Shown here: piece by piece, positions 1 to 59,304 of the stretch
How positions within the stretch are numbered: the first letter of the stretch is position 1
How the letters are laid out: every line of letters starts with the position of its first letter
IMG/VR virus record: IMGVR_UViG_3300042691_035106
Span: 1-59,304 of that record
Direction: 5' to 3' (one strand)
From: a virus
DNA: 59,304 nucleotides
Notes under the pieces: model-generated
Told to the model about the DNA's origin: nothing
The model's input: only the letters and a program-made list of their open reading frames with translations
Databases searched by the model: none
Program-made: the position numbers and the translations under genes

Positions 1-230
1 TGCAGGACCGCTTTTTGTCATTCTGACCCAATCTATACTATTAGCGTTAGTTAGAAGTGACAGTCGTTATTGGAATAGCATATCGCCAAAACGCAAGTTG
101 AACGCCCTGATGCGGAAATCCCGCATCGAGGCGCTTGCATTCTGGACAGGTGCAAACTGGAAATTGCTCAGCCTGGCGAACGATGGCCGGCCGATCGAGA
201 TCTGTGGGGGCTCGCGACGATATCACCCTA
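1..230. other. Left-end non-coding stretch
   Basis: No convincing gene is visible. The first 80 bases are clearly more AT-rich than the rest of the window, as attachment regions often are. A minus-strand open frame over 47-391 has no protein-like composition. One CCCTATC (226-232) is the reverse complement of the right-arm motif GATAGGG. Confidence 0.4.
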
Positions 231-384
231 TCACGGCTGATCGGGCAAGGGCTTGTCAGGGCATTTTGAGCAGTAGAACCGCTGGCCATGCGGGCACAAC
301 GGAAGCGTTGCTGGGTGGTGGCCGCACGTCGGACTGTGGTCGGTTGGCTTGCCCCACAAAGTCTGCCTGCATTCCCTCGCTCAT
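231..384 (-). pseudogene. Small Cys/His-rich (zinc-ribbon-like) ORF, apparently frameshifted
   Basis: An ATG at 384 overlaps the previous stop as ATGA and has a good ribosome site, but its frame runs into non-protein-like sequence and stops at 256. One frame over, the same DNA reads as a plausible zinc-binding peptide with CGHH, then CPHGQRFYC, then SKC, ending in PLPDQP and a stop at 231-233. That frame has no ATG of its own. Dropping one base between about 361 and 378 joins start and body into a roughly 50-residue protein. This is either a real indel or a sequencing error. Confidence 0.4.
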
Positions 385-620
385 GTCTCACTCCTCAGCA
401 CAGCCTCGGATGCCTCAAGGGTGTCCCTGCGCGTCAAAGCGCAATGTCTGCATATCTGTTCGTCTGCGATCTCGGGGTGGCGGTCCCACCGATGCCTTGA
501 CGGCCAAAACCCCTGCCCGTCGCCGCACTCGCCAAAGTAGTAGGCCCGTATTTGCAGGTGTTCCTTTACCGTCATTCGTTCGGCTCGGAATTGCAGTACG
601 TTTTCTGGTAGCCCGCTCAT
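381..620 (-). CDS. Small hypothetical phage protein, 79 aa, with CxxC
   Basis: The start ATG overlaps the upstream stop (ATGA at 617-620). The protein has one CxxC pair (ICRHC, about residue 57) near the C-terminus and ends in EAVLRSE, the same ending as the protein encoded at 1661-1918. The shared ending is a DNA-level repeat that also contains the ribosome site of the next gene. Function unknown; it is one of the last genes of the leftward operon. Confidence 0.6.
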   Translation of the reverse strand: MSGLPENVLQFRAERMTVKEHLQIRAYYFGECGDGQGFWPSRHRWDRHPEIADEQICRHCALTRRDTLEASEAVLRSET

Positions 621-859
621 TTCAGCACAGCCTCGGAATGATACGGCATCGCATGGGCGAGGAAGATGGCCATCCCCTCACCATAGCCCAAACTGGACAG
701 CAGTTCGGTCACTAGCCAATCCAGCTTCATGTGCGCTTCGTGCCCGGCGTGAGCCGCGACGATTGCGAGACATTCCTGGCGAAACTCCTCCGCGCTCAAG
801 GGTGTCAGCATAGGCCCTGCGGCCTGCCCACCTGTCTCCGAAGTCGAAAACTGTGTCAT
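617..859 (-). CDS. Hypothetical phage protein, 80 aa
   Basis: The ATG at 859 (MTQFSTSETGG) gives a protein-like acidic and then helical sequence ending in SEAVLK. An upstream ATG at 928 would add a non-protein-like extension. It overlaps the 3' part of the frameshifted gene at 678-1464 by about 180 bases, which suggests that the true end of that gene has also been disturbed. Function unknown. Confidence 0.6.
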   Translation of the reverse strand: MTQFSTSETGGQAAGPMLTPLSAEEFRQECLAIVAAHAGHEAHMKLDWLVTELLSSLGYGEGMAIFLAHAMPYHSEAVLK

Positions 860-1464
860 AGCGCCACCCGTTTTGAGCCAGCGAAGTGCTGTCCGCGCTG
901 TCGAAGGGGTAATCGAAAGCCACCGCAACCCCGCGCATCATGTGCAGCACCGGCCAGCGGTTGCCCAAGGCCTTGGCGACCTCCTCCATCCGCGCGTGAT
1001 AGTCGGGGCAGTCGATCCCCTTGCCCGCGCCGGTCCATCCAAGACATACCCGGTCGAAACGCTCGCACAGTTTCAGCAGCCGCTCGATAGGCCCGTCCAT
1101 GTGCCATAGCGGCGCACCCTTTTGCCCGAACGGCCATTCGTTCAGCAGCGCATCGTTGAGCTGAGAAGGCGCGCCCGGCATATCGGGAATGACTGCCCAG
1201 CGTCCGGGGTGAAATAGGCGCGGCTCCAGCCATTGGTAATACGGCGCCCAGTCGCGATGCTCGGCCCATTCCTGTCCGGCCCGCTGCGCAGCTTTCCAGA
1301 ACGAGAACGCGCCGTTGTCGAAACATCACCGCAGGGCTGATCGCCTGCACTACCTCCACGTCATCGGGGCGGTAGAACGAGACACACATTGCCCGGCCTG
1401 CGCATACGTCCAGCAAAGCTGCGCGCGGCGTCATGGGGGTGCCGTGGTGGATTATCTTACCCAT
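678..1464 (-). pseudogene. Conserved phage protein (MLDNGAFSF/HMLRG type) broken by a +1 frameshift
   Basis: From the ATG at 1464 (or 1434) the frame reads MTPRAALLDVCAGRAMC and reaches PAVMF, then turns into nonsense. Removing one base from the AAA at 1321-1323 (minus strand TTTC read as TTC) restores FDNGAFSFWKAAQRAG, then APYYQWLEPRLFHPGRWAV, IPDMPGAPSQL, and WHMDGP to a conserved-looking YPFDSADSTSLAQNG. I recall this as a widespread alphaproteobacterial phage family of unknown function. The restored frame stays open to 678, inside the next gene. Frameshift, programmed slip or sequencing error cannot be told apart here. Confidence 0.6.
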
Positions 1465-1664
1465 ATCCTGCCATCCCGCTTTTCGAGCTTGCCAACTTCG
1501 ATGAGCTTCTTGATCGTGCTAGGCATGAAGTCGCCAGTCTCGTCTTGCGCGAGATAGATGCGCCCGCCGTTAGCCGTCTTGGCGATGGCACAACTACCGC
1601 CGCGCTTGCTGATCCATTCCAGCGCATGTTTCATGACGGCAGTTGTTTTCGCAAATTCGCTCAT
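1452..1664 (-). CDS. Hypothetical protein, 70 aa, winged-helix-like
   Basis: The start overlaps the upstream stop as ATGA (1661-1664), and the stop overlaps the next gene's first codons. The C-terminal half (TIKKLIEVGKLEKRDGRIWVR) resembles the recognition helix and wing of small DNA-binding proteins. The N-terminal half is a short helix followed by a glycine-rich turn. No family is assigned. Confidence 0.6.
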   Translation of the reverse strand: MSEFAKTTAVMKHALEWISKRGGSCAIAKTANGGRIYLAQDETGDFMPSTIKKLIEVGKLEKRDGRIWVR

Positions 1665-1918
1665 TTCTCACTCCTCAGCACAGCCTCAAGCGCTATCTGC
1701 GCAGGGCCGGGGATGGTGCCGCCAGGACGGCGGCCCGTTTTCTCGGTGATCGCTATGCCATTGAGCCCATTGCGAACCGTTTTGCCGGTCAAATTCGCTA
1801 AGTGTCTGAATCCCCACGACGCGAATTTTAAGATTGTAATCTCCATCGGCCCCGAGAGGCGCGGAAATCGTGGGGTCGGGAAGTGCGTTTTCCCCACTGT
1901 TTCCCGTTCGCGATTCAT
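1661..1918 (-). CDS. Hypothetical protein, 85 aa
   Basis: The ATG at 1918 overlaps the integrase stop (ATGA, 1915-1918); an internal ATG at 1846 (MEITILKFASWG) is an alternative. The protein is basic and ends in the EAVLRSE cassette described above. Its place directly after integrase in the operon is the only functional clue. Function unknown. Confidence 0.5.
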   Translation of the reverse strand: MNRERETVGKTHFPTPRFPRLSGPMEITILKFASWGFRHLANLTGKTVRNGLNGIAITEKTGRRPGGTIPGPAQIALEAVLRSEK

Positions 1919-2925
1919 TCCGCCCTGCTCCTCGCCTCGAATTTGAGCATCGCCGCCTGCCCGAGCCGGTCGTTGTTGACCTTGGCGGCGTAGTGTTCGA
2001 CCACCTGGAACGTCTGCCCGGTGATCGCCGAAACCTCGGGCACGGTGCAGCCCTCTTCGAGCAGGGCGATCACCGCGTTCTTGCGCAGCCCATGCGGGAC
2101 GGTCTCAACGCCCCGGGCGCGGGTGAAGGCTTGCAATTCAAGCCGCAGCCGGCGCTGGTCGGTTCCGCTCAGAATGGTGATTCCGGTCGGGGTGGTGCGA
2201 TCGAGTTCGGCGCGCAGATCGCGGTGGACCGGGATCGCCAGGGTCTTGCGGAAGCGCCGGGTCTTTTGCGGCGTGATCCGGATCACGCTGCCCCGGACAT
2301 CGCCCCAGCGCAGCGCGCAGGCATCGCCGATCCGCAGCCCGGTGAAGTAGAGCAGGTGCACGGCGAGGCGCACCGTGGCGCGCTCGCTGGCCAAGGCGGC
2401 TTGGAGCACGTCTTCGGGCCAGGGATCATGCTCGCCGCCCTTGGCGCGCTCGATGTCCTTCGTCGGCTCTAGTTTGGTCTTGCCGCGGCGCCGGGCCCAG
2501 CGATAGAGCACTGCGAGAACGGCCGTCACTGCGTTGCGGGTGCCTGCGTTCCAGTTCTCGTTGTCGAGCACGAGGCGCACGTCGGCGGGGTGCAGATCGT
2601 CGGCCGGAAACTCGCCCCAGAACTCGACAATCCGCCGGAGCTGCGAGCGATAGAGCCGCTGGGTGTTGTCGGCCTTGTCCGCCAGATCGCTCGAGCGGCG
2701 GTATTCCTCGACCAGATCAGCGACCGTCGCCTGCGCTTCGACCTGGCGCTTGGTACGGCCGGCGAGCAGCGCGGCATAGCTATCGTGGAAGCCGACCGTG
2801 CCGGGCTGGGGCATCGGGGCGTAGATTGCCTTGCCGCCAGCCTTTTGGCCGGTGTTGAAATAGGCGTACCAGCGGACGCCCCGGCGCACGTATTTGACGT
2901 GCTTGAGATCAGGCGGCTTTCTCAT
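1915..2925 (-). CDS. int: Tyrosine-type integrase
   Basis: Site-specific recombinase that would join phage and host attachment sites. At 336 aa it has the usual size. An N-terminal SAM-like DNA-binding part (about residues 65-160) precedes the catalytic domain. Visible catalytic elements are the first arginine in FTGLRIGDAC (about residue 196), HGLRKN (H-x-x-R, about 277) and the tyrosine in EHYAAKVN (about 311). It overlaps the excisionase-like gene upstream by 17 bases, so the two are translated together. It lies 1.9 kb from the left end of the window. Confidence 0.93.
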   Translation of the reverse strand: MRKPPDLKHVKYVRRGVRWYAYFNTGQKAGGKAIYAPMPQPGTVGFHDSYAALLAGRTKRQVEAQATVADLVEEYRRSSDLADKADNTQRLYRSQLRRIVEFWGEFPADDLHPADVRLVLDNENWNAGTRNAVTAVLAVLYRWARRRGKTKLEPTKDIERAKGGEHDPWPEDVLQAALASERATVRLAVHLLYFTGLRIGDACALRWGDVRGSVIRITPQKTRRFRKTLAIPVHRDLRAELDRTTPTGITILSGTDQRRLRLELQAFTRARGVETVPHGLRKNAVIALLEEGCTVPEVSAITGQTFQVVEHYAAKVNNDRLGQAAMLKFEARSRAE

Positions 2926-3145
2926 AACGCTCTCTCAGTTTGTTGCGATAGGACGGCTCGGGGGTGTCGCCGCTCAGAATCGCAATCGCGGCGTCGAGCG
3001 CATCCTTGCACCAGTGTTCGCGCTTGCCCAGCATGATCGGTGCCGGGAGCCGCCCAGCGCTCACCTCGCGCTCGAATGCCGCCTCGCTGGTGTCGAGGTA
3101 TTCCGCCGCGGTCTTGCGCTTCATAAGGGCGGGCCAGCGGGTCAT
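2909..3145 (-). CDS. Excisionase-like helix-turn-helix protein, 78 aa
   Basis: The sequence KTAAEYLDTSEAAFEREV is a typical winged-helix first helix-turn-helix, as in MerR/AlpA-type excisionases. It is followed by a basic turn (GRLPAP) and a C-terminal helix. The ATG at 3145 overlaps the methyltransferase stop (ATGA). Adjacency and overlap with integrase support a role as recombination directionality factor; this is inferred from context. Confidence 0.7.
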   Translation of the reverse strand: MTRWPALMKRKTAAEYLDTSEAAFEREVSAGRLPAPIMLGKREHWCKDALDAAIAILSGDTPEPSYRNKLRERYEKAA

Positions 3146-3699
3146 GCGAATTTCCCCGTTTCATCGCCGAAACTGTCCCAACCAGCGCGATTTGCGCGCG
3201 AAAAGACCTCGGCATAGGGCCCTGCAAACAGTTGCTCGACCATCGCGTATTGGTCTTCCGGCTTGCGGCTGTGCTCGCGCACCGGAGCGACGATCAGGTT
3301 GCGCACCGACCGCGACCGGACCTTGGGCTTGCCGAGTGTGCCGAGCAGGAAGAATTCGGCGGCCGAGCGGAAGCAATAGCCGGTGCCGAACGCCCAGGCA
3401 TTGCCGGTGCTCGACTGCTTGGCCCATGCGCCGGCGGACTTGAAGGTGAAGCCCCACGCGCGCATCAGGTCGATCGCATCGGGCAGCATCGGCGCGGTGG
3501 CCCACATCAGCAGCGCACAATCCGGCGCGGCAAGCTGGCTTACCGGCAGTGCGGCGATGTCGGCGGTGGACATGCAGGCGTAGTGCGCGACCGGATTCTT
3601 GATCTCGCCCTTGGCGCTGAAATTGCGGAAGTACCACGGCGGATCGGCGAGGATCGCGCTGTACCCGAACATCTTGAGGGAGCCGAAGGGCCAGGTCAT
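3142..3699 (-). CDS. MT-A70-family adenine DNA methyltransferase
   Basis: The catalytic DPPW motif is at residues 19-22 (AILADPPWYF), followed by the MT-A70 pattern with ALLMWATAP and a C-terminal SRNLIVAPVREHSRKPEDQY-like segment, here with RNLIVAP and HSRKP visible. At 185 aa it is a compact family member. It likely methylates adenine N6 in phage DNA, which would protect against host restriction or alter regulation. Start and stop both lie in 4-base overlaps with neighbours. Confidence 0.9.
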   Translation of the reverse strand: MTWPFGSLKMFGYSAILADPPWYFRNFSAKGEIKNPVAHYACMSTADIAALPVSQLAAPDCALLMWATAPMLPDAIDLMRAWGFTFKSAGAWAKQSSTGNAWAFGTGYCFRSAAEFFLLGTLGKPKVRSRSVRNLIVAPVREHSRKPEDQYAMVEQLFAGPYAEVFSRANRAGWDSFGDETGKFA

Positions 3700-3941
3700 A
3701 GGAGCGGCCCCGGCTTGTCCTGCTTACGCTTGGCAAAGCGTTTCTCGTGGATTTCGCGCATCACCGGACAATCCCAGTCGCATTCCTCGCTGCCCGCCTT
3801 GCCGCATTGGCCGCCCGGCCCCATCGCACAGTCGATCCAGTCGAGCGTGCAATCATCGCAGGTGCAGTCGCAGGGGTGACCGAACTGGTCTAAGTCGGTG
3901 TCGTCGCCATACCAGTCGGCGGCATCGGTGCGCGCGGTCAT
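3696..3941 (-). CDS. Cysteine-rich small protein, 81 aa
   Basis: The start at 3941 overlaps the upstream stop. The body has a dense cysteine cluster (CDCTCDDC, then C, C, C, CDWDC), suggesting metal binding. The C-terminus is basic (RFAKRKQDKPG). It belongs to the string of small metal-binding proteins in this operon. No function is known to me. Confidence 0.6.
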   Translation of the reverse strand: MTARTDAADWYGDDTDLDQFGHPCDCTCDDCTLDWIDCAMGPGGQCGKAGSEECDWDCPVMREIHEKRFAKRKQDKPGPLL

Positions 3942-4189
3942 GTCGCCGCCCTCCCGGCCTTCCACTCCCCAAACGCCGCAGCGTGGGCGCCGCACAGATC
4001 CTTGTCCGCCACCGGCGAGGTCGTGCAGCGCGGGCAAAGCGGCGCGTCGCAGGTGCCGGTTTTCTTGCCAGCAACCTTCCAGTCGCAGAGCAGCGTCGCC
4101 GCGTTTCCGCACTTGCAGCGCTGGCGGCGGCGAGACGAGCAGACGATTGCACGGCCGCCATCGGGCATGGTGACGACATCGCAGGTCAT
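3938..4189 (-). CDS. Zinc-ribbon-like phage protein, 83 aa
   Basis: The chosen ATG at 4189 overlaps the previous stop. Cysteines occur as CSSRRRQRCKCG, then LCDW, then CDAPLCPRC, then LCGAH, giving two or three possible zinc knuckles. I recall this pattern as a recurrent small protein of alphaproteobacterial phages, near methyltransferase and recombination genes. Function unknown; nucleic-acid or protein binding is possible. Confidence 0.65.
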   Translation of the reverse strand: MTCDVVTMPDGGRAIVCSSRRRQRCKCGNAATLLCDWKVAGKKTGTCDAPLCPRCTTSPVADKDLCGAHAAAFGEWKAGRAAT

Positions 4190-4434
4190 GCTAATTCCCA
4201 TTCCTCGATCTCAAACGCATGTGGCACCTTGCTGACCCACCACTGGGTCGGCGGCCGACCACCAAACGCAGGCCACGGCGCGAGCCCGAGCTTGGCGGTG
4301 TCATGCCCGCCGAACAGGCGAACATGGACGTTGCGCCAGCCAGTGACCTCGCCGAACTGGTCGCGGATCTCGCACTGCGGCGGGAGGTGGCCGGGGTTGG
4401 GTTGGTAAGCCACGTCACTGCACCACCCCGCCAT
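4186..4434 (-). CDS. Hypothetical protein, 82 aa
   Basis: The sequence is rich in tryptophan and proline (PPTQWWVSKVPHAFEIEEWE near the C-terminus), as in a small beta-sheet protein. Two starts are possible: ATG 4434, overlapping the upstream gene by 20 bases, or GTG 4413, just after the upstream stop. No family is recognised. Confidence 0.55.
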   Translation of the reverse strand: MAGWCSDVAYQPNPGHLPPQCEIRDQFGEVTGWRNVHVRLFGGHDTAKLGLAPWPAFGGRPPTQWWVSKVPHAFEIEEWELA

Positions 4435-4720
4435 CCAGCATCGCCGCCAACCTGATCAGCGAGGCGCCGAAGTTGCGCGCGGAATCGGCATCGATCTGGA
4501 CGATCTGGCCTTGGCCCTTGACCGGGCAGTAGGTGAGCAGCGCGACGCTGACCGGATCGTTGCCGACGCCCTTGGTGATGATCAAGGAGGAGAGCCCGGG
4601 GACTTCGTCGCAATCGACCAGGCCGCGCGGGGTCTGGATCGCCATCGGGCCGATCGCTTCGAGCGCGCAGTTGGTGGTCATGTAGCCGTCGAGCTTGTTG
4701 ATTTTGGTGGGATCAGACAT
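4415..4720 (-). CDS. Hypothetical protein, 101 aa
   Basis: The ATG at 4720 (MSDPTKINKLDG) is preferred over an upstream in-frame start because it fits the overlap pattern. The protein looks like a small beta-rich fold with a C-terminal helix (ARNFGASLIRLAAML). No family is recognised. It lies downstream of recT in the recombination part of the operon. Confidence 0.55.
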   Translation of the reverse strand: MSDPTKINKLDGYMTTNCALEAIGPMAIQTPRGLVDCDEVPGLSSLIITKGVGNDPVSVALLTYCPVKGQGQIVQIDADSARNFGASLIRLAAMLDGGVVQ

Positions 4721-4916
4721 TGCCGACCATCCCCTCGCCCAAGAGCTTGGCAACCTCATGGCGCATCATCCACGCCCAATTCCGCTCGCAACGCTCGAAC
4801 GCCGCGGCCTCGCGCTCGTGCCCCCGCTCGCGCAGCCGTTCGGCGCAGTTCTCGCGCGCCATCTGCATCACGTCGGCCGGGGCCTCGATCGGCGGGAGAT
4901 CATGGATCGTGCTCAT
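4713..4916 (-). CDS. Hypothetical protein, 67 aa
   Basis: A mostly helical, charged protein (ENCAERLRERGHEREAAAFERCERNWAWMMRHEVAKLL). The start lies 6 bases past the recT stop and has a GAGGCGG ribosome site. No function is known; it is co-transcribed with recT. Confidence 0.6.
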   Translation of the reverse strand: MSTIHDLPPIEAPADVMQMARENCAERLRERGHEREAAAFERCERNWAWMMRHEVAKLLGEGMVGNV

Positions 4917-4922
4917 GCCGCC

Positions 4923-6269
4923 TCAACCCTCCGCCTGCTTGCTCAGCTCGCGGCGCTTGGCAGCAACCAGCCCGTCCAGTTCCTCGATCACCTCATCGGG
5001 CAGCCCGGCGCGAATCTTGGCGAACTCGTCGTCGGCCGACTTGAGGTGCTGCTTGTTCTTGGCCTGGGCGACGGCGCTGCGGATCCACTGGACCTTGCCC
5101 CACCATGCGGGCTTTTCATCTTCGACCTGCGCCTCACCGCGCTGTTCATCGGCTGGCCCTTCGGCGGCGGCGGGGTTGTCCTCGGCCAAGGTCCCGTCAT
5201 TGCCATCGATCGGCTTGCCGTCGTAGATGTCCCTCCCGGCGTCGAGCGCGCGGGCCTGTTCCTCGCTCACCTCGGTCATGCCGGTGGCGGCATCGCGCGC
5301 GGGTTCGTCGATGATCTCGCCGGTCTGCTGGTCGAAGTTCGTGGGGATTTCGTCGTTCAACTCTTCGGCGAGGGTCTGAGGTTGGACTTCGCCGGTCTCA
5401 GGATCGTGCTGTCCTTCGATGTCTTCGGGGTTGGGCAGCGCGACCGGCTTGGCACCATCTACCGCATCGAGCAGGTGCGCGGCGCTTGCGGCGGCTTCGA
5501 ATTCGCGGCCCTCGACATCGACGATCACGTCACCGCTCATCGGCAGGGTCTTGCTGTGGCGGCGCATCACGGTCTTGCGGGCCATCTCGCCGAACCAGTC
5601 GGCCCACGGCCCCTTGGAGACCCGCGCCTGGCCCTTGCGGTCGCGGGTGGCGCCGGTCTGGCTGGCCTCACGAACCTTGTTGATCTCGCCGCGGCGCATA
5701 ACCTCGGCAGACACCGAGCCGTCCTTCATTCGGGCCAGAGAATAGGCCGCAACGATCTGGTCGTCGGTCAGCGCTTCATCGGGCAGATCGAGCATCGGGC
5801 GATGCCGGATCGGCGGCTCCATCCCGACCTCATAGATGAATGCGCCGGCCTCGACCTCGGCGCGGTAAACCAGCCCGGTCTGCAGGCTGACGATCTCGCC
5901 AGACTGGACGATCTTCTTCCGCAGCCCGTAAACCATCGGCATGTATTGCACGAGTTGCTTGCGCTGCCAGTTGCCCTGGGCGTCTTTCGAGGAGGTCGAG
6001 AAGATCACCAGCGCCGCCTCGCGGCCATCGGGGAGCAGGCCGTCCTGTGCCGCCTTCATTGCCGAGACGATCAGCGACTGGCGATCGGCGGCGAGCAGTT
6101 CGGGGTTGCTCTGCGCGGCGGTCACGATGGTGCGCTGCAGCTTTTCCGGGCTGATGTGGCTGGGAAGCGCCTTCTTGAACTCGTCGGCGCGCTGTTCGAG
6201 CTGGGTCGCGAGCTTGACGAGCGGTGGGGTTTCCTTGCGCTCGGCAGGAAGGTTGCTGGGGGCGTTCAT
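4923..6269 (-). CDS. recT: RecT-family single-strand annealing protein with long C-terminal extension
   Basis: RecT proteins bind single-stranded DNA and anneal complementary strands during phage recombination. Residues about 20-290 match the family, with LLPDGREAALVIF and the downstream VQYMPMVYGLRKKI, and a basic KTVMRRHSKTLPMSGD stretch. At 448 aa it is longer than typical RecT (about 270-370 aa); the extra part is an acidic, low-complexity linker and a helical tail. The start at 6269 is the only ATG before the domain. A partner exonuclease is not obvious, though DUF3820-like and accessory proteins are encoded nearby. Confidence 0.85.
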   Translation of the reverse strand: MNAPSNLPAERKETPPLVKLATQLEQRADEFKKALPSHISPEKLQRTIVTAAQSNPELLAADRQSLIVSAMKAAQDGLLPDGREAALVIFSTSSKDAQGNWQRKQLVQYMPMVYGLRKKIVQSGEIVSLQTGLVYRAEVEAGAFIYEVGMEPPIRHRPMLDLPDEALTDDQIVAAYSLARMKDGSVSAEVMRRGEINKVREASQTGATRDRKGQARVSKGPWADWFGEMARKTVMRRHSKTLPMSGDVIVDVEGREFEAAASAAHLLDAVDGAKPVALPNPEDIEGQHDPETGEVQPQTLAEELNDEIPTNFDQQTGEIIDEPARDAATGMTEVSEEQARALDAGRDIYDGKPIDGNDGTLAEDNPAAAEGPADEQRGEAQVEDEKPAWWGKVQWIRSAVAQAKNKQHLKSADDEFAKIRAGLPDEVIEELDGLVAAKRRELSKQAEG

Positions 6270-6295
6270 GTTGATGGTCTCCGTTTCAGGTGGGG

Positions 6296-6556
6296 TCAGG
6301 GAAAGGTCACGTCGGACCCGAGCGCCTTGTCGAGAATCGCGCTGTCGGTATCCTCGCCGGTGATTTTTCCGAGGATCGGCTTGGTCGGGAACGACGGGGC
6401 GGCATCGCTTACACTGACCACTTCGACGCGCTTCCAGCCATCGCTGCGGGCATCGGCGACCTTGACAAAATCGCCCGGCGCGACCGGCTCGCCGTCGTTG
6501 TGATAGGTATAGGTCCGGGCGTCGCTCGCGCGGAACTTGCAGGCTACGTATTGCAT
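6296..6556 (-). CDS. Small beta-barrel-like protein next to recT, 86 aa
   Basis: The ribosome site GAGGAGAGAG precedes the ATG at 6556. The body (TYTYHNDGEPVAPGDFVKV, then VEVVSVSDAAP) resembles the short strand-turn-strand fold of the PriA 3'-binding domain or a KOW-like barrel. This suggests a DNA-end or replication-restart role, but it is only a resemblance. It sits between the DUF1351-like gene and recT. Confidence 0.55.
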   Translation of the reverse strand: MQYVACKFRASDARTYTYHNDGEPVAPGDFVKVADARSDGWKRVEVVSVSDAAPSFPTKPILGKITGEDTDSAILDKALGSDVTFP

Positions 6557-6567
6557 CGCCTCTCTCC

Positions 6568-7362
6568 TCAGCGGTTGTTGACCTTGATTTCCTCCCGGAA
6601 CTCGACGCCGGGCAGTTCGGTGGCCTTGGTCGCCTTGGCGAGCCGGGCGGTGGCGGCGTCGATCGCTTCCTTGACCTTGGCGTCGTGGCGAACGGATTTG
6701 AACGCCTTGGCGTAGTCGACCACAATCGGGACCAAGATCACGCTGGTCGAAACCGTGGCGCCATCATCGGAGCGGATCGGCGCAGCTTTGACCGGCTCGG
6801 GTTCGGGCTCCGGCAGCGGCGGCAGCGCGGCGGGCTCGATGTTGTTCTCGCGCGCCAATTCTTCGAGACGGCGGCGCTCGGCCTCGATCCGCTGGCGCTC
6901 GGCCTCGGCCTTGGCGCGTTCCTCGTTGGCGATACGCTGGCGCTCTCTGGCGTAGGACTGTTGCAGCCCCTCGACGATCTGGCGTCCGGTGATGATCCGC
7001 TGGACCAGCGCGTTCTTCTGGCCATCGCAGAGCCGGCCGCCAAGCAGGTACGGGGCCTTGACCGCGGTGTGGACCGCCTCGACGTGCTTCTCGCAGGCGC
7101 GCAGCGTGTTGACGAGGCTGCCGCACTTCGCGAGGCTTTCGTCGTCGCTGCAGAACGCGCGGTGGACCGCGCCCTGGGCATCCTCGGCGCCGAGCAGGTC
7201 GTCGAGCTTCTGCAGGAAGTCGGGGCGCTCGGCGAGCAAGGTTTCGCGGAACTCGGCCGGAATGGTTTCCTCAAGCGGCGGGCGATTGTGCCCTTTGGGG
7301 GCTGGCGCGGCGGACTGCTCGGGCCAGGGCTGGACATCGGGAAATACGGGTTGGCTTGCCAT
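6568..7362 (-). CDS. Coiled-coil recombination accessory protein (DUF1351-like)
   Basis: The start at 7362 follows a strong GAGAGGAGA site; an in-frame start upstream is not protein-like. The middle is a long charged coiled coil (about residues 120-175, with repeated ERQRIEAERRRLEE-type heptads) after a helical N-terminal half. The C-terminal part (VDYAKAFKSVRHDAKVKEAI) ends in a short globular segment. Proteins of this shape commonly sit beside RecT-type annealing proteins. Its role there is inferred from position. Confidence 0.55.
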   Translation of the reverse strand: MASQPVFPDVQPWPEQSAAPAPKGHNRPPLEETIPAEFRETLLAERPDFLQKLDDLLGAEDAQGAVHRAFCSDDESLAKCGSLVNTLRACEKHVEAVHTAVKAPYLLGGRLCDGQKNALVQRIITGRQIVEGLQQSYARERQRIANEERAKAEAERQRIEAERRRLEELARENNIEPAALPPLPEPEPEPVKAAPIRSDDGATVSTSVILVPIVVDYAKAFKSVRHDAKVKEAIDAATARLAKATKATELPGVEFREEIKVNNR

Positions 7363-7376
7363 CGAATCGTCTCCTC

Positions 7377-7724
7377 TCAAAACTGCAACGGCGTGGCGCG
7401 ACTGAGCGGATCGACCCGCCGCCCGACCTCGGCGTAAGCGCTCTCGGGCGCGTGCTGGCGGGCCCATTCGCGGCGGGCGATCAGCGCGCGGTATTCAGCC
7501 TCGGTGATCGGGGAGCCGGTGCAGGCGGGCCAGATGCGGTTCCAGTCGTCGAAGTATTCACCGTCGACGAAGGCCATCCAGCGCGGCGTGCGGTCCAGTT
7601 CCTCGCCGGTGACCGGATCGAGCGGGGCGCCGAAGCGGATTTCGACGCCGCAGACCACGGTGCCGCGCGCGAGACGGTGGCGGAAGAAGCCGGCGACGGG
7701 CTGGGATACGTCCTGGGGGATCAT
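7377..7724 (-). CDS. Hypothetical phage protein, 115 aa
   Basis: The ATG at 7724 overlaps the upstream stop (ATGA). The first half is beta-rich (GTVVCGVEIRFGAPLDP), the second helical with PITEAEYRALIARREWA. I believe related proteins occur in other alphaproteobacterial phages in the same spot before the recombination genes. Function unknown. Confidence 0.6.
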   Translation of the reverse strand: MIPQDVSQPVAGFFRHRLARGTVVCGVEIRFGAPLDPVTGEELDRTPRWMAFVDGEYFDDWNRIWPACTGSPITEAEYRALIARREWARQHAPESAYAEVGRRVDPLSRATPLQF

Positions 7725-8443
7725 GCGGCCTCCCGGATGAGGTATGCACCCCACTGCGCACCCATGGCCGCGGCGATGCCGGGGAAGGTCTCGCTGCGCA
7801 GCAACCAGCGTTCATCGCTGGGCGAGAGCCGGTTCTGGCCGGCGTCGGTCTGGTTGCTCCACCGCTTGACCACCGGATCGCCGAGCAGATCGGTAAGCTG
7901 GGCGCTTCGGGGGCGCGGCGCAGCGAACGCCGTTGGCCGCAACTTGGGCAGGCGATCGAGCCAGAGCCCTGTGCGCTTGCTGGCGTCGTCGCCGAACTGG
8001 TGCGGGTGGATGGTCTGGTCCGGCGGCCGGATCACCTTGCTGACAAAGGATGGAGCCGGGTTTTCCACCGCTTTGGGGTAAGGAAGCTTGAGAATCCGGT
8101 CGAAATTATCGAGCGCTTCGCGCCTCGCTTCGCGCCTCGCTTCGCGCCTCGCTTCGCCGACGAGCGTGCCAGGCTGGACCTTCTGGTGGTAGCCGACACC
8201 GGGATAGCGGTCGAAATCGGGATCAGCGAAGGCCCACGCCGCCGAAATCGTCAGGAAGGTGCACATCGGATGGAACAGGCCGGCACCCCAGTTGTCGTTG
8301 GCGACCTGCCAGATGTCGCATTGCAGATGCCGCGGCGATCCGTCGCGGGCGGGTAGCAGGTCGCAGGTCCAGACCTCATGCCCGGTTGCTTCGAACGCAG
8401 CACGGGTGTGCGGGCAGCAGGTATAGCCGAGCAGGATGCGCAT
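7721..8443 (-). CDS. Dcm-like cytosine-methylase-fold protein, possibly degenerate
   Basis: The N-terminus (RILLGYTCCPHTRAAFEATG, then WTCDLLPARDGSPRHLQCDI) matches phage proteins annotated as DNA cytosine methyltransferase-like. In that family the loop reads HPPCT; here it is HPMCT, so one proline is replaced although the cysteine is kept. A 12-base tandem repeat (8117-8152) expands an EARR segment after residue 100. It may be a methylase, a deoxynucleotide-modifying relative or a non-catalytic homologue. Start and stop are both in 4-base overlaps. Confidence 0.6.
   Translation of the reverse strand: MRILLGYTCCPHTRAAFEATGHEVWTCDLLPARDGSPRHLQCDIWQVANDNWGAGLFHPMCTFLTISAAWAFADPDFDRYPGVGYHQKVQPGTLVGEARREARREARREALDNFDRILKLPYPKAVENPAPSFVSKVIRPPDQTIHPHQFGDDASKRTGLWLDRLPKLRPTAFAAPRPRSAQLTDLLGDPVVKRWSNQTDAGQNRLSPSDERWLLRSETFPGIAAAMGAQWGAYLIREAA
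8117..8157. repeat. 12-bp in-frame tandem repeat
   Basis: Three perfect copies of TTCGCGCCTCGC (8117-8152) and the start of a fourth. On the minus strand they encode repeated Glu-Ala-Arg-Arg. Slippage would add or remove four residues at a time without breaking the frame. Confidence 0.85.
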
Positions 8444-8610
8444 CACCGCCCTTCCCAACCAACCGGCGCCCGCTCGCAGTCCGCATAGAGCGCCCGGCGC
8501 GCACGTTCGACGCGGACGCGCTCGATCAGGCCGTGGTCAATGGTGACCCGCGCGCTGGCCGGGCCGCTGTAGCTGCGGTGGCCTGGGGCCTTGCGGAACG
8601 CGCCGGTCAT
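8443..8610 (-). CDS. Small basic hypothetical protein, 55 aa
   Basis: Starts at 8610 in an ATGA overlap with the gene upstream and ends in an overlap with the Dcm-like gene. It is arginine-rich (IERVRVERARRALYADCERA), probably helical. Function unknown; retained because both junctions show the operon's coupling pattern. Confidence 0.55.
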   Translation of the reverse strand: MTGAFRKAPGHRSYSGPASARVTIDHGLIERVRVERARRALYADCERAPVGWEGR

Positions 8611-9020
8611 TCCCCTACCCCCCGCTTGTCGCGCATCACCGTCTTGAGAACGGGCCAACAGCCGTCAGTCTCGAAGGCCCAAAGGACACCCGCATGGGCG
8701 ATCTTGTCACCGCGCTGCTCGCCCTTCACCAAGGCTTCCGAAGCCATGCGGACGAGCCAGGCGTGCAGCCCTTCATCGTCGCCGCGCGTTTCGTGCCAGA
8801 TTTTCCTGATCCGCAGCGATGCGCTGTCGATAGCGTGGCCGCTGATGTCGAGATCGGGCGTCACCGTTCCGCGCCGGTCTAGCTCGGCCTTCGCATGGTC
8901 AGCCAAGGCGTGTCCGCCGTTCACCATCCACTTGAGGTAGGAGACGGGCATCCGGGTAATCCGCTCGCCCTTGTGGCGCCCGGACGGCATAATGAAATCG
9001 TGGGTGTTGATGTCGGTCAT
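8607..9020 (-). CDS. DUF3820-like protein, 137 aa
   Basis: The N-terminus (FIMPSGRHKGERITRMPVSYL, then KWMVNGGHALADHAKAEL) matches the DUF3820 pattern: a phosphate-like loop with G-x-H-K-G and a short helix. The family is often fused or adjacent to phage exonucleases. The start at 9020 forms ATGA with the upstream stop. It may assist DNA-end processing with the downstream RecT system; this is inference. Confidence 0.6.
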   Translation of the reverse strand: MTDINTHDFIMPSGRHKGERITRMPVSYLKWMVNGGHALADHAKAELDRRGTVTPDLDISGHAIDSASLRIRKIWHETRGDDEGLHAWLVRMASEALVKGEQRGDKIAHAGVLWAFETDGCWPVLKTVMRDKRGVGE

Positions 9021-9151
9021 GGCGCCACCTCGGCGGGGCACTGCGGCGCAGGCGCGATGCGGCAGGTCTGCCAGCCCGCGATGGCGCGGTCGGTGACCAG
9101 CATCAGCGCGGCGAAGGCGAGCGCGATGGACACGGCGGCAAAGCGGGTCAC
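9017..9151 (-). CDS. Tiny membrane or secreted protein, 44 aa
   Basis: The GTG at 9151 overlaps the upstream stop as GTGA. A hydrophobic segment (FAAVSIALAFAALMLV) covers residues about 4-19, followed by a short tail with two cysteines (WQTCRIAPAPQC). It could be a membrane-anchored peptide or be exported with a disulfide. Too short for family assignment. Confidence 0.6.
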   Translation of the reverse strand: MTRFAAVSIALAFAALMLVTDRAIAGWQTCRIAPAPQCPAEVAP

Positions 9152-9249
9152 TTGCCGGAATCCTTGCTGGCGTACCAACCCGCAGCGAGGCCGGCCGCGA
9201 AGGCGAGCGCCACGAACAGCAGCCAGGCGGTGATCTGTAGGCCGCTCAC
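9148..9249 (-). CDS. Tiny single-span membrane protein, 33 aa
   Basis: The GTG at 9249 overlaps the stop of the first operon gene (GTGA), and its own stop overlaps the next GTG. The sequence is almost one transmembrane helix (ITAWLLFVALAFAAGLAAGW) with a short charged tail. Early expression from PL makes roles in membrane signalling or exclusion possible but untested. Confidence 0.6.
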   Translation of the reverse strand: MSGLQITAWLLFVALAFAAGLAAGWYASKDSGK

Positions 9250-9569
9250 GCTGCCAGCCTCTCAGCCGCCATGGCAGCCTCGATGTCGCTATCGTCCCAC
9301 GGCGCGAGGATCTTGCCCGGGCGCTGCGGGAAGCCGTTGCGGACCAGCCAAGCAAAGCGCTCCTGCGAGGGCGAGAACCGGAACCGGCAGGTTTGCAGCA
9401 CGCGCAACTCGCCCTGCCGCGCGGCGAAGAAATCCTCGTAGGGAAAGCCGTCGCTGTCGTAGGTGGTGGTGCTCAGCAGGGTCCAGCCATCGACTGGCGC
9501 GATCCGGGGAACCAGCGCCATGCCGGAGAGGCTTTGGAGTATGTGGGGAGTGGGGGCCGTGTCGTTCAT
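9246..9569 (-). CDS. First gene of the leftward (PL) operon, 107 aa, unknown
   Basis: The ATG at 9569 (MNDTAPTPH) is chosen because an earlier in-frame start at 9581 would lie inside the predicted -10 element. The sequence has a beta-rich middle (DGWTLLSTTTYDSDGFPYEDFF) and an aromatic segment (SQERFAWLVRNGFP). No Shine-Dalgarno precedes it, and the predicted start of transcription is 0-3 bases upstream, so the message is probably leaderless. Function unknown. Confidence 0.6.
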   Translation of the reverse strand: MNDTAPTPHILQSLSGMALVPRIAPVDGWTLLSTTTYDSDGFPYEDFFAARQGELRVLQTCRFRFSPSQERFAWLVRNGFPQRPGKILAPWDDSDIEAAMAAERLAA

Positions 9570-9577
9570 GGACACGG

Positions 9578-9606
9578 TCAATATTGGACCGATCCTACAC
9601 GGTCAA
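9578..9606 (-). promoter_or_regulatory. Predicted early leftward promoter PL
   Basis: On the minus strand, TTGACC (9606-9601) is followed after 17 bases by TATTGA (9583-9578). An operator-like site sits in the spacer and a second lies just upstream. Transcription should begin near 9571, at the ATG of the first gene. Confidence 0.65.
9584..9597. promoter_or_regulatory. Operator-like site OL1
   Basis: TTGGACCGATCCTA, between the -35 and -10 of PL. It matches the inverted-repeat form TAGGAT-nn-RTCCAA also present at 9615-9628 and at the divergent PR promoter, and is the likely repressor site. Confidence 0.6.
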
Positions 9607-9614
9607 GAGGAAAA

Positions 9615-9628
9615 TTGGATTGATCCTA
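9615..9628. promoter_or_regulatory. Operator-like site OL2
   Basis: TTGGATTGATCCTA, a perfect GGAT-nn-ATCC palindrome, centred 31 bases (three helical turns) from OL1. It overlaps the stop codon of the lipoprotein gene. Confidence 0.6.
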
Positions 9629-9874
9629 CATTCGTGATTCGGCCAGATAGCAGTTCACGGTAGCGTAGCCGCTCCACTCTTTGGTCTTGGCGGCGTCGCC
9701 GGCCTTGGCCCATTCATCGGCGGCGCGGCTGGCCGCAGCGCAGAGCTGGGAATACGACCCGTCCGCATCCTGGATATTCCGAAACTCACGCTCGGCGGAG
9801 TTCGCCGCGAAGTTGCAGCCGCCGAGCAGCAGCGCGCTACTCAGGGCGAACCGACGAAATGACCACTGCGGCAA
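9626..9874 (-). CDS. Small lipoprotein co-transcribed with the repressor, 82 aa
   Basis: From a TTG at 9874 the protein has a basic n-region (SFRRF), a hydrophobic core (ALSSALLL) and a lipobox LGGC, so it should be lipidated after cleavage. The mature part is about 60 residues, helical, with two further cysteines. The start overlaps the repressor's 3' end by about 38 bases, so it would be made in lysogens. Lysogen-expressed phage lipoproteins often block superinfection; that role is an inference. No other start gives a complete signal peptide. Confidence 0.6.
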   Translation of the reverse strand: MPQWSFRRFALSSALLLGGCNFAANSAEREFRNIQDADGSYSQLCAAASRAADEWAKAGDAAKTKEWSGYATVNCYLAESRM

Positions 9875-10502
9875 TGCGCGTCTCCTCGATTCCCTCGCCA
9901 GGCAGGTCGGCTCGGAACGACTGATGAACGGGGTTGCTTGAGCGCGGCACGAACCAGACCGCGCCGTCAATCTCGACCATCTCCTTGACCGTGGCCTCGA
10001 CGCGCTGGTCGGCGCGGCGACGCAGGACCACAACCTTGCTGCCCGGCCGGGCCTCGACCCGCCCGAACACGCTGGCGCATTCGATATAGGTTCCATGCGG
10101 ATAGACCAGATCCATGCTATCGCCGCAGACCCTGAGAAAGAAGCGGTGCAGCGGATCGATCCCGACATCGGGGCGGCCGGTCATCGCCTGCCAGTCGTCG
10201 TGCGGCCATTCGAAGGCGTCGATCCACATTCCGGCCGCAACCTCACCCTTGAGAAACAGCGTCGGTCCGGCATTGGCAGGTTCGAGCCCGTCGCCAAGCA
10301 GTTCGCCGGCCTGGACATGGAGAGCTTCGGCGAGCTTGAAAATCGTGCTCAACTTGGTGTCCGAGGTCTTCTCGAGCAAGTCCTTGACCAGCGTCGGGCT
10401 CTTGCCAACCCGCAGCGACAGGCTGGTCGGCTTGACCCCTTCACGCTTCATCAAAGCCGCAAGATTGCGCCGCAAAACCGCCATGTCGAACCCGTCTGCC
10501 AT
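9837..10502 (-). CDS. CI-like phage repressor with S24 (LexA-type) autocleavage domain
   Basis: The N-terminal helix-turn-helix (about residues 10-65, with VGKSPTLVKDLL and TIFKLAEALHV) would bind the operators at 9584-9628 and 10563-10594. A VAAG sequence is a likely Ala-Gly cleavage site, followed by the catalytic serine in CGDSM and the lysine in GSKVVVL. It therefore should be inactivated on DNA damage, inducing the phage. The start is set at ATG 10502; ATG 10484 (MAVLRRNL) is equally possible. The gene diverges from the Cro-like gene. Confidence 0.85.
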   Translation of the reverse strand: MADGFDMAVLRRNLAALMKREGVKPTSLSLRVGKSPTLVKDLLEKTSDTKLSTIFKLAEALHVQAGELLGDGLEPANAGPTLFLKGEVAAGMWIDAFEWPHDDWQAMTGRPDVGIDPLHRFFLRVCGDSMDLVYPHGTYIECASVFGRVEARPGSKVVVLRRRADQRVEATVKEMVEIDGAVWFVPRSSNPVHQSFRADLPGEGIEETRIAAVVISSVRPE

Positions 10503-10555
10503 CCAGGCGGTATGACACGCCAGCCCGCTCATCGGGAATATTGGACCGAGACGGC

Positions 10556-10584
10556 TTGACGATAGGATGCGTCCAACATATAGG
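10556..10584 (+). promoter_or_regulatory. Predicted early rightward promoter PR
   Basis: TTGACG (10556-10561), a 17-base spacer and TATAGG (10579-10584). Operator-like sites occupy the spacer and overlap the -10. Transcription should start at about 10591-10593, only 3-5 bases before the Cro-like ATG. Confidence 0.65.
10563..10576. promoter_or_regulatory. Operator-like site OR1
   Basis: TAGGATGCGTCCAA, in the PR spacer; an 11-base core TAGGATGCGTC is repeated 18 bases downstream. It shares the GGAT...TCC form with OL1 and OL2. A half-site TTGGACCGA lies at 10541-10549. Confidence 0.6.
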
Positions 10585-10594
10585 ATGCGTCCAT
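10581..10594. promoter_or_regulatory. Operator-like site OR2
   Basis: TAGGATGCGTCCAT, a near-exact copy of OR1, overlapping the -10 element and ending two bases before the Cro-like ATG. Confidence 0.6.
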
Positions 10595-10595
10595 T

Positions 10596-10790
10596 ATGGC
10601 ATTACTCGACGAAATCGAAGCCTTCCTCCGGTCCACCGGGATGAGTGCCACCGCCTTCGGCAAGGAGGTGGCGAAGGATCCTCGGTTCGTCCACGATCTG
10701 CGCAAGGGTCGCGATCCCAAAATGTCGACTGCGGAATCTGTCCGCGATTGGATCGCGCGATATTCCGCCCCTACGGCTGATGCCGCATGA
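10596..10790 (+). CDS. Cro-like small HTH regulator, 64 aa
   Basis: A short protein with a helix-turn-helix (about residues 15-45: SATAFGKEVAKDPRFVHDLR). It is transcribed divergently from the repressor and is the first gene after PR. The ATG at 10596 has no Shine-Dalgarno and lies only 11 bases after the predicted -10, consistent with leaderless translation. It likely represses the CI-like gene or early promoters by binding the same operators. Confidence 0.75.
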   Translation: MALLDEIEAFLRSTGMSATAFGKEVAKDPRFVHDLRKGRDPKMSTAESVRDWIARYSAPTADAA

Positions 10791-10876
10791 CCCCCCAGAG
10801 CCGAACGTGGCGCGTGCCCCGTCGGGTCGTCCGCTCCCGGACCTGCGCAATGCAGGCCGGGAGCCTTGGGGGTCAT
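10787..10876 (+). ncRNA. Candidate structured RNA element after the Cro-like gene
   Basis: ATGACCCCC (10787-10795) can pair with GGGGGTCAT (10868-10876). Inside lies a nearly perfect hairpin: GCTCCCGG (10833-10840) with CCGGGAGC (10857-10864) and, past one bulged A, CCTGC (10842-10846) with GCAGG (10852-10856), loop GCAAT. There is no U-run, so it is not a simple terminator. It overlaps a possible 42-residue reading frame. Confidence 0.5.
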
Positions 10877-10915
10877 TCCCTGCATCGCGCGATTCTCTCA
10901 CGGCGGGAGCGCTGA
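10787..10915 (+). CDS. Possible small basic protein, 42 aa
   Basis: The ATG overlaps the stop of the Cro-like gene (ATGA) and the frame ends at 10915. The product is very basic (RTWRVPRRVVRSRTC). The same DNA forms the structured element above, so the frame may be incidental. A further 24-residue frame follows at 10919-10993. Confidence 0.3.
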   Translation: MTPQSRTWRVPRRVVRSRTCAMQAGSLGGHSLHRAILSRRER

Positions 10916-11012
10916 GCAATGGCTTCGGCGTCACCGTCGCAAATTGGCACGTCCAAGACCGTTAACCATCTTCGCCCCGAGCGGGGCGCGTGACCGCAAA
11001 CAGGGAGGTTTT

Positions 11013-11429
11013 ATGCTGATTGATCCTTTTCTGATCACCACCGTTGCCTTCGGGGTCTTGACCGTCTGGCTGGGGTCAAGGCTCGCAACCGAGCGCGTCA
11101 CCGCCAGACGGCAGTTACGCTACTGGCGAGGGCGCGCCGACGACCTGCATGTCAAGGTCTGGTGCCAGGAACAGGTGATCGCCTGCCACGAGGAAGCGGA
11201 TGCGAAGCGTGCGCAGCAGCGCCGCGCCGCTGCTGCCAAGGGCACGGCGGTAAGCGCGGTGCGCGCGAGGTTACGCCGGCAGCAGGACGATCTCGAGCGG
11301 CCGATGCGCGCCGCCAAGACGATCGAGGCCTTGCGCACCACCCCGATGCGCAGCCGCGAGGCGGTGGTCGCCGGGGTCAAGGCGGCACGAACCCGCAAGC
11401 AGCAATCAGGCGCCGGCGCGGCGGCGTAA
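11013..11429 (+). CDS. Membrane-anchored basic protein, 138 aa
   Basis: The ribosome site GGGAGG precedes the ATG at 11013. One transmembrane helix (about residues 5-23, FLITTVAFGVLTVWLG) is followed by a long, arginine-rich, helical cytoplasmic tail (ARLRRQQDDLERPMRAAKTIEALR). Upstream in-frame codons are not protein-like. Function unknown. Confidence 0.6.
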   Translation: MLIDPFLITTVAFGVLTVWLGSRLATERVTARRQLRYWRGRADDLHVKVWCQEQVIACHEEADAKRAQQRRAAAAKGTAVSAVRARLRRQQDDLERPMRAAKTIEALRTTPMRSREAVVAGVKAARTRKQQSGAGAAA

Positions 11430-11564
11430 GAGGGGGGATCGGGCGGTGACCATCCGGACGAGCCGGCCTGACTCGGGGTGAGTTCTCCCCACCCGCTCCA
11501 CGGGGCAACGAGCGGCTTAATCCCACCCCGCGCACACTTTTCAACCCAGCGAAGGACAAAGGAC
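11430..11564. other. Intergenic region
   Basis: No gene is visible. A GGGG-tgagttct-CCCC element near 11476-11491 could form a weak hairpin. A ribosome site (GAAGGACAAAGGA) lies before the next ATG. Confidence 0.4.
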
Positions 11565-12041
11565 ATGGCAAGAATGGCACGCAAACCCAAGGATGATGGC
11601 GACAGCGGCGAGGTCAAGGTCAAGGATCCCGCACTCGCGAAGAAGCTCTACATGGGCGACATCAAGCCCGCGGTGACCAAGGCCCGCGAGTACATGCAGG
11701 AAGCCGCGACCGGCTACAAGGCGATCAAGCGCGACGCCAATATCCAACCCCAGGCCGCCAAGCTCGCGTTCAAGCTCGCAGAAATGGAAGAAGCCAAGCG
11801 TGATGATTTCCTGCGCTGCCTCGGCGAACTGCTCAAGCAGTTCAACATCGCGATTGTCCCGAGCGACCTGATCGACATGATGAAGGGCGGTGAGGACAGC
11901 TACGCCCGGCCTGCATCGGTTTCAGGTCTGGTGACCGTGCCCAGCGATGGCACCGAAACCGACCTCGCCGACGCCGCCGAGTTCGAAGAGTCCAGCGAGG
12001 ACGAATTGGCGCAGCAGGAGGGCCGTTCCCCCGCCGCCTGA
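11565..12041 (+). CDS. Conserved phage protein, 158 aa, helical
   Basis: The start at 11565 follows a purine-rich site. A lysine-rich N-terminus leads into a helical core (residues about 25-100, with KPAVTKAREYMQEAATGYKA and a following QPQAAKLAFKLAEMEEAKRD), then an acidic, disordered C-terminus. The core faintly resembles GapR/DUF2312-type nucleoid-associated proteins of alphaproteobacteria, but I would not assign that family. Probably binds nucleic acid or replication proteins. Confidence 0.6.
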   Translation: MARMARKPKDDGDSGEVKVKDPALAKKLYMGDIKPAVTKAREYMQEAATGYKAIKRDANIQPQAAKLAFKLAEMEEAKRDDFLRCLGELLKQFNIAIVPSDLIDMMKGGEDSYARPASVSGLVTVPSDGTETDLADAAEFEESSEDELAQQEGRSPAA

Positions 12042-12097
12042 CCCTGCCGCCCCCGGAGCCCGGTCGCAGATGTGGCCGGGCCGAGGATGGCGGTAGG

Positions 12098-12715
12098 ATG
12101 GGGGAAGTTTTGGGTTACGTTGCGCTCGATCTCAGTAAATCTTCGACCGGCTGGGCCGCATGGCGTCCAGGCTGGGAATTGCCGCGCTATGGCCATTGGG
12201 TACTCGGCAGCGAATATACCTCGCGCGGCGGCGTGTTCACCAAACTCCATCAGAATATGTCCGACCTCCACCGCGTTATCTGCCCGATCGAGTTTCTGTT
12301 CGTCGAAGAACCGATCAGCCCGGCGCAGTTGCAGGGCGGCACCACGATCAACACCCTGCGGATCGCCTCGGGACTTGCCGCGCACGCCGAGAGTTTCGCT
12401 CACGCGATGGGAGTGCGGCGGATTCAGGAGTTCAATGTTTCGAGCTGGCGCGGCGATTTCATCGGTCGGGTCGAGAATGCCGAAGCCAAGGCGCGAGCGC
12501 GGCGGGCGAAGAAAGCGGGCGATGCCAGGGCCAGCGCGAGGTCCGACCTCAAGGCACTGACCATGGAGCGCTGCCGTCAACTGGGAATGACCCCGCGCAA
12601 AGACGATGAAGCAGACGCGATCGGGATACTGACCTACGGCTTGCTGATCAGCGGTGTGCAGCCGCCATGGCTGGCAAGCGAAGTCCTCCGCGCCCCACTG
12701 GAGGTGCCGGCATGA
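12098..12715 (+). CDS. RuvC-like Holliday junction resolvase (RNase H fold)
   Basis: The N-terminal GYVALDLSKSSTGWA carries the first catalytic aspartate (residue 11), FLFVEEP the glutamate (about 70), and KDDEADAIGIL the C-terminal aspartates (about 170). This is the RuvC/crossover resolvase layout, at the usual length of about 200 aa. It would cut branched DNA from replication and recombination before packaging. Confidence 0.8.
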   Translation: MGEVLGYVALDLSKSSTGWAAWRPGWELPRYGHWVLGSEYTSRGGVFTKLHQNMSDLHRVICPIEFLFVEEPISPAQLQGGTTINTLRIASGLAAHAESFAHAMGVRRIQEFNVSSWRGDFIGRVENAEAKARARRAKKAGDARASARSDLKALTMERCRQLGMTPRKDDEADAIGILTYGLLISGVQPPWLASEVLRAPLEVPA

Positions 12716-12843
12716 ACCGCCCCACCTACCAAGACGCCGACCGCCTGCTGGCCGGGTTGGGCTGCGTCACGCTCGGCTGCCTCGGCGTGTTCGCCGGCAT
12801 TGGGCTGGCGGTGGGCTACGCCATCGCGCGGGTGCTGGGATGA
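12712..12843 (+). CDS. Small membrane protein, 43 aa
   Basis: The ATG overlaps the resolvase stop (ATGA). A single glycine-rich transmembrane helix (GCVTLGCLGVFAGIGLAVGY) covers most of the protein. It ends in an ATGA overlap with the next gene. Function unknown. Confidence 0.6.
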   Translation: MNRPTYQDADRLLAGLGCVTLGCLGVFAGIGLAVGYAIARVLG

Positions 12844-13016
12844 GCGTCACCCGCAACGACCGCCTCGCCCAGCGCATCCGCGCCGCACGCCGGGCGATGT
12901 ACCGGATGGAGGATGCGGGCGACCTTGAGGGCAAGCACGCGATCCGAGACCTGATCCGCACCGCCGAGAGCCAGCGCAAGGCGATTGTCGACCTGCGCGA
13001 GAGGCGGTTCGGATGA
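12840..13016 (+). CDS. Small helical protein, 58 aa
   Basis: Coupled on both sides by ATGA overlaps. It is basic and helical (RLAQRIRAARRAMYRMEDAGD). Function unknown. Confidence 0.6.
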   Translation: MSVTRNDRLAQRIRAARRAMYRMEDAGDLEGKHAIRDLIRTAESQRKAIVDLRERRFG

Positions 13017-13948
13017 GCGATCCCTTCCTCATCACCGGCCCGGCACTCATATCGTTCTCTGGTGGGCGGACCAGTGCCTACATGCTCTGGCGCATCCTCC
13101 AGGCGCACGGCGGAACGCTGCCCGACGATGTCCATGTGACCTTCGCCAACACTGGTAAGGAGCGCGAGGAAACCCTGCGTTTTGTCCAGGAGTGCGCAAC
13201 GCGGTGGAATGTGCGGGTGAGGTTGCTCGAATGGCGATCGAGGCCACTTGGCCAACAAGGCCGAGGTGTGCCGCCGGAAGACCGCTACGATGAGGTTGGG
13301 CACAATTCACTGTCGCGCGCAGGAGAGCCGTTCAAGGCGCTGATCGAGCGCAAGAAGTATCTACCGAACGCGGTATCCCGATTCTGCACTTCAGAACTCA
13401 AGATCGAGGTGATGAAGTGGTTTATGCAAGCGCAAGGCTACCGAACGTGGACCAACGTGGTGGGCCTGCGCCGTGATGAGATGCACCGGGTTTTCAAGCA
13501 GATTGAGCGCAACGAGAAGAACAAGGAATGCTGGAAATCGGTGATGCCGCTGGCATCCTTTTCCGGCGCCACCACGGCGAACGACGTGTGGAAGTTCTGG
13601 TTGGGTGACAACACTGATCCGAAATCGCTGACCCACGAACTTCCGCAAGGCTTTGATCTTGGTCTCTATCCATACGAAGGCAACTGCGACAATTGCTTCT
13701 TGAAGGGTTATCAGGTTCTTTCGCATCTCCAACGGAAGGAACCGGAAGCCTTCGAGGATTGGATCGCCATGGAGGCGAGAGCGACCGCTCTCGCCTCCAA
13801 AGAGTCCGGGGCGCGGTTCGATGCGGATTGGTCCTACGCGGACATCAAACGTGATGTGGCGGCGAGCCCGCTACTGATCCCGATCGATTGGCGCGCGCTC
13901 GAGTTTGATGCCGAATGCGGAACATGGTGTCCGGGGGAGGCAGCATGA
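13013..13948 (+). CDS. PAPS-reductase-like (adenine nucleotide alpha-hydrolase) phage protein
   Basis: The N-terminal SFSGGRTSAYMLW is the PP-loop of PAPS reductase and related ATP-cleaving enzymes, followed by HVTFANTGKERE, typical of this family. A downstream GNCDNCFLKG gives a CxxC near residue 228, and a FCTSELK segment lies near 125. Phage members have been linked by context to sulfur-containing nucleic-acid modification or tRNA thiolation, but this protein's role is unknown. Its sequence is less GC-rich at third positions than its neighbours, which hints at separate acquisition. Confidence 0.75.
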   Translation: MSDPFLITGPALISFSGGRTSAYMLWRILQAHGGTLPDDVHVTFANTGKEREETLRFVQECATRWNVRVRLLEWRSRPLGQQGRGVPPEDRYDEVGHNSLSRAGEPFKALIERKKYLPNAVSRFCTSELKIEVMKWFMQAQGYRTWTNVVGLRRDEMHRVFKQIERNEKNKECWKSVMPLASFSGATTANDVWKFWLGDNTDPKSLTHELPQGFDLGLYPYEGNCDNCFLKGYQVLSHLQRKEPEAFEDWIAMEARATALASKESGARFDADWSYADIKRDVAASPLLIPIDWRALEFDAECGTWCPGEAA

Positions 13949-14244
13949 GCCGCCGCACCTCACACACCCCCGACCTCTCGGCGATCGAGCGCCGCTCGAT
14001 GGAGCGCGTCGAGCGGCTGCGCGCCGAGGTCTTCGCCGAGAGCGCCGAATCCGCCGAGCGGCGCAAACTGGCCTGGCCGAGTTCGTCGCGTGATGCCGCC
14101 GAGATTCCCCGGTTCCGGCGCAGCGAGCGGGTGATTGTCGAGAGCGCGTCGTTGTTCGTGCCGCGCGATCCCTGCGCGCTGTGCGGGGTGCGCGGTGATC
14201 TCCATGCCAACTTTGGGTGCCGGACTTGGAGGGGGATGCCATGA
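13945..14244 (+). CDS. Hypothetical protein with C-terminal zinc-binding motif, 99 aa
   Basis: The start overlaps the PAPS-reductase-like gene (ATGA). An arginine/glutamate-rich helical first half precedes CALCGVRGDLHANFGC, which has C-x2-C, a histidine and a cysteine at the C-terminus. Likely a small metal-binding phage protein. Function unknown. Confidence 0.6.
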   Translation: MSRRTSHTPDLSAIERRSMERVERLRAEVFAESAESAERRKLAWPSSSRDAAEIPRFRRSERVIVESASLFVPRDPCALCGVRGDLHANFGCRTWRGMP

Positions 14245-14414
14245 AACAGTCGGCCAGAACACCGCAAACCAGAGCTGAGCAGGCATGGGAGGTGCATCAT
14301 ATGCTGCTACTCATGGAAGTGCGAAACCAGTCTCTGCGCAACAACCCGTTCTGGACCATGATGCGCCAGGACGCTTACGAGCGATTTGCGCTCGATCTGG
14401 GGGAGAAGACGTGA
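14241..14414 (+). CDS. Small hypothetical protein, 57 aa
   Basis: ATGA overlap at its start and GTGA overlap with dnaB at its end. Helical, with many methionines and a C-terminal DAYERFALDLGEK. Function unknown; coupling to dnaB suggests a replication context. Confidence 0.55.
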   Translation: MKQSARTPQTRAEQAWEVHHMLLLMEVRNQSLRNNPFWTMMRQDAYERFALDLGEKT

Positions 14415-15814
14415 GCGTAACCGAGGCTGAGACCTCCCCGTTCAAACTGGTCCACAATATCGAAGCCGAGGCCGCGGTCCTGGGTGCGATGCTGTGCGAC
14501 AACGGCTGCGCCGAGCAGGCCAGCGACGTGCTGCGCGGCGAGGATTTCTTCGAGCCGGTGCACGGCCGGATTTTCGAGGCGATCATGGGTGAGGTTGCGC
14601 GCGGCAAGGTCGCCTCGCCGGTCACGCTGCGCCACCAGTTCGAGGATGACGAAGCAATCAAGGCGCTGGGTGGCGCGAGCTACCTGGCGCGGCTGTCCGG
14701 CGACATGACCGCGCTGATCGCGTTTGGCACCTTCACCGAGCAGATCCGACAGATGGCGACGCTGCGCCGGGTCCAGGCCGGGCTGCTCACCGCCGCGGGA
14801 GCTTGCGGCAGCGTCAACGACTATCCCGACATCAACGACCTGATCGGCGAGGTGGTCGGCCACGCCGAGAAGGCGATCGATATCGACGCGGGCGAAACGA
14901 TCCACCAGCCCAGCGGAGCTGAGGCGATCGACAGCCTTATTCGCAGTTTCGACCAGCCCCAGCACGGGGTTAGCTGCGTCTCGATTCCCGAGTTCGACCG
15001 GGTTGCGGGCAAGATCAGGCCGCAGGATCTGGTGATCCTTGCCGCGAGACCAGGTATGGGAAAGACCGCCGTGGCGATCAGCTACGCGCTCGGCGCGGCC
15101 AAGGCTGGGCATGGGGTGCTGTTCGTCAGCCTCGAGATGTCGAGCGAGCAGATCGCGGGGCGCATGGCCGCCGACCTGTGCTTCACCCACGGCGACAATT
15201 CGGTGCCCTACGGCGCGATCAACGAAGGCCGGCTCGAGGACTGGCAGATGCGCCGGGTAATCGAGGCCGGGAGCCGGATGCACGCAATGCCGTTCCAGAT
15301 TATAGACACCGGCCAACTCAGCCTCGGACGGCTCAACACCCTGGTCAAGCGCTGGAAACGCCGGTTCGCGGCGCGTGGGCAGAAACTCGAACTGGTGGTG
15401 ATCGACTACCTGCAACTAATGCGCTCGGGGACCAAGGGGCTCTCGAAGTACGAGGACGTGACCGAGGTTTCGAACGGGCTCAAGCGGATCGCCAAGGAGC
15501 ACGAGGTCGGGGTGATGGCGCTGTGCCAGCTCAGCCGCGAGGTCGAGAAACGCCCCGACAAGCGCCCGATCCTCGCCGACCTGCGCGACTCCGGATCGAT
15601 CGAGCAGGACGCCGATTCGGTGATCTTCCTGCTCCGCGAGGAATACTACCTCGAGAACAATCGCCCCGCCGAGCACAGTCCGAAATTCCCCGAATGGGAA
15701 GCCAATATCGAGCAGGTCAAGGGGCGGATCGAGTTCATCGCAGCGAAGCGGCGCAACGGCCGCACCGGCACCGGGATCGGAGAATTCCACGGCATGTATC
15801 AGGCAGTGAGGTGA
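14411..15814 (+). CDS. dnaB: Replicative DNA helicase, DnaB family
   Basis: The GTG at 14411 overlaps the previous stop (GTGA), giving a 467-aa protein of normal length. The N-terminal domain begins HNIEAEAAVLGAML; Walker A is ARPGMGKTAVA; the Walker B region is VVIDYLQLM; then come CQLSREVEKR and LADLRDSGSIEQDADSV, diagnostic of DnaB. It unwinds phage DNA at the replication fork, probably loaded by the next gene product. Confidence 0.95.
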   Translation: MSVTEAETSPFKLVHNIEAEAAVLGAMLCDNGCAEQASDVLRGEDFFEPVHGRIFEAIMGEVARGKVASPVTLRHQFEDDEAIKALGGASYLARLSGDMTALIAFGTFTEQIRQMATLRRVQAGLLTAAGACGSVNDYPDINDLIGEVVGHAEKAIDIDAGETIHQPSGAEAIDSLIRSFDQPQHGVSCVSIPEFDRVAGKIRPQDLVILAARPGMGKTAVAISYALGAAKAGHGVLFVSLEMSSEQIAGRMAADLCFTHGDNSVPYGAINEGRLEDWQMRRVIEAGSRMHAMPFQIIDTGQLSLGRLNTLVKRWKRRFAARGQKLELVVIDYLQLMRSGTKGLSKYEDVTEVSNGLKRIAKEHEVGVMALCQLSREVEKRPDKRPILADLRDSGSIEQDADSVIFLLREEYYLENNRPAEHSPKFPEWEANIEQVKGRIEFIAAKRRNGRTGTGIGEFHGMYQAVR

Positions 15815-15819
15815 GTAGA

Positions 15820-16680
15820 ATGAGTGCCAAAACCGACCATCTCCCGGCCCCGCTGACCGACCCGGATTGCGATCTGAGGGACTTCGCGTTCATGCCTCTG
15901 GACGCCGCGCGGGTGCTCGACAGCGACCTCTTCGCGCTCACAAATGGCGAGGAATTCAAATGTGCTTTTGCACTTTGGTGCAAAGCATGGTTGCAGATCC
16001 CCGCAGGCAGTTTGCCAAACGACGATCGCGTTCTGGCCTTCCTTTCGGGAGCTGGCGCGCGCTGGAAACGGGTCAAGCCGATGGCGCTGCGCGGGTTCGT
16101 CGAGTGCAGTGATGGCAGGCTATATCATTCAGTTGTATGTGAAAAAGCCAATGAGGCATGGGCCAAGAAGCAGTCGTTCAGGGATCGCTCAAGGAAGGGT
16201 AACGAGAAACGCTGGGGTGCCGCGAAGGAGTCCAACAGCGAGTCCCTAAAGGATACTAATGGGATCGCTAAAGGACTCCTTGAGCCTCCTAAGGGACAGA
16301 GGACAGAGGACAGTATAGAAGATGCTGGCGCATCTTCTATCGCGCGGGCGGGTGAAGATCAGCCGAAGGGTGACTACGTTTTCGCCGGGCGGACGATCAA
16401 ACTCAACCAGGCTGACTTCGACCGCTGGCGAACTTCCTACCACGCCATCGGTGATCTGCGCGCCGAACTGCAAGCGCTCGACGACTGGTTCGATTCGCCC
16501 GCCGGACGGGCCAAGCGCGACAGGTGGTTCCACGTCACCTCGTCGAGCCTTGGTCGCAAGCACCAGGAACTGCTTGCTGCCCCCGCAGCGGCCGGCGAGG
16601 CGCCGCGTGATCTCAGCGACGTGATCAGCCAGCGCCGCCGTGAGGAGCAGGAATTCCGGCAGCGGCAGGGGCTGGCATGA
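15820..16680 (+). CDS. DUF1376-like replication protein, putative helicase loader
   Basis: The N-terminal half (FMPLDAARVLDSDLFAL, then FALWCKAWLQIPAGSLPNDDRV, then RWKRVKPMAL) follows the DUF1376 pattern found in phage replication initiators and loaders. A charged linker with LKDTNGIAKG repeats leads to a helical C-terminal domain. The gene follows dnaB directly, as expected for a loader or origin-binding protein. The linker section has lower GC than the flanks. Confidence 0.7.
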   Translation: MSAKTDHLPAPLTDPDCDLRDFAFMPLDAARVLDSDLFALTNGEEFKCAFALWCKAWLQIPAGSLPNDDRVLAFLSGAGARWKRVKPMALRGFVECSDGRLYHSVVCEKANEAWAKKQSFRDRSRKGNEKRWGAAKESNSESLKDTNGIAKGLLEPPKGQRTEDSIEDAGASSIARAGEDQPKGDYVFAGRTIKLNQADFDRWRTSYHAIGDLRAELQALDDWFDSPAGRAKRDRWFHVTSSSLGRKHQELLAAPAAAGEAPRDLSDVISQRRREEQEFRQRQGLA

Positions 16681-16880
16681 GTAACCGAACCAGCCTGACC
16701 CCCTACGCCGCCAACATGCGCGACCCCGATCCGGACGGGGCGCGCAAACTGGCGGCGCGCAAGTGGCACGAGCAGGGGATCATCGTGCTGCTGCCCGAGA
16801 GCCTGGCGCGGCTCGACTGGCAAGACCGCGAACTGGTGCGGGCGGTGGCGGCGAAGATCTACGGACCAAGGGGTAAATGA
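16677..16880 (+). CDS. Small hypothetical protein, 67 aa
   Basis: ATGA overlaps at both ends. The C-terminal half (SLARLDWQDRELVRAVAAKIYG) is helical. Function unknown; part of the replication operon. Confidence 0.6.
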   Translation: MSNRTSLTPYAANMRDPDPDGARKLAARKWHEQGIIVLLPESLARLDWQDRELVRAVAAKIYGPRGK

Positions 16881-17746
16881 TGGCCAGAACCAAAACCGTG
16901 CTTGAGCGAATCCAGCAGCAGCGGCGGATCGATGCGCAGCGGGCCAGGTTGGCGGCAGAGCGCGAAGCGGCGAACGCGGACCAAATCGCGCTGGCGATCG
17001 ACAAGGCTCAGGACGACCGGCTCGCCGCCGAACTCGGGCCGATCTTCCGCGCCCACGGTCACGGCCTGGTTGCCGAGAGCCCGGCTGCCCGCGCTGATCG
17101 CACCCGGGTCGAGGCGCTGATCAAGCGTGACCAGATCGACCGGAGCAAGGAGCGCGACCGCCGGCTGGCCGAGATGGAGGTCGCCAAAGGGGTGTTCGTC
17201 AACCTCACCGACACGGTGCTTGAACCGACCCCGGAGTGGCTGGCCAAGGGCGAGGTCGGCACCTTCACCCCCAAACAGCCCGACGACACGGTGCGGGTGA
17301 TCAAGACGGTGCGGCGGGTCAGCAACCCGGTGGTGGCGCGGATGCACGCCGCGGGAAGGCTTAGCGATGCCCAGTACGCCGCGTGCCGGTGGTATCGGGC
17401 TCGCCACGAAGCGGCCGGGCTTGAGGGTCGCTACAAGTCGAGCAACCTAAGCCTGGCCGGGAATGTCGGTGGGGGCACGGGCGGCGGCGGTCAGGCACCG
17501 ATGGCTCTGCACGAATTCGAAGCCGAAGCACGGATCCAGTTTCGGGCCGCGCGCGCCAAACTGACCGCGTTCACGCTGCGGTTTTTCGAGGCAGTAGTGC
17601 TGGGCGATGTTCCGGTCAGCCGGTCGTGGCGCATGTCGCGGGCGCCCAAGCACAAGGCCGAAACGAGGTTCAGGGACGAGGCACAGCGGCTCGCCAATTT
17701 CTGCGACGAGAACGGGATCGAAACCGGGATCCGCGACGATGATTGA
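16877..17746 (+). CDS. DUF6456-like phage protein, possible late regulator
   Basis: A long basic coiled N-terminal part precedes a conserved-looking domain: RVSNPVVARMHAAGRLSDAQ, then YRARHEAAGLEGRY, a glycine-rich loop, and FTLRFFEAVVLGDVPVSRSW. I associate this combination with DUF6456 proteins of alphaproteobacteria and their phages. As the last gene before the promoter and terminator ahead of terminase, it occupies the place of a late-gene activator or antiterminator (lambda Q position). This role is inference. Confidence 0.6.
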   Translation: MMARTKTVLERIQQQRRIDAQRARLAAEREAANADQIALAIDKAQDDRLAAELGPIFRAHGHGLVAESPAARADRTRVEALIKRDQIDRSKERDRRLAEMEVAKGVFVNLTDTVLEPTPEWLAKGEVGTFTPKQPDDTVRVIKTVRRVSNPVVARMHAAGRLSDAQYAACRWYRARHEAAGLEGRYKSSNLSLAGNVGGGTGGGGQAPMALHEFEAEARIQFRAARAKLTAFTLRFFEAVVLGDVPVSRSWRMSRAPKHKAETRFRDEAQRLANFCDENGIETGIRDDD

Positions 17747-17754
17747 TCACGGTG

Positions 17755-17783
17755 TTGACTTGGGAAAAATTATGCGCGATCTA
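17755..17783 (+). promoter_or_regulatory. Possible late promoter
   Basis: TTGACT (17755-17760), 17 bases, then GATCTA (17778-17783), a poor -10. It precedes the terminator and terminase small subunit, so a regulator may be needed, as for a Q-dependent late promoter. Confidence 0.3.
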
Positions 17784-17816
17784 GGCACTCTGTTCTTGGT
17801 GTCCCAAGATCACACA

Positions 17817-17838
17817 GCCCCGCCGCAAGCGGGGTTTT
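17817..17838 (+). terminator. Rho-independent terminator before terminase genes
   Basis: CCCCGC (17818-17823), loop CGCAA, GCGGGG (17829-17834), then TTTT. The stem is perfect. Lying between the putative late promoter and the terminase genes, it would be read through if late transcription is antiterminated. Confidence 0.75.
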
Positions 17839-17874
17839 GCATTTCACAAACCAGCGTAAAATCAGCAGGTTCGC

Positions 17875-18516
17875 ATGGCTAGACCGGCGGCCAGTCCGGC
17901 AGCACGGATCCGGCAACTCGAGGCCGCGGCGACGCGCGCCAAGGCGCTCAAGCGCGGATCGCGGCTCAGCGCCAAGCCGATGGCCGACCTGATCGGGGTG
18001 GGTTGGCCGACCCTGCGGGGCTGGTGCAACGACATTGCCGGCTTCGCCGAGAGCGAGGCGTTCGAGGGCGGCGGCAACGGGATCGAATACTCGTTCGCCC
18101 CGGTCAGGACGATCCGGTTCCTGCTCGGGCATTTCACCGCGCAGCGCGATGCGGGCCGGGCCAGGGCGCGGCGGCTGCGGCAGATCGCCGGGCCGGCGCT
18201 CGATGCGATGTCCGACGACATCGACCTCGACGAACTGCGCAAGTTGCTCGCGCTGTCGACCAGCTTGCAGGAAGCCAAGGTCAAGTCTGGCGACCTGACC
18301 GAACGCAGCCGGGTGGCGGCGGCGCTGCGCGAGGTGTTCACCACGATGCAACAGGCCGGGCTCAAGGCCATCCAGCAGGCCGACCCGACCGGACAACTGC
18401 CGCCCGAGACCAGGAGAACGCTCGAAGATGTCATGCGCTCGGTGCTGCTCGCCCAGGAGCGCGCGGCCCAGGACTGCCTGCGCGGGCTGAATGGAAGCGC
18501 TGCTCAGCCCGGGTAG
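17875..18516 (+). CDS. Terminase small subunit, Nu1-like
   Basis: The N-terminal region (LSAKPMADLIGVGWPTLRGW) is the winged helix of Nu1-type packaging proteins that recognise cos DNA. A long helical part (DELRKLLALSTSLQEAKVKSGDLTE) follows, typical of the subunit that contacts the large subunit. It overlaps the large-subunit gene by 26 bases. By analogy with lambda, cos should lie just upstream (17,747-17,874), though none was identified. Confidence 0.8.
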   Translation: MARPAASPAARIRQLEAAATRAKALKRGSRLSAKPMADLIGVGWPTLRGWCNDIAGFAESEAFEGGGNGIEYSFAPVRTIRFLLGHFTAQRDAGRARARRLRQIAGPALDAMSDDIDLDELRKLLALSTSLQEAKVKSGDLTERSRVAAALREVFTTMQQAGLKAIQQADPTGQLPPETRRTLEDVMRSVLLAQERAAQDCLRGLNGSAAQPG

Positions 18517-20638
18517 TCTGACCCGCGAAATCGAAGCCTTCGGGCGCGGCGACTTCCTCGCCGATCCGGTCGAACTGGTCGAAGACGCGCTCGCGCTGTT
18601 CCGCCTGCCCGAGCGGGTTTCGACGCTCGAATGCGCCGAGAACCACCGGCTGCTGCCCGGTGCCGAAGCAGGCGCGGTGGTCCGCTACGACCGCTGGCGC
18701 ACGCCGTACAACGTCGGGCCGATGAACAGCCTCGACGACCCGGGGTGCAACCTGGTGGTGATGGTCAAACCGTCGCGCTCGGGCGGCACCACGGTGGCCG
18801 AGAACTACCTGTTCAAGATGATGCTGTTCGGGCCGATGGGCCACGCCGCCTGGGTGCTTAACAGCGACGAGGCGGTGACCGACTACTGCCGCAACGTGGT
18901 CAAGCCGCTGTTCGAACTCAACCCAGACCTGCAGGCCCGGGTGAGCCGGGCGCGCGGCGAGGACACCGATGGATTCAAGCGGGTCAGCGGCTACCCGGTC
19001 GAATGGCTGAGCGCCAAGGATTCGACCTTCCGCAACCGCGAACCGCTGTTCATGGTCTCGGACGAGACTGACGCCTACTCGAAACGCTACGCCGCGACCC
19101 CCAAGGTCCAGATCGACGGCCGCCAGAAGCAGCTCGGCAACCGCCGCAAGGCCGCGATCATGTCGCACCCCGACCTCGGGTGGACCAGCGGGGTGGCGGC
19201 CTGCTTCGAGGATTCGAGCCGCGGCATCTACGCGATGCAGTGCCCAGAATGCCTGGGCTACGCCGCCGCCTATGCGACCAAGTTCTGGGACAAGGTTCCC
19301 GAGTTCAAGCTGCACTGGACCCGCAGCGAGGCGGCCAGCAACGACGAGAGGCTTGACTTGGCCGAACGCAGCGCCGCGCTGACCTGCCCGCACTGCGGGG
19401 TTGCGCTGAGCGACGAGCAGCGCCGAACGATGGTCGACGCTGCGCTCAGAGACAATCGTAACGCCCAGGCCGGGTGGATGCACCGCGGTCAGGCGCTCGA
19501 TGCGCTCGAAGGGATTGTCGGCGAGATGCTGCCGCACCAGACCCACGGGTTCTGGGTCCACGGCACGATGCTCAAGACCGTGACTCTGGGCAAACTGGCG
19601 CGCGACTACGAAGCGGCGCTGATCGCCTTCGAACGCACGCGCAATCCGAGCCAACTCAAGGAATTTCTCTCCAAGCAGCTCGGCGAGATCTTCGAGGGCG
19701 CGGCGACCACCGGAGGGGTGAACGCGCGCGGCCTCAAGGCCCGGGTGCGGGAGGCGTCTTTTCAGCGAGGGATTGCCCCCGCCCCGGTTTGCTTCATCAC
19801 CACCGCGGTCGACACCGGGGCGCGCAAGTTCGACGTGATCTGGATTGGCTGGGATTTGGAGGGCCGCTCGTGGATCCTCGATCGCCGCACGATCCGCCAG
19901 CGCCGCCACGAAGACGGAGAGATGCGCGACCTGCACCTTTCGGGACAGGTCGAGGACTGGACCGTGCTGCTGCCGGAAGTGGTCGAGCGACGCTTTGCCA
20001 TCGAGGGCCGGTCGGGCTGGGAACTGCCGGTCGCGGTAACCTGCGTCGATGTCGGCGACGGCAACGTCACATGGAAGGCCCGCGAGTTCGCGCGCCGCGC
20101 GCTGCGCCAGGGCTATGCCTGGGGCAAGTGGTCGAAGATCAAACTGATCAAGGGGTTCGCGGGCAAGAAGCCGCTGATCCCCGAAGCGCCGCGCAAGGTT
20201 GAAAAGGACGAGGAAGGGCGCCCGGTCGAGCCGGTGACGCTCGAATACAACCTCGGCGCCGACGAACTCAAGGATCTGACCTACGAACGGCTCGCGGTCG
20301 ACGACGACGGGCCCGGCCAGGTGCATTTCTGCGCCGAACTCGAAGACCGTTACATCGACGAATTCTTCGGCGAGACCAAGCTCGACGGCAAGTGGACCCG
20401 CTCGGGGCCTAACGAAAGCCTCGATCTCTACGGCTACGCCGAGGCGGGCCGGTTGCTCTTGAAGCCCGATCGCAAAGACATCGTCTGGGATGACGAAGCG
20501 CGCCGTCCGGTCTGGGCGAGGCCGGTGCGGAGCGAACCGGAAGGAGGTGATCCCGAGGCTCCGGTGAGCGGAGCGCCGGCGCCGCAGCCACCGCGCAAGA
20601 CGCTATTCGAGCGCATAGACGCGCTCAACAAGAACTGA
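18491..20638 (+). CDS. Terminase large subunit, GpA family
   Basis: Packaging ATPase and nuclease, 715 aa. The divergent Walker A (VKPSRSGGTTVAENYL, about residue 92) and the PFLVSDETDAY-type Walker B region (here FMVSDETDAY, about 195) match lambda GpA. Two CxxC pairs (CPECLG, CPHCG) sit in the middle. The nuclease half begins near ITTAVDTGARKFDV (about 438). It joins the portal encoded at 26931 during packaging. Confidence 0.93.
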   Translation: MEALLSPGSLTREIEAFGRGDFLADPVELVEDALALFRLPERVSTLECAENHRLLPGAEAGAVVRYDRWRTPYNVGPMNSLDDPGCNLVVMVKPSRSGGTTVAENYLFKMMLFGPMGHAAWVLNSDEAVTDYCRNVVKPLFELNPDLQARVSRARGEDTDGFKRVSGYPVEWLSAKDSTFRNREPLFMVSDETDAYSKRYAATPKVQIDGRQKQLGNRRKAAIMSHPDLGWTSGVAACFEDSSRGIYAMQCPECLGYAAAYATKFWDKVPEFKLHWTRSEAASNDERLDLAERSAALTCPHCGVALSDEQRRTMVDAALRDNRNAQAGWMHRGQALDALEGIVGEMLPHQTHGFWVHGTMLKTVTLGKLARDYEAALIAFERTRNPSQLKEFLSKQLGEIFEGAATTGGVNARGLKARVREASFQRGIAPAPVCFITTAVDTGARKFDVIWIGWDLEGRSWILDRRTIRQRRHEDGEMRDLHLSGQVEDWTVLLPEVVERRFAIEGRSGWELPVAVTCVDVGDGNVTWKAREFARRALRQGYAWGKWSKIKLIKGFAGKKPLIPEAPRKVEKDEEGRPVEPVTLEYNLGADELKDLTYERLAVDDDGPGQVHFCAELEDRYIDEFFGETKLDGKWTRSGPNESLDLYGYAEAGRLLLKPDRKDIVWDDEARRPVWARPVRSEPEGGDPEAPVSGAPAPQPPRKTLFERIDALNKN

Positions 20639-20655
20639 GAAAGGAGTCAGCGCGA

Positions 20656-20922
20656 ATGCCAGGCCAAGTCGCATCGTCGGTCGGTTCGCTGACCATCGTT
20701 AACGCCAACCGGCCCGAGCCGGACGTGTTCTGGAAGGGCCAGAAGCTCGCCTACCTGCTCTCGGCCACCAGTTTCTACAACCCGCCGGCCCCGTCGCGGG
20801 TGACAATCCGGGTGGTTGCTCCGGGCAAGGTCAGTCCGCCGCTGACCCCTGCGGTGCAGCTCGCGCTAACCGCACTCTACGACGAGATGATCGCGGCCGG
20901 GATCACGGTGCTCAAGGTCTAG
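20656..20922 (+). CDS. Hypothetical late protein, 88 aa
   Basis: A good AGGAG site lies upstream. The sequence has beta-rich proline-containing segments (PSRVTIRVVAPGKVSPPLTP) and a C-terminal helix. It lies between terminase and two large structural genes. Function unknown. Confidence 0.65.
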   Translation: MPGQVASSVGSLTIVNANRPEPDVFWKGQKLAYLLSATSFYNPPAPSRVTIRVVAPGKVSPPLTPAVQLALTALYDEMIAAGITVLKV

Positions 20923-20932
20923 GAGGCAATCC

Positions 20933-21190
20933 ATGTCCGATGTGTTTCTGATGGTCGTCCCTGATGACTACACCAAACTGCTCGACGCGATGCGGATCCT
21001 CGAAGCCTACAGCGTCGAGGGGTTCCGCGACCTGTGCAAGCGCGAGGCCTGGGCCGAGATCGATGGGATCATCGAGGCCGAGGGTCAGTTGCCCGCCGGA
21101 CAGATGATCGAGCAGGCGATCTTCGTCGAAGTCCCCAACGCCACCGCTGAGCCTTATCAGGTGTGGATGAAGTTCATGCCGGTTCCTTGA
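20933..21190 (+). CDS. Hypothetical late protein, 85 aa
   Basis: AGGAGG precedes the ATG by a normal spacing. Mixed alpha/beta with an acidic helix (EGFRDLCKREAWAEIDGIIE). No family recognised. Confidence 0.65.
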   Translation: MSDVFLMVVPDDYTKLLDAMRILEAYSVEGFRDLCKREAWAEIDGIIEAEGQLPAGQMIEQAIFVEVPNATAEPYQVWMKFMPVP

Positions 21191-21200
21191 GGTAAGCGAA

Positions 21201-23477
21201 ATGCCGGCGATCAGAGACGTATCGTGGGCAGCGACCAGCGTTGCCACCGGCACCACGCTGGTCATTCCTACTCCCGCCTATGCACAGAACGACCTGCTGC
21301 TGGCGATCTTCATGGCCGACACCGGGACGGCAACCTGGACCAGCACCGGCTGGACCCACGTAACCGGATCGCCTTCGACCAACACCGCGCAGCTCGTGAT
21401 GATGTGGAAAATCGCCGGGGCGAGCGAGGCGGCGTCGTTCACCTTCACCGCTTCGGTCAGCGAATCGTTCAACGGCGCGATCGTCTCGATCCGCGATGTC
21501 GACACCACCAACCCGTTCGGTTCGACCCCGGTTATCAGTTTTGCCAACCAGGCATCCGCGGCCAAGTTCAACATGCCGACAATCACCACCAACGTCGCCA
21601 ACGCGCTGGTGATCTACGCCTTCGCCAACTCGGCGGTCGGGGTGCCAAGCCTGCTCGAAGGCCCGGTGTTCGGGCTGATCGGCGCGGACGGGGTGGCCGA
21701 ATCGATCGGCATCGGCTGGGGGTTCAAGCCGACCGCCGGGACAACCGCTTCGAACGTCGGCTGCTCAAATGTCGCCAGCGGCGCCGGGCGGGTCGGGGTG
21801 CTGCAGATCGCGCCGCCATCGGGCGGAGCGACGGTGATTCCGCCGTTCTGCGCCGCTGATCTCTCGGTCTATGTCAACCCGATCAACGGGACCACGGCTT
21901 ACAACGGCGACACCGGCCTCGCCGCGACCGCCGACACCGGGTTTTCGACCACGCTGGGCGGACTGACCGCGGCCGACGCCACCGTGGCGGCACAGGCCGA
22001 CGTGGGGATCAACTCGTTCCACTCGTGCGGGCGGGTGACCTCGATCAGCGGTTCGCAGAATCTCGCCGGGGTTGAACTGGTGCTGGCGACGGCCAACCGC
22101 CCGAACGTCACCGGCAAGAACGTGCTGGTCCACCTCGGGCCCTCGACCGAAGGGCAGTTGCAGCGATTCAGCACGGTCGCCTCGGGGCGCGGAATCTGGT
22201 TCGGGATGCGCAGCGCGGCGGCGTCGAACTGGAAGATCTGGCAGGTTTACGGGGTTGAGCGCGGTTCGCAGCGGCATCAGCCGGTGGTGATCAACGAAGC
22301 GGCGGGAAATACCAAGTCGACCAACGGCACGCTCTCGCCGTCGAGCATCTTCGCCTTCGGCATGTGGGTGAGTGGCAGCGGGATCAGTACGACGATCTGG
22401 GACTTCGCCGCCTTGTGGGTGCTCGACACGGTGACGATCTGCGGCGGTATTGCCGCCGAGCCGGTCGGGATTACGGGGCTGGTCGCGGCGGCAGCGACGG
22501 GCAAGGAGCGCCGCTCGGTGCTGCTGCAGGGCGCCAACCAGGCAATCAGCTATCAGCCGATCCAGTTCGGCGACGGCGGGACCAACCCGGTCTATCTCGA
22601 TCTGGACGCGACCGCGTTCGAGTTTCCGCGGCAATACAACGCCGCCACCGCCGAAGTGACCTACAACAGCACCGACAACGTCGCCGGGCTGACCTACTAC
22701 GCCGGGGCAAGCGACACGATCAAGCATCGCAACTCGGTGATTTCGAGCGCGAGCGCGTACCACTGGCGGATTCACGCATCGAGCGCGGTGGGCGCAACCT
22801 ATGATTTCTCGGGCCTGCAGGTGATCGGCGCTGGCGATGTGGTGCTGCGCGACCTGAATACCGCGTTTACGGAAATGACCTTCGCGCGCTGCGGACTGGT
22901 CACCGCCAACAGCGCCGAGATCGAGGACTGCACCTTCAACCGGCCAAGCGGCGCGGTCGGGGTGTTGACCGCGGCACCGGCTAAAATCAAGCGCTGCGCC
23001 TTCACCAGCGACGGCACCGGCCACGCGATCGAGATCAGCGCGGCGGGCACCTATACCTTCGAAGGCAACCAGTTCACGGGCTATGCCGGAACCAACGGCA
23101 GCACCGGAAACGAGGCGATCTACAACAATTCGGGCGGCGCGGTGACGCTCAACATCACCGGCGGCGGCGCAACCCCGACGATCCGCAACGGCGCCGGGGC
23201 GAGCACGACGGTCAACAACGCGGTGACGATCGAACTCACCGGGCTGGTCGCCGGGAGCCGGGTCTATATTGAAAACACCACCGACACGGTGGTGCTGTTC
23301 AACCAGATCGAAGCGACCACGACATTCAGCCAGTCGGTTAACTTCACCGCCAACAAGAGCCTTCTGATCCGGGTGCGGCACGCTTCCGGAGCCACCAAGT
23401 ACAAACCTTTCCAGACGACCGGGACACTGACCAGCACGGGCTACGCGCTGGTGGTCAACCAGGTTGTCGATCAGTAG
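21201..23477 (+). CDS. Large beta-rich structural protein, 758 aa
   Basis: Almost wholly Thr/Ser/Ala/Gly-rich beta sequence. The N-terminal 200 residues look like a lectin-like jelly roll (TWTSTGWTHVTGSPSTNTAQL). Residues about 540-720 resemble a right-handed beta-helix (KIKRCAFTSDG, EIEDCTFNRPSG). The C-terminus has SLLIRVRHASG and KPFQTTGTL, also found in the next protein. It is probably a virion surface protein; its location between terminase and portal is unusual. Confidence 0.65.
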   Translation: MPAIRDVSWAATSVATGTTLVIPTPAYAQNDLLLAIFMADTGTATWTSTGWTHVTGSPSTNTAQLVMMWKIAGASEAASFTFTASVSESFNGAIVSIRDVDTTNPFGSTPVISFANQASAAKFNMPTITTNVANALVIYAFANSAVGVPSLLEGPVFGLIGADGVAESIGIGWGFKPTAGTTASNVGCSNVASGAGRVGVLQIAPPSGGATVIPPFCAADLSVYVNPINGTTAYNGDTGLAATADTGFSTTLGGLTAADATVAAQADVGINSFHSCGRVTSISGSQNLAGVELVLATANRPNVTGKNVLVHLGPSTEGQLQRFSTVASGRGIWFGMRSAAASNWKIWQVYGVERGSQRHQPVVINEAAGNTKSTNGTLSPSSIFAFGMWVSGSGISTTIWDFAALWVLDTVTICGGIAAEPVGITGLVAAAATGKERRSVLLQGANQAISYQPIQFGDGGTNPVYLDLDATAFEFPRQYNAATAEVTYNSTDNVAGLTYYAGASDTIKHRNSVISSASAYHWRIHASSAVGATYDFSGLQVIGAGDVVLRDLNTAFTEMTFARCGLVTANSAEIEDCTFNRPSGAVGVLTAAPAKIKRCAFTSDGTGHAIEISAAGTYTFEGNQFTGYAGTNGSTGNEAIYNNSGGAVTLNITGGGATPTIRNGAGASTTVNNAVTIELTGLVAGSRVYIENTTDTVVLFNQIEATTTFSQSVNFTANKSLLIRVRHASGATKYKPFQTTGTLTSTGYALVVNQVVDQ

Positions 23478-23489
23478 GAAAAACGATCC

Positions 23490-25184
23490 ATGCCCATTGT
23501 TGCTGCTGACTGGTCCGTCGACAACGCGACCGGAAATGTCCGCTATGTCGGGACCGATCACGGGGTTGGCTCGCCAAGCTATGCCACCGTGATCGAGCTT
23601 CACCGCTGGCTGCAGGATCTGGCCGACGACGCCAGTTTCACCGGCAACGACGAACTCGACATCACCGTGCTCGACCCTTCGAGCCGGGCTACCGACCAGA
23701 TCATCACCCTGATCAACGGCTTCAACATCGACGATGTTGCCGCCGAGCATATTTACGCTGGCTCGATCATCCAGGCCGGCGGCGCCACCGTCTATCACGG
23801 GATCAACGTGATCGGCGCCTCAACCAATATCCAGGTGATCCAGAACGGCGCGGTGCTGACCGACGACTGGTGGAACTCGGGCGGTGGGCTCAATCCCGAT
23901 ACAGCCAACGGCATCTCACACCGCTTCATGCTCAAGGTTCGCACCGGCGGCGCCGACATCGACGGAAAGCGACTGACCTTCACCAGTCGCAACTTCGGCT
24001 TCACCTTCGGCGAGTTCAAGATCAACGGCACGGTCGACGGCGTCAACGTGGTGGCGCTGACCCAGGCTACCGATCTCAACAACCAGACCGCGGTGGGGAC
24101 GGTTGCGACCTACACCGACATCGTCAACGATACCCAAGGCTATGTCGGGATCGACGCGAGCGGCAACGGCGCCAACGAGTTCTACTATTCGAACTGGGAG
24201 CTGGGCAGTCGGACCAAAAACCAGTTCTATGAACGGCTGAAATGGCTGACCCGCGAAGGTTCGGCCTCGACGCTTTACGGTCTTAACGGCGAACTGTTCC
24301 GCGGGATTACCCACGAGATCACCGTCGACACCCCGACCGGCACCTTTGCCGCGTTCGAAGCGGTGAGCTGGTCGGGCGGCACCGGGCAGATGCTGGCGAT
24401 CAATTCGCCGACCGCGCCGACCAAGATGTGGATCCAGTTGCTCACCGGGGTTGCCCCGACCGACAACCAGACCATCACCGGCGCCTCGACCGCGACCTGC
24501 CTGGTCAACGTCACCGTCACCGAGCGCCCGATCTCGACCCCGTTCGTCGGGGTCTCGACCGGCTCAGCGATCATCGGCGCCTACGGCCTTGGGATCGGAG
24601 CCGACGACCTCGCTGCTGCCGACAAGGTCTTCGACCTCACCAACACCCAGATTACCCCGCCCAACAACGTCACCTTCACGGTTGGCGGCCTGGTGGTCGG
24701 TGACCGGGTTCTGGTCGGCCCGGAAAGCGCAGGCGCGCTCAACAAGGCGCAGATGTCGCTGGCCGCGACGCTCAACGCCAACAACATCACCTCGGTGACT
24801 GTGGGCTCGATCCCTGGGGGCACGCCTTCGACCGGCACGATCCGAGTGGTCGACAATGCCGGCAACGACCGGCGCTTGGTCTATACCAGCTACACCGGCG
24901 CAGTGTTCACCATCGATCCAGCCGCCTCGGAAGCCGCCGTGCCCAATGTCGCCGACTTCGCCACGGTCAACGCCACCTCGGGCAACAATGCCTATGTCAG
25001 CTACATCGACAAGGCCGCAACCGGCACCAGCGAGAACTTCACCTCGGTCTATCCCGGCTCGGACCTGTCGCTGTTCATCCGGGTGCGCGACGGCGGCGGC
25101 TCGCCGATCAAGCCGTTCGAGACCACCGGCACGCTCGGTTCGGGCGGCGGCTCGACCACCGCGATCCGCACGCCGGACACCTGA
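23490..25184 (+). CDS. Large beta-rich structural protein, 564 aa, paralogous C-terminus
   Basis: Begins with a globular segment (VGSPSYATVIELHRWLQDLADDA), then beta-rich repeats. The C-terminus (LSLFIRVRDGGGSPIKPFE, then TTGTLG) matches the end of the upstream protein. Together they look like a two-gene virion module, perhaps fibre, decoration or cargo. The shared C-terminus may be an anchoring tag. Confidence 0.65.
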   Translation: MPIVAADWSVDNATGNVRYVGTDHGVGSPSYATVIELHRWLQDLADDASFTGNDELDITVLDPSSRATDQIITLINGFNIDDVAAEHIYAGSIIQAGGATVYHGINVIGASTNIQVIQNGAVLTDDWWNSGGGLNPDTANGISHRFMLKVRTGGADIDGKRLTFTSRNFGFTFGEFKINGTVDGVNVVALTQATDLNNQTAVGTVATYTDIVNDTQGYVGIDASGNGANEFYYSNWELGSRTKNQFYERLKWLTREGSASTLYGLNGELFRGITHEITVDTPTGTFAAFEAVSWSGGTGQMLAINSPTAPTKMWIQLLTGVAPTDNQTITGASTATCLVNVTVTERPISTPFVGVSTGSAIIGAYGLGIGADDLAAADKVFDLTNTQITPPNNVTFTVGGLVVGDRVLVGPESAGALNKAQMSLAATLNANNITSVTVGSIPGGTPSTGTIRVVDNAGNDRRLVYTSYTGAVFTIDPAASEAAVPNVADFATVNATSGNNAYVSYIDKAATGTSENFTSVYPGSDLSLFIRVRDGGGSPIKPFETTGTLGSGGGSTTAIRTPDT

Positions 25185-25426
25185 TGCGCCAAGCCGATGA
25201 ACTCGGCCGGCTTATCGCCGCCGAACGCAATGCGCTGGCCGCGATCGATCTCGCCAAAGGCGTCTCGCAGAAACTCGGCACGGTCGAGGCCGAACTGGTC
25301 CAGGCGCGGCAACATCTGGCCCAGCAGACCCAACGCGGCGACGCGCTCGAACACCGCCTCGCGCTGCTGCAGGGCAACATCATGGCCCACGACGGGCGGC
25401 TGGATATGATCGAGGAGCGCGGCTGA
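25184..25426 (+). CDS. Coiled-coil protein, 80 aa
   Basis: The ATG shares its first base with the upstream stop (TGATG). Heptad-like pattern throughout (LGTVEAELVQARQHLAQQTQ). It may bridge neighbouring structural proteins. Function unknown. Confidence 0.6.
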   Translation: MRQADELGRLIAAERNALAAIDLAKGVSQKLGTVEAELVQARQHLAQQTQRGDALEHRLALLQGNIMAHDGRLDMIEERG

Positions 25427-25427
25427 C

Positions 25428-25619
25428 ATGGCCAAGGAACCGGCGCTGACCCAGGAACAGGCCGAATCGCTGGTCCAGGGCGAGGAGCACCGGCTGCTGC
25501 TGCGCCATGGCAAGCCCGCGCTGACCGAGCCGGGGCGCGGCAGATTGATCGCCAAAGTGGCCAAGGCCGCGAGTTTCGAGCGGGCGCTGGAGATCATCGC
25601 GGACACAATCGGGGAGTAA
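25428..25619 (+). CDS. Small helical protein, 63 aa
   Basis: Starts immediately after the previous stop. Charged, with ALTQEQAESLVQGEEHRLLL and a C-terminal helix (ASFERALEIIADTIGE). Function unknown. Confidence 0.55.
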   Translation: MAKEPALTQEQAESLVQGEEHRLLLRHGKPALTEPGRGRLIAKVAKAASFERALEIIADTIGE

Positions 25620-25625
25620 CGGCGC

Positions 25626-26171
25626 ATGGCCTATTCGGTGAACTGGCTCACCAAGGTCGTGACCATTCCCAAGACGGACATGGCGCTGGTGCAGGCGAGC
25701 CCTGAGATTCGCCAGCTCGACCTGCTCGCGTTTTGGGCCGAGGTGCATTCGATCCAGGAGGGCGAAGGGCTCACCTATCTGGCGATCATGCGCAGCAACG
25801 CGCCGGTGACACTGGCCGGGGTGACCTACCAGCGCAGCGTCGAGGTGATCAACGGCTACACGATCGAATTCGAGGACGGGGCCTATCAGGTCAACCTGAT
25901 CGGCGCGAACAACAACCTGCTCGAAGCCAGAGTGCAGAACCAGGTCTCGCTCAATGCCTCGAACTCGGCGGGCGCGGTGGTGATCTCGACCGGATCAGGA
26001 TTGTCGCCGGCCGAACAGGCGCAGCTCACCCGGCTGGTCGATCTCGCCGAAGCCGACGAAGAACTGACCCCGGCGCTGGCGACCCTGCGCAAGCGCGGCA
26101 CCGCGACGGTGCTGCTCGAAAAGACCGTGACCGGCGGGACCATTACCCCGGTCGAACTGACCGATGTTTAG
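25626..26171 (+). CDS. Structural protein, 181 aa
   Basis: Begins AYSVNWLTKVVTIPKTDM, followed by a beta-rich core (VTYQRSVEVINGYTIEFEDG) and a C-terminal helix. I recall similar proteins just upstream of gpW/portal-type genes in other phages, but not their function. It overlaps the next gene by 8 bases. Confidence 0.6.
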   Translation: MAYSVNWLTKVVTIPKTDMALVQASPEIRQLDLLAFWAEVHSIQEGEGLTYLAIMRSNAPVTLAGVTYQRSVEVINGYTIEFEDGAYQVNLIGANNNLLEARVQNQVSLNASNSAGAVVISTGSGLSPAEQAQLTRLVDLAEADEELTPALATLRKRGTATVLLEKTVTGGTITPVELTDV

Positions 26172-26376
26172 ATTTGCCTGGGCCTACCAGGGCAGCGGCG
26201 CGGCAACTTACCTCGCGGGCGGGGCAACGATCGACCTCAAGGCCGGCAGCGCGGTGATCGACCTCGCCGCCGCCGAGGCCATCGACGCCCTGCCCGGCAC
26301 CACCATCGACCTCACGCGCTCAGGCGCCGAACTGGAAGTGACGAATGACGGAAACGGCATCGATCTTCAAGGGTGA
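26164..26376 (+). CDS. Small beta-rich protein, 70 aa
   Basis: Overlaps both neighbours. Repetitive short beta strands (GATIDLKAGSAVIDL, then TTIDLTRSGAELEV) suggest a small beta solenoid or sandwich. Function unknown. Confidence 0.5.
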   Translation: MFRFAWAYQGSGAATYLAGGATIDLKAGSAVIDLAAAEAIDALPGTTIDLTRSGAELEVTNDGNGIDLQG

Positions 26377-26929
26377 CACGGGCGGGCCGTGGAACGTCGG
26401 GCACCGGCTCGACGACGGCACGCTGGCCACGCTTGGGGTCTCCTATACCTGCTCGATCAAGGTCGCCGGGGCCGGAATCGAGCGTGCCGTCACCGACAAG
26501 ACCGGCGACGACAAGCGGTTCATCGCTGCGCTGACCCCGACCGAGACCAACACGCTGACCCCGGGCCAGTACGTGGTCGCGATCGAGGTGATCAACAATG
26601 GCCTGACCCCGCCGCTGCGGGTCGAGACGCATATCATTCTGACGGTCTCCGAGCAGATCGTCGGCTCGGACCACGTTCCGCCGGCCGCCACCGAACTCGA
26701 CCGCCTCACCGCGCTCAAGACCGCGCTCGAAGACGCGCTGCTGATCGCGGCGGGCGGCGCGCCGGTCGAGGTGTGGAACGGGCGCTACGGCAACAAGGTG
26801 AAGTACCTGACCATGAGCTACGACCAGATCGAGATGGCGCTGGCGCGGGTCAAGCGGGATATCGCCGCCGAGCAGCGGGTTGCCGCGGGCGGTGCACGCC
26901 GCGCGCCAATCGGCGTGTTCTGGAACTGA
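26345..26929 (+). CDS. gpW-like head-tail joining protein with extra N-terminal domain
   Basis: The C-terminal 80 residues (LDRLTALKTALEDALLIAAG, then RYGNKVKYLTMSYDQIEMAL) follow the gpW pattern: helix, beta hairpin, helix. gpW normally is only about 70 aa; here it is fused to a beta-rich N-terminal domain of about 110 aa. In lambda, W sits between terminase and portal, as here. Confidence 0.7.
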   Translation: MTETASIFKGDTGGPWNVGHRLDDGTLATLGVSYTCSIKVAGAGIERAVTDKTGDDKRFIAALTPTETNTLTPGQYVVAIEVINNGLTPPLRVETHIILTVSEQIVGSDHVPPAATELDRLTALKTALEDALLIAAGGAPVEVWNGRYGNKVKYLTMSYDQIEMALARVKRDIAAEQRVAAGGARRAPIGVFWN

Positions 26930-26930
26930 C

Positions 26931-28592
26931 ATGGCCACTCTCGTTTCAACGCTTGGCGGCTGGACCCGCGATCTCGGCGCACGGCTCGGCCTGGGCGGCG
27001 GGGCCTTCGAAGGCGGGCGCAGCGACACCCAGGAAACCGCGGGCTGGACGCCGACCCGGGCGCACATGGATCAGGTCTATGCCAGCCAGGGCCGCGGCAT
27101 CGTCGATCGCGCCGAAGACCTTGACCGCAATTCGCCGTGGATCAACGGTGCGCTCGACCGGATGGTCGAATCGGTTATCGGCAGTGGCCTCCAACCCTGG
27201 CCGACCCCGATCTATGACGCCCTGGGCCGCGATGCCGCATGGGCGATGAAGCAGGCGCGCTCGGTGCGGGCGCGGTGGAGGGTCTGGGCGGAAGATCCGC
27301 TGTTCCGCTGCGATGCGCGGATGCGGTTCTCGCTCGGAACGCTGACCAAGATTGCTTACCTCAACTTCCGCCGCGGCGGCGAGGTGCTGGCTGAAATCCG
27401 CATCGACGAGCGCGGCGCCTCGAACCCGCTCAACCTGCTGCTGATCGACCCCAAGCGGCTGCAGAACCCGATGGGGGTCTCCGACACCGACGAGCGGATC
27501 AGGAACGGGATCGAGCACGATGCGAACGGCGTGCCGGTCGCCGCGCATGTGCTGGTGCGCCATCCCGACGATGCCAGCGGCAATTTCGACCGTACCCGCA
27601 CCGAGCGGGTGCCGTTTCGAGGGGCCACCGGAACCCCGAAACTGATCCATGTTATCAACCCGCGCTACATCGAGCAGAGCCGCGGGTTCAGCCAACTTGC
27701 CGAGGCAATCGTCCCGGCCAAGATGCTCGAGCGCTACGACCGGGCCGAGATCAATGCCGCCCTGCTCAGCGCGGTCATGGCCTTCTTCATCAAGTCGCCG
27801 GGAACGCCAGAGGATCTGGCCGCGGCGATTGCCCCGTCGAGCGATTTCGCCGGCAACCCGCTGACCGAATATGTCGATTACCGCAACGAAAACCCGATCC
27901 GCCAGATTGGCGACGCGATGATCCGGCAACTGCTGCCCGACGAAGACGTAATCACGGTGCAGCCCAAGTACCCGAACCCCAACTACCCCGAATTCCAGAA
28001 GGCGCAGCTTGCCAAGATCGGGGTCTCGCAGGGGATGAGCTACCCGCAGATCAGCGGCAACTGGGCCGAGATCAACTATTCGAGCGCGCGGGCGATGCTC
28101 AACGAGGTCTGGCGCGCGGTCGAGCAGGAGCGCGAATACTTCGCGGCGCAGTTCATGCAGCCGATTCTGGTCGGCTGGCACGAGATCGAGGTGGCGCAGG
28201 GAACGGTCAAGATTCCGGGGCGGGCGGCGCGGTTCTACCGCGACCTTTCGGCGCTGACCAATTGCACATGGATCGGCCCGAGCCGCGGCACGGTCGATCC
28301 GCTCAAGGAGGCAAACGCCCGCAATCTCGAGGAAGCGGCCTATCGCCGCTCGCCGATCGAGCACATTCTTGAGGACGGGCGCGACCCGTTCGAGGTCTGG
28401 GACCAGATCAAACTGTCGCGCGATGCGCTCGACGAGCGCGGGCTCGACCAGCCCAACTACAACATCAAAGCCGCTTCCGAGAGCGAGGACGGCGCCAGCG
28501 CCGGAACCGAGAGCGACCGCGACGGCGATGGTGAACCGAACGAAGACAGGAAGAAAAAGGGCAAGCCCGCCAGCCAGGGAGATGGGCAGTGA
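26931..28592 (+). CDS. Portal protein, lambda GpB family
   Basis: At 553 aa it has the family length. The start at 26931 (MATLVSTLGG) follows the upstream stop. Visible family features are DRNSPWINGALDRMVESVIG and KSPGTPEDLA, and the aromatic PKYPNPNYPEFQKAQL segment. A charged, low-complexity C-terminus (SESEDGASAGTESDRDGDGE) ends in lysines. Portal forms the dodecameric DNA gate at the capsid vertex. Confidence 0.9.
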   Translation: MATLVSTLGGWTRDLGARLGLGGGAFEGGRSDTQETAGWTPTRAHMDQVYASQGRGIVDRAEDLDRNSPWINGALDRMVESVIGSGLQPWPTPIYDALGRDAAWAMKQARSVRARWRVWAEDPLFRCDARMRFSLGTLTKIAYLNFRRGGEVLAEIRIDERGASNPLNLLLIDPKRLQNPMGVSDTDERIRNGIEHDANGVPVAAHVLVRHPDDASGNFDRTRTERVPFRGATGTPKLIHVINPRYIEQSRGFSQLAEAIVPAKMLERYDRAEINAALLSAVMAFFIKSPGTPEDLAAAIAPSSDFAGNPLTEYVDYRNENPIRQIGDAMIRQLLPDEDVITVQPKYPNPNYPEFQKAQLAKIGVSQGMSYPQISGNWAEINYSSARAMLNEVWRAVEQEREYFAAQFMQPILVGWHEIEVAQGTVKIPGRAARFYRDLSALTNCTWIGPSRGTVDPLKEANARNLEEAAYRRSPIEHILEDGRDPFEVWDQIKLSRDALDERGLDQPNYNIKAASESEDGASAGTESDRDGDGEPNEDRKKKGKPASQGDGQ

Positions 28593-29530
28593 CGGCCAGC
28601 GATTTCAGGCCGCAAGGCTTTCCGCACATCGCGCAGCAACTGCTCAACCGCCCGGTCGCGATCCATCCGCACAAGATGGAAGTGCTGCTCTGCGCATTGC
28701 AGCAGAAACTCGGCATTGTCTCAATGACCACGATCGACGCGGTGACGCTCGATGCCAAGGCGATGATGGACCGCGCCGCGCTGGCGCGCGATGCCAAGTA
28801 CGACCGTGAGCGCAATACCAGCTACGCCATGGACGGCGACATCGCGGTGATCCGCATCGAAGGGACGCTGTGCCACAAGGCGGGCTGGCTCGATGCGATG
28901 TCGGGGTTCTGCGGCTACAACATGCTGATCCGGCAACTGACCGACGCCTACCGCGATCCCGACGTGCTCGGCATCTGGCTGGTGATCGATAGCCCCGGCG
29001 GCGCGGTTGCCGGGCTGTTCGCGCTGGTCGAGGAACTGGCCAAAATGACCGCGAGCGAAGGCGGCAAGCCGATCTATGCCTGGGTCGACGAGATGGCCTG
29101 CAGCGCCGCCTACATGATCGCGGCGGTCTGCGACAAGGTTTACGGACCCCAGGACGCCATGGTCGGCTCGATCGGCTGCGTCATGGTCCACACCAGCATG
29201 ACCCGCGCGCTCGACGAGAACGGGATCGATGTCACCGTGATCCGTTCGGGCGAGCGCAAGATGCGCGGTAACCCTTACGAAAGCCTAGACGAAGCAACCG
29301 CTGCCAAGTTCCAGGCGAGCGTTGACGATGTCCGCAAGCGCTTCGCGAACCTGGTGGCGATGGGCCGCGGCATCGCGGTCAAGGACATTCTCTCGACCGA
29401 AGCCGACTGGTTCGAGGGCGACGAGGCGGTGCGCCTCGGCCTGCTCGACGCAGTGCTGACCGAGCGCGAGGCGTGGGGCCGGCTCGAAGAGGAATGCGAC
29501 CGCATCAAACGCGAAAGGAGGGCTCGATGA
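28589..29530 (+). CDS. S49-family head maturation protease
   Basis: GTG start overlapping the portal stop (GTGA). The ClpP/SppA fold is recognisable: WLVIDSPGGAVAGLFAL and the nucleophile serine in DEMACSAAYMIA (about residue 172), then VGSIGCVMVH. It corresponds to lambda gpC. The scaffold is a separate overlapping gene rather than an internal start alone. Confidence 0.9.
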   Translation: MTASDFRPQGFPHIAQQLLNRPVAIHPHKMEVLLCALQQKLGIVSMTTIDAVTLDAKAMMDRAALARDAKYDRERNTSYAMDGDIAVIRIEGTLCHKAGWLDAMSGFCGYNMLIRQLTDAYRDPDVLGIWLVIDSPGGAVAGLFALVEELAKMTASEGGKPIYAWVDEMACSAAYMIAAVCDKVYGPQDAMVGSIGCVMVHTSMTRALDENGIDVTVIRSGERKMRGNPYESLDEATAAKFQASVDDVRKRFANLVAMGRGIAVKDILSTEADWFEGDEAVRLGLLDAVLTEREAWGRLEEECDRIKRERRAR

Positions 29531-30048
29531 GCCGCTTTGCCGACCTGGGCACCCGCCTCGCCGCGGACCTGCCCGACCAAGATCCGACCCGTCCCGAGGA
29601 CGAGGAAGATGAACCCGAAACCAACACGAAACCCCGTTCCAAACCTGAAAAGGACAAGGACATGACCGAAGAAGAACTGCAGGCCGCCAAGGCCGAAGCG
29701 CGCGCGGAAGGCTTCAAGGCCGCCACCGAGCGCAGCAATACGGTGCTCGCTTCCGAGCATTACAAGGGCCGCGAAGAGCTTGCCGCCTCGCTGCTCGCCA
29801 CCGATCTCAGCGCTGAACAGATCATCACCAGCCTCGCCGCTGCCCCGAAGATCGAGCCTGCCGCATTGGCGGTCGATCCCGAGGCCGGCGAGGATGCTGC
29901 CCGCGCCGAAATGCGCGAGGCGATCACCCAGAACCGCAACTCGGCAATCGAGCCGAACCAGGGCGACGGCGCCAAGAACAAGGAACAGGCCGCCGCATCG
30001 GTCTGGGACACCGCCATCGCCAACGAATTCCCCGCGGCGCGCACCTGA
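29527..30048 (+). CDS. Scaffold-like protein, 173 aa
   Basis: ATGA overlap with the protease gene. Highly charged, low complexity (PTRPEDEEDEPETNTKPRSK), then helices (MTEEELQAAKAEARAEG), and a C-terminal SVWDTAIANEF. Position after the S49 protease and before the decoration and capsid genes is that of the lambda Nu3 scaffold. Confidence 0.7.
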   Translation: MSRFADLGTRLAADLPDQDPTRPEDEEDEPETNTKPRSKPEKDKDMTEEELQAAKAEARAEGFKAATERSNTVLASEHYKGREELAASLLATDLSAEQIITSLAAAPKIEPAALAVDPEAGEDAARAEMREAITQNRNSAIEPNQGDGAKNKEQAAASVWDTAIANEFPAART

Positions 30049-30074
30049 GCGCCTGACACGGAAAGGACAGAACC

Positions 30075-30449
30075 ATGACCACTCTCACCGAAGGTATGCA
30101 CGAAGGCGAGTTCATCGGCGAACTCGCCATGGGCATCGGCTTCCACGTCGACGATTCCGACATCCTGATCTCGGGGCAGAACCTCGCAGCGGGCCGAGTG
30201 CTCGGCAAGATCACCGCGAGCGGCAAACTGACCGCCTATGACAACGCTGCCGCGAACGGCTCGGAAACTGCTGTCGGCATTCTTTACGCCGCAGTCGACG
30301 CGAGCGGCGGCGACAAGGCCAAGACCCGCGTGCTCAAGCGCGGCCCGGCGGTCGTCAACGCCAACGATCTCGGCTGGGGCGCCAACGATGGCGCCGGCAT
30401 CACCGCGGGCAAGGCCGACCTGCTCGCGCTCGGCATCAAGGTCGTCTGA
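30075..30449 (+). CDS. Head decoration protein, gpD family
   Basis: 124 aa, with the family pattern of a beta tadpole: ISGQNLAAGRVLGKITASGK, then AVGILYAAVDASG and RGPAVVNANDL. It would form trimers stabilising the expanded capsid. A ribosome site (GAAAGGA) precedes it. Confidence 0.85.
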   Translation: MTTLTEGMHEGEFIGELAMGIGFHVDDSDILISGQNLAAGRVLGKITASGKLTAYDNAAANGSETAVGILYAAVDASGGDKAKTRVLKRGPAVVNANDLGWGANDGAGITAGKADLLALGIKVV

Positions 30450-30479
30450 CGACCACTTCAAACGAAAGGATTTTCTGCC

Positions 30480-31511
30480 ATGGCTCACATGGATATTTTC
30501 AACAGCGACGCCTTCTCGCTGGTCAACATGACCGGCGCGATCGAGAAGATGCCGTCTGTGCCGAGCTTTCTCGGCAGCCTCGGGATCTTCGACGAGGAAG
30601 GGGTTGATACCGATTCGGTGTCGATCGAGCAGAAGGGCATGACCCTTTCGCTGATCCCGACCTCGGCGCGCGGCACCGAGCCGCCGATGGGCACCACCGA
30701 CAAGCGCACCATGCGCAACTTCAACATTCCCCGCGTCGCCAAGTCCGATCAGGTCTTCGCCCGCGAGGTCGCCAACATTCGCGCGTTCGGCACCCAGTCC
30801 GAACTGGAAACGGTCGCGCAGAAGATCGTCCAGAAGCAGCGCAAGCTGCTCACCGAGCACGCTCTGACCATGGAGTACCACCGGCTCGGTGCGATCCAGG
30901 GCATCCTGCTCGATACCGACGCTTCGACCCTGTACAACTTCTTCACCGAGTTCGGGATCGCCGCGCCGACCGAGATCGATTTTGATCTCGACGCTGTCAG
31001 CCCGGCCGAGGGCGTGCTGCTCGACAAGATCAAGGCCGCCAAGCGCGCTGCGATCCGGGCGCTGGGCGCGGCCTATGTGCCGGGCGTGACCAGCTTCCTC
31101 TGGCTCTGCGGTGACACCTTCTACGACCAGTTCGTCAAGCACAACGACGTGCGCGTGACCTACAAGAACTGGGAAGCCGCCGCCGCGCTGCGCGGTTCGC
31201 TGGGCGATGCCTTCTCCTCGTTCCGCTTCGGCGAAATGGACTGGCACAACTACCAGGGCACTGACGACAACAGCACCGTGGCGATTGCCGCGACCAAGGC
31301 CAAACTGATCGTGCGCGGGGTTCCCGGCCTCTACCGCCGGTTCAACGGCCCGGGCGAAGAGATCGAACTGGTCAACACCATCGGCCGTCCGCTCTATTCG
31401 CAGCTCGTGCGCGATCCCAAGCGCAACCAGTGGGTGCAGCCCGAGATTTTCTCGTACCCGCTGCATATGTGCACCCGCCCCGAAGTGCTGCTCTCGGGCC
31501 GCAACACCTGA
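30480..31511 (+). CDS. Major capsid protein, gpE family
   Basis: 343 aa, the usual length of lambda-type capsid proteins. Family features include FLGSLGIFDEEGVDTDSVSI, RNFNIPRVAKSD, TNFFTEFG-like YNFFTEFGI and the C-terminal YSYPLHMCTRPEV-type ending (FSYPLHMCTRPEVLL). HK97-like fold by family knowledge. Confidence 0.92.
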   Translation: MAHMDIFNSDAFSLVNMTGAIEKMPSVPSFLGSLGIFDEEGVDTDSVSIEQKGMTLSLIPTSARGTEPPMGTTDKRTMRNFNIPRVAKSDQVFAREVANIRAFGTQSELETVAQKIVQKQRKLLTEHALTMEYHRLGAIQGILLDTDASTLYNFFTEFGIAAPTEIDFDLDAVSPAEGVLLDKIKAAKRAAIRALGAAYVPGVTSFLWLCGDTFYDQFVKHNDVRVTYKNWEAAAALRGSLGDAFSSFRFGEMDWHNYQGTDDNSTVAIAATKAKLIVRGVPGLYRRFNGPGEEIELVNTIGRPLYSQLVRDPKRNQWVQPEIFSYPLHMCTRPEVLLSGRNT

Positions 31512-31573
31512 TGAACCGCAAGGGGGCGGCGGGAAACCGTCGCCCCTTCGCGCGCAAGACAAGGACAGAACCG

Positions 31574-31843
31574 ATGGCAACCGAAATTCAGGCAGTCACC
31601 GCGATCATCGAATGGGACGCCGAATTGGGGCGGATGGCTATTCTCAATCCCGGCGACAAGGGTGAGGTTGGCGACAAAATGGCCGCCGCCAAGATCGAAG
31701 AGGGTGCGGCGAAGAAGCCCGGCAAAGGCAAGGCCGCCGCCAAGATCGAAGAGGGTGCGGACGAGCCTGCGGCTGATCCCGAGCCGGACGCCGCGGACGA
31801 AACCACTGCCGCCGCCGACACCGACGAGGCTCCGGCCGGCTGA
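31574..31843 (+). CDS. Small acidic repeat-containing protein, 89 aa
   Basis: The ATG at 31574 (MATEIQAV) has an AAGGA site; an earlier start is not protein-like. A globular N-terminus (TAIIEWDAELGRMAILNPGD) is followed by two copies of AAAKIEEGA and a disordered acidic tail. It sits where lambda FI lies, so a packaging or head-completion role is possible. Confidence 0.6.
   Translation: MATEIQAVTAIIEWDAELGRMAILNPGDKGEVGDKMAAAKIEEGAAKKPGKGKAAAKIEEGADEPAADPEPDAADETTAAADTDEAPAG
31681..31760. repeat. 29-bp direct repeat, period 51 bp
   Basis: Bases 31681-31709 recur at 31732-31760 without mismatch, in frame, encoding AAAKIEEGA twice. A recent internal duplication or slippage product. Confidence 0.8.
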
Positions 31844-32163
31844 TGCCCGCTCCGCTTGGCGATCTCGAGGCCCGGGTGAATGTCAGCGCCCGGGCCGCGC
31901 TGAGCCATGCCATCACGATCAACGGCAAGAGCCTACGCGCGCAGGGCGACTACGGCGACGGCGAGATCATCGGTCTCGGCAGCGCCGGGGGACGGATGGA
32001 GGTCGAGGTCATGGTACTCAAAGCCGACTGGCCCGCCGAGCCCACGCGGGCCGACGTGGTGACCAGCGCCAAGAAGCCTGGGCTGCGGTTCCGCCCCGCC
32101 AATGTCGCGACCTCGGAAGACGGCGCACACTGGATCTTCAACCTGACCCGGCTCGGGGCCTGA
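31843..32163 (+). CDS. Head-tail joining protein candidate, 106 aa
   Basis: The ATG shares a base with the upstream stop. Beta-rich: NGKSLRAQGDYGDGEIIGL, then MEVEVMVLKADWP. Size and position match the lambda FII connector. Assigned by position and fold style. Confidence 0.6.
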   Translation: MPAPLGDLEARVNVSARAALSHAITINGKSLRAQGDYGDGEIIGLGSAGGRMEVEVMVLKADWPAEPTRADVVTSAKKPGLRFRPANVATSEDGAHWIFNLTRLGA

Positions 32164-32164
32164 C

Positions 32165-32605
32165 ATGGCCGCGATCACCGAATGCCTGAACCTGATCGCC
32201 ACTGCGCTGACCGGCGCCGGGCTCTCGGTGGTGATCGACCGCGACGAGATGGACCGGATCGCCGAGAGCGAGGGCGAGAAGGTGGCGCTGGGCTGGCAGG
32301 GCGCCGATGCCACGCAGCCGGTAAGCTGCGCCAACTATTTCTGGACCGCGCAGGTCACGATCGAACCCTGGGCCAATGTTACCAGCACCCAGTCCCCGCT
32401 GCAGCGCAGCGAAGCGCTGCTCGCCACGATCGGGACCACGCTCGCCGCCGACCCGACCTTCGGCGGCAAGTTTCACGACAGTTTCATCATCGCCGCCCCG
32501 GCCAGTCTCGACGAGATGGGCCAGGACCGCGGCACCTACGCCCTCACGATCGCGGTTCAGTACTGGACCACGCGCGCCGCGATCACCGTCATTGCCTCAG
32601 ACTGA
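32165..32605 (+). CDS. Minor tail / tail terminator candidate, 146 aa
   Basis: Alpha/beta protein beginning ITECLNLIATALTGAGLSVV, with SPLQRSEALLATIGTTLAAD. Similar in size and position to lambda Z/U, which complete and terminate the tail. Assigned by order between connector and tail tube. Confidence 0.6.
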   Translation: MAAITECLNLIATALTGAGLSVVIDRDEMDRIAESEGEKVALGWQGADATQPVSCANYFWTAQVTIEPWANVTSTQSPLQRSEALLATIGTTLAADPTFGGKFHDSFIIAAPASLDEMGQDRGTYALTIAVQYWTTRAAITVIASD

Positions 32606-32618
32606 AAGGACCGCCGCC

Positions 32619-32738
32619 ATGGCAGACGAACCCGACAAGCCCACCGACACGCCCGAATACGGCTGCGTCACCAACCCGTTCCCGCCCGCCGCCCCTGCGG
32701 CCAAGAAGGGCGCCGACACGCCCGACGACAAGGAGTAA
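32619..32738 (+). CDS. Tiny proline-rich protein, 39 aa
   Basis: Good GAAAGGA site before ATG 32619 and a clean fit between its neighbours. Charged, proline-rich and probably disordered (TNPFPPAAPAAKKGAD). Function unknown. Confidence 0.5.
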   Translation: MADEPDKPTDTPEYGCVTNPFPPAAPAAKKGADTPDDKE

Positions 32739-32744
32739 TCCGCG

Positions 32745-33947
32745 ATGGCTTTCAACGGCAAGAAGTACGCCGCAGCGCTCAAGATCCAGAGCGCCGTCGA
32801 CGTTCCCGCGACCGTCTCGGGCACCACCGATGCGCTGATCTGCTACGATCTGCGCCCGGCCAACGAGACCTATACCCTCGCCAACCCCGAGACCACCGGC
32901 ACCATCCATCGCCCCGGCGACGCGGTGCTGGGGCGCTCGCGTTCGGTGACCTTCAACGTGATCCTGCGCGGTCCGGGCGGCGCTTCCCCGCCCGCGGCCG
33001 ACGCCTGGGTGCTGGGCCGGCTGTTCCGGCTGCTGCGCTTCACCGAAGAGGTGCAGGCGGCCGAGGTGCTGGCACCGGCGGCAATGTCGGGCGGCACCAC
33101 CACCTCGGCGGTGTTCCCGGCCGGAGCTTCGGCGGTTGACGATGCCTACAACGGGATCTGCGTGATTCTCGCCGGGCAGACCGGGACCGGGCTCAAGAAG
33201 GTCTCGATGGTCCGCGACTATGTCGGCTCGACCAAGACCGCGACCTTCTTCGAAACCTTCGGCGGCGCACTCTCGGGCAACGTCTCGATTCCCGCCTATC
33301 TCGGCTACCGTTTCTCGGCCAGCGCGCCGGAACTGTTCGCCAGCTTCGACTACTGGCTCGACCAGAAACGCTACAAGATGGTCAACGGTGTGGTCAGCCA
33401 GGCCCAGCTCAACTTCGCGGTCTCGAACAACGGCGATACCGCGTTCACCTACATGAGCGTGACGCTGACCGGCGATGTCCATCCCAGCACTCCGGAGATC
33501 GACGAAGCCAGCCCGGCGATTGCCCAGGGCGGCGCGATCCCGGTGTTCAACGATGCCGACTACTGGCTCGCGAACAAGTCGTTCTGCGGCTCGGGCGCGA
33601 CGGTCGACTTCGCCGGCCAGGTGGCGCGGGCCCCCTGCCCCGGTTCGCTCTCGGGTGGCGAAGCTCCGACCGTCACCGAGATGCGGCGCTCGGTCAACGT
33701 CAACATCAACGAGGTGCTGGTTGCGACCGCCGACCTCAACGCGCTGGCCACGGCGCAGGGCTACCAGGGGTTCTGGCTGCAATATGGCCAGGGCGGTCCC
33801 GGCAAGGCGATCAGCTTCGGGGTGATGGACGCCCGGCTCAACTACAGCGAGGCCGAGATCGGCGGCGATTTCGTCACCCGCTCGGTCGACCTGTTCATCG
33901 ACGGAATCGAAAAGTCGATGTCGATCCAGTTCCCCTACGGGTTCTGA
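32745..33947 (+). CDS. Major tail tube protein
   Basis: 400 aa, larger than lambda V (about 250 aa). Beta-rich, with RSRSVTFNVILRGPGGASPP, a mid region (SVTLTGDVHPSTPEIDEASP) and a C-terminal FVTRSVDLFIDGIEKSMSIQ that fits tube-forming proteins. It directly precedes the tail-assembly chaperones, the usual place of the tube gene. Confidence 0.8.
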   Translation: MAFNGKKYAAALKIQSAVDVPATVSGTTDALICYDLRPANETYTLANPETTGTIHRPGDAVLGRSRSVTFNVILRGPGGASPPAADAWVLGRLFRLLRFTEEVQAAEVLAPAAMSGGTTTSAVFPAGASAVDDAYNGICVILAGQTGTGLKKVSMVRDYVGSTKTATFFETFGGALSGNVSIPAYLGYRFSASAPELFASFDYWLDQKRYKMVNGVVSQAQLNFAVSNNGDTAFTYMSVTLTGDVHPSTPEIDEASPAIAQGGAIPVFNDADYWLANKSFCGSGATVDFAGQVARAPCPGSLSGGEAPTVTEMRRSVNVNINEVLVATADLNALATAQGYQGFWLQYGQGGPGKAISFGVMDARLNYSEAEIGGDFVTRSVDLFIDGIEKSMSIQFPYGF

Positions 33948-33969
33948 TCGCCGCCATCTGATCCAATCC

Positions 33970-34010
33970 CGGCCGGGGATCGCCTTCGCGCGGTTCCCGG
34001 CCGTTCCTTT
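33970..34010 (+). terminator. Terminator-like hairpin after the tail tube gene
   Basis: CGGCCGGG (33970-33977) pairs with CCCGGCCG (33996-34003), followed by TTCCTTT. The tail is only partly T-rich, so it may attenuate rather than stop late transcription between the abundant tube protein and the chaperones. Confidence 0.5.
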
Positions 34011-34031
34011 CCCCCATGAAGGAACCCAACG

Positions 34032-34937
34032 ATGCCCGTCCCCATCGAGGCAAAGACCTTTACCTACGTCCCCGAATCGCTCCGCGAGATCGAGGGGGCA
34101 CCGAAATTCGTGCTGCGCTATGGCACCCGCCGCGACCGCAACGCCTACCGCGCCGAACTCGCCGGGCGCGGGCTGGTCAGCCATGGTCAGGCCGAGATCC
34201 GCGATGCGATGGCCGAGGAGATCAAGCGGCTCTCAGGCAACAGCGATGAGGCCAAGGACCGCATGGTCGAAACCGCGCGGCGCTATTGGGCCGCGAGCGA
34301 CAGCCTGGAGCAGCAGATCAAGGAGTGGTGGGAGGATTGCGCCGCCTACGCCCGCGACAATCCCGAGGCCGAACTTCCGCCCGCCCCGGCGATCGATTTC
34401 GATCCCGAGGAAGAGGCGTGGATCACCGGGATCATGCAGGACGTGCAGGCCAATTCGGCGGTGATCCACAACATGCGCAAGGCCAATGCGCGCCGCGACT
34501 TCCTTGCCACCGAGGTGGCCCTTGCGGTGGTACTGGTCTCGGCCGAAGGTTTCGACCTGCGCCGCGACATCGACGGGCTGGTGGATCGCGAGTGCATGGC
34601 CGAACTGCAGGAATGGCTGGGTGACCGCGCCGAGGAACTGGGCTTCGACCAGACCCGGGCCGACGATCCATTTGGCGAACTGCGCAACATCGGCTTCGCC
34701 GCGTTCCATCTCCCCAAGGACACGGAAAAAAACTTCGCATCGCCGCCGCTACCTACTTCCGACGCGACTGGTTCGCCGGCGGAAGCGGAGGACGCCAGTT
34801 CAGCATCCCCGGCGTCGGCGAAGTCGAAGGCAACCCCCTCAACCGCTACGAGCACGAGCGCGACATCATCGACCTCGCCGTCCGCTGCAGAGACGGAAAC
34901 GGCCGGATCGACTGGCCCGATGGCCGCGGCCTCCTAG
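34032..34937 (+). CDS. Tail assembly chaperone, unshifted product (gpG-like), 301 aa
   Basis: Residues 1-233 form a helical, charged protein (GAPKFVLRYGTRRDRNAYR at the start, WEDCAAYARDNPEAELPPAP in the middle). At codons 232-234 the message reads GAA AAA AAC, a canonical slippery site. Without a shift, translation continues 68 codons through a Ser/Thr/Ala-rich tail (SASPASAKSKATPSTATSTS) to a stop at 34937. That tail is probably a by-product of the overlapping frame. Confidence 0.8.
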   Translation: MPVPIEAKTFTYVPESLREIEGAPKFVLRYGTRRDRNAYRAELAGRGLVSHGQAEIRDAMAEEIKRLSGNSDEAKDRMVETARRYWAASDSLEQQIKEWWEDCAAYARDNPEAELPPAPAIDFDPEEEAWITGIMQDVQANSAVIHNMRKANARRDFLATEVALAVVLVSAEGFDLRRDIDGLVDRECMAELQEWLGDRAEELGFDQTRADDPFGELRNIGFAAFHLPKDTEKNFASPPLPTSDATGSPAEAEDASSASPASAKSKATPSTATSTSATSSTSPSAAETETAGSTGPMAAAS

Positions 34938-35014
34938 AACAGCCGATGCACCTGATCCAGGCCTTCGACATCGCCTACGAGTGCGAGGCGCGGTTCCGCG
35001 AGAAGAAGCCGTGA
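34032..35014 (+). CDS. Tail assembly chaperone fusion (gpGT-like) by -1 frameshift, about 327 aa
   Basis: A -1 slip on A AAA AAC (34727-34733) joins the chaperone to a second frame that reads LRIAAATYFRRDWFAGGSG, then RYEHERDIIDLAVRCRDGNG, and ends KKP at a stop (35012-35014). This second frame is clearly protein-like and has no start of its own. Lambda-type phages make G and GT in this way to coat the tape measure before tail polymerisation. The next gene starts with GTGA overlapping this stop. Confidence 0.85.
34727..34733 (+). promoter_or_regulatory. -1 ribosomal frameshift site A AAA AAC
   Basis: The heptamer is in the correct zero frame (codon 233 is AAA, codon 234 is AAC). A short stem, TTCCG (34757-34761) with CGGAA (34780-34784), lies about 23 bases downstream and could modulate the slip. 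Confidence 0.85.
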
Positions 35015-35745
35015 TCGTCGAGGTCCGCACCCCAAGGACGCAGGCCCCGGCGCTGCGCCGCGCGTTCGAGAATTCGATCCAGCAGGCCGCGCTGCGCGCC
35101 ACCGACCGCGCCGCGGCGCAGGCCAAGACCCGGATCCGCGCCGAGATGGCGGCGGCCGGGCTCGGACGGCTCGGCCAGGCGATCGGCTCGGGCAGCGATC
35201 TCAAGCAAAGCGGGCAGGTTCACCGCCGCGGCGATTCGTGGTCGGCCTCGGGCTGGGTGTTCGTGCGCAGCGGCTCGCGGCGCAGCCGCGGGGCGATCGA
35301 GGCCTATACCGAAGGCGCGAGCATCCGGGCGCGCAATCCGAGCGGGCTGCTGTGGTTCCCGACCGACGACATCATGCGCTACGCACGGGTGCCGCTGCCC
35401 TCCTCGGGGGGCAATTCGAGCGGGCGGGTGCGGCTCACCCCCAAGCTGTGGAGCCGGACCTATGCCGCCAAGTATGGGCGGCTGTTCCGCATCGGCAACA
35501 CGCTGTTCGTCAAGAACGCGACGCTCTCGCTCTCGGGCAAGCGCCGCTCGATCAAGCCGCTGACCAAGCGCGGCAAGGTGCCAAAGGGCCAGGTCCAGCA
35601 GGAACTGATCGCGGCGTTCATCGGCATCCCCCAGACCAGCAGGACCGCGCGGGTCGATCCCAGGCAGATCACCGCGGCGGTGGCCAGTGAAACCATGCGG
35701 CGCGAGTTCGCGCTGACCACCTCTAGCGGAAGGGATAGGGCATGA
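35011..35745 (+). CDS. DUF6441-like tail/neck protein, 244 aa
   Basis: GTG start in a GTGA overlap with the chaperone fusion stop. Pattern: ATDRAAAQAKTRIRAEMAAAG, then ASGWVFVRSGS, EGASIRARNPSGLLWFPTDD. I recall this as DUF6441, found in lambda-type phages of alphaproteobacteria next to the tape measure. Basic and likely a virion component. Confidence 0.65.
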   Translation: MIVEVRTPRTQAPALRRAFENSIQQAALRATDRAAAQAKTRIRAEMAAAGLGRLGQAIGSGSDLKQSGQVHRRGDSWSASGWVFVRSGSRRSRGAIEAYTEGASIRARNPSGLLWFPTDDIMRYARVPLPSSGGNSSGRVRLTPKLWSRTYAAKYGRLFRIGNTLFVKNATLSLSGKRRSIKPLTKRGKVPKGQVQQELIAAFIGIPQTSRTARVDPRQITAAVASETMRREFALTTSSGRDRA

Positions 35746-38700
35746 CGGGAACTACGTTTCCGCAATATATCGCCGCGCGTCCCGATCCCGCCAACCAGCG
35801 GACCTTCGACCAGTTTGTCACCGGCATGACCGACGCCGGGCGGCGCGGCGCGCAGGGCATGACCGGCGCGCTTGCGGGCGTGCGCGATACCGTCGCCCAG
35901 GCGCTGAGCCTGCCGCGCAACGCGGGGGGTAGCCTCGACCTGCAGATCGATCAGCTCCGCCAGATGGAGCGCGAACTGGAAGCGGTGGCGCGGGCGACGC
36001 AGGAATATGCCCAGGCCAGCCGCGCCGCGGCCATAGCCTCGGGCGAGAACGGCCGGGCCCGCACCCAGGAAATCCGCGCCGCGTTCGAATTGGCGCGGGT
36101 CGAGCAGGGCAACCTTGCGGCGCTGCGCCAGCGGATCACCATTCTCGATCAGGTTCAGGCCGAACTCAACCAGACCGCGAGCGCGACCGATGCGGTGGTG
36201 GCAGCAACCCGGCGCGGCACCGACGCCTACGGCATCCACAACACCTCGCTGCGCGGCAGCCGGGTGGCGATGGTCCAGACCGGGCAGCAGTTGCAGGACA
36301 TGGCGATCCAGTTCCAGTCGGGAACGCGCTCATCGGTGATCTTCGCGCAGCAAATTCCACAATTGCTGTTCGCGCTGACCAGTCTCGAGGGATCGAGCAA
36401 CAAGACCGCCGACAAGATCGGGCGGTTTGCGACGCTGATGTCGGGGCCGTGGTCGCTCGCGGTGGTCGCTGGCGCGGCGCTGCTTGGCAGCTTGATCGAC
36501 AATCTATTCCGCTCCGGAGATGCCGCAGACAGTGCCGCGGACAAGACCAAGGCGCTGGCCAAGGCACTTACCGACCTGCGGACCGGGCTCGACCTCAATG
36601 CCAAATCCTACAAGGTCGTGGTCGAGGCGATCCGGGAGTACAACGACGCCCAGAGCAAGAGCAAGGAACTGACCCTTGGCGCGCTCGAACTGACCCGCGC
36701 CGACACGCTCGAACGGCTCAAGAATGCCAAGGCCATCGCGGCGCAGTTTCAGGCCCGATTCCTTGAACAGTCGGCGGCATCGAAAGGCGGCGGCGAAGTG
36801 AAGGGTGCGCTTGGCGCGCAGGCCACAACTGCGCAAAAGCAGGTCGAGGCGATCCTTGCGAGCATCCGCGACATCGAGAAGGGCATCGCCAATCGCCAGG
36901 TCGAAGGGGTGTTCGACAAGGAGATCGCGGTCACCGACAAGTATGCCGACGCTCTGGCCAAGCTCGAACGGCGCTACGACAAGGGTAAGGTCGCGGTCGC
37001 CGAGTACCGCAAGGAGCGTGAGCGCCTGCTCGGGCTGCAAGAGGCCGAACTGAAAGCGATCCGGGAGAGCGAGAAGAAGACCCGCGAAGTCACCGGGCTT
37101 GCCCAGTTCATCAATCCAGTAGCGGGCGGCACTGTGACGGGCCGCTTCAACGAGCAGCGCCCGGGCCACCGCCATGGCGGCCTCGACCTCGCCGCACCAA
37201 CTGGAACTGCAGTCAAGGCCCCGCAAATCGGGGTGGTCGAGGCGGTCGGGTTCAGCCCGACGTTGGGCAAATATGTGGTGATCGATCATGGCGGTGGGAC
37301 CAAGACCCGGTTCGGCCACCTCTCTGATAACGCCGTGGTCTCCGAAGGTGCGCGCGTCGAGCAGGGGCAGACCATCGGCAAGGTTGGCAGCACCGGGCGT
37401 TCGACCGGGCCGCACCTGCACTACGAAGTCACGGTCAACGGCAAGAAGGTTGATCCTAGCAAGGGCCTGTTCCCGGTCGACGATGTCAAGGTTAACGAAG
37501 CCGCCGAGCGCGCGGTCGAGCGCGCCAAACAGGCTGCCGAGCAGTTGCAGGCCTTTGGCGAACGCTCCGCCGAAAGCATCGCCCGGATCAACGAGCGCTT
37601 CGACGAGCAGCCCCGGCTGATCGACGCCGCTAATGCCGCGACCCGCGATCTCGACAAGACCATTGCCGAACTGGCCGAGCGCAAGCCGCCCGGGTTCGCC
37701 GACATGATCGCCGAGGCGCAGGCCGCCAAGGCCACGATCCAGGAGGCTTTGGTGCGCCCGTTCGAGGAGCTGGCCGAAGCCTCGGAACGCCGCCTGCAGA
37801 TCGAGACGCTGATCACCGCCGGACGCGAGGACGAGGCGCAGGCGCTCGAAACCATCTGGCGGCTTGAGGACACGATCGGCGACCTCACCGACGAGCGCAA
37901 GGCGGCGATCCTCGACCTGGTGCGCAGCGAGCGGCTCCACAGCGAGGAACTGGAACGCAAGCGCGCGATCATCGGCGAATACCTCTCTGCGACCCGCAGC
38001 GTGAAAGACGAGCTGGTCTCGATCTTCGCCGGCGAAGGCTCGATCGGCAACATCGGCAAGATCTTCAAGCGGCTGCAGGCGCAGATCACTGTCGAGCGCC
38101 TGTTCGGCGATTCCTTCCGCAAGATGGACGAATGGCTCAAGGGCCAGTCCGGGCTGGGCGCGAGCGTCGACTATTTCTCGACCGAGACCGAGCGCGCCGG
38201 CAAGGCGTCGGGCGCAGCGGCTGACGAGTTCGCGCGCACTGTCGCCAAGCTGCGCGCCATCCCGGCCGGGCCGGTGGCCCCAGGCGCAGCACCTTCGGCG
38301 TTCGATGCCGCGTTCGGTTCGATCTATGGCTCTCCTTCGGCTGCGGCCAATGACAACAGCGCTGAGATCGAGGCGGCGGTCGGCGAGAGCACCAACGAGA
38401 TCGTGGTGGTCGGCAAGAAGATCGACAAGGTGGGCGACCAACTCGATCCGGCCAAATGGGCGGCCGAGATCGCCAAGCGCATGGCCGAGCCGATTTCCGA
38501 AGGTCTCAAGCCGCTGCTCGGCGAGAAGTTCGCGGGCAAGATCGGCTCGGTGCTGTCCGGTGTGATCGAGGGCCAGATTACCGCTGGTACACCCGGCGCG
38601 GTGCTGGGCGGGCTGCGCGACCTGTTCGGCAAGGACACCAAGATCGGCGGCGCGTTTGGCGGTGCCCTGGGCGGCGCACAAACCGGCACGCAGATCTCCG

Positions 38701-39959
38701 GACTGATGGACTCGCTGGGCATCAAGAATTCGACCACCGGCGCGCAGATCGGCGGGGCGATCGGCTCCGCGCTCCCCATTCCCGGCGGCGAGATCATCGG
38801 CTCGATCATCGGCTCGCTGATCGGCAGCATCTTCAAGAAGACCAAGAAGGCTTCGGCAACCCTGACCGCCGGCCCGGACGGCGTTTCGGTCGGCTCGGTC
38901 AGTGGCAATAGCGCAAGCCGGCGCGAGGCGGCGAGCGGGGCTGGGGATTCGGTCAGCGACGCGCTCAACCGCATTGCCGAACAGCTTGGCGGCACCGCCG
39001 ATGGCCCGATTGGGGTCTCGATCGGCATCCGCAAGAAAAGCTACCGCGTCGATACCACCGGACAGGGCCGAACCAAGGGCGCGGGTGTGCTCGATTTCGG
39101 CCAGGATCAGGAAGCCGCGATCCGCGCCGCGATCCTCGATGCGATTCAGGACGGGGTGATCACCGGGATCTCGCAGGGCGCGCAGCGACTGCTCAAGTCG
39201 GGCAAAGATCTCGAACGGCAGATTGGCAAGGCGCTCGACTTCGAGGGCGTGTTCAAGCGGCTGCGTGCGATCAAGGATCCGGTCGGCGCGGCGATCGACG
39301 AACTCAACAAGGAATTCACCCGACTCAAGGGCATCTTCACCGAGGCCGGGGCGAGCGCGGCCGAGTTTGCCCAGCTCGAAGAACTCTACGGGATCGAGCG
39401 AGCGCAGGCGATCAAGGAAGCCGGGGAACGACTCACCGGATCGCTCAAAGCGTTGCTCGCCGACCTGACCATCGGCAACGACGCGCTTTCGCTGCGCGAC
39501 CGGCTGAGTGCCGCGCAGGCCGCCTATCAGCCGCTTGCGGCGCGGGTTGCGGCGGGCGACACCACCGCGTTCGACGACTATGCCCAGGCGGCGCGCGACC
39601 TGCTCGCGATCCAGCGCGACCTCTCGGGCTCGACCCCGGACTATTTCCGGCTGCTCGAAGAGGTTACCGCGCTGACCAGGACCACGCTGGCGGCGCAGGA
39701 CGCGCTGCTCACCGCCTCATCGGGCGGAACCAGCCCGTTCGCCGACAGCCCGGTGACTCCGGCCAACGACAACACCCAGGTGGTGGCGACGATTGCAGTC
39801 CAGACCGATACGCTGGCCGCCGGAATCGCCGCGACCAACCAGAACCTTGGCACCCTGATCGAACTGACCGCGGTGGGGCTGCGCAGCGCTGGAACGCTGA
39901 CCACGATCAGCACCGACGGCTTCGCCGCACTCGGGTTCAGCCGGACGAGCGGTTACTGA
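35742..39959 (+). CDS. Tape measure protein with internal M23 peptidase domain, 1405 aa
   Basis: Sets tail length and travels through the tail into the cell. N-terminal coiled coil (about residues 60-160), a hydrophobic helix (VVAGAALLGSLIDNLF, about 238-254), then an M23 endopeptidase domain (about 460-580) with zinc ligands in HRHGGLD and HLH (GPHLHYEV). Further coiled coil and a glycine-rich hydrophobic stretch (IGGAIGSALPIPGGEIIGSI, about 1000-1025) follow. The peptidase probably cuts peptidoglycan during DNA entry. Confidence 0.92.
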   Translation: MTGTTFPQYIAARPDPANQRTFDQFVTGMTDAGRRGAQGMTGALAGVRDTVAQALSLPRNAGGSLDLQIDQLRQMERELEAVARATQEYAQASRAAAIASGENGRARTQEIRAAFELARVEQGNLAALRQRITILDQVQAELNQTASATDAVVAATRRGTDAYGIHNTSLRGSRVAMVQTGQQLQDMAIQFQSGTRSSVIFAQQIPQLLFALTSLEGSSNKTADKIGRFATLMSGPWSLAVVAGAALLGSLIDNLFRSGDAADSAADKTKALAKALTDLRTGLDLNAKSYKVVVEAIREYNDAQSKSKELTLGALELTRADTLERLKNAKAIAAQFQARFLEQSAASKGGGEVKGALGAQATTAQKQVEAILASIRDIEKGIANRQVEGVFDKEIAVTDKYADALAKLERRYDKGKVAVAEYRKERERLLGLQEAELKAIRESEKKTREVTGLAQFINPVAGGTVTGRFNEQRPGHRHGGLDLAAPTGTAVKAPQIGVVEAVGFSPTLGKYVVIDHGGGTKTRFGHLSDNAVVSEGARVEQGQTIGKVGSTGRSTGPHLHYEVTVNGKKVDPSKGLFPVDDVKVNEAAERAVERAKQAAEQLQAFGERSAESIARINERFDEQPRLIDAANAATRDLDKTIAELAERKPPGFADMIAEAQAAKATIQEALVRPFEELAEASERRLQIETLITAGREDEAQALETIWRLEDTIGDLTDERKAAILDLVRSERLHSEELERKRAIIGEYLSATRSVKDELVSIFAGEGSIGNIGKIFKRLQAQITVERLFGDSFRKMDEWLKGQSGLGASVDYFSTETERAGKASGAAADEFARTVAKLRAIPAGPVAPGAAPSAFDAAFGSIYGSPSAAANDNSAEIEAAVGESTNEIVVVGKKIDKVGDQLDPAKWAAEIAKRMAEPISEGLKPLLGEKFAGKIGSVLSGVIEGQITAGTPGAVLGGLRDLFGKDTKIGGAFGGALGGAQTGTQISGLMDSLGIKNSTTGAQIGGAIGSALPIPGGEIIGSIIGSLIGSIFKKTKKASATLTAGPDGVSVGSVSGNSASRREAASGAGDSVSDALNRIAEQLGGTADGPIGVSIGIRKKSYRVDTTGQGRTKGAGVLDFGQDQEAAIRAAILDAIQDGVITGISQGAQRLLKSGKDLERQIGKALDFEGVFKRLRAIKDPVGAAIDELNKEFTRLKGIFTEAGASAAEFAQLEELYGIERAQAIKEAGERLTGSLKALLADLTIGNDALSLRDRLSAAQAAYQPLAARVAAGDTTAFDDYAQAARDLLAIQRDLSGSTPDYFRLLEEVTALTRTTLAAQDALLTASSGGTSPFADSPVTPANDNTQVVATIAVQTDTLAAGIAATNQNLGTLIELTAVGLRSAGTLTTISTDGFAALGFSRTSGY

Positions 39960-39960
39960 C

Positions 39961-42429
39961 TTGCGCGCCATACTTGCCATCGTTCAGCCGCTCGATCCGG
40001 GGACCGGCAACCGGGTGACGCTGCGGGTCTCGGCGCACAACGATGCGACTGTAGGCCGCGCGGTCAACGGACTCAACGGCCAGCGCTGGGAACCGGCGAT
40101 GGTCAATGCCCTGGTGCTGCGCCAGAGCCTGTTCGACGGCTCGTTCCAATCCGCCACTGCGCCGGCCAGCGCCAGCCTGCCGCTGGCAATGGAAACGCTC
40201 AAGACGACCTGGCCCGACGCCGACAGCTATGCCTGGGCCGGGGCGCCGGTCGAGATCTATACCGAGGACCACCTGACCGCCTGGCCGTGGACCGCACGGT
40301 TCAAGGGCAAGGTCGCGAGTTTCGCGCGCACCGGGCAGACGCTCTCGCTGAGCGTTGCGGTCGATAGCGAGCCCTTCGTCGCCGATGTGCTGAGCCTAGC
40401 CTATGCCGGGACCGGCGGGGCCGAGGGCGGGGCCGATCTCAAGGGTCGGCCCAAGCCGCTGGTGCTGGGCTGGGCGCTCAACGTCGAGCCGGTGCTGATC
40501 AACGCGGTCGATTCGGTGTACCAGTTCAGCGGCTACGGCGAGATCGAGGCGGTCAGCACGGTTTACGAACGCGGCGCCGACTATGGCGCGTCCTATGGCA
40601 ATTACGCGACCTATGCCGCGCTGGTTGCGGCAGCGATCCCGGCGGGGGGCTGGGCGAGTTGCCACGCCGAAGGAATGATCCGGCTCGGCGCCCCGGCATA
40701 CGGGGTGATCACCGCCGACCTCAAGGGTCACAAGGTCGGGGCCAATACCCCGCGGCGTACCGGCGCGTTCATCGACGCGATCTGCGACATCGCCGGGATC
40801 GATCCCGCGCTGGTCAATGCGAGCAGCCTGACCGCGCTCGACACCGCGGTGGCGCGCAACGTCAACCTTGTGGTTGAGGACCAGACCAATGTGCTGGCAC
40901 TGGCGCAGCGGCTGGCGCTGCCGTGCAATGCCCAGGCCGGGGTCGGGCTCGACGGCAAACTGTTCGTCGCCCGGGTCGATTTCGGGGCAACGCAGCAGTT
41001 CGTGCTCGACGCGAAGGGCGCGGCCTTGCCGCAGGTCACCGACAGCCGCGAGGATACGGTCAGCCCGCCGTTCTGGCGGGTAGTGCTGGGCGCCAACCGT
41101 TCGTGGCGGGTGCACACCCCCGAGGAAATCGCGTTCTACGCCCCGCTGATCGACATGGGGCTGTGGGATATCCTGACGATCTACCGCGAGGGCAATATCG
41201 TTCACCTCGCCGACGAGAGCCAGTGGCTCTATGTCAACGCCACACCTACCGCGGGCAATGCGCCGACGCTGGGCAGCGCCTACTGGTCGCCGCTGAGCGG
41301 TGAAGGCGGCATCTCGACCGAACGCTGGCCTGCGCCGCCGCCCACCGACTGGGCGCTGGGCTCGATCTACTACGACGAGAGCAACCACCCGTTCCGGTTC
41401 GAAGGGCTCGACCTCTACAACGGCGCCGAGCAACTGTTCAACGGCGCCAATGCCCTGCGGGGCTCAGGCTATGTCTCGGTGCGCGACCGCAGCCTGACCG
41501 AGGTAATCCAGGCGCTGCAGAACGTCGACGACGACGGGCTGCTGACCATCGACGAGAAGATCCGGGTGGTGATCCCCGAGAACGCCCGGCTCGAATCCGC
41601 CTATCAGGGCGCACTGGCGCGGGCGGTGCTGCTCGGGATCAATACCGCGGCGATGGACGCGGCGCGCACCGCCTGGGTGACGCTGCGCGACGGGCTGAGC
41701 CCGGCATGGAACGACACCACGCAGGACACTCCGATTACCCGCACCGACTGGGATCTGGTGCTGGGCACCTACCGCACCGCGATCGAAACGACCAACACCG
41801 CGGTCGCAGCGCCGAGCTCGATCGTGGTGGTGCCGCCCGCCAACCAGACGGTCAGCCTCGATTCGGACGGGCTAGTGGTCGCGGGGCAATACCCGCGCAC
41901 GCTGACCCCGGTGGTCAAGCGCGGTGCCATCGATATCCGCGCCGACACTGCCACCACCTATGCCATTACCGCGAGCGGGATCGATGCGACGATCAACACC
42001 ACCAACGGCGATCCCAACAAGGGCAAGATCACCGCGACCGATGGCAGCAGCGGCTACATCGACCTGACCATCACCGCGAGCGGGGTGAGTTTCGGGCCCT
42101 ACCGCATCCTGTTCACCGCCGATGCAGTGCCGATCTGGCTGGGCAACGATGCCAGCGGCAAGACCGAACTGGGCAACGGGATCGTGCTGACTTGGCGCGA
42201 GATCGTCGTTCCGGGCAATGCCAGCGCGGTGTTCTTCAGCTACGGCAACGGCCACGTCTATGACCAGTTCGCGCACGCCTCGATTGCCGGCGGCGAAGGC
42301 GGCGCCGGGGCGCAGGACAACAACCCCTACATCGACATGGGCAACGGCGGCGACACCCTGGGCGGGGCCTATATCAGCAGCGCCCGCGACGCTTCGGTGA
42401 CCTGCAAACTGACTTCGATAGGACTGTGA
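39961..42429 (+). CDS. Tail tip / hub protein, 822 aa
   Basis: Starts at TTG 39961, one base after the tape-measure stop. The N-terminal 400 residues (SLFDGSFQSATAPASASLPL, GAPVEIYTEDHL, VDSEPFVADVLSLAYAGTGG) resemble baseplate/hub proteins that follow tape measures in alphaproteobacterial phages. The C-terminal part is an Ig-like and glycine-rich region ending in a short adhesin-like segment. Confidence 0.7.
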   Translation: MRAILAIVQPLDPGTGNRVTLRVSAHNDATVGRAVNGLNGQRWEPAMVNALVLRQSLFDGSFQSATAPASASLPLAMETLKTTWPDADSYAWAGAPVEIYTEDHLTAWPWTARFKGKVASFARTGQTLSLSVAVDSEPFVADVLSLAYAGTGGAEGGADLKGRPKPLVLGWALNVEPVLINAVDSVYQFSGYGEIEAVSTVYERGADYGASYGNYATYAALVAAAIPAGGWASCHAEGMIRLGAPAYGVITADLKGHKVGANTPRRTGAFIDAICDIAGIDPALVNASSLTALDTAVARNVNLVVEDQTNVLALAQRLALPCNAQAGVGLDGKLFVARVDFGATQQFVLDAKGAALPQVTDSREDTVSPPFWRVVLGANRSWRVHTPEEIAFYAPLIDMGLWDILTIYREGNIVHLADESQWLYVNATPTAGNAPTLGSAYWSPLSGEGGISTERWPAPPPTDWALGSIYYDESNHPFRFEGLDLYNGAEQLFNGANALRGSGYVSVRDRSLTEVIQALQNVDDDGLLTIDEKIRVVIPENARLESAYQGALARAVLLGINTAAMDAARTAWVTLRDGLSPAWNDTTQDTPITRTDWDLVLGTYRTAIETTNTAVAAPSSIVVVPPANQTVSLDSDGLVVAGQYPRTLTPVVKRGAIDIRADTATTYAITASGIDATINTTNGDPNKGKITATDGSSGYIDLTITASGVSFGPYRILFTADAVPIWLGNDASGKTELGNGIVLTWREIVVPGNASAVFFSYGNGHVYDQFAHASIAGGEGGAGAQDNNPYIDMGNGGDTLGGAYISSARDASVTCKLTSIGL

Positions 42430-42430
42430 C

Positions 42431-43264
42431 ATGACCACCGACGTAACCACACTGCCCAATGCGACGGCGGCGGAACTCGCGGCGGGCTATGTCTATCTCT
42501 GGGTGCCCGGCGCCCCTGCCTCGCAATACAAGGCTCCGGTCAGCGACGTGGCCACGGCCGGCGCCGATCAAGGGCCGTGGAAGAAAGCGGTACGCGCCGC
42601 CTCGGTGGCCAACGTCAACACCGCCTCACCCGGTTCGGCGATCGACGGGGTGACGCTGGTTGCGGGCGACCGGGTGCTGCTGAAAGATCAGACCACCGCC
42701 AGCCAGAACGGAATCTGGACGTGGAACGGCGCCGCAAGCGCCATGACCCGGACCACCGACGCCGACGAAGGGCCGGAACTGGTCAACGCGGCGATGGCGG
42801 TGAGCGAAGGCACGATCAACAAGGAAACCATCTGGCAGTGCGAGACCAACGCGCCGATCTCGGTCGGAACCACCGCACTGAGTTTCATCCAGGCCAGTTC
42901 GGGGGTGCGCAGCCGGGCGCTGGCGCCGACGATCCTGGGTCAGGCGCTGACCACCAGCGAGGTGTTCTTCGCCGCCACTCCGCCGGTCGGCGAAACCTGG
43001 ACATTCCCGGCCAACTTCACCGGGGCGAGCGGCAAGAAACTGAGCGGCGGCGCCAACCCGGCGGCGAGCTTCGCGATCGATGTCAGCAAGAACGGCAGCA
43101 CCGTGGGGACGATCACGATCTCGACCAGCGGGGTGGTTAGTTTTGCAACGGCGGGCGGGACCAGTTTCACGCTGGTCGGCGGCACCGACGAGTTGCGGCT
43201 GGTTGGCCCAGCGAGCGTCGACACGGCGGTTGGCTATGCCTTCGCGATTCCGTTCACTTACTGA
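42431..43264 (+). CDS. Tail fibre protein, 277 aa
   Basis: The region VASVANVN-type (here RAASVANVNTASPGSAIDGV), GDRVLLKDQTTASQNGIWTW, and TRTTDADEGPEL is a well-known phage tail fibre repeat. A beta-rich C-terminal domain follows. Likely part of the receptor-binding apparatus. Confidence 0.8.
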   Translation: MTTDVTTLPNATAAELAAGYVYLWVPGAPASQYKAPVSDVATAGADQGPWKKAVRAASVANVNTASPGSAIDGVTLVAGDRVLLKDQTTASQNGIWTWNGAASAMTRTTDADEGPELVNAAMAVSEGTINKETIWQCETNAPISVGTTALSFIQASSGVRSRALAPTILGQALTTSEVFFAATPPVGETWTFPANFTGASGKKLSGGANPAASFAIDVSKNGSTVGTITISTSGVVSFATAGGTSFTLVGGTDELRLVGPASVDTAVGYAFAIPFTY

Positions 43265-43275
43265 GGATTTGAGAA

Positions 43276-44280
43276 ATGCCCAATCTGGTCTTTCGCGACG
43301 GGTTCGATACTTACGCCAGCGTTAGCGGAGTTGATGTAGGCGTTGCTTCGAAATGGCCGACCGCGGCAAGTGGCACACTTGTCACTGGACGATTCGGGAC
43401 GGGGCAGGCCGCAAATTTGACGGGGGCATCTACGGACTGGATTACGCCAACCTTCACGGCGCTTTCGTCTTTCACATTCGAAGCCGGGTTCATGGTGGTT
43501 GCCGGGACTACTGGATCAATCATCTTTTTTAGAGAGGGGGCTACTAACCACGTTGACCTGACTTGGGAGGCTGACGGCACGATCAGAGCCAAGCGGAACG
43601 GAACCCTGCTCGGCTCGAGCGCGGGCGGCGCATTCACAGTGGGTAGTTGGTATTCGCTACAGGTCGAAGTGGTAATCAGCGACACCGTTGGCAGAGTTAC
43701 GATCTATCTCGATGGTGTGCAGAAGTTGAACCTGACGGGCCTAGACACGAAGAACGGTGGAACGGGTGTTGTTGATCGCATTTATTTCTCGGGCGGAAGT
43801 GGATCAATCGGCGGGCGCTACGACGATATGCTCGTCCAGGATTCCGCCACCCGCCTTGCCAACCCGATCCGTGCCTCGACGCTTTATCCTACCTCCGATG
43901 GCGCGACGCTCAACCTGGTGCCGTCCACCGGAACCAGCCACTTCGCGCTTGTCGACGAGGCGCTGGCCTCGCGGACCGACTACCTGAGCGGCAGCACGGT
44001 GGGAGATCTGGACCTGCTCGGGCTGGGCAACCTGCCGACCACACCGCTGTCGATCCAAGAGGTGAATGCGATCGTCTATGCCAGCAAGACCGACGCGACC
44101 AACCGCTCGATCGCGCTCGGGGTCAAGTCGGGAGCAACAACATCGGACGGCTCAAACTACGCGCTGAGCAGCAGCGGCGGCCGGTTCGAACGCCCGCTGG
44201 CGGTCGATCCCAACACCGGCGCGGCCTGGACCACATCGGCGGTCAACGCGCTTGAGCTGCAGCCCAAGGTCACCGTCTGA
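43276..44280 (+). CDS. Receptor-binding or fibre-tip protein with lectin-like domain, 334 aa
   Basis: The first 190 residues fit a concanavalin/LamG-like sandwich (FTFEAGFMVVAGTTGSIIFF, then GSWYSLQVEVVISDTVGRVT, YLDGVQKLNLTG). The last 130 residues are the family found at the tip of GTA-like phage tails (DLDLLGLGNLPTTPLSIQEV, NAIVYASKTDATNRSI). The lectin part has visibly lower GC and more A/T-ending codons than neighbours, suggesting a swapped host-range domain. Confidence 0.75.
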   Translation: MPNLVFRDGFDTYASVSGVDVGVASKWPTAASGTLVTGRFGTGQAANLTGASTDWITPTFTALSSFTFEAGFMVVAGTTGSIIFFREGATNHVDLTWEADGTIRAKRNGTLLGSSAGGAFTVGSWYSLQVEVVISDTVGRVTIYLDGVQKLNLTGLDTKNGGTGVVDRIYFSGGSGSIGGRYDDMLVQDSATRLANPIRASTLYPTSDGATLNLVPSTGTSHFALVDEALASRTDYLSGSTVGDLDLLGLGNLPTTPLSIQEVNAIVYASKTDATNRSIALGVKSGATTSDGSNYALSSSGGRFERPLAVDPNTGAAWTTSAVNALELQPKVTV

Positions 44281-44405
44281 TGCCCGCGGCGCCTGTGCAA
44301 ACCCCATTAGTGCCAGCAGGCCAAGCGATGGGTCGTGGGGACAGAGCCAAAAGCCCTACCGTCGCCGTCGCGGACGGCTGGCCGAATAGTCCCGGGAGGC
44401 TCTGA
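44280..44405 (+). CDS. Tiny hypothetical protein, 41 aa
   Basis: The ATG shares its A with the upstream stop (TGATG) and the stop shares its A with the next ATG. Proline-rich and unlikely to fold. Kept only because of these coupled junctions. Confidence 0.35.
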   Translation: MPAAPVQTPLVPAGQAMGRGDRAKSPTVAVADGWPNSPGRL

Positions 44406-44605
44406 TGGCAAACGAATACCGGATCGAAGCGCTGGCGGCAGAAGTCTTCGCCGAATTCCCGGCCGATGCGCGGGTGAACGCGCTGGCGGCAGAAGTCTTC
44501 GCCGCCTTTCCATCCGACGTGCGGATCAACGCGCTGGCGGTGGAGGTCTGGCACACGATTACCGTGGTGTCTCCGCGGCGGCGCAACAGCGACATGGTGA
44601 TTTGA
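44405..44605 (+). CDS. 17-residue tandem-repeat protein, 66 aa
   Basis: Consists of three tandem units of 17 residues: RIEALAAEVFAEFPADA, RVNALAAEVFAAFPSDV, RINALAVEVW, then a short basic tail. Each unit could form a helix plus turn. It lies between the fibre genes and the lysis block. Function unknown. Confidence 0.6.
   Translation: MANEYRIEALAAEVFAEFPADARVNALAAEVFAAFPSDVRINALAVEVWHTITVVSPRRRNSDMVI
44429..44560. repeat. 51-bp tandem repeat inside the 66-aa gene
   Basis: A 25-base identical segment at 44429-44453 recurs at 44480-44504, and a diverged copy begins at 44531. The period is exactly 51 bases, so gain or loss keeps frame. Confidence 0.8.
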
Positions 44606-44606
44606 T

Positions 44607-44834
44607 ATGGAACAGGAAGACCGCAAAATAATGACCAAACTGGAATGGGGGGTGGTGTTCTCGGTGCTGGCAAGTGCCGCGAGCATCCTGTTTTCGGCGG
44701 GGGTGGTCTGGACCACGGTGCAGGTTCACGAGCGCGAGATTTCCGCGCTCAAGGCCTCGCGCGACGAGACCACCGACCGCCTCGCGCGGATCGAAACCAA
44801 ACTCGATATCCTGCTTGAAGGAGGACGGCGATGA
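44607..44834 (+). CDS. Membrane protein with coiled-coil tail, holin-associated candidate, 75 aa
   Basis: One transmembrane helix (WGVVFSVLASAASILFSAGVV) followed by a charged helical tail (EREISALKASRDETTDRLAR). This XhlA-like layout is common beside phage endolysins. It overlaps the endolysin gene by 4 bases (ATGA). Confidence 0.65.
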   Translation: MEQEDRKIMTKLEWGVVFSVLASAASILFSAGVVWTTVQVHEREISALKASRDETTDRLARIETKLDILLEGGRR

Positions 44835-45367
44835 GCTACCCAACCGGCTATGACTGGCTCGCCCGGGCCGAACCGCTGCCGCGGGTGATCGCCGAGGGGC
44901 TGGCGCTGCATGGCACCAAGGAGGTCGCCGGGCCCAAGAACAACCCGGAAATTCTGGGCTGGGCCAAGGAAATCGGCGTCGCCAGCGTCTATACCCAGGA
45001 CTCGATTCCGTGGTGCGGCGCGTTTGTCGCGGTGGTCTGCAAGCGCGCGGGCAAGCCGGTTGACAATCAGCCCCTCTGGGCGCGGTCGTGGGCCGACTAT
45101 GGCGACAAGTCGCCCGACGCCTCGCTCGGCGACATTCTGGTGTTCCAGCGCCCCGGCGGCGGCGGGCACGTCGGGTTCTACATCGCCGAGGATGTCAGCG
45201 CCTATCATGTGCTGGGCGGCAACCAGGGCGACGCGGTGAGCATTGCCCGGATCGCGAAGTCGCGCTGCATCGCGGTGCGTCGGCCGCCAGTCAAGACCGC
45301 GCTGCCCGCCTCCGCCAAGCCGTACCAGGTGGCGATGGGCGGGCGGCTTTCGACCAACGAAGCCTAG
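44831..45367 (+). CDS. Endolysin, TIGR02594/CHAP-like peptidase, 178 aa
   Basis: Catalytic cysteine in SIPWCGAFVAVV, histidine in GGGGHVGFYIAED, and HVLGGNQGDAVSI are the family's signature. It lacks a signal peptide, so release should depend on a holin. It would cleave peptidoglycan peptide bonds at the end of infection. Confidence 0.88.
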   Translation: MSYPTGYDWLARAEPLPRVIAEGLALHGTKEVAGPKNNPEILGWAKEIGVASVYTQDSIPWCGAFVAVVCKRAGKPVDNQPLWARSWADYGDKSPDASLGDILVFQRPGGGGHVGFYIAEDVSAYHVLGGNQGDAVSIARIAKSRCIAVRRPPVKTALPASAKPYQVAMGGRLSTNEA

Positions 45368-45391
45368 TTCAACAGCGAAGGAGTGAAGACC

Positions 45392-45568
45392 ATGTTAGCA
45401 TCCCTGCAAGGCAAGAAGACCTACATCATCGCCTTCGTCGGCGCGGCCGTCGCGCTGGCCGAAGCGTTCGGGGTGGCGATCCCGCCGCAGGTTTACGCGG
45501 TGCTCGCCTTCCTTGGCATCGGCACGCTGCGCGCCGGGGTGGCCAAGGCCGAAGTGGCCCAGGGCTGA
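45392..45568 (+). CDS. Small membrane protein, holin candidate, 58 aa
   Basis: GAAGGAG lies 8 bases before ATG 45392; an in-frame GTG at 45383 is too close to it. Two hydrophobic stretches (TYIIAFVGAAVALAEAFGV and VYAVLAFLGIGTL) with a short polar ending. The size and position after endolysin fit a holin. Confidence 0.6.
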   Translation: MLASLQGKKTYIIAFVGAAVALAEAFGVAIPPQVYAVLAFLGIGTLRAGVAKAEVAQG

Positions 45569-45590
45569 ACCGCAAGCAACCGGGGGGACC

Positions 45591-45836
45591 ATGACCGAAC
45601 ATCTCAGACACGAATACCGCGCCTATCTGTGGACGCTGGCGGCGCTGGTCATGGTCTACTTCGGAACGATCGCGGCGGCGGGGATTTGGCCCGACCTGAT
45701 CGGCAAGCTCGAGGTGTTCGGGCTTGGCACGGTGACCGGCGGGCTGATCGGCTTGCTGCGGACGCCAAGGCAGGCGCAGCCGCAGGCGCCGCATCACAAT
45801 ATCACGGTCGGTGAGACTGAGGCTCCCCGGGAATGA
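45591..45836 (+). CDS. Membrane protein, second holin candidate, 81 aa
   Basis: Transmembrane helices LWTLAALVMVYFGTIAAAGI and EVFGLGTVTGGLIGLL, with a polar proline-rich C-terminus. The ATG at 45591 has a GGGGG site. Overlaps the next gene by 4 bases. Confidence 0.6.
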   Translation: MTEHLRHEYRAYLWTLAALVMVYFGTIAAAGIWPDLIGKLEVFGLGTVTGGLIGLLRTPRQAQPQAPHHNITVGETEAPRE

Positions 45837-46228
45837 GTGAGCACTTCGAAGCCGCCAAGGATTGCCCGGCGCTCAAGCGCGCGACCCGCGCGTTCACCGA
45901 AACCCTGCTTGCTGAGATGCTGCCGGGCCTGCAACTGGCAGCGCGCGGATGCGGCTACGCGCTCGCCGTGCATGGCTCGCTGGCGCGCGACATCGATCTG
46001 ATCGCAGTGCCGTGGACGGAGAACGCGGATACCGCCGACCTGCTGGTGCAGCGCCTGTGCGGTGCGCTGGCAGCTTTCCTCGGCCGTGCGATCAACCTGC
46101 GTGGTGACGATTGGACGAAGAAGCCGCACGGTCGCCGCGCGCTAACCATCATTCTGCCGGGCGCCTGCCCGGAAATCGACCTCAGCATCATGCCGAGGAT
46201 CAAGCCGAAGGAGACCACGTCATGCTGA
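45833..46228 (+). CDS. Nucleotidyltransferase-like protein in the lysis block, 131 aa
   Basis: The segment LAVHGSLARDIDLIAVPW fits the minimal nucleotidyltransferase motif (H-G-S ... D-x-D), and the C-terminal EIDLSIM could supply a third acidic residue. Length is that of MNT-type antitoxin or tRNA/protein AMPylating proteins. Its placement between holin and spanin genes gives no obvious link to lysis. Active or not cannot be judged. Confidence 0.6.
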   Translation: MSEHFEAAKDCPALKRATRAFTETLLAEMLPGLQLAARGCGYALAVHGSLARDIDLIAVPWTENADTADLLVQRLCGALAAFLGRAINLRGDDWTKKPHGRRALTIILPGACPEIDLSIMPRIKPKETTSC

Positions 46229-46548
46229 CCCCGCTTATCGCCTTGTTCGCCCGCTGGGGCCTGCCCGAATGGGTGCGGAAGCCTTTGGCCTGGCTGACCG
46301 CCGCGCTGGCGGTGCTCGCGCTGCTGGCGGTGCTCAAGGGCTGCTACGACCGCTCGCTGATCCGCGAGCATGAGGCCGAAGTGAAGCGCGAGGTCGAGGC
46401 GGTGAGCAGCGCTGCCGCGATCGATGCGATCGAGGCCAGCGAAGCGACCAGCGCCGAAGTCGAAGCGGGCAACAAGGCCGCGCGCGATGCCGCGAAGAAC
46501 GCCGCCGACCCGCTCAAGGCCGGGCTCGACCAACTGAGGAAGGACTGA
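46222..46548 (+). CDS. i-spanin (Rz-like), 108 aa
   Basis: ATG at 46222 overlaps the previous stop. Single N-terminal transmembrane helix (AWLTAALAVLALLAVLKGC) and a long periplasmic helix (HEAEVKREVEAVSSAAAID) are the i-spanin layout. It would join the lipoprotein encoded next to fuse inner and outer membranes at lysis. Confidence 0.7.
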   Translation: MLTPLIALFARWGLPEWVRKPLAWLTAALAVLALLAVLKGCYDRSLIREHEAEVKREVEAVSSAAAIDAIEASEATSAEVEAGNKAARDAAKNAADPLKAGLDQLRKD

Positions 46549-46550
46549 CC

Positions 46551-46847
46551 ATGCGCCTGACCCCGATCCTGCTGCTCGCCCCCGCGCTGCTGCTGGCCAG
46601 CGGCTGCGGCCCGCGCCCGGTGCGGCTCAGCCTGCCGCCGCCCGAACTCGCCACCTGCGCCGACGAACCCCAGGCGCCCGAGCTGCCCGCGCAGGACTGG
46701 GCCGCGGCGCTGGACACGGTCATGGCGGTCCAGCGCCAGCGCGACACGATGATGCTGGGCTACACCCTCGCCATGCGCGGCGCCTGGGGCGACTGCCGCG
46801 CCAAGGTCGATGGTCTCAAGGCCTGGCGCGAGCGGGCCGGGCGGTGA
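46551..46847 (+). CDS. o-spanin (Rz1-like) lipoprotein, 98 aa
   Basis: Signal peptide LTPILLLAPALLLASGC with lipobox ASGC, then a proline-rich segment (LSLPPPELATCADEPQAPEL) and helices. It directly follows the i-spanin gene, in tandem rather than nested. Confidence 0.7.
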   Translation: MRLTPILLLAPALLLASGCGPRPVRLSLPPPELATCADEPQAPELPAQDWAAALDTVMAVQRQRDTMMLGYTLAMRGAWGDCRAKVDGLKAWRERAGR

Positions 46848-46981
46848 CCACCCTACTTCCGCCATGGGCCATCGCGCTGGGCATCGTCGCGGTGATTGCC
46901 GCGCTGCTGATCATGGTGTTGCTGGCGTTCCGCGAAGACCCACCCCTCGACAACGCTCAGGATGATCGGGAGCAAGACTGA
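46844..46981 (+). CDS. Small membrane protein, 45 aa
   Basis: GTG start overlapping the o-spanin stop. One long hydrophobic helix (WAIALGIVAVIAALLIMVLL) and an acidic tail. Could be an antiholin or accessory lysis peptide. Ends in a TGATG junction with the next gene. Confidence 0.55.
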   Translation: MTTLLPPWAIALGIVAVIAALLIMVLLAFREDPPLDNAQDDREQD

Positions 46982-47352
46982 TGCCAGCAACCCCGGCCCG
47001 GATCGGGTTCATCCTTGAGCCCTATCGCCGCGCCGTGGCCGAGAACGCCACGGTCGAGAGCCAGTACGGCGCGCTCGCCCGCAAGAGCGAGGATCCGGCT
47101 GAATCGTTCTTCGATGCGGTCGCCGACGCGCAAGCGATGGCCGACGAACGGCTGACACTGCTCAGCGCGGCGCGGCGGCGGTTCACGGTGCAGGCGACCG
47201 GCACCGACGAGGCGCTGGCGCTGACCTATTCGGGCACGCTGCCGGTGGTGCGCTATACCGATACCGAACGCGACATCGACCGGGCCATGCTGGTGGGTGA
47301 GATCGCGGTCGATCTGGGCCGCGGCAGCGCGGCGTTCAACGTCTGGGGCTGA
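46981..47352 (+). CDS. Hypothetical late protein, 123 aa
   Basis: Alpha/beta sequence: ESQYGALARKSEDPAESFF, then HAQAMADERL-like ADAQAMADERLTLL and RFTVQATGTDEALAL. Probably a minor virion protein; it is coupled to the next structural-looking gene. Function unknown. Confidence 0.6.
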   Translation: MPATPARIGFILEPYRRAVAENATVESQYGALARKSEDPAESFFDAVADAQAMADERLTLLSAARRRFTVQATGTDEALALTYSGTLPVVRYTDTERDIDRAMLVGEIAVDLGRGSAAFNVWG

Positions 47353-47359
47353 CAACACT

Positions 47360-48154
47360 ATGGCCATCCGCAAGCCGCTGTTCGTGGTTCCGCTCGATCT
47401 CGGCACGATCGCCACCGGCAACGAGACCGCCGGGTTCCCGGCGAGCCACCTCAATCGCCAGAAAGCCATCGCGCTGACCTGGAAAAGCACCGGTAACACC
47501 AACGTCTGGGTGCGCGGGCAGTTCGCCGCATCGCGCGCGATCGACTTCATGGCGATGGTTTCGGCCAATGCCCTGTCCGGAACGCAAATCCGGCTGCGGC
47601 TGGGTACGAGCCAGGCCGAGGTCGACGGCACCGCGCCCTATGACAGCACCGCGCTGGCGTTCATCTCCCCTTCGATCACCCGCGACGACGGGCTCTACCA
47701 TTCGCACCTCGAAATCGGCGCGACGCACAACGCGACCTGGTGGCGGGTCGACATCACCGGGCACACCGGCGACTTTCAGGCGGCTTCGCTGGTGCTGGGC
47801 AAAACCATCGTGCCGAGCAACTTCTACAACCCCGAATACGAGATGGGCGCGACCGATCTCGGCGACCTGTCATTCAGCCGCTGGGGAGTGCTTGACGAGA
47901 CCCCGGGGCGGATCATGCGGCGGATCGACTTCACGCTGGGGTGGCAGACCGAGGCGGTGTTCGAGGCTGATTTCCGCAAGTTGAGCGAAGTGCTGGGGCG
48001 GCGCGGGATCATCTACCTTTGCTTCGATCCCGACAGCACCACCTATCGCCAGGCCAAGACCTATCTGGGCGTGTTCGACAAGCCGCCGTTCGCGCGCGGG
48101 CTGCGCAAGCCGGCGCTCTATGCCCAGGACTTCGTGATCCATTCGCTGATCTGA
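47360..48154 (+). CDS. Late structural-like protein, 264 aa
   Basis: The ATG at 47360 (MAIRKPLFVV) is chosen over upstream in-frame codons that are not protein-like. Beta-rich, with NETAGFPASHLNRQKAIALT and FSRWGVLDETPGRIMRRID. Likely a minor virion protein encoded after the lysis block. It is the last rightward gene. Confidence 0.65.
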   Translation: MAIRKPLFVVPLDLGTIATGNETAGFPASHLNRQKAIALTWKSTGNTNVWVRGQFAASRAIDFMAMVSANALSGTQIRLRLGTSQAEVDGTAPYDSTALAFISPSITRDDGLYHSHLEIGATHNATWWRVDITGHTGDFQAASLVLGKTIVPSNFYNPEYEMGATDLGDLSFSRWGVLDETPGRIMRRIDFTLGWQTEAVFEADFRKLSEVLGRRGIIYLCFDPDSTTYRQAKTYLGVFDKPPFARGLRKPALYAQDFVIHSLI

Positions 48155-48362
48155 ACTTCGCTCGCGGAAACTCTACCCCGGAGCGGAGCGGGGGCGGCGC
48201 ATGGGGGGTTCGCGAGAACCTGCGCCGCCCCGCGTACCCGGACAGCCGGGATAGGGACATAAAGCCGGCGTTATATGACCTCTGCGTCATGCTAAACCGG
48301 GGTAGGGTTAGCGTCAGTTCGCGCCAGTCTTCGCCGGTAGGGTCCGGCTCCATCGGTAGGGG
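48155..48362. other. Convergent intergenic region with hairpins and motif cluster
   Basis: Between the end of the late operon and the leftward right-arm genes. It holds the strong hairpin at 48191-48231, a smaller one (ATGAC...GTCAT, about 48275-48290), and four GRTAGGG copies (48250, 48301, 48336, 48355). No gene is visible. Confidence 0.6.
48191..48231. terminator. Large hairpin between convergent operons
   Basis: GGGGCGGCGCA (48191-48201) pairs perfectly with TGCGCCGCCCC (48221-48231); inside, GGTTC (48207-48211) pairs with GAACC (48216-48220) around GCGA. No T-run follows, so it may stall or protect RNA ends rather than terminate alone. Confidence 0.6.
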
Positions 48363-48854
48363 TCACTCCACCTCCACCCTGAGCGACCAGCCCAGCTTGC
48401 GCGCCATCGAGCGGGCGCGATCCTGCCAGTCGAAGGCATCCATCACCGCGCAGTGCATGGCCAAGGGGTCCGGCCCTGGCTCGATCACCGTCGCCCAGAC
48501 GATCTCGATCCCCTCGCGCTCAGCGGGCTCGCTGCTCCTGACTGCGACCAAGGCGCCGGCCGCGCTTTCCCATATCTCCATCTCGATCCGCATCGGATCA
48601 TCGCCGCGCGTGACGAATTCGTCGCTGGCGAGCAGCCGCCCGCTGAACTCGATCGTCGGCCCGCGGTGCTGGACAATCTCGACCCGCTCATGGTTCGGCA
48701 CCACCCTGGCGCGCTTGTTGAGCCGCTTCATCGCCTGAACCGCATCGGCGAGCACGACGCCGTGGTTGGCGCCGGTTTCGCGGGCAAGCTGGACCTCGGC
48801 GGCAAGGTCGCGGAAGCGCTTGGCGGTCTTGGGGTCGAACAGGTCGAGGTTCAT
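48363..48854 (-). CDS. Hypothetical protein, 163 aa
   Basis: N-terminal helical part (LFDPKTAKRFRDLAAEVQLA) and a beta-rich C-terminal part (PMRIEMEIWESAAGALVAVR). Its stop is followed at once by a CCCCTACC motif. ATGA-coupled to the gene upstream. Function unknown. Confidence 0.6.
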   Translation of the reverse strand: MNLDLFDPKTAKRFRDLAAEVQLARETGANHGVVLADAVQAMKRLNKRARVVPNHERVEIVQHRGPTIEFSGRLLASDEFVTRGDDPMRIEMEIWESAAGALVAVRSSEPAEREGIEIVWATVIEPGPDPLAMHCAVMDAFDWQDRARSMARKLGWSLRVEVE

Positions 48855-49132
48855 GCGCCATGCTCCGACTTGGAGAATATCTCCCAGACGTGCTCGCTCG
48901 GCGGCGGCGCCTGATCGTGCTTGAGTAAGATCATGTCCCAGCGATATTCCCAGCTTCCGTGGTCACCGCCCCTTGCGAGGTAAGGCTGGGTGCAGGCGAT
49001 ACGAACGAAGAGCGCGACCTTTGAAAGCTCGTCACCGATCATAAACGCCCGCCGCTCGATTGCGAGCGAGAGCCGGTTGATCGCAAGATTGGTGCCGCCC
49101 TCTCGAAACTCCATGAGATTTCGATCCTTCAT
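48851..49132 (-). CDS. Hypothetical protein, 93 aa
   Basis: ATG at 49132 overlaps the ligase stop (ATGA). Alpha/beta with LALNIRLS-type repeats (INRLSLAIERRAFMIGDELS) and an aromatic segment. No family recognised. Confidence 0.6.
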   Translation of the reverse strand: MKDRNLMEFREGGTNLAINRLSLAIERRAFMIGDELSKVALFVRIACTQPYLARGGDHGSWEYRWDMILLKHDQAPPPSEHVWEIFSKSEHGA

Positions 49133-49791
49133 GCCGCCATCCTCCACTTGTGCTGATTCTCACGCTTGATTTTTTGCCACGTCTGCGAGCGCTTGCGCTC
49201 ATAAGGCGCGTCGGCATCCTTGATCACCACGCCCTCACCCCCGGCCGCCCAGATCCGGCAGGCCGCGGCGAGCACGTCCTGGGCGCTGCCCACCCACTCG
49301 TCCTCGATCAGGACAACCGGGGTAGCCCCCTCGTCGCGCCCGCAGCTGCCCTCGCGCCATTCCCACTCCTCGCCGGCGCAGGCCGCGACCAGTTCCTTGA
49401 GCCAGGCCTTGCGCTGGTAGAGCGGGATAGGGGTGCCCCCGGCGCGCCACTGGCTGAGCGGCATAGCATCGAACAGATGCAGAGTCCCCGCCTCCCCGCC
49501 GAGCTTCCAGCCGCTCTCGCACCAGTGCTTGGTTGCGGCGAGCGTTCCCCCGACCTGAAATTCGCCGTCAAGGAACAGCGGTTCGCCCGCTTCGCGTTCC
49601 ATCCGGGCGAGCTGGTGCAGGATATGCGCGGCGCCGTGGATCTCGAACCCGTTGCGGGTCCAGAGCCGGTTCTTGCCGTCGATCCCGGGGAAGCGGGCGG
49701 CGCGGAAGCCGTCAATCTTGGGCTCGCAGATGGCGCCGCCGGGCGGGAGGGGGCCCTTCCAATCGGTGAGGAGCTGGACCAGGCCGGTCAT
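49129..49791 (-). CDS. ATP-dependent DNA ligase, minimal form, 220 aa
   Basis: The adenylated lysine lies in CEPKIDGFRAA (residue 25). Motif III is LFLDGEF, motif IV is EGVVIKD, motif V is SQTWQKIK. Only the adenylation domain is present; the usual C-terminal OB-fold is missing, so it may rely on partners or act on special nicks. The start at 49791 overlaps the upstream stop. One GATAGGG lies inside the gene. Confidence 0.85.
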   Translation of the reverse strand: MTGLVQLLTDWKGPLPPGGAICEPKIDGFRAARFPGIDGKNRLWTRNGFEIHGAAHILHQLARMEREAGEPLFLDGEFQVGGTLAATKHWCESGWKLGGEAGTLHLFDAMPLSQWRAGGTPIPLYQRKAWLKELVAACAGEEWEWREGSCGRDEGATPVVLIEDEWVGSAQDVLAAACRIWAAGGEGVVIKDADAPYERKRSQTWQKIKRENQHKWRMAA

Positions 49792-50108
49792 GACTTGGCC
49801 TCGAACAGCACGCAGCCGAAGTCGACCGTTGTGTAAACCCAAGCGCGATACTCGCTACCGTCCCATGCTACCGCCTTGGCTTCTTTCAATGCGGATGCGC
49901 GCGCAGCCATGTAGCGGTCGGCTGGGTCCGGCTTCTCCGCCTCCCATTCGAGAGGCATGGAATTGTCCCGGGGGAGCCCGGAACTCGCCTTGTCGGCTAC
50001 CGTCCATCCTTCCTTGATAGCTTCGCAGATGCCCAGCCCGGCGGCTTTCGCATCCCAACAGCGGTCCTCGTCGGACAGATTCCAATGCTGACATTGATCG
50101 CAACGCAT
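49788..50108 (-). CDS. Hypothetical protein with N-terminal CxxC, 106 aa
   Basis: Preceded by the leader repeat with AGGAAAGG. MRCDQCQHWNLSDEDRCW has four potential metal ligands, and a later GLGICEAI adds a cysteine. The C-terminus is aromatic (EYRAWVYTTVDFGCVLFE). This resembles small phage/plasmid proteins with an N-terminal zinc knuckle. Function unknown. Confidence 0.6.
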   Translation of the reverse strand: MRCDQCQHWNLSDEDRCWDAKAAGLGICEAIKEGWTVADKASSGLPRDNSMPLEWEAEKPDPADRYMAARASALKEAKAVAWDGSEYRAWVYTTVDFGCVLFEAKS

Positions 50109-50222
50109 CGTCTCAACCTTTCCTGTTGCTCTGCATGGTCCCGGCGCGAGCTGATCCGGTGCGGGCATGGTAACCCACGGTAGGGGGTGAGCGCAACCCA
50201 CCCCCTGTTTCCACCGATAGGG
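50109..50222. other. Intergenic leader with conserved segments
   Basis: Contains the leader repeat CCTTTCCTGTTGCTC (50117-50131) and two GRTAGGG motifs (50179, 50216). The second is next to the stop codon of the clamp gene. No gene is visible. Confidence 0.55.
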
Positions 50223-52760
50223 CTAGGCCGCGAACCGCACGCTGACATTGCGCACCGCCGGCGGCCAGCCATCGGCGCGGGCCTGGACCGCAGCAAGCGC
50301 GGTTTCGGCCTTGTCGGCGCGCAGCCGCTCGCGTTCCGCCCTCGCCTGCATGATCAGCAGCGATTCGCTCGCGGCGCGGGCATTGAGGTATTGCGCCGCG
50401 GCCTGGCTTTCGGCGATCGACCGGGCCTGCATGGCCTCGCTGTCGCCGGTGCTGGCGAGCCGGGCGTGGGCATCGCGGAGCATCGCCGCCATGGTTGCCA
50501 TGTCCTTGCCGCGACGGCGGGCGAGCGCGGTAGAGCGGCGGCGCTTGGCGATAGTGCGTTCATGTGCCCGGCCTTCCTTGAGCAATTCGTGCTGCAGGCG
50601 TTCGCGCATCCGCATGTGATCCTCGGCAATCGAGCGTTGCAGCCTGGCAGCCTTGCGCTCCGCCCAGGCCCGCCGCACCGCGCGCTCATGCGCCGGGGTG
50701 CGCTTGGGCCGCTCCTGCGCAGCCGGGATAGCCCCCTCGCTGGTTGTCGCCGGTAGGGGGGCGGCAAGCCGGGCCTCGAGCGCCGCCACGCGGGCGGCGA
50801 GTTCGGCCATGGGGTCCGGCGCGGGCAACTTTACGCTATCATCGGAAAGTTCAACCGGCGCGATAATATCCACAGGCTCCGAATTTGCCGCAGGAGCCTC
50901 GCTGAGCGCTTCCGCCACGGTTTCGCACTCCTGCGCCGGATCAGGCTCGCAATCGCTCTCAGCGCCGCTCTGGCTGGCAGGCGCAGCATATTCCACCGCC
51001 ACCGCTTCCACCTCGGCCGCTTCCGGCTCCGCTTCGACCGGCCCGGCCTCGATTTCCGCCCGCGTCACATAGGGCGCCCCTTCATAGGTTCGCCCGTTGG
51101 GCCGCACGGTGAGAAAGCGGCTATCGCCCTGCTCCCAAAGCCATTGCAGGATAAAGGCGGGCTTGCCGTTGGGCAGCACGATTTCCATCGTTTCAAAGCA
51201 CGATTCGCCGATCAGCGCGCGGACCTGCTCTTTCGAGAACGCAATGCCACGCTCGCCCATGGCAACCGGATAGGTGACCCCATCCGGGCCGATGATCCGG
51301 CTTTCGGGTTCGAGCTGCGCACGCTCGCGCGGCATCACAATCGAATAGGAGCCTTCGATTGCGCCTTCCTCTGCCGGGTGGTCGACTACGCGGTCGCACA
51401 GCGCTTCCCAGTCCTGGACCGTCTCGCGCCAGCCGGTCGCCTTGTATTGCCCCGAAACGGTCAAGCCCATGACTTGCGCGCCGCACTGGATCAGTTGCGC
51501 GCCGTGGCAATGGGCATAGCCCCAATAGGCTTCCGGATCGCGCCCGGCCGGGGTGAAAGCCTTGCACCGCGCCTTGATTTCATCGGGCGAAGGCAGGCCT
51601 TGCGCCTCTGCCATGGCGGTAAGGTAGTCCAGCGCTTCGCCCGTGCCGCTCCATTGGTAGGTCATATCGCGCTTGCCCGCGCCGCCGTCGCGCACCGCCA
51701 TTGCCCCGAATACCAGATCCGGATCCCCGGCAACGCTGCCAATCATGCCCTCGCGCGCCGGTTGCCAGTCGATTGCGACCTTGCCCGCCTTGCCCAGCTT
51801 TTCGAGCGCGGCGACCGGGGCGCCGGGGAGCAATTCAGGAAACAGGCAGGCGTCTCCATCGGTAGGGGCCAGCCCCGCCTCGAAAGCGCGCTCCCATTGC
51901 GGAAAGGTGCCGTCGATCAGCTTGGCGGTAATGGTGATGTCACCCAGGTCGAAGCGGGCGCGGTCATTGATCCGCAGGCCGGGCGCGTTCTCCCCGCCGA
52001 TTGCCTGCCCGCCGCCGCACTCGATCGCCATGGCCTCGCAGTCCCCGGCGAGCTTGCCGGCATGGCCGAGTAAGGCAACGGTCTTGCGGCCGATAATGCA
52101 ATCCTCGAGCGATTCCGCGCCGGCCGGGATAGGGCGGCTGGCAGCGCCCATATTGTGCCCATCGGTGGCGATCAGCGCCAGCCGTTCGCGCCCGCCCAGC
52201 TCGCGCCGCTGCAGGGCAATGCCGTTCAGGTAATAGCGTTCATCGCTGCCCATACACGGCGCCAGGGCGGCCAGGTCAGCCAGGAAGCGCGCCGCCGGCA
52301 CGGTAAACCGGGATAGGGTTTCACCATCGGTAGGGCCTGCCACGACCGGGAAATTATCGACCGGCAGGGTTTTGAGCGTGAACGTGCCGCGATTGCCGCC
52401 CGCGCTGAGCTTGGCGCGGTTGTTCTCGCAGGCGGTAAAGCGGATTTCCCAGGCCTTGCCCTTAACCAGTTTGGCGACGGCATCGGCGAGCGGGCCGCCC
52501 TCGACACAGACCGCGCCGGGGCTTTCGACCGTGGCGGCAAGCGTGATGCTGGCGCAATTGTCCAGATCGGTTGCGGTCAAGGTGACGGTGCCAGCCAGGT
52601 CCGCAACAATCCGGATATGGGCGAGGATCGGAATCGAATTGCGCTTCTCGATCACGCGCCGGGCGAGGAAGGCCGCGGCCTGGTCGAAGGCCTTGGGCTC
52701 GATAGTGAAGGCGGCGCGGGTTTCGGTTGCGGCCGCAAGGTCAATCGTTGAATGTTCCAT
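50223..52760 (-). CDS. DNA polymerase III beta sliding clamp-like protein with long C-terminal extension, 845 aa
   Basis: Residues about 20-300 follow DnaN: KRNSIPILAHIRI and TLTATDLDNCASI (domain 1), then DERYYLNGIALQ and LALIATDGHNMGA (domain 2), DCIIGRKTV and KLIDGTFPQWERAF (start of domain 3). Domain 3 then diverges. After about residue 360 comes unrelated sequence: an alpha/beta section, an acidic Ala/Glu-rich linker, and a basic coiled-coil tail (ERKAARLQRSIAEDHMRMRE). Ordinary clamps are about 370 aa. The ATG at 52760 has GGAG; six GRTAGGG lie inside. Confidence 0.8.
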   Translation of the reverse strand: MEHSTIDLAAATETRAAFTIEPKAFDQAAAFLARRVIEKRNSIPILAHIRIVADLAGTVTLTATDLDNCASITLAATVESPGAVCVEGGPLADAVAKLVKGKAWEIRFTACENNRAKLSAGGNRGTFTLKTLPVDNFPVVAGPTDGETLSRFTVPAARFLADLAALAPCMGSDERYYLNGIALQRRELGGRERLALIATDGHNMGAASRPIPAGAESLEDCIIGRKTVALLGHAGKLAGDCEAMAIECGGGQAIGGENAPGLRINDRARFDLGDITITAKLIDGTFPQWERAFEAGLAPTDGDACLFPELLPGAPVAALEKLGKAGKVAIDWQPAREGMIGSVAGDPDLVFGAMAVRDGGAGKRDMTYQWSGTGEALDYLTAMAEAQGLPSPDEIKARCKAFTPAGRDPEAYWGYAHCHGAQLIQCGAQVMGLTVSGQYKATGWRETVQDWEALCDRVVDHPAEEGAIEGSYSIVMPRERAQLEPESRIIGPDGVTYPVAMGERGIAFSKEQVRALIGESCFETMEIVLPNGKPAFILQWLWEQGDSRFLTVRPNGRTYEGAPYVTRAEIEAGPVEAEPEAAEVEAVAVEYAAPASQSGAESDCEPDPAQECETVAEALSEAPAANSEPVDIIAPVELSDDSVKLPAPDPMAELAARVAALEARLAAPLPATTSEGAIPAAQERPKRTPAHERAVRRAWAERKAARLQRSIAEDHMRMRERLQHELLKEGRAHERTIAKRRRSTALARRRGKDMATMAAMLRDAHARLASTGDSEAMQARSIAESQAAAQYLNARAASESLLIMQARAERERLRADKAETALAAVQARADGWPPAVRNVSVRFAA

Positions 52761-52907
52761 GTGTAACAACTCCATATGCCCAGGTTGATCCCCGCTGCGC
52801 TTGGGCAGGTCGCAGGGGGCAGGCTTGCGCCTTCGCCGAACCGGGGTAGCCGGCGCGGGGAACGCGGGCGGCTTGGGGGCCGCCGCGCCGGGTGTGTCAG
52901 GTAGGGG
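52761..52907. other. Intergenic leader of the clamp-like gene
   Basis: No gene is visible. Holds TGCCCA...TGGGCA inverted halves near the start codon, a GGTAGCC variant and one GRTAGGG at 52900 that abuts the stop of the next upstream gene. Confidence 0.5.
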
Positions 52908-53144
52908 TCAAACCAGTCTGAGCGAAAGAAACTGCTCTATCTGTTGCTTGAGCGCCGGAATCGTTCGCGCGTGAAATGTCGCGTCAAGGTTCGGGCTCAA
53001 GCCGCCGTGATAACCAAGGCGGGCGCTCCCGGTAATCCACGCTGCGGGGCGGCTTGCCAGGCGCTGCCGGGGAGTGTCGCGGGGCACAGTGAACGCCTCC
53101 CAATAGCCGGGCTCGCCTCGCTCCCATGTGATAGGTTTGGCCAC
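52908..53144 (-). CDS. Hypothetical protein, 78 aa
   Basis: Basic protein with LGYHGGLSPNLDATFHARTI and a C-terminal amphipathic helix (ALKQQIEQFLSLRLV). Its TGA is followed directly by CCCCTACC. No family recognised. Confidence 0.55.
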   Translation of the reverse strand: MAKPITWERGEPGYWEAFTVPRDTPRQRLASRPAAWITGSARLGYHGGLSPNLDATFHARTIPALKQQIEQFLSLRLV

Positions 53145-53146
53145 GG

Positions 53147-53305
53147 TCAGCCCTCCCCCAAATCGGCGAAAAAGGCCCGCGCGTCGGCAAGCGCTGCGCC
53201 TCGCGTTTTGAACCCCTCGCGCATTTCCGCAATTGCGCCCGTTAAGCCGGCGTAGGAATACCAGCGCCAGCCCGCCGGCTGCTTGTCGATGAAAAAGCGG
53301 CCCAT
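53147..53305 (-). CDS. Small protein, 52 aa
   Basis: The ATG at 53305 opens MGRFFIDKQPAGWRWYSYAG, then a helix (RGAALADARAFFADLGEG). The longer open frame upstream is not protein-like. Function unknown; the YSYAG..A.A..FF pattern is typical of small sphingomonad phage/plasmid proteins. Confidence 0.55.
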   Translation of the reverse strand: MGRFFIDKQPAGWRWYSYAGLTGAIAEMREGFKTRGAALADARAFFADLGEG

Positions 53306-53309
53306 AGGT

Positions 53310-53603
53310 CTAGCCCTCCCCCGCCGGTTGCGCGGTAGGGGTGCCGTCGATCCGGGCGAGGATCGCGCGGGCATCGGGCAGCCATGCCGAAAGAATCGGC
53401 TCGCCTTCCTCATTGGCCAACGCGACGCGCGCCACCGCTTCGCGCAACGCCTCAAGCATCGCCGGGGCGGCGGCGATCAACTCGGCATCGCCGGGGCTGT
53501 CACCATAGACCACCGCGATATTTGCGCCCGTCGCTTCATCAATGACAAGCGATTGACCGTGGATTTCGTGGCCTGCCGATGGGCAGCTATACCAATTCGC
53601 CAT
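53310..53603 (-). CDS. Small phage protein, IAAAPAMLEAL type, 97 aa
   Basis: Preceded by the leader repeat. A beta-rich start (GHEIHGQSLVIDEATGANIA) leads to AELIAAAPAMLEALREAVAR, a very common phrase in phage early proteins of unknown role. One GRTAGGG falls in the C-terminal codons. Confidence 0.7.
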   Translation of the reverse strand: MANWYSCPSAGHEIHGQSLVIDEATGANIAVVYGDSPGDAELIAAAPAMLEALREAVARVALANEEGEPILSAWLPDARAILARIDGTPTAQPAGEG

Positions 53604-53711
53604 CTCAATTCCTTTCCTGTTGCTCGGCTCATCAGCGGCGGCTTGAGCAAGTCCGCCGGACGCGCCCCGCCCGTTTCCTAAGCGGGGATTGGGGGCGCGT
53701 TTCGCCTGGGT
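53604..53711. other. Intergenic leader
   Basis: Contains CCTTTCCTGTTGCTC (53611-53625), identical over 15 bases to 50117-50131, and CTCATCAG, also found near 58420. The rest is GC-rich. No gene is visible. Confidence 0.5.
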
Positions 53712-55232
53712 CTAGGTCGCAGGCTTGCGCAAGGTCAGCGCTACCGTGTTAACCTGGGTGCCGGCATGGGCGAACGAGCCCGGCGGCAGATCGTGCCACG
53801 ACTCGCGCCCGTAGCAGGATTGCGCGCCCTCGATCAGCCGGTGCAGGGCCTTGTGCCGCGAATCCTCGCCATATTCGGCGCGAGCTGACATGATCGCAAT
53901 CAGCTTGCCGCCCGGCTTGACGAATTGCCAGGCGTGCCGAACGTGGTCGCAGTCGCGCCCGCGATCAAACGGCGGATTCATCAACACAAGGTCAAAGGTG
54001 CCAAGGTCCGCCGGGGTGGCTTTGAGAAAATCGCCGTTCCAGGTGCGGAAGCCGTGAACCTGGGCCAGCTCGTGCGCCAAGCCGGGCTGAATTTCCATGC
54101 AGCGGACATCGCCGCCAAGTGCGCGCGCGGCCTTGGCTAGTTCGCCCGTCCCCGCGCTCGGCTCGAGCACGCTTTGCCCCTTGTGAATATCGGCGAAACC
54201 GGCAACCCGCTTGGCCAGTTCGGGCGAGGTGTTGAAGGCGCCGAAATTCTTAGCCGGGGTCAAATGGTATTCGGGCGCGCTGTGCGCCTCGGTTTCGTTG
54301 TGTCCGTCGCCGATCGCCTCGCCGTAGTATTCGGCGAGCAGCCTATTAACCTCGCGCAACAGATCCTCGCGCTCGAACCAAATGTGCAGATTACCATTCT
54401 TGAACACCCGGACCCGGAAATAAGGCCCGGTGACAACCTCGGGGAGATTGGCGCGGCTCAGCTTGGTTACGGCCTCGGAAGCGAGCGCGGGCCATTCCTC
54501 GCCATCCTCGCGGCGCGCCTTGTCAACGCGGCTGGGGTAGGGCTTGCCGTCGAGCTCATAGAGCAGCCTTTCCACGTCCTCGAACGTGTCGCGCCGCTCG
54601 TAGGCTTTCCAGTGCGGCGCGCTGTAATCGGTATCTAGCCCGCCGTCGATAATCAGCCGGGCGCCAATCTTGAACCCGTCATGCGACCTAAAGCGGCGAT
54701 CGAGCCGCGAAAACGTGTTAGCGATCCCGCGCAGGAACAATTCGCGGCGATTGCCCCAAAGGTGCGCGAACGTCGCCTTGCAGTTCTCAGGCGTGAACGG
54801 GGCAGGGTCTTTGAGACTGGCGCGCCATTCCTCTTTGGCTTGCCGGTCCATCAATTCGCCGCCGCCGGTCAGGTCGAGCAATGCTTGCCAGGCGGAGCGG
54901 TCAAGCTCGCGGGTCAAACTGCGCTCGAAGACCTCGCGCGCCGGGGTCTTAACCTCTTTCCAGCCGTCAAGGCGCTCAGTCTCGAATTGATCCGGGGCGC
55001 GCAGGAAGTCGGCGGCAAGGGTCGATTCGTCATAGCGGTTATTGCCGGGCGGAATCGAGAGGAAGGCGCGGCCGATGCAGGCCAGCCCGGCCGCGCGGGT
55101 TTCGGTGTGGAATCCATCATAAGCGGCCAGCCAATGCGCCAGGGCGCGATTTCGGCCCTCGCAAAGTTCGTCGATATTGGCGAAAGTGGCGACGGCTTGG
55201 CCGGGCGCGTCAATCGTGGTTTGCGCGTTCAT
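53712..55232 (-). CDS. DUF4942-type DNA methyltransferase, 506 aa
   Basis: The N-terminal half (about residues 20-270) has RAFLSIPPGNNRYDES and NTFSRLDRRFRSHDGFKIG, as in DUF4942 proteins. The C-terminal half is a SAM-dependent methyltransferase: motif I VLEPSAGTGELAKAA (about 357) and catalytic NPPF in LVLMNPPFDRGRD (about 419), the amino-methyltransferase type (adenine N6 or cytosine N4). It probably modifies phage DNA. Lone methylases like this often protect mobile elements from restriction. Confidence 0.85.
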   Translation of the reverse strand: MNAQTTIDAPGQAVATFANIDELCEGRNRALAHWLAAYDGFHTETRAAGLACIGRAFLSIPPGNNRYDESTLAADFLRAPDQFETERLDGWKEVKTPAREVFERSLTRELDRSAWQALLDLTGGGELMDRQAKEEWRASLKDPAPFTPENCKATFAHLWGNRRELFLRGIANTFSRLDRRFRSHDGFKIGARLIIDGGLDTDYSAPHWKAYERRDTFEDVERLLYELDGKPYPSRVDKARREDGEEWPALASEAVTKLSRANLPEVVTGPYFRVRVFKNGNLHIWFEREDLLREVNRLLAEYYGEAIGDGHNETEAHSAPEYHLTPAKNFGAFNTSPELAKRVAGFADIHKGQSVLEPSAGTGELAKAARALGGDVRCMEIQPGLAHELAQVHGFRTWNGDFLKATPADLGTFDLVLMNPPFDRGRDCDHVRHAWQFVKPGGKLIAIMSARAEYGEDSRHKALHRLIEGAQSCYGRESWHDLPPGSFAHAGTQVNTVALTLRKPAT

Positions 55233-55234
55233 GG

Positions 55235-55447
55235 TTATGATCCCCCATTGATAGCGCCGCGGCCATAGTCGCGGGCGTAATTTGGCGAATGATCGACCGG
55301 GCAGGGCCCGGCATTATCGAGAACGATAGACCTGCAGCGCTGATATTCGGCGGCATCGCCGGGTTGCTCCGGACGTGATCCCAGCCGGAAAATTCGGCCG
55401 ATTGCCAGGCTGACAAGCGCGCGGCGCTCCGTTTCATCTGTCAGCAT
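55235..55447 (-). CDS. Small protein, 70 aa
   Basis: ATG at 55447 (MLTDETERRALVSLAI). It contains RIFRLGSRPEQPGDAAEY and a cysteine-containing C-terminus (CPVDHSPNYARDYGRG). Ends just before the methyltransferase start. Function unknown. Confidence 0.6.
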   Translation of the reverse strand: MLTDETERRALVSLAIGRIFRLGSRPEQPGDAAEYQRCRSIVLDNAGPCPVDHSPNYARDYGRGAINGGS

Positions 55448-55451
55448 CGGC

Positions 55452-56492
55452 TCAGCCCTCCCCGCCATTGGCCGCGACAAAGGCCAGCGCCTTTGCCTCA
55501 ACCTTGAAGGCAAATCCGCCCGGCGTGCCAGCCCAGGGCCGCGAATACCACCCGCCCAGCTCGCGCGCCGCCGTGTTCAAGCGATCATATTCGGCGCGAT
55601 CGACCCTGCCGGGCAGGCTGGCAATCCACATCTGAAAGCCCTTCTTGCTGTGCGTGTGCTGCGACAGGGTGAAGCGCCCGCACGCGGCCGGGGTAGGGGT
55701 GGCTTCCGGCTCATTCACGGTAGGGGCCAGTTTGCCGGTCATATCGGCCCAGGCGCGGGCGTCCTCTGAGAATTCCAGCCCGGCGAAGCTCAGCCCTTTA
55801 AGCGGCGATTTTTTGACCGCCCAACCGCTGCAATAGCGCGAACCGGATTTGAGATAGTTTCCCGCGCCCATGCTGTATTTTTCGCGGTGCTCGGCCGATG
55901 CTGGCGCGGTGGCAAGATCCGCGGTTTCGGCGAACGTGGCGGCAAATTTGCGCATTTCGGGGAACAGGTCGCGGCCGTGTTTGCTCCAACCGATAACCAC
56001 CGTTCGCAAGGTGCGCGCGTTGAAATAGTCGGTCATGGAATCGCAATCGTCCTGGTGCAGTTCGGCGATGATTGCCGATTCCGCCCAAGGCGGGGCCATG
56101 CGCTGCAATTCGTCCTTGGCCTGGTCGACCGCCTTTGCGTGCGCCTCGCGCTCTGCGGCGAAGTTGCGCCGGGTTTCTGCTTGCTTGGCCTTGGCGCGCT
56201 CCCACAGTTCGGCGGCTTCCGCTTCACTGATAGGGGCAACAAAGCGGGCGCGCTGGATCATTGGCGCGGCGATGTTCTCGGAGATTTCCGAAACGTGCCC
56301 GGCCTCGCTGGCAATAGTCAGGGTGAAGCGGTCGCGCGCCATCGGCGAAGGGCCGCCGAAAAGCGTATAAGTCGCGTTCTCGGCTGGCTTGACCGCGACA
56401 ACATAGGCCAGGCCGCCGCCGGGCGTGTCGCAAGCGGTGCCGATCGCGGGCGCGGAATCGTTCGCGGGCTCAATCATGGTAAAAGCGTTCAT
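55452..56492 (-). CDS. Hypothetical accessory protein, 346 aa
   Basis: N-terminal beta region, then a charged helix (about residues 85-125, AELWERAKAKQAETRRNF), a central domain with KHGRDLFPEMRKFAATFAE, and a C-terminal segment HTHSKKGFQMWIASLPGRV with a later LGGWYSRPW and GFAFKVEAKA. That last pattern (KGFQMW...YSR...GFAFK) recurs at the ends of large plasmid and phage proteins. No enzymatic motif is visible. Three GRTAGGG lie inside. Confidence 0.6.
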   Translation of the reverse strand: MNAFTMIEPANDSAPAIGTACDTPGGGLAYVVAVKPAENATYTLFGGPSPMARDRFTLTIASEAGHVSEISENIAAPMIQRARFVAPISEAEAAELWERAKAKQAETRRNFAAEREAHAKAVDQAKDELQRMAPPWAESAIIAELHQDDCDSMTDYFNARTLRTVVIGWSKHGRDLFPEMRKFAATFAETADLATAPASAEHREKYSMGAGNYLKSGSRYCSGWAVKKSPLKGLSFAGLEFSEDARAWADMTGKLAPTVNEPEATPTPAACGRFTLSQHTHSKKGFQMWIASLPGRVDRAEYDRLNTAARELGGWYSRPWAGTPGGFAFKVEAKALAFVAANGGEG

Positions 56493-56575
56493 TATCTCAA
56501 CTCCGTGGCCTGGTTGCCGGCGCGCGCTCGGCCTGGTCGCGCGCCTGAATGGGGATAGGGGCGCCCTAAACAGGG

Positions 56576-56752
56576 CTAGGGGTGATGCGGGACAATCCGC
56601 CAGTCATGCCAGCCCTCTTGCACCTGCAGCGCCTTCGCGATCGCGGCCATATTGTCGCGACCGGCCGCCCACATTGTCAGCGATGAATTGCGCCAGACAC
56701 GCGCGGTAGGGCTTGGCAGATATTGCAAGCGAATATGTGTTGCCGCTTCCAT
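56576..56752 (-). CDS. Small protein, 58 aa
   Basis: From ATG 56752 (MEAATHIRLQYLPSPTARVW) to a TAG at 56576-56578 that overlaps a GCTAGGG motif. Ends in EGWHDWRIVPHHP. Its reading frame carries a GRTAGGG at 56705. Similar short tryptophan-rich proteins are common in sphingomonad elements; function unknown. Confidence 0.5.
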   Translation of the reverse strand: MEAATHIRLQYLPSPTARVWRNSSLTMWAAGRDNMAAIAKALQVQEGWHDWRIVPHHP

Positions 56753-56755
56753 CGC

Positions 56756-56908
56756 TCAGCCCTCCCCAAATTCAGCCGGGAAGGCGATGCAAAGGAAAAG
56801 CCGCGCGCTCTTGTCGCGGCGATCGGCGCGGCGCCCCATGGCGCGGGCCTTGGCATTGTGGCGGCGCGACATATCGCGCGGGGCGGATTCTGTGACACTG
56901 AAAACCAT
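56756..56908 (-). CDS. Small basic protein, 50 aa
   Basis: ATG at 56908 is preceded by CAACAGGAG, a good ribosome site and part of the leader repeat. Strongly basic middle (SRRHNAKARAMGRRADRRDK) and hydrophobic C-terminus (FLCIAFPAEFGEG). Likely binds nucleic acid; unproven. Confidence 0.5.
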   Translation of the reverse strand: MVFSVTESAPRDMSRRHNAKARAMGRRADRRDKSARLFLCIAFPAEFGEG

Positions 56909-57057
56909 GGTATTGACTCCTGTTGCCCTTGCGTTGCGAGCTGGCGCGGGCAGATCCAGCCGTTCGGCGATTGTCGCCTATCTGGCGCCCCATAAACCGG
57001 GATAGGGCGCTAGAGAGGCGGCGCGCGTTGCCAGGCGCGCGCCGGCCGGGATAGGGG
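56909..57057. other. Intergenic leader with two GATAGGG motifs
   Basis: GATAGGG at 57001 and 57050, the latter two bases from the next gene's stop codon. Between them lies a GC-palindrome-rich stretch (GCGCGCGCC-type). No gene is visible. Confidence 0.5.
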
Positions 57058-57261
57058 CTAGGCTTGCGCGCTGGCCAGTTCGCGCTTGCGGGCGACAAAT
57101 TCGCCGATTGAAACGATCTCATAGCCAAGGCGGCGCATCGCCGCCGCGCCGCCATAGCCTTCGGATTGAAAGGCATCGCCGCCGGGCATCACGTCAACGC
57201 TAAGCCAGATTTCCCCGGCATCATCCCGGCAATTCATGGCCGCAAATCCAATGTATTGCAT
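57058..57261 (-). CDS. Small alpha/beta protein, 67 aa
   Basis: Begins MQYIGFAAMNCRDDAGEIWL and ends in a helix (VSIGEFVARKRELASAQA). Function unknown. The stop TAG is followed by CCCCTATCC. Confidence 0.55.
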   Translation of the reverse strand: MQYIGFAAMNCRDDAGEIWLSVDVMPGGDAFQSEGYGGAAAMRRLGYEIVSIGEFVARKRELASAQA

Positions 57262-57412
57262 CGCTCATATTCCCTTGCCCTTGCTGGCGGCCGCGCGCGG
57301 GCAAATCGCGGCCGGTTAGGCTGGCGCCTATCGCTTGCCCCGTCATTAAACAGGGGAAGGGATAGGCGGCGCCGGATCCGGCCGGCGCGCGCCATGGGGA
57401 AGCGGGATAGGG
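57262..57412. other. Intergenic leader
   Basis: Very GC-rich with GCCGGATCCGGCCGGC-type palindromes (about 57370-57386) and GATAGGG at 57406 next to the downstream stop codon. No gene is visible. Confidence 0.45.
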
Positions 57413-57643
57413 TTAGGGCATGGCGAATAGCTCCCCGATTTGCTCAATCGTGAAAGCATAGCCATGGGAGATTGTGCCGCGCCCTTCGCGGTCAATCATC
57501 ACAATACCGCTTGCCGATTGATCCAGCGCGCTATTGGTTATCCAGAAACGCGCGCCTTGCTGGACGGTGACCGCGCGCCCTTTGGCGCCCTTCGCCTTGA
57601 ACGCAAAGGCGCGGCGCGCGGTCAATGTCTGCCCTTGTTTCAT
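57413..57643 (-). CDS. Small protein, 76 aa
   Basis: The ATG at 57643 overlaps the upstream stop (ATGA). Basic beta-rich first half (KAKGAKGRAVTVQQGARFWI) and a C-terminal helix. SH3-like small fold is possible. Function unknown. Confidence 0.55.
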   Translation of the reverse strand: MKQGQTLTARRAFAFKAKGAKGRAVTVQQGARFWITNSALDQSASGIVMIDREGRGTISHGYAFTIEQIGELFAMP

Positions 57644-57816
57644 GGCCGCCCTTTCCCGCGCTTCGCGGCGCGATAGACCCTTGCAGGCGAATAGTAGGGC
57701 GCGCCGCCATAGCTGGCACAAGGCTTGATCCTGCCAAGCGCTTGCATCGCCGATTCGGGCGATAGGCCATGATCGGTTAGGACGGCGAAGGCTTGGGGCG
57801 CTGCGATTGCTATCAT
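57640..57816 (-). CDS. Small protein, 58 aa
   Basis: ATG 57816 (MIAIAAPQAFAVLTDHG) and stop 57640 are both in ATGA overlaps. Ends in a basic RVYRAAKRGKGRP. The QAFAVLTDHGLSPESAMQAL part may be a short DNA-binding helix pair. Function unknown. Confidence 0.5.
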   Translation of the reverse strand: MIAIAAPQAFAVLTDHGLSPESAMQALGRIKPCASYGGAPYYSPARVYRAAKRGKGRP

Positions 57817-58118
57817 GGTCGCGCCCCTTCCAGAGCTGCCAGCTTCGCCGCGCGCTTCGCTTCCCGCTCTTGCCGCAATTCAGGGGCGAAGTGCTTGCAC
57901 CATTTGCCATTGAGCTGGCCAAGGGCATGGTGCGCCGCGTCATAGGCCCGGCGTGCTGCCTGATATTCAGGGGAGCGGCGCACATGATCCGGCGTTAGGC
58001 CCATGGGCCCGCTGCCTATACCGGGAATCGCCTTCAGTCTGGCACTTGCCGCCTTTAGGACCGCTTCCCGGCTATCGCGTGCCACTTGGTATAGGGCAAA
58101 GTCGATTGCGCGCGTCAT
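57813..58118 (-). CDS. Helical protein, 101 aa
   Basis: ATG 58118 overlaps the previous stop. Helices throughout (REAVLKAASARLKAIPGIGS, then EYQAARRAYDAAHHALGQLN) and a lysine/arginine-rich end. Function unknown. Confidence 0.55.
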   Translation of the reverse strand: MTRAIDFALYQVARDSREAVLKAASARLKAIPGIGSGPMGLTPDHVRRSPEYQAARRAYDAAHHALGQLNGKWCKHFAPELRQEREAKRAAKLAALEGARP

Positions 58119-58393
58119 GGCACTTGCTCCCAAGGCTTCGCCATGTGCCCCGGCACATAGCCGGTTGCTGCAGCTTCGCGCGCCGCATCGGCCGCAATTT
58201 CCAGCGCATCGCAGCGATTCACAAAAGCGGCAAAACTCTTGAATGTGCTAACGCAAGGCGCCGTCCAAGCTGAACGCTCTACGGTGCGGACAATCGCCCG
58301 ATATGATCCAGCCTTGGCGCCGCGCCCTATCTTGCGCGCGCTGGCGAATACCATGGTATTAGGGAACGGTTCGCATTTGAATGACTGCGACAT
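58115..58393 (-). CDS. Hypothetical protein, 92 aa
   Basis: Preceded by the leader repeat with CAACAGGAAAGG. The core (SYRAIVRTVERSAWTAPCVS) is beta-rich, followed by a helix (AAFVNRCDALEIAADAAREA). Function unknown. Confidence 0.55.
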   Translation of the reverse strand: MSQSFKCEPFPNTMVFASARKIGRGAKAGSYRAIVRTVERSAWTAPCVSTFKSFAAFVNRCDALEIAADAAREAAATGYVPGHMAKPWEQVP

Positions 58394-58478
58394 AATCCAA
58401 CCTTTCCTGTTGTCCTGCCTCATCAGACGGGGAACGGACAATTCCCCATGACTAGGGCGCATGGCCCTAGTTTCGGCT
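58394..58478. other. Intergenic leader
   Basis: Holds CCTTTCCTGTTG (58401-58412) and a CTAGGGCGCATGGCCCTAG palindrome (about 58452-58470), which could form a hairpin. No gene is visible. Confidence 0.5.
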
Positions 58479-58679
58479 TTAGATTAGGCGGCCGCTCCCC
58501 TTCGCGGCATGGTGGCGCATCACAACGCTAGCGGTTAGGGAACGATCAAACCAAATGGCGCCCGCCGCACTGTCTGGAACGAAGATCCATCCGCCGGCGC
58601 CTTCCCTATGGGCAAGCGCGGCGCCCGCACTGGCAAAACCGATAAAGAGCGGCGCCTGTTCTGGAATCGCTTGTCGCAT
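58479..58679 (-). CDS. Small protein, 66 aa
   Basis: ATG 58679 (MRQAIPEQAPLFIGFAS) lies just past the upstream stop; ATG 58694 is an alternative. Hydrophobic and glycine-rich (GAALAHREGAGGWIFVPDSA). Function unknown. Confidence 0.5.
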   Translation of the reverse strand: MRQAIPEQAPLFIGFASAGAALAHREGAGGWIFVPDSAAGAIWFDRSLTASVVMRHHAAKGSGRLI

Positions 58680-58681
58680 GG

Positions 58682-58846
58682 TCAAAGCTCCCATTTGTGT
58701 TGCACAACGCGCCAGCGGAATTCGCGCGCCAGCTCGCGGCGAAGCTGCAGGCGAAGGCGGCGCCGCGCTTCGATCAAACCGCGCGTGCTATGGTAGAGGC
58801 TGGCCAGTGTTAGGCCAGCGGCGAAGGCGAAGAGTAGGGGGAGCAT
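58682..58846 (-). CDS. Small membrane protein with basic tail, 54 aa
   Basis: ATG 58846 opens a transmembrane helix (MLPLLFAFAAGLTLASLY), followed by an arginine-rich cytoplasmic tail (RGLIEARRRLRLQLRREL). The long frame upstream is not protein-like. Function unknown. Confidence 0.5.
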   Translation of the reverse strand: MLPLLFAFAAGLTLASLYHSTRGLIEARRRLRLQLRRELAREFRWRVVQHKWEL

Positions 58847-58847
58847 G

Positions 58848-59132
58848 TTAGTAGTCCCCCCTGCAATACCTGCACCCGTCACCATCGCAGCAATCCGCCC
58901 AAGCGCTGACATTGAGCGCTGAGCCGTCTTTAAACTTCGCCCTAACCGACAAGAGATATTCCATATCAACGTCGACCAGCTCGTCGCGCCAGTCGCGCGC
59001 CAAAATCTGATCGGCCCGATAGATATGGAGTTTGTCGCTATCCTCGCCATTGAACGAGAATTGAGCCAGATCAGCGATTGAGACATTAGCGCCAAATATC
59101 TCCGCACTGTTGTCGACTGTAAGCTGTAGCAT
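58848..59132 (-). CDS. First gene of the right-arm operon, 94 aa, Cys-rich end
   Basis: ATG at 59132 with GAAAGG upstream. Acidic alpha/beta protein (IADLAQFSFNGEDSDKLHIY) ending in ADCCDGDGCRYCRGDY, with four cysteines that could bind metal. It is the promoter-proximal gene of the leftward right arm. Function unknown. Confidence 0.6.
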   Translation of the reverse strand: MLQLTVDNSAEIFGANVSIADLAQFSFNGEDSDKLHIYRADQILARDWRDELVDVDMEYLLSVRAKFKDGSALNVSAWADCCDGDGCRYCRGDY

Positions 59133-59190
59133 CGGCCTAACCTTTCAACGTGCCCTAGTCTAAAGAGGCGCGGGCGAATCCTCTAGGCGC

Positions 59191-59219
59191 ATATGTTCAG
59201 AGATTGAGGGGGATTGCAA
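59191..59219 (-). promoter_or_regulatory. Candidate promoter of the right-arm operon
   Basis: On the minus strand, TTGCAA (59219-59214), 17 bases, then ACATAT (59196-59191). It would give an untranslated leader of about 50 bases before the first gene. Confidence 0.45.
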
Positions 59220-59304
59220 GTATAAAATGCGGGATGGTGCGGATCGAGCGCGTAAAAAACGCGGGTCCTACCGGGCCAGGCCGCGGCGGGATAGCGCTGC
59301 AGGA
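59220..59304. other. Right-end non-coding stretch
   Basis: No gene. A short palindrome CGCGT-aaaaa-ACGCG lies at 59249-59263. The end carries CTGCAGGA; its last seven bases equal the first seven of the window. Confidence 0.45.

Follow-up and report, generated by a model that had tools for sequence, protein, structure and literature searches.

Predicted leaderless regulators and a candidate translational lock in a lambda-like phage immunity switch

A near-leaderless cro gene is, to judge from the sequences upstream of it, a conserved design in the immunity regions compared here, because a promoter spacing of 35–40 nt and a near absence of Shine-Dalgarno (SD) sequences are kept in 66 loci despite their differing operators. 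We think it likely that both switch genes, cro and the repressor gene, are leaderless or near-leaderless, that in the relatives an arm at the leftward promoter PL hides the SD in read-through RNA, and that the PL gene of the window has lost its SD. The window, meaning the whole stretch of DNA analyzed, is a 59,304-base virus record with a G+C content of 65%. The region described below is best explained as a lambda-like immunity switch, and the host of the phage is probably alphaproteobacterial and sphingomonad-like, as inferred from a relative on a Sphingomonas parapaucimobilis plasmid.

The immunity region and its early promoters

The repressor gene lies on the minus strand between two promoters, with a Cro-like gene divergent from it and a predicted lipoprotein gene, followed by the leftward PL operon, behind it. 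The repressor (9837–10502, minus strand) was identified by profile searches and alignment (PF00717, 6e-9; HTH_26, 1e-4; phrog_4, 7e-14), and its start at 10502 was set by homology. The protein combines a helix-turn-helix (HTH) domain of the Cro/C1 type with an S24 domain, as in a CI-type repressor. The small predicted lipoprotein gene (9626–9874, minus strand), recognized as an open reading frame with a TTG start and an LGGC motif, occupies the place of lambda rexAB between the repressor and PL. It had no family match in protein-family searches, and lipoprotein-like ORFs are also found behind the repressor in two relatives, L002 and L003.

The operator palindrome GGATNNNTCC is present at four sites, at 9586 and 9617 on the PL side and at 10565 and 10583 on the PR side, which places the same operator at both promoters, as in a lambda-like CI/Cro switch. 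One operator of each pair sits inside a 17-bp promoter spacer: GGATCGGTCC in that of PL (9586–9595, minus strand) and GGATGCGTCC in that of PR (10565–10574, plus strand). The second PL-side operator, GGATCAATCC (9617–9626, minus strand), lies 31 bp further upstream, where the lipoprotein ORF ends. The second PR operator, again GGATGCGTCC (10583–10592, plus strand), overlaps the −10 and the predicted start, a space that the relatives leave empty.

An earlier note on this DNA had proposed that PL and PR make leaderless messages without SD sequences. The hexamers and 17-base spacers that it named were confirmed: PL has a −35 of TTGACC (9601–9606) and a −10 of TATTGA (9578–9583) on the minus strand, and PR has a −35 of TTGACG (10556–10561) and a −10 of TATAGG (10579–10584) on the plus strand. 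The ATG is 8 nt from the −10 at PL (9569) and 11 nt at PR (10596). The two strands together have 670 ORFs that begin with ATG and reach 50 aa or more; among these, the layout TTGACN-(16..18)-TANNNN-(5..11)-ATG was found only at 9569 and 10596, on the basis of which a chance origin was rejected; TTGACN-17-TA sites number only three in the whole window. A generic promoter scan of the window missed both PL and PR because it demanded a T at the last −10 position. Such a T is lacking in the sigmaA promoters of Zymomonas mobilis and Caulobacter, and promoters of Z. mobilis follow the consensus TTGNNN-17-TANNNN, most commonly with a discriminator of 6 nt (PMC7566282, for Z. mobilis).

By this Z. mobilis rule the +1 of PL is predicted at 9571 (a 2-nt leader, or 0 nt if the A of the ATG is used) and that of PR at 10591 (a 5-nt leader, or 3 nt if A10593 is used). 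The description as leaderless thus fits PL, with a predicted leader of 0–2 nt, and applies to PR only loosely, where near-leaderless is the better term for a predicted 3–5 nt. No SD was found in either predicted RNA, as had been claimed. The sequence AGGA does occur at 10582–10585, 10 nt ahead of the cro ATG, yet it lies upstream of the predicted start. The next rightward gene, at 11013, has a strong SD (AGGGAGG).

Spacing at the cro and repressor starts

The Cro-like gene (64 aa, 10596–10790, plus strand) was characterized from a family alignment, the HTH model of a relative and a set of 66 loci. A single-protein search with the window's Cro found no relative, a direct DNA search of phage records gave no match, scans of genome contigs for relatives found none, and Pfam holds no model for the Cro family. 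The loci were obtained from searches with the repressor and Cro alignments, from one Sphingomonas plasmid record and from one cyanophage record. The alignment of all 16 Cro sequences was too diverse for patterns, and two sub-alignments were used instead. From the 86 non-identical cro loci gathered, 72 fit the core geometry, and 66 were retained after the removal of upstream regions that were at least 80% identical.

The cro ATG is 35–40 nt past the first T of TTGAC in all 66 non-redundant loci. The distances were found to be 35, 36, 37, 38, 39 and 40 nt in 7, 20, 33, 4, 1 and 1 loci, respectively, so that a spacing of 35–37 nt holds for 60 of the 66. The window's PR, with its 11 nt from −10 to ATG, is the outlier of the family and the single 40-nt locus; the second PR operator may be the reason for the 3 extra bases ahead of its cro ATG. 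An SD energy of −5 kcal/mol or below was calculated for just 4 of the 66 cro starts (median +0.3 kcal/mol), and the base preceding the ATG is C in 49 loci and T in 11. The operator sequences vary among the loci (GTTGG..CCAAC, GTGGGA..TCCCAC, GTGTG..CACAC, TAGGA..TCCTA and CGGG..CCCG), and the geometry has therefore been kept while the sequence turned over. The 14 loci outside the core comprise some true exceptions and others with a truncated or degenerate upstream region. Real exceptions to the leaderless geometry are L007 and L010, in which the distance from TTGAC is longer and a clear SD (AGGAG) is present.

The alignment shows a small family conserved at the divergent position. A predicted model of the L003 relative has four helices (pLDDT 86), and its best structural matches are HTH proteins, among them 434 repressor and 434 Cro, with TM scores of about 0.6 and all E-values above 0.1. 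A Cro-like identity for the gene at 10596 is suggested by where it lies, by the conservation of its family and by the predicted HTH fold, whose database E-values are weak.

The repressor start lies 87–102 nt from the cro start in 56 loci. When these are aligned at the repressor start codon (n = 56), they share the pattern TGnGATANN-6 nt-ATG, in which the discriminator behind an extended −10 ends at the start codon. In the window the extended −10 of PRM, TGTCATACC (10509–10517, minus strand; aligned with 55 relatives), is 6 nt before the repressor ATG, and the sequence reads TGTCATACC-GCCTGG-ATG at 10502. An SD of −5 kcal/mol or below was found at 7 of the 56 repressor starts, and the absence of an SD that is expected of leaderless mRNA is thus seen at both switch genes. 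Since the ATG directly follows the discriminator of the extended −10, the repressor mRNA from PRM is also predicted to be leaderless, a gene left out of the earlier note, which named the PL and PR genes only. On the strength of established work on leaderless mRNA, translation of such messages would be independent of the anti-SD sequence. In Caulobacter, leaderless mRNAs are common and are translated well (PMC4117421).

PL leaders, the upstream arm and the hairpin of the window

Behind the repressor, the operator of the locus is found again in 62 relatives, or in 63 loci when the window is counted. These operators are often paired about 31 bp apart, the second one within a TTGAC-17-TA promoter. 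In 50 non-redundant loci the PL leader of the relatives, counted from index 35, is 17–83 nt long with a median of 34 nt, and the PL gene has an SD of −5 kcal/mol or below in 48 of the 50, a count to be read with the selection of start codons by the best SD among candidates, which biases toward finding an SD. A leaderless PL in the relatives was rejected on the same count. The earlier note had regarded PL and PR as sharing one leaderless design. This is not a family property, and it is also contradicted by the homologs of the window's first PL gene in L112, L113 and L061, which have SD-containing leaders. What stands of that proposal is the cro side, where the near-leaderless geometry is conserved in the 66 loci; at PL, the geometry of the window itself fits a leaderless message.

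Positions −8 to −1 relative to the predicted PL +1, mostly CTCC or CTCCC followed by A, are complementary to the SD region (the +1 picker favors pyrimidine-purine steps, and the A/G count is partly circular). When arms and SD regions were swapped among the 50 relatives, native pairing was determined to be −8.4 kcal/mol versus −6.6 kcal/mol for swapped pairs (sd 0.25, p ≤ 5e-5). An arm upstream of the predicted +1 that pairs with the SD, of the kind found at T4 gene e, is thus present in these loci. A weak native-pairing signal was seen at PR as well (p 0.03). In a scan of arm positions the signal was strongest at −8 to −1, weaker downstream, and absent at −12 and above. The predicted probability that the SD is unpaired was 0.16 for read-through RNA and 0.42 for RNA started at PL; with the arm shuffled it was 0.29. 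The SD was more accessible in PL-started RNA for 47 of the 50 loci.

These results bear on two other explanations. The C-rich stretch ahead of the PL +1 might be a promoter or discriminator element that matches the SD incidentally, given that CTCC before the +1 is common in the set and that any CTCC pairs with any GGAG. We regard this as highly improbable, since native arms pair better with their own SD region than with those of other loci, and since arms that have departed from CTCC still match (CUGUCUC/GAGACAG in L044 and UGCUUC/GAGGCA in L065). The real starts could also be 6–7 nt further upstream, in which case cro would have a leader of 5–8 nt without an SD and the PL hairpin would be an ordinary 5′-terminal structure tuning its own SD. 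The +1 positions are predicted rather than mapped, and the PL arm begins right behind the −10, so that a start there would include the arm. This seems unlikely in view of the 6-nt discriminator most common in Z. mobilis, the end of the arm pairing signal at the predicted +1, and the pyrimidine-A steps at 35–37 both at PL and at the cro ATG.

From the computed architecture, conservation, SD absence at cro and repressor, and arm-SD complementarity, we infer +1 positions, translation mode, operator binding and hairpin function as follows. The repressor would bind the palindromes within the PR and PL spacers. The cro-like mRNA from PR and the repressor mRNA from PRM would carry leaders of 0–5 nt, and the promoter alone would fix the translation start, with no SD. 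In the relatives, the first PL gene would be translated from an SD, and this SD would pair with the 8 bases that separate the −10 of PL from its +1. As this 5′ arm lies upstream of the +1, the hairpin would form only in RNA reading through from the repressor operon, where it would mask the SD; PL-started RNA, lacking the arm, would have an open SD. In the window, the AUG of the PL gene would be at the 5′ end of the RNA, and the hairpin would enclose this AUG in read-through RNA only.

The repressor or the ORF following it stops a median of 29 bp before the PL −35, and the repressor itself stops 24–36 bp before it in several loci (L011, L045, L052, L063, L064, L073 and L107). A terminator-like site between repressor and PL was found in 18 of 49 loci, and none in the other 31, the window included. 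Repressor bound at PL could itself block read-through, and the hairpin would then be unnecessary. Eight loci (L048, L049, L060, L066, L069, L070, L072 and L094) have a longer CACCTGA..stem..CGCGAGACGGTG structure between the CTCC arm and the SD, which may represent either an extension of the lock or a nut-like element. An Rfam search of seven relatives' loci, of which L048, L066 and L069 belong to this subset, gave no match.

The window's first PL gene (107 aa, 9246–9569, minus strand) starts at ATG 9569 without an SD, with a predicted +1 at 9569–9571, and the start is at a comparable place in the homologs in L112 and L113. A hairpin, CCGTGTC-CATGAAC-GACACGG (9558–9578, minus strand, approximate to 1 nt), folds at the start codon with −9.7 kcal/mol. 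Its 5′ arm is upstream of the predicted +1, and its loop holds the AUG in place of the SD that is contained in the hairpins of the homologs in L112, L113 and L061. The hairpin has a shuffle p of 0.001; as a single case it is suggestive only, because a similar one is found at 11 of the 1377 ATGs in the window. The gene might be translated from another start or by coupling, the nearness of ATG 9569 to the −10 being a coincidence of the operator layout. The SD leaders of the relatives' PL and an in-frame ATG 48 nt downstream of 9569 would agree with this; no SD precedes the downstream ATG (−0.3 kcal/mol) and the start at 9569 is comparable in position to the SD-led starts of L112 and L113, and we find such a reading quite doubtful. 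By sequence comparison, PL in the window seems to be a derived form that has become leaderless and lost its SD.

Comparison with known switches

The closest parallels are partial. In the immB region of phage PY54, both cI and cro were found by RACE to be leaderless, and the likeness consists in divergent repressor and cro genes with both transcripts starting at the AUG (PMC4488713). PY54 differs in being an enterobacterial telomere phage with unrelated operators and a Cro that binds a single site, and the excerpts of its report describe no PL lock (PMC4488713). The paaR2/ydaS pair of an E. coli O157:H7 cryptic prophage also has divergent regulators, with 97 bp between the starts and a leaderless mRNA on the repressor side; it belongs to a toxin-antitoxin setting, and in the excerpts of its report only paaR2 is described as leaderless (PMC8630535). 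In T4, the SD or AUG of gene e, soc, 49 and I-TevI is sequestered by a helix in read-through RNA, and transcripts from the near promoters of gene e begin at points that leave out the 5′ portion of the structure (PMC3014915). The proposed PL lock would follow this gene e logic (PMC3014915). The T4 hairpins separate early from late lytic transcripts, whereas here lysogenic read-through would be separated from PL transcripts. A literature search of limited coverage returned no relevant account of a phage read-through SD lock beside a repressor.

The resemblance to lambda includes a repressor, accessory genes and PL in the same direction (cI-rex-PL in lambda), operators at PR and PL, and a leaderless repressor mRNA (that of cI from PRM in lambda, predicted here). 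Lambda cro has an SD leader; here, cro is predicted to be leaderless, and the operators lie within the 17-bp spacers. We would give about even chances to the broader view that this is a widespread lambda-like alphaproteobacterial switch, with leaderless messages for its two regulators and with PL discriminator DNA that also serves as a translational lock, being transcribed only in lysogenic read-through RNA and there covering the SD (the AUG in the window) of the first lytic gene.

Leaderless phage regulators have so far been mostly single cases (lambda cI, PY54 and paaR2). The arrangement described here appears to be conserved across dozens of phages, and its conservation despite operator divergence suggests that leaderless switch genes are selected for where the host translates such messages well. 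If the proposal is true, a lock at PL would account for a lysogen not making lytic protein even though its repressor operon runs directly into a lytic operon.

There are consequences for gene annotation in such phages too. On the Sphingomonas parapaucimobilis plasmid (L032, 5305–6192), no entry is given for the cro-like gene, and the CDS of the repressor runs across it, with a start annotated at 6093 and a conserved start at about 5911 (the PLSDB gene table is incomplete); this is possibly an error caused by the SD-less starts. In a Synechococcus phage (L033, 379–579), a Cro relative has a similar upstream palindrome, and the annotation places a LexA-like gene downstream of it, on the same strand. 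The rightward early region of the window has a PAPS-reductase-like gene at 13013–13948 (phrog_424, 2e-46).
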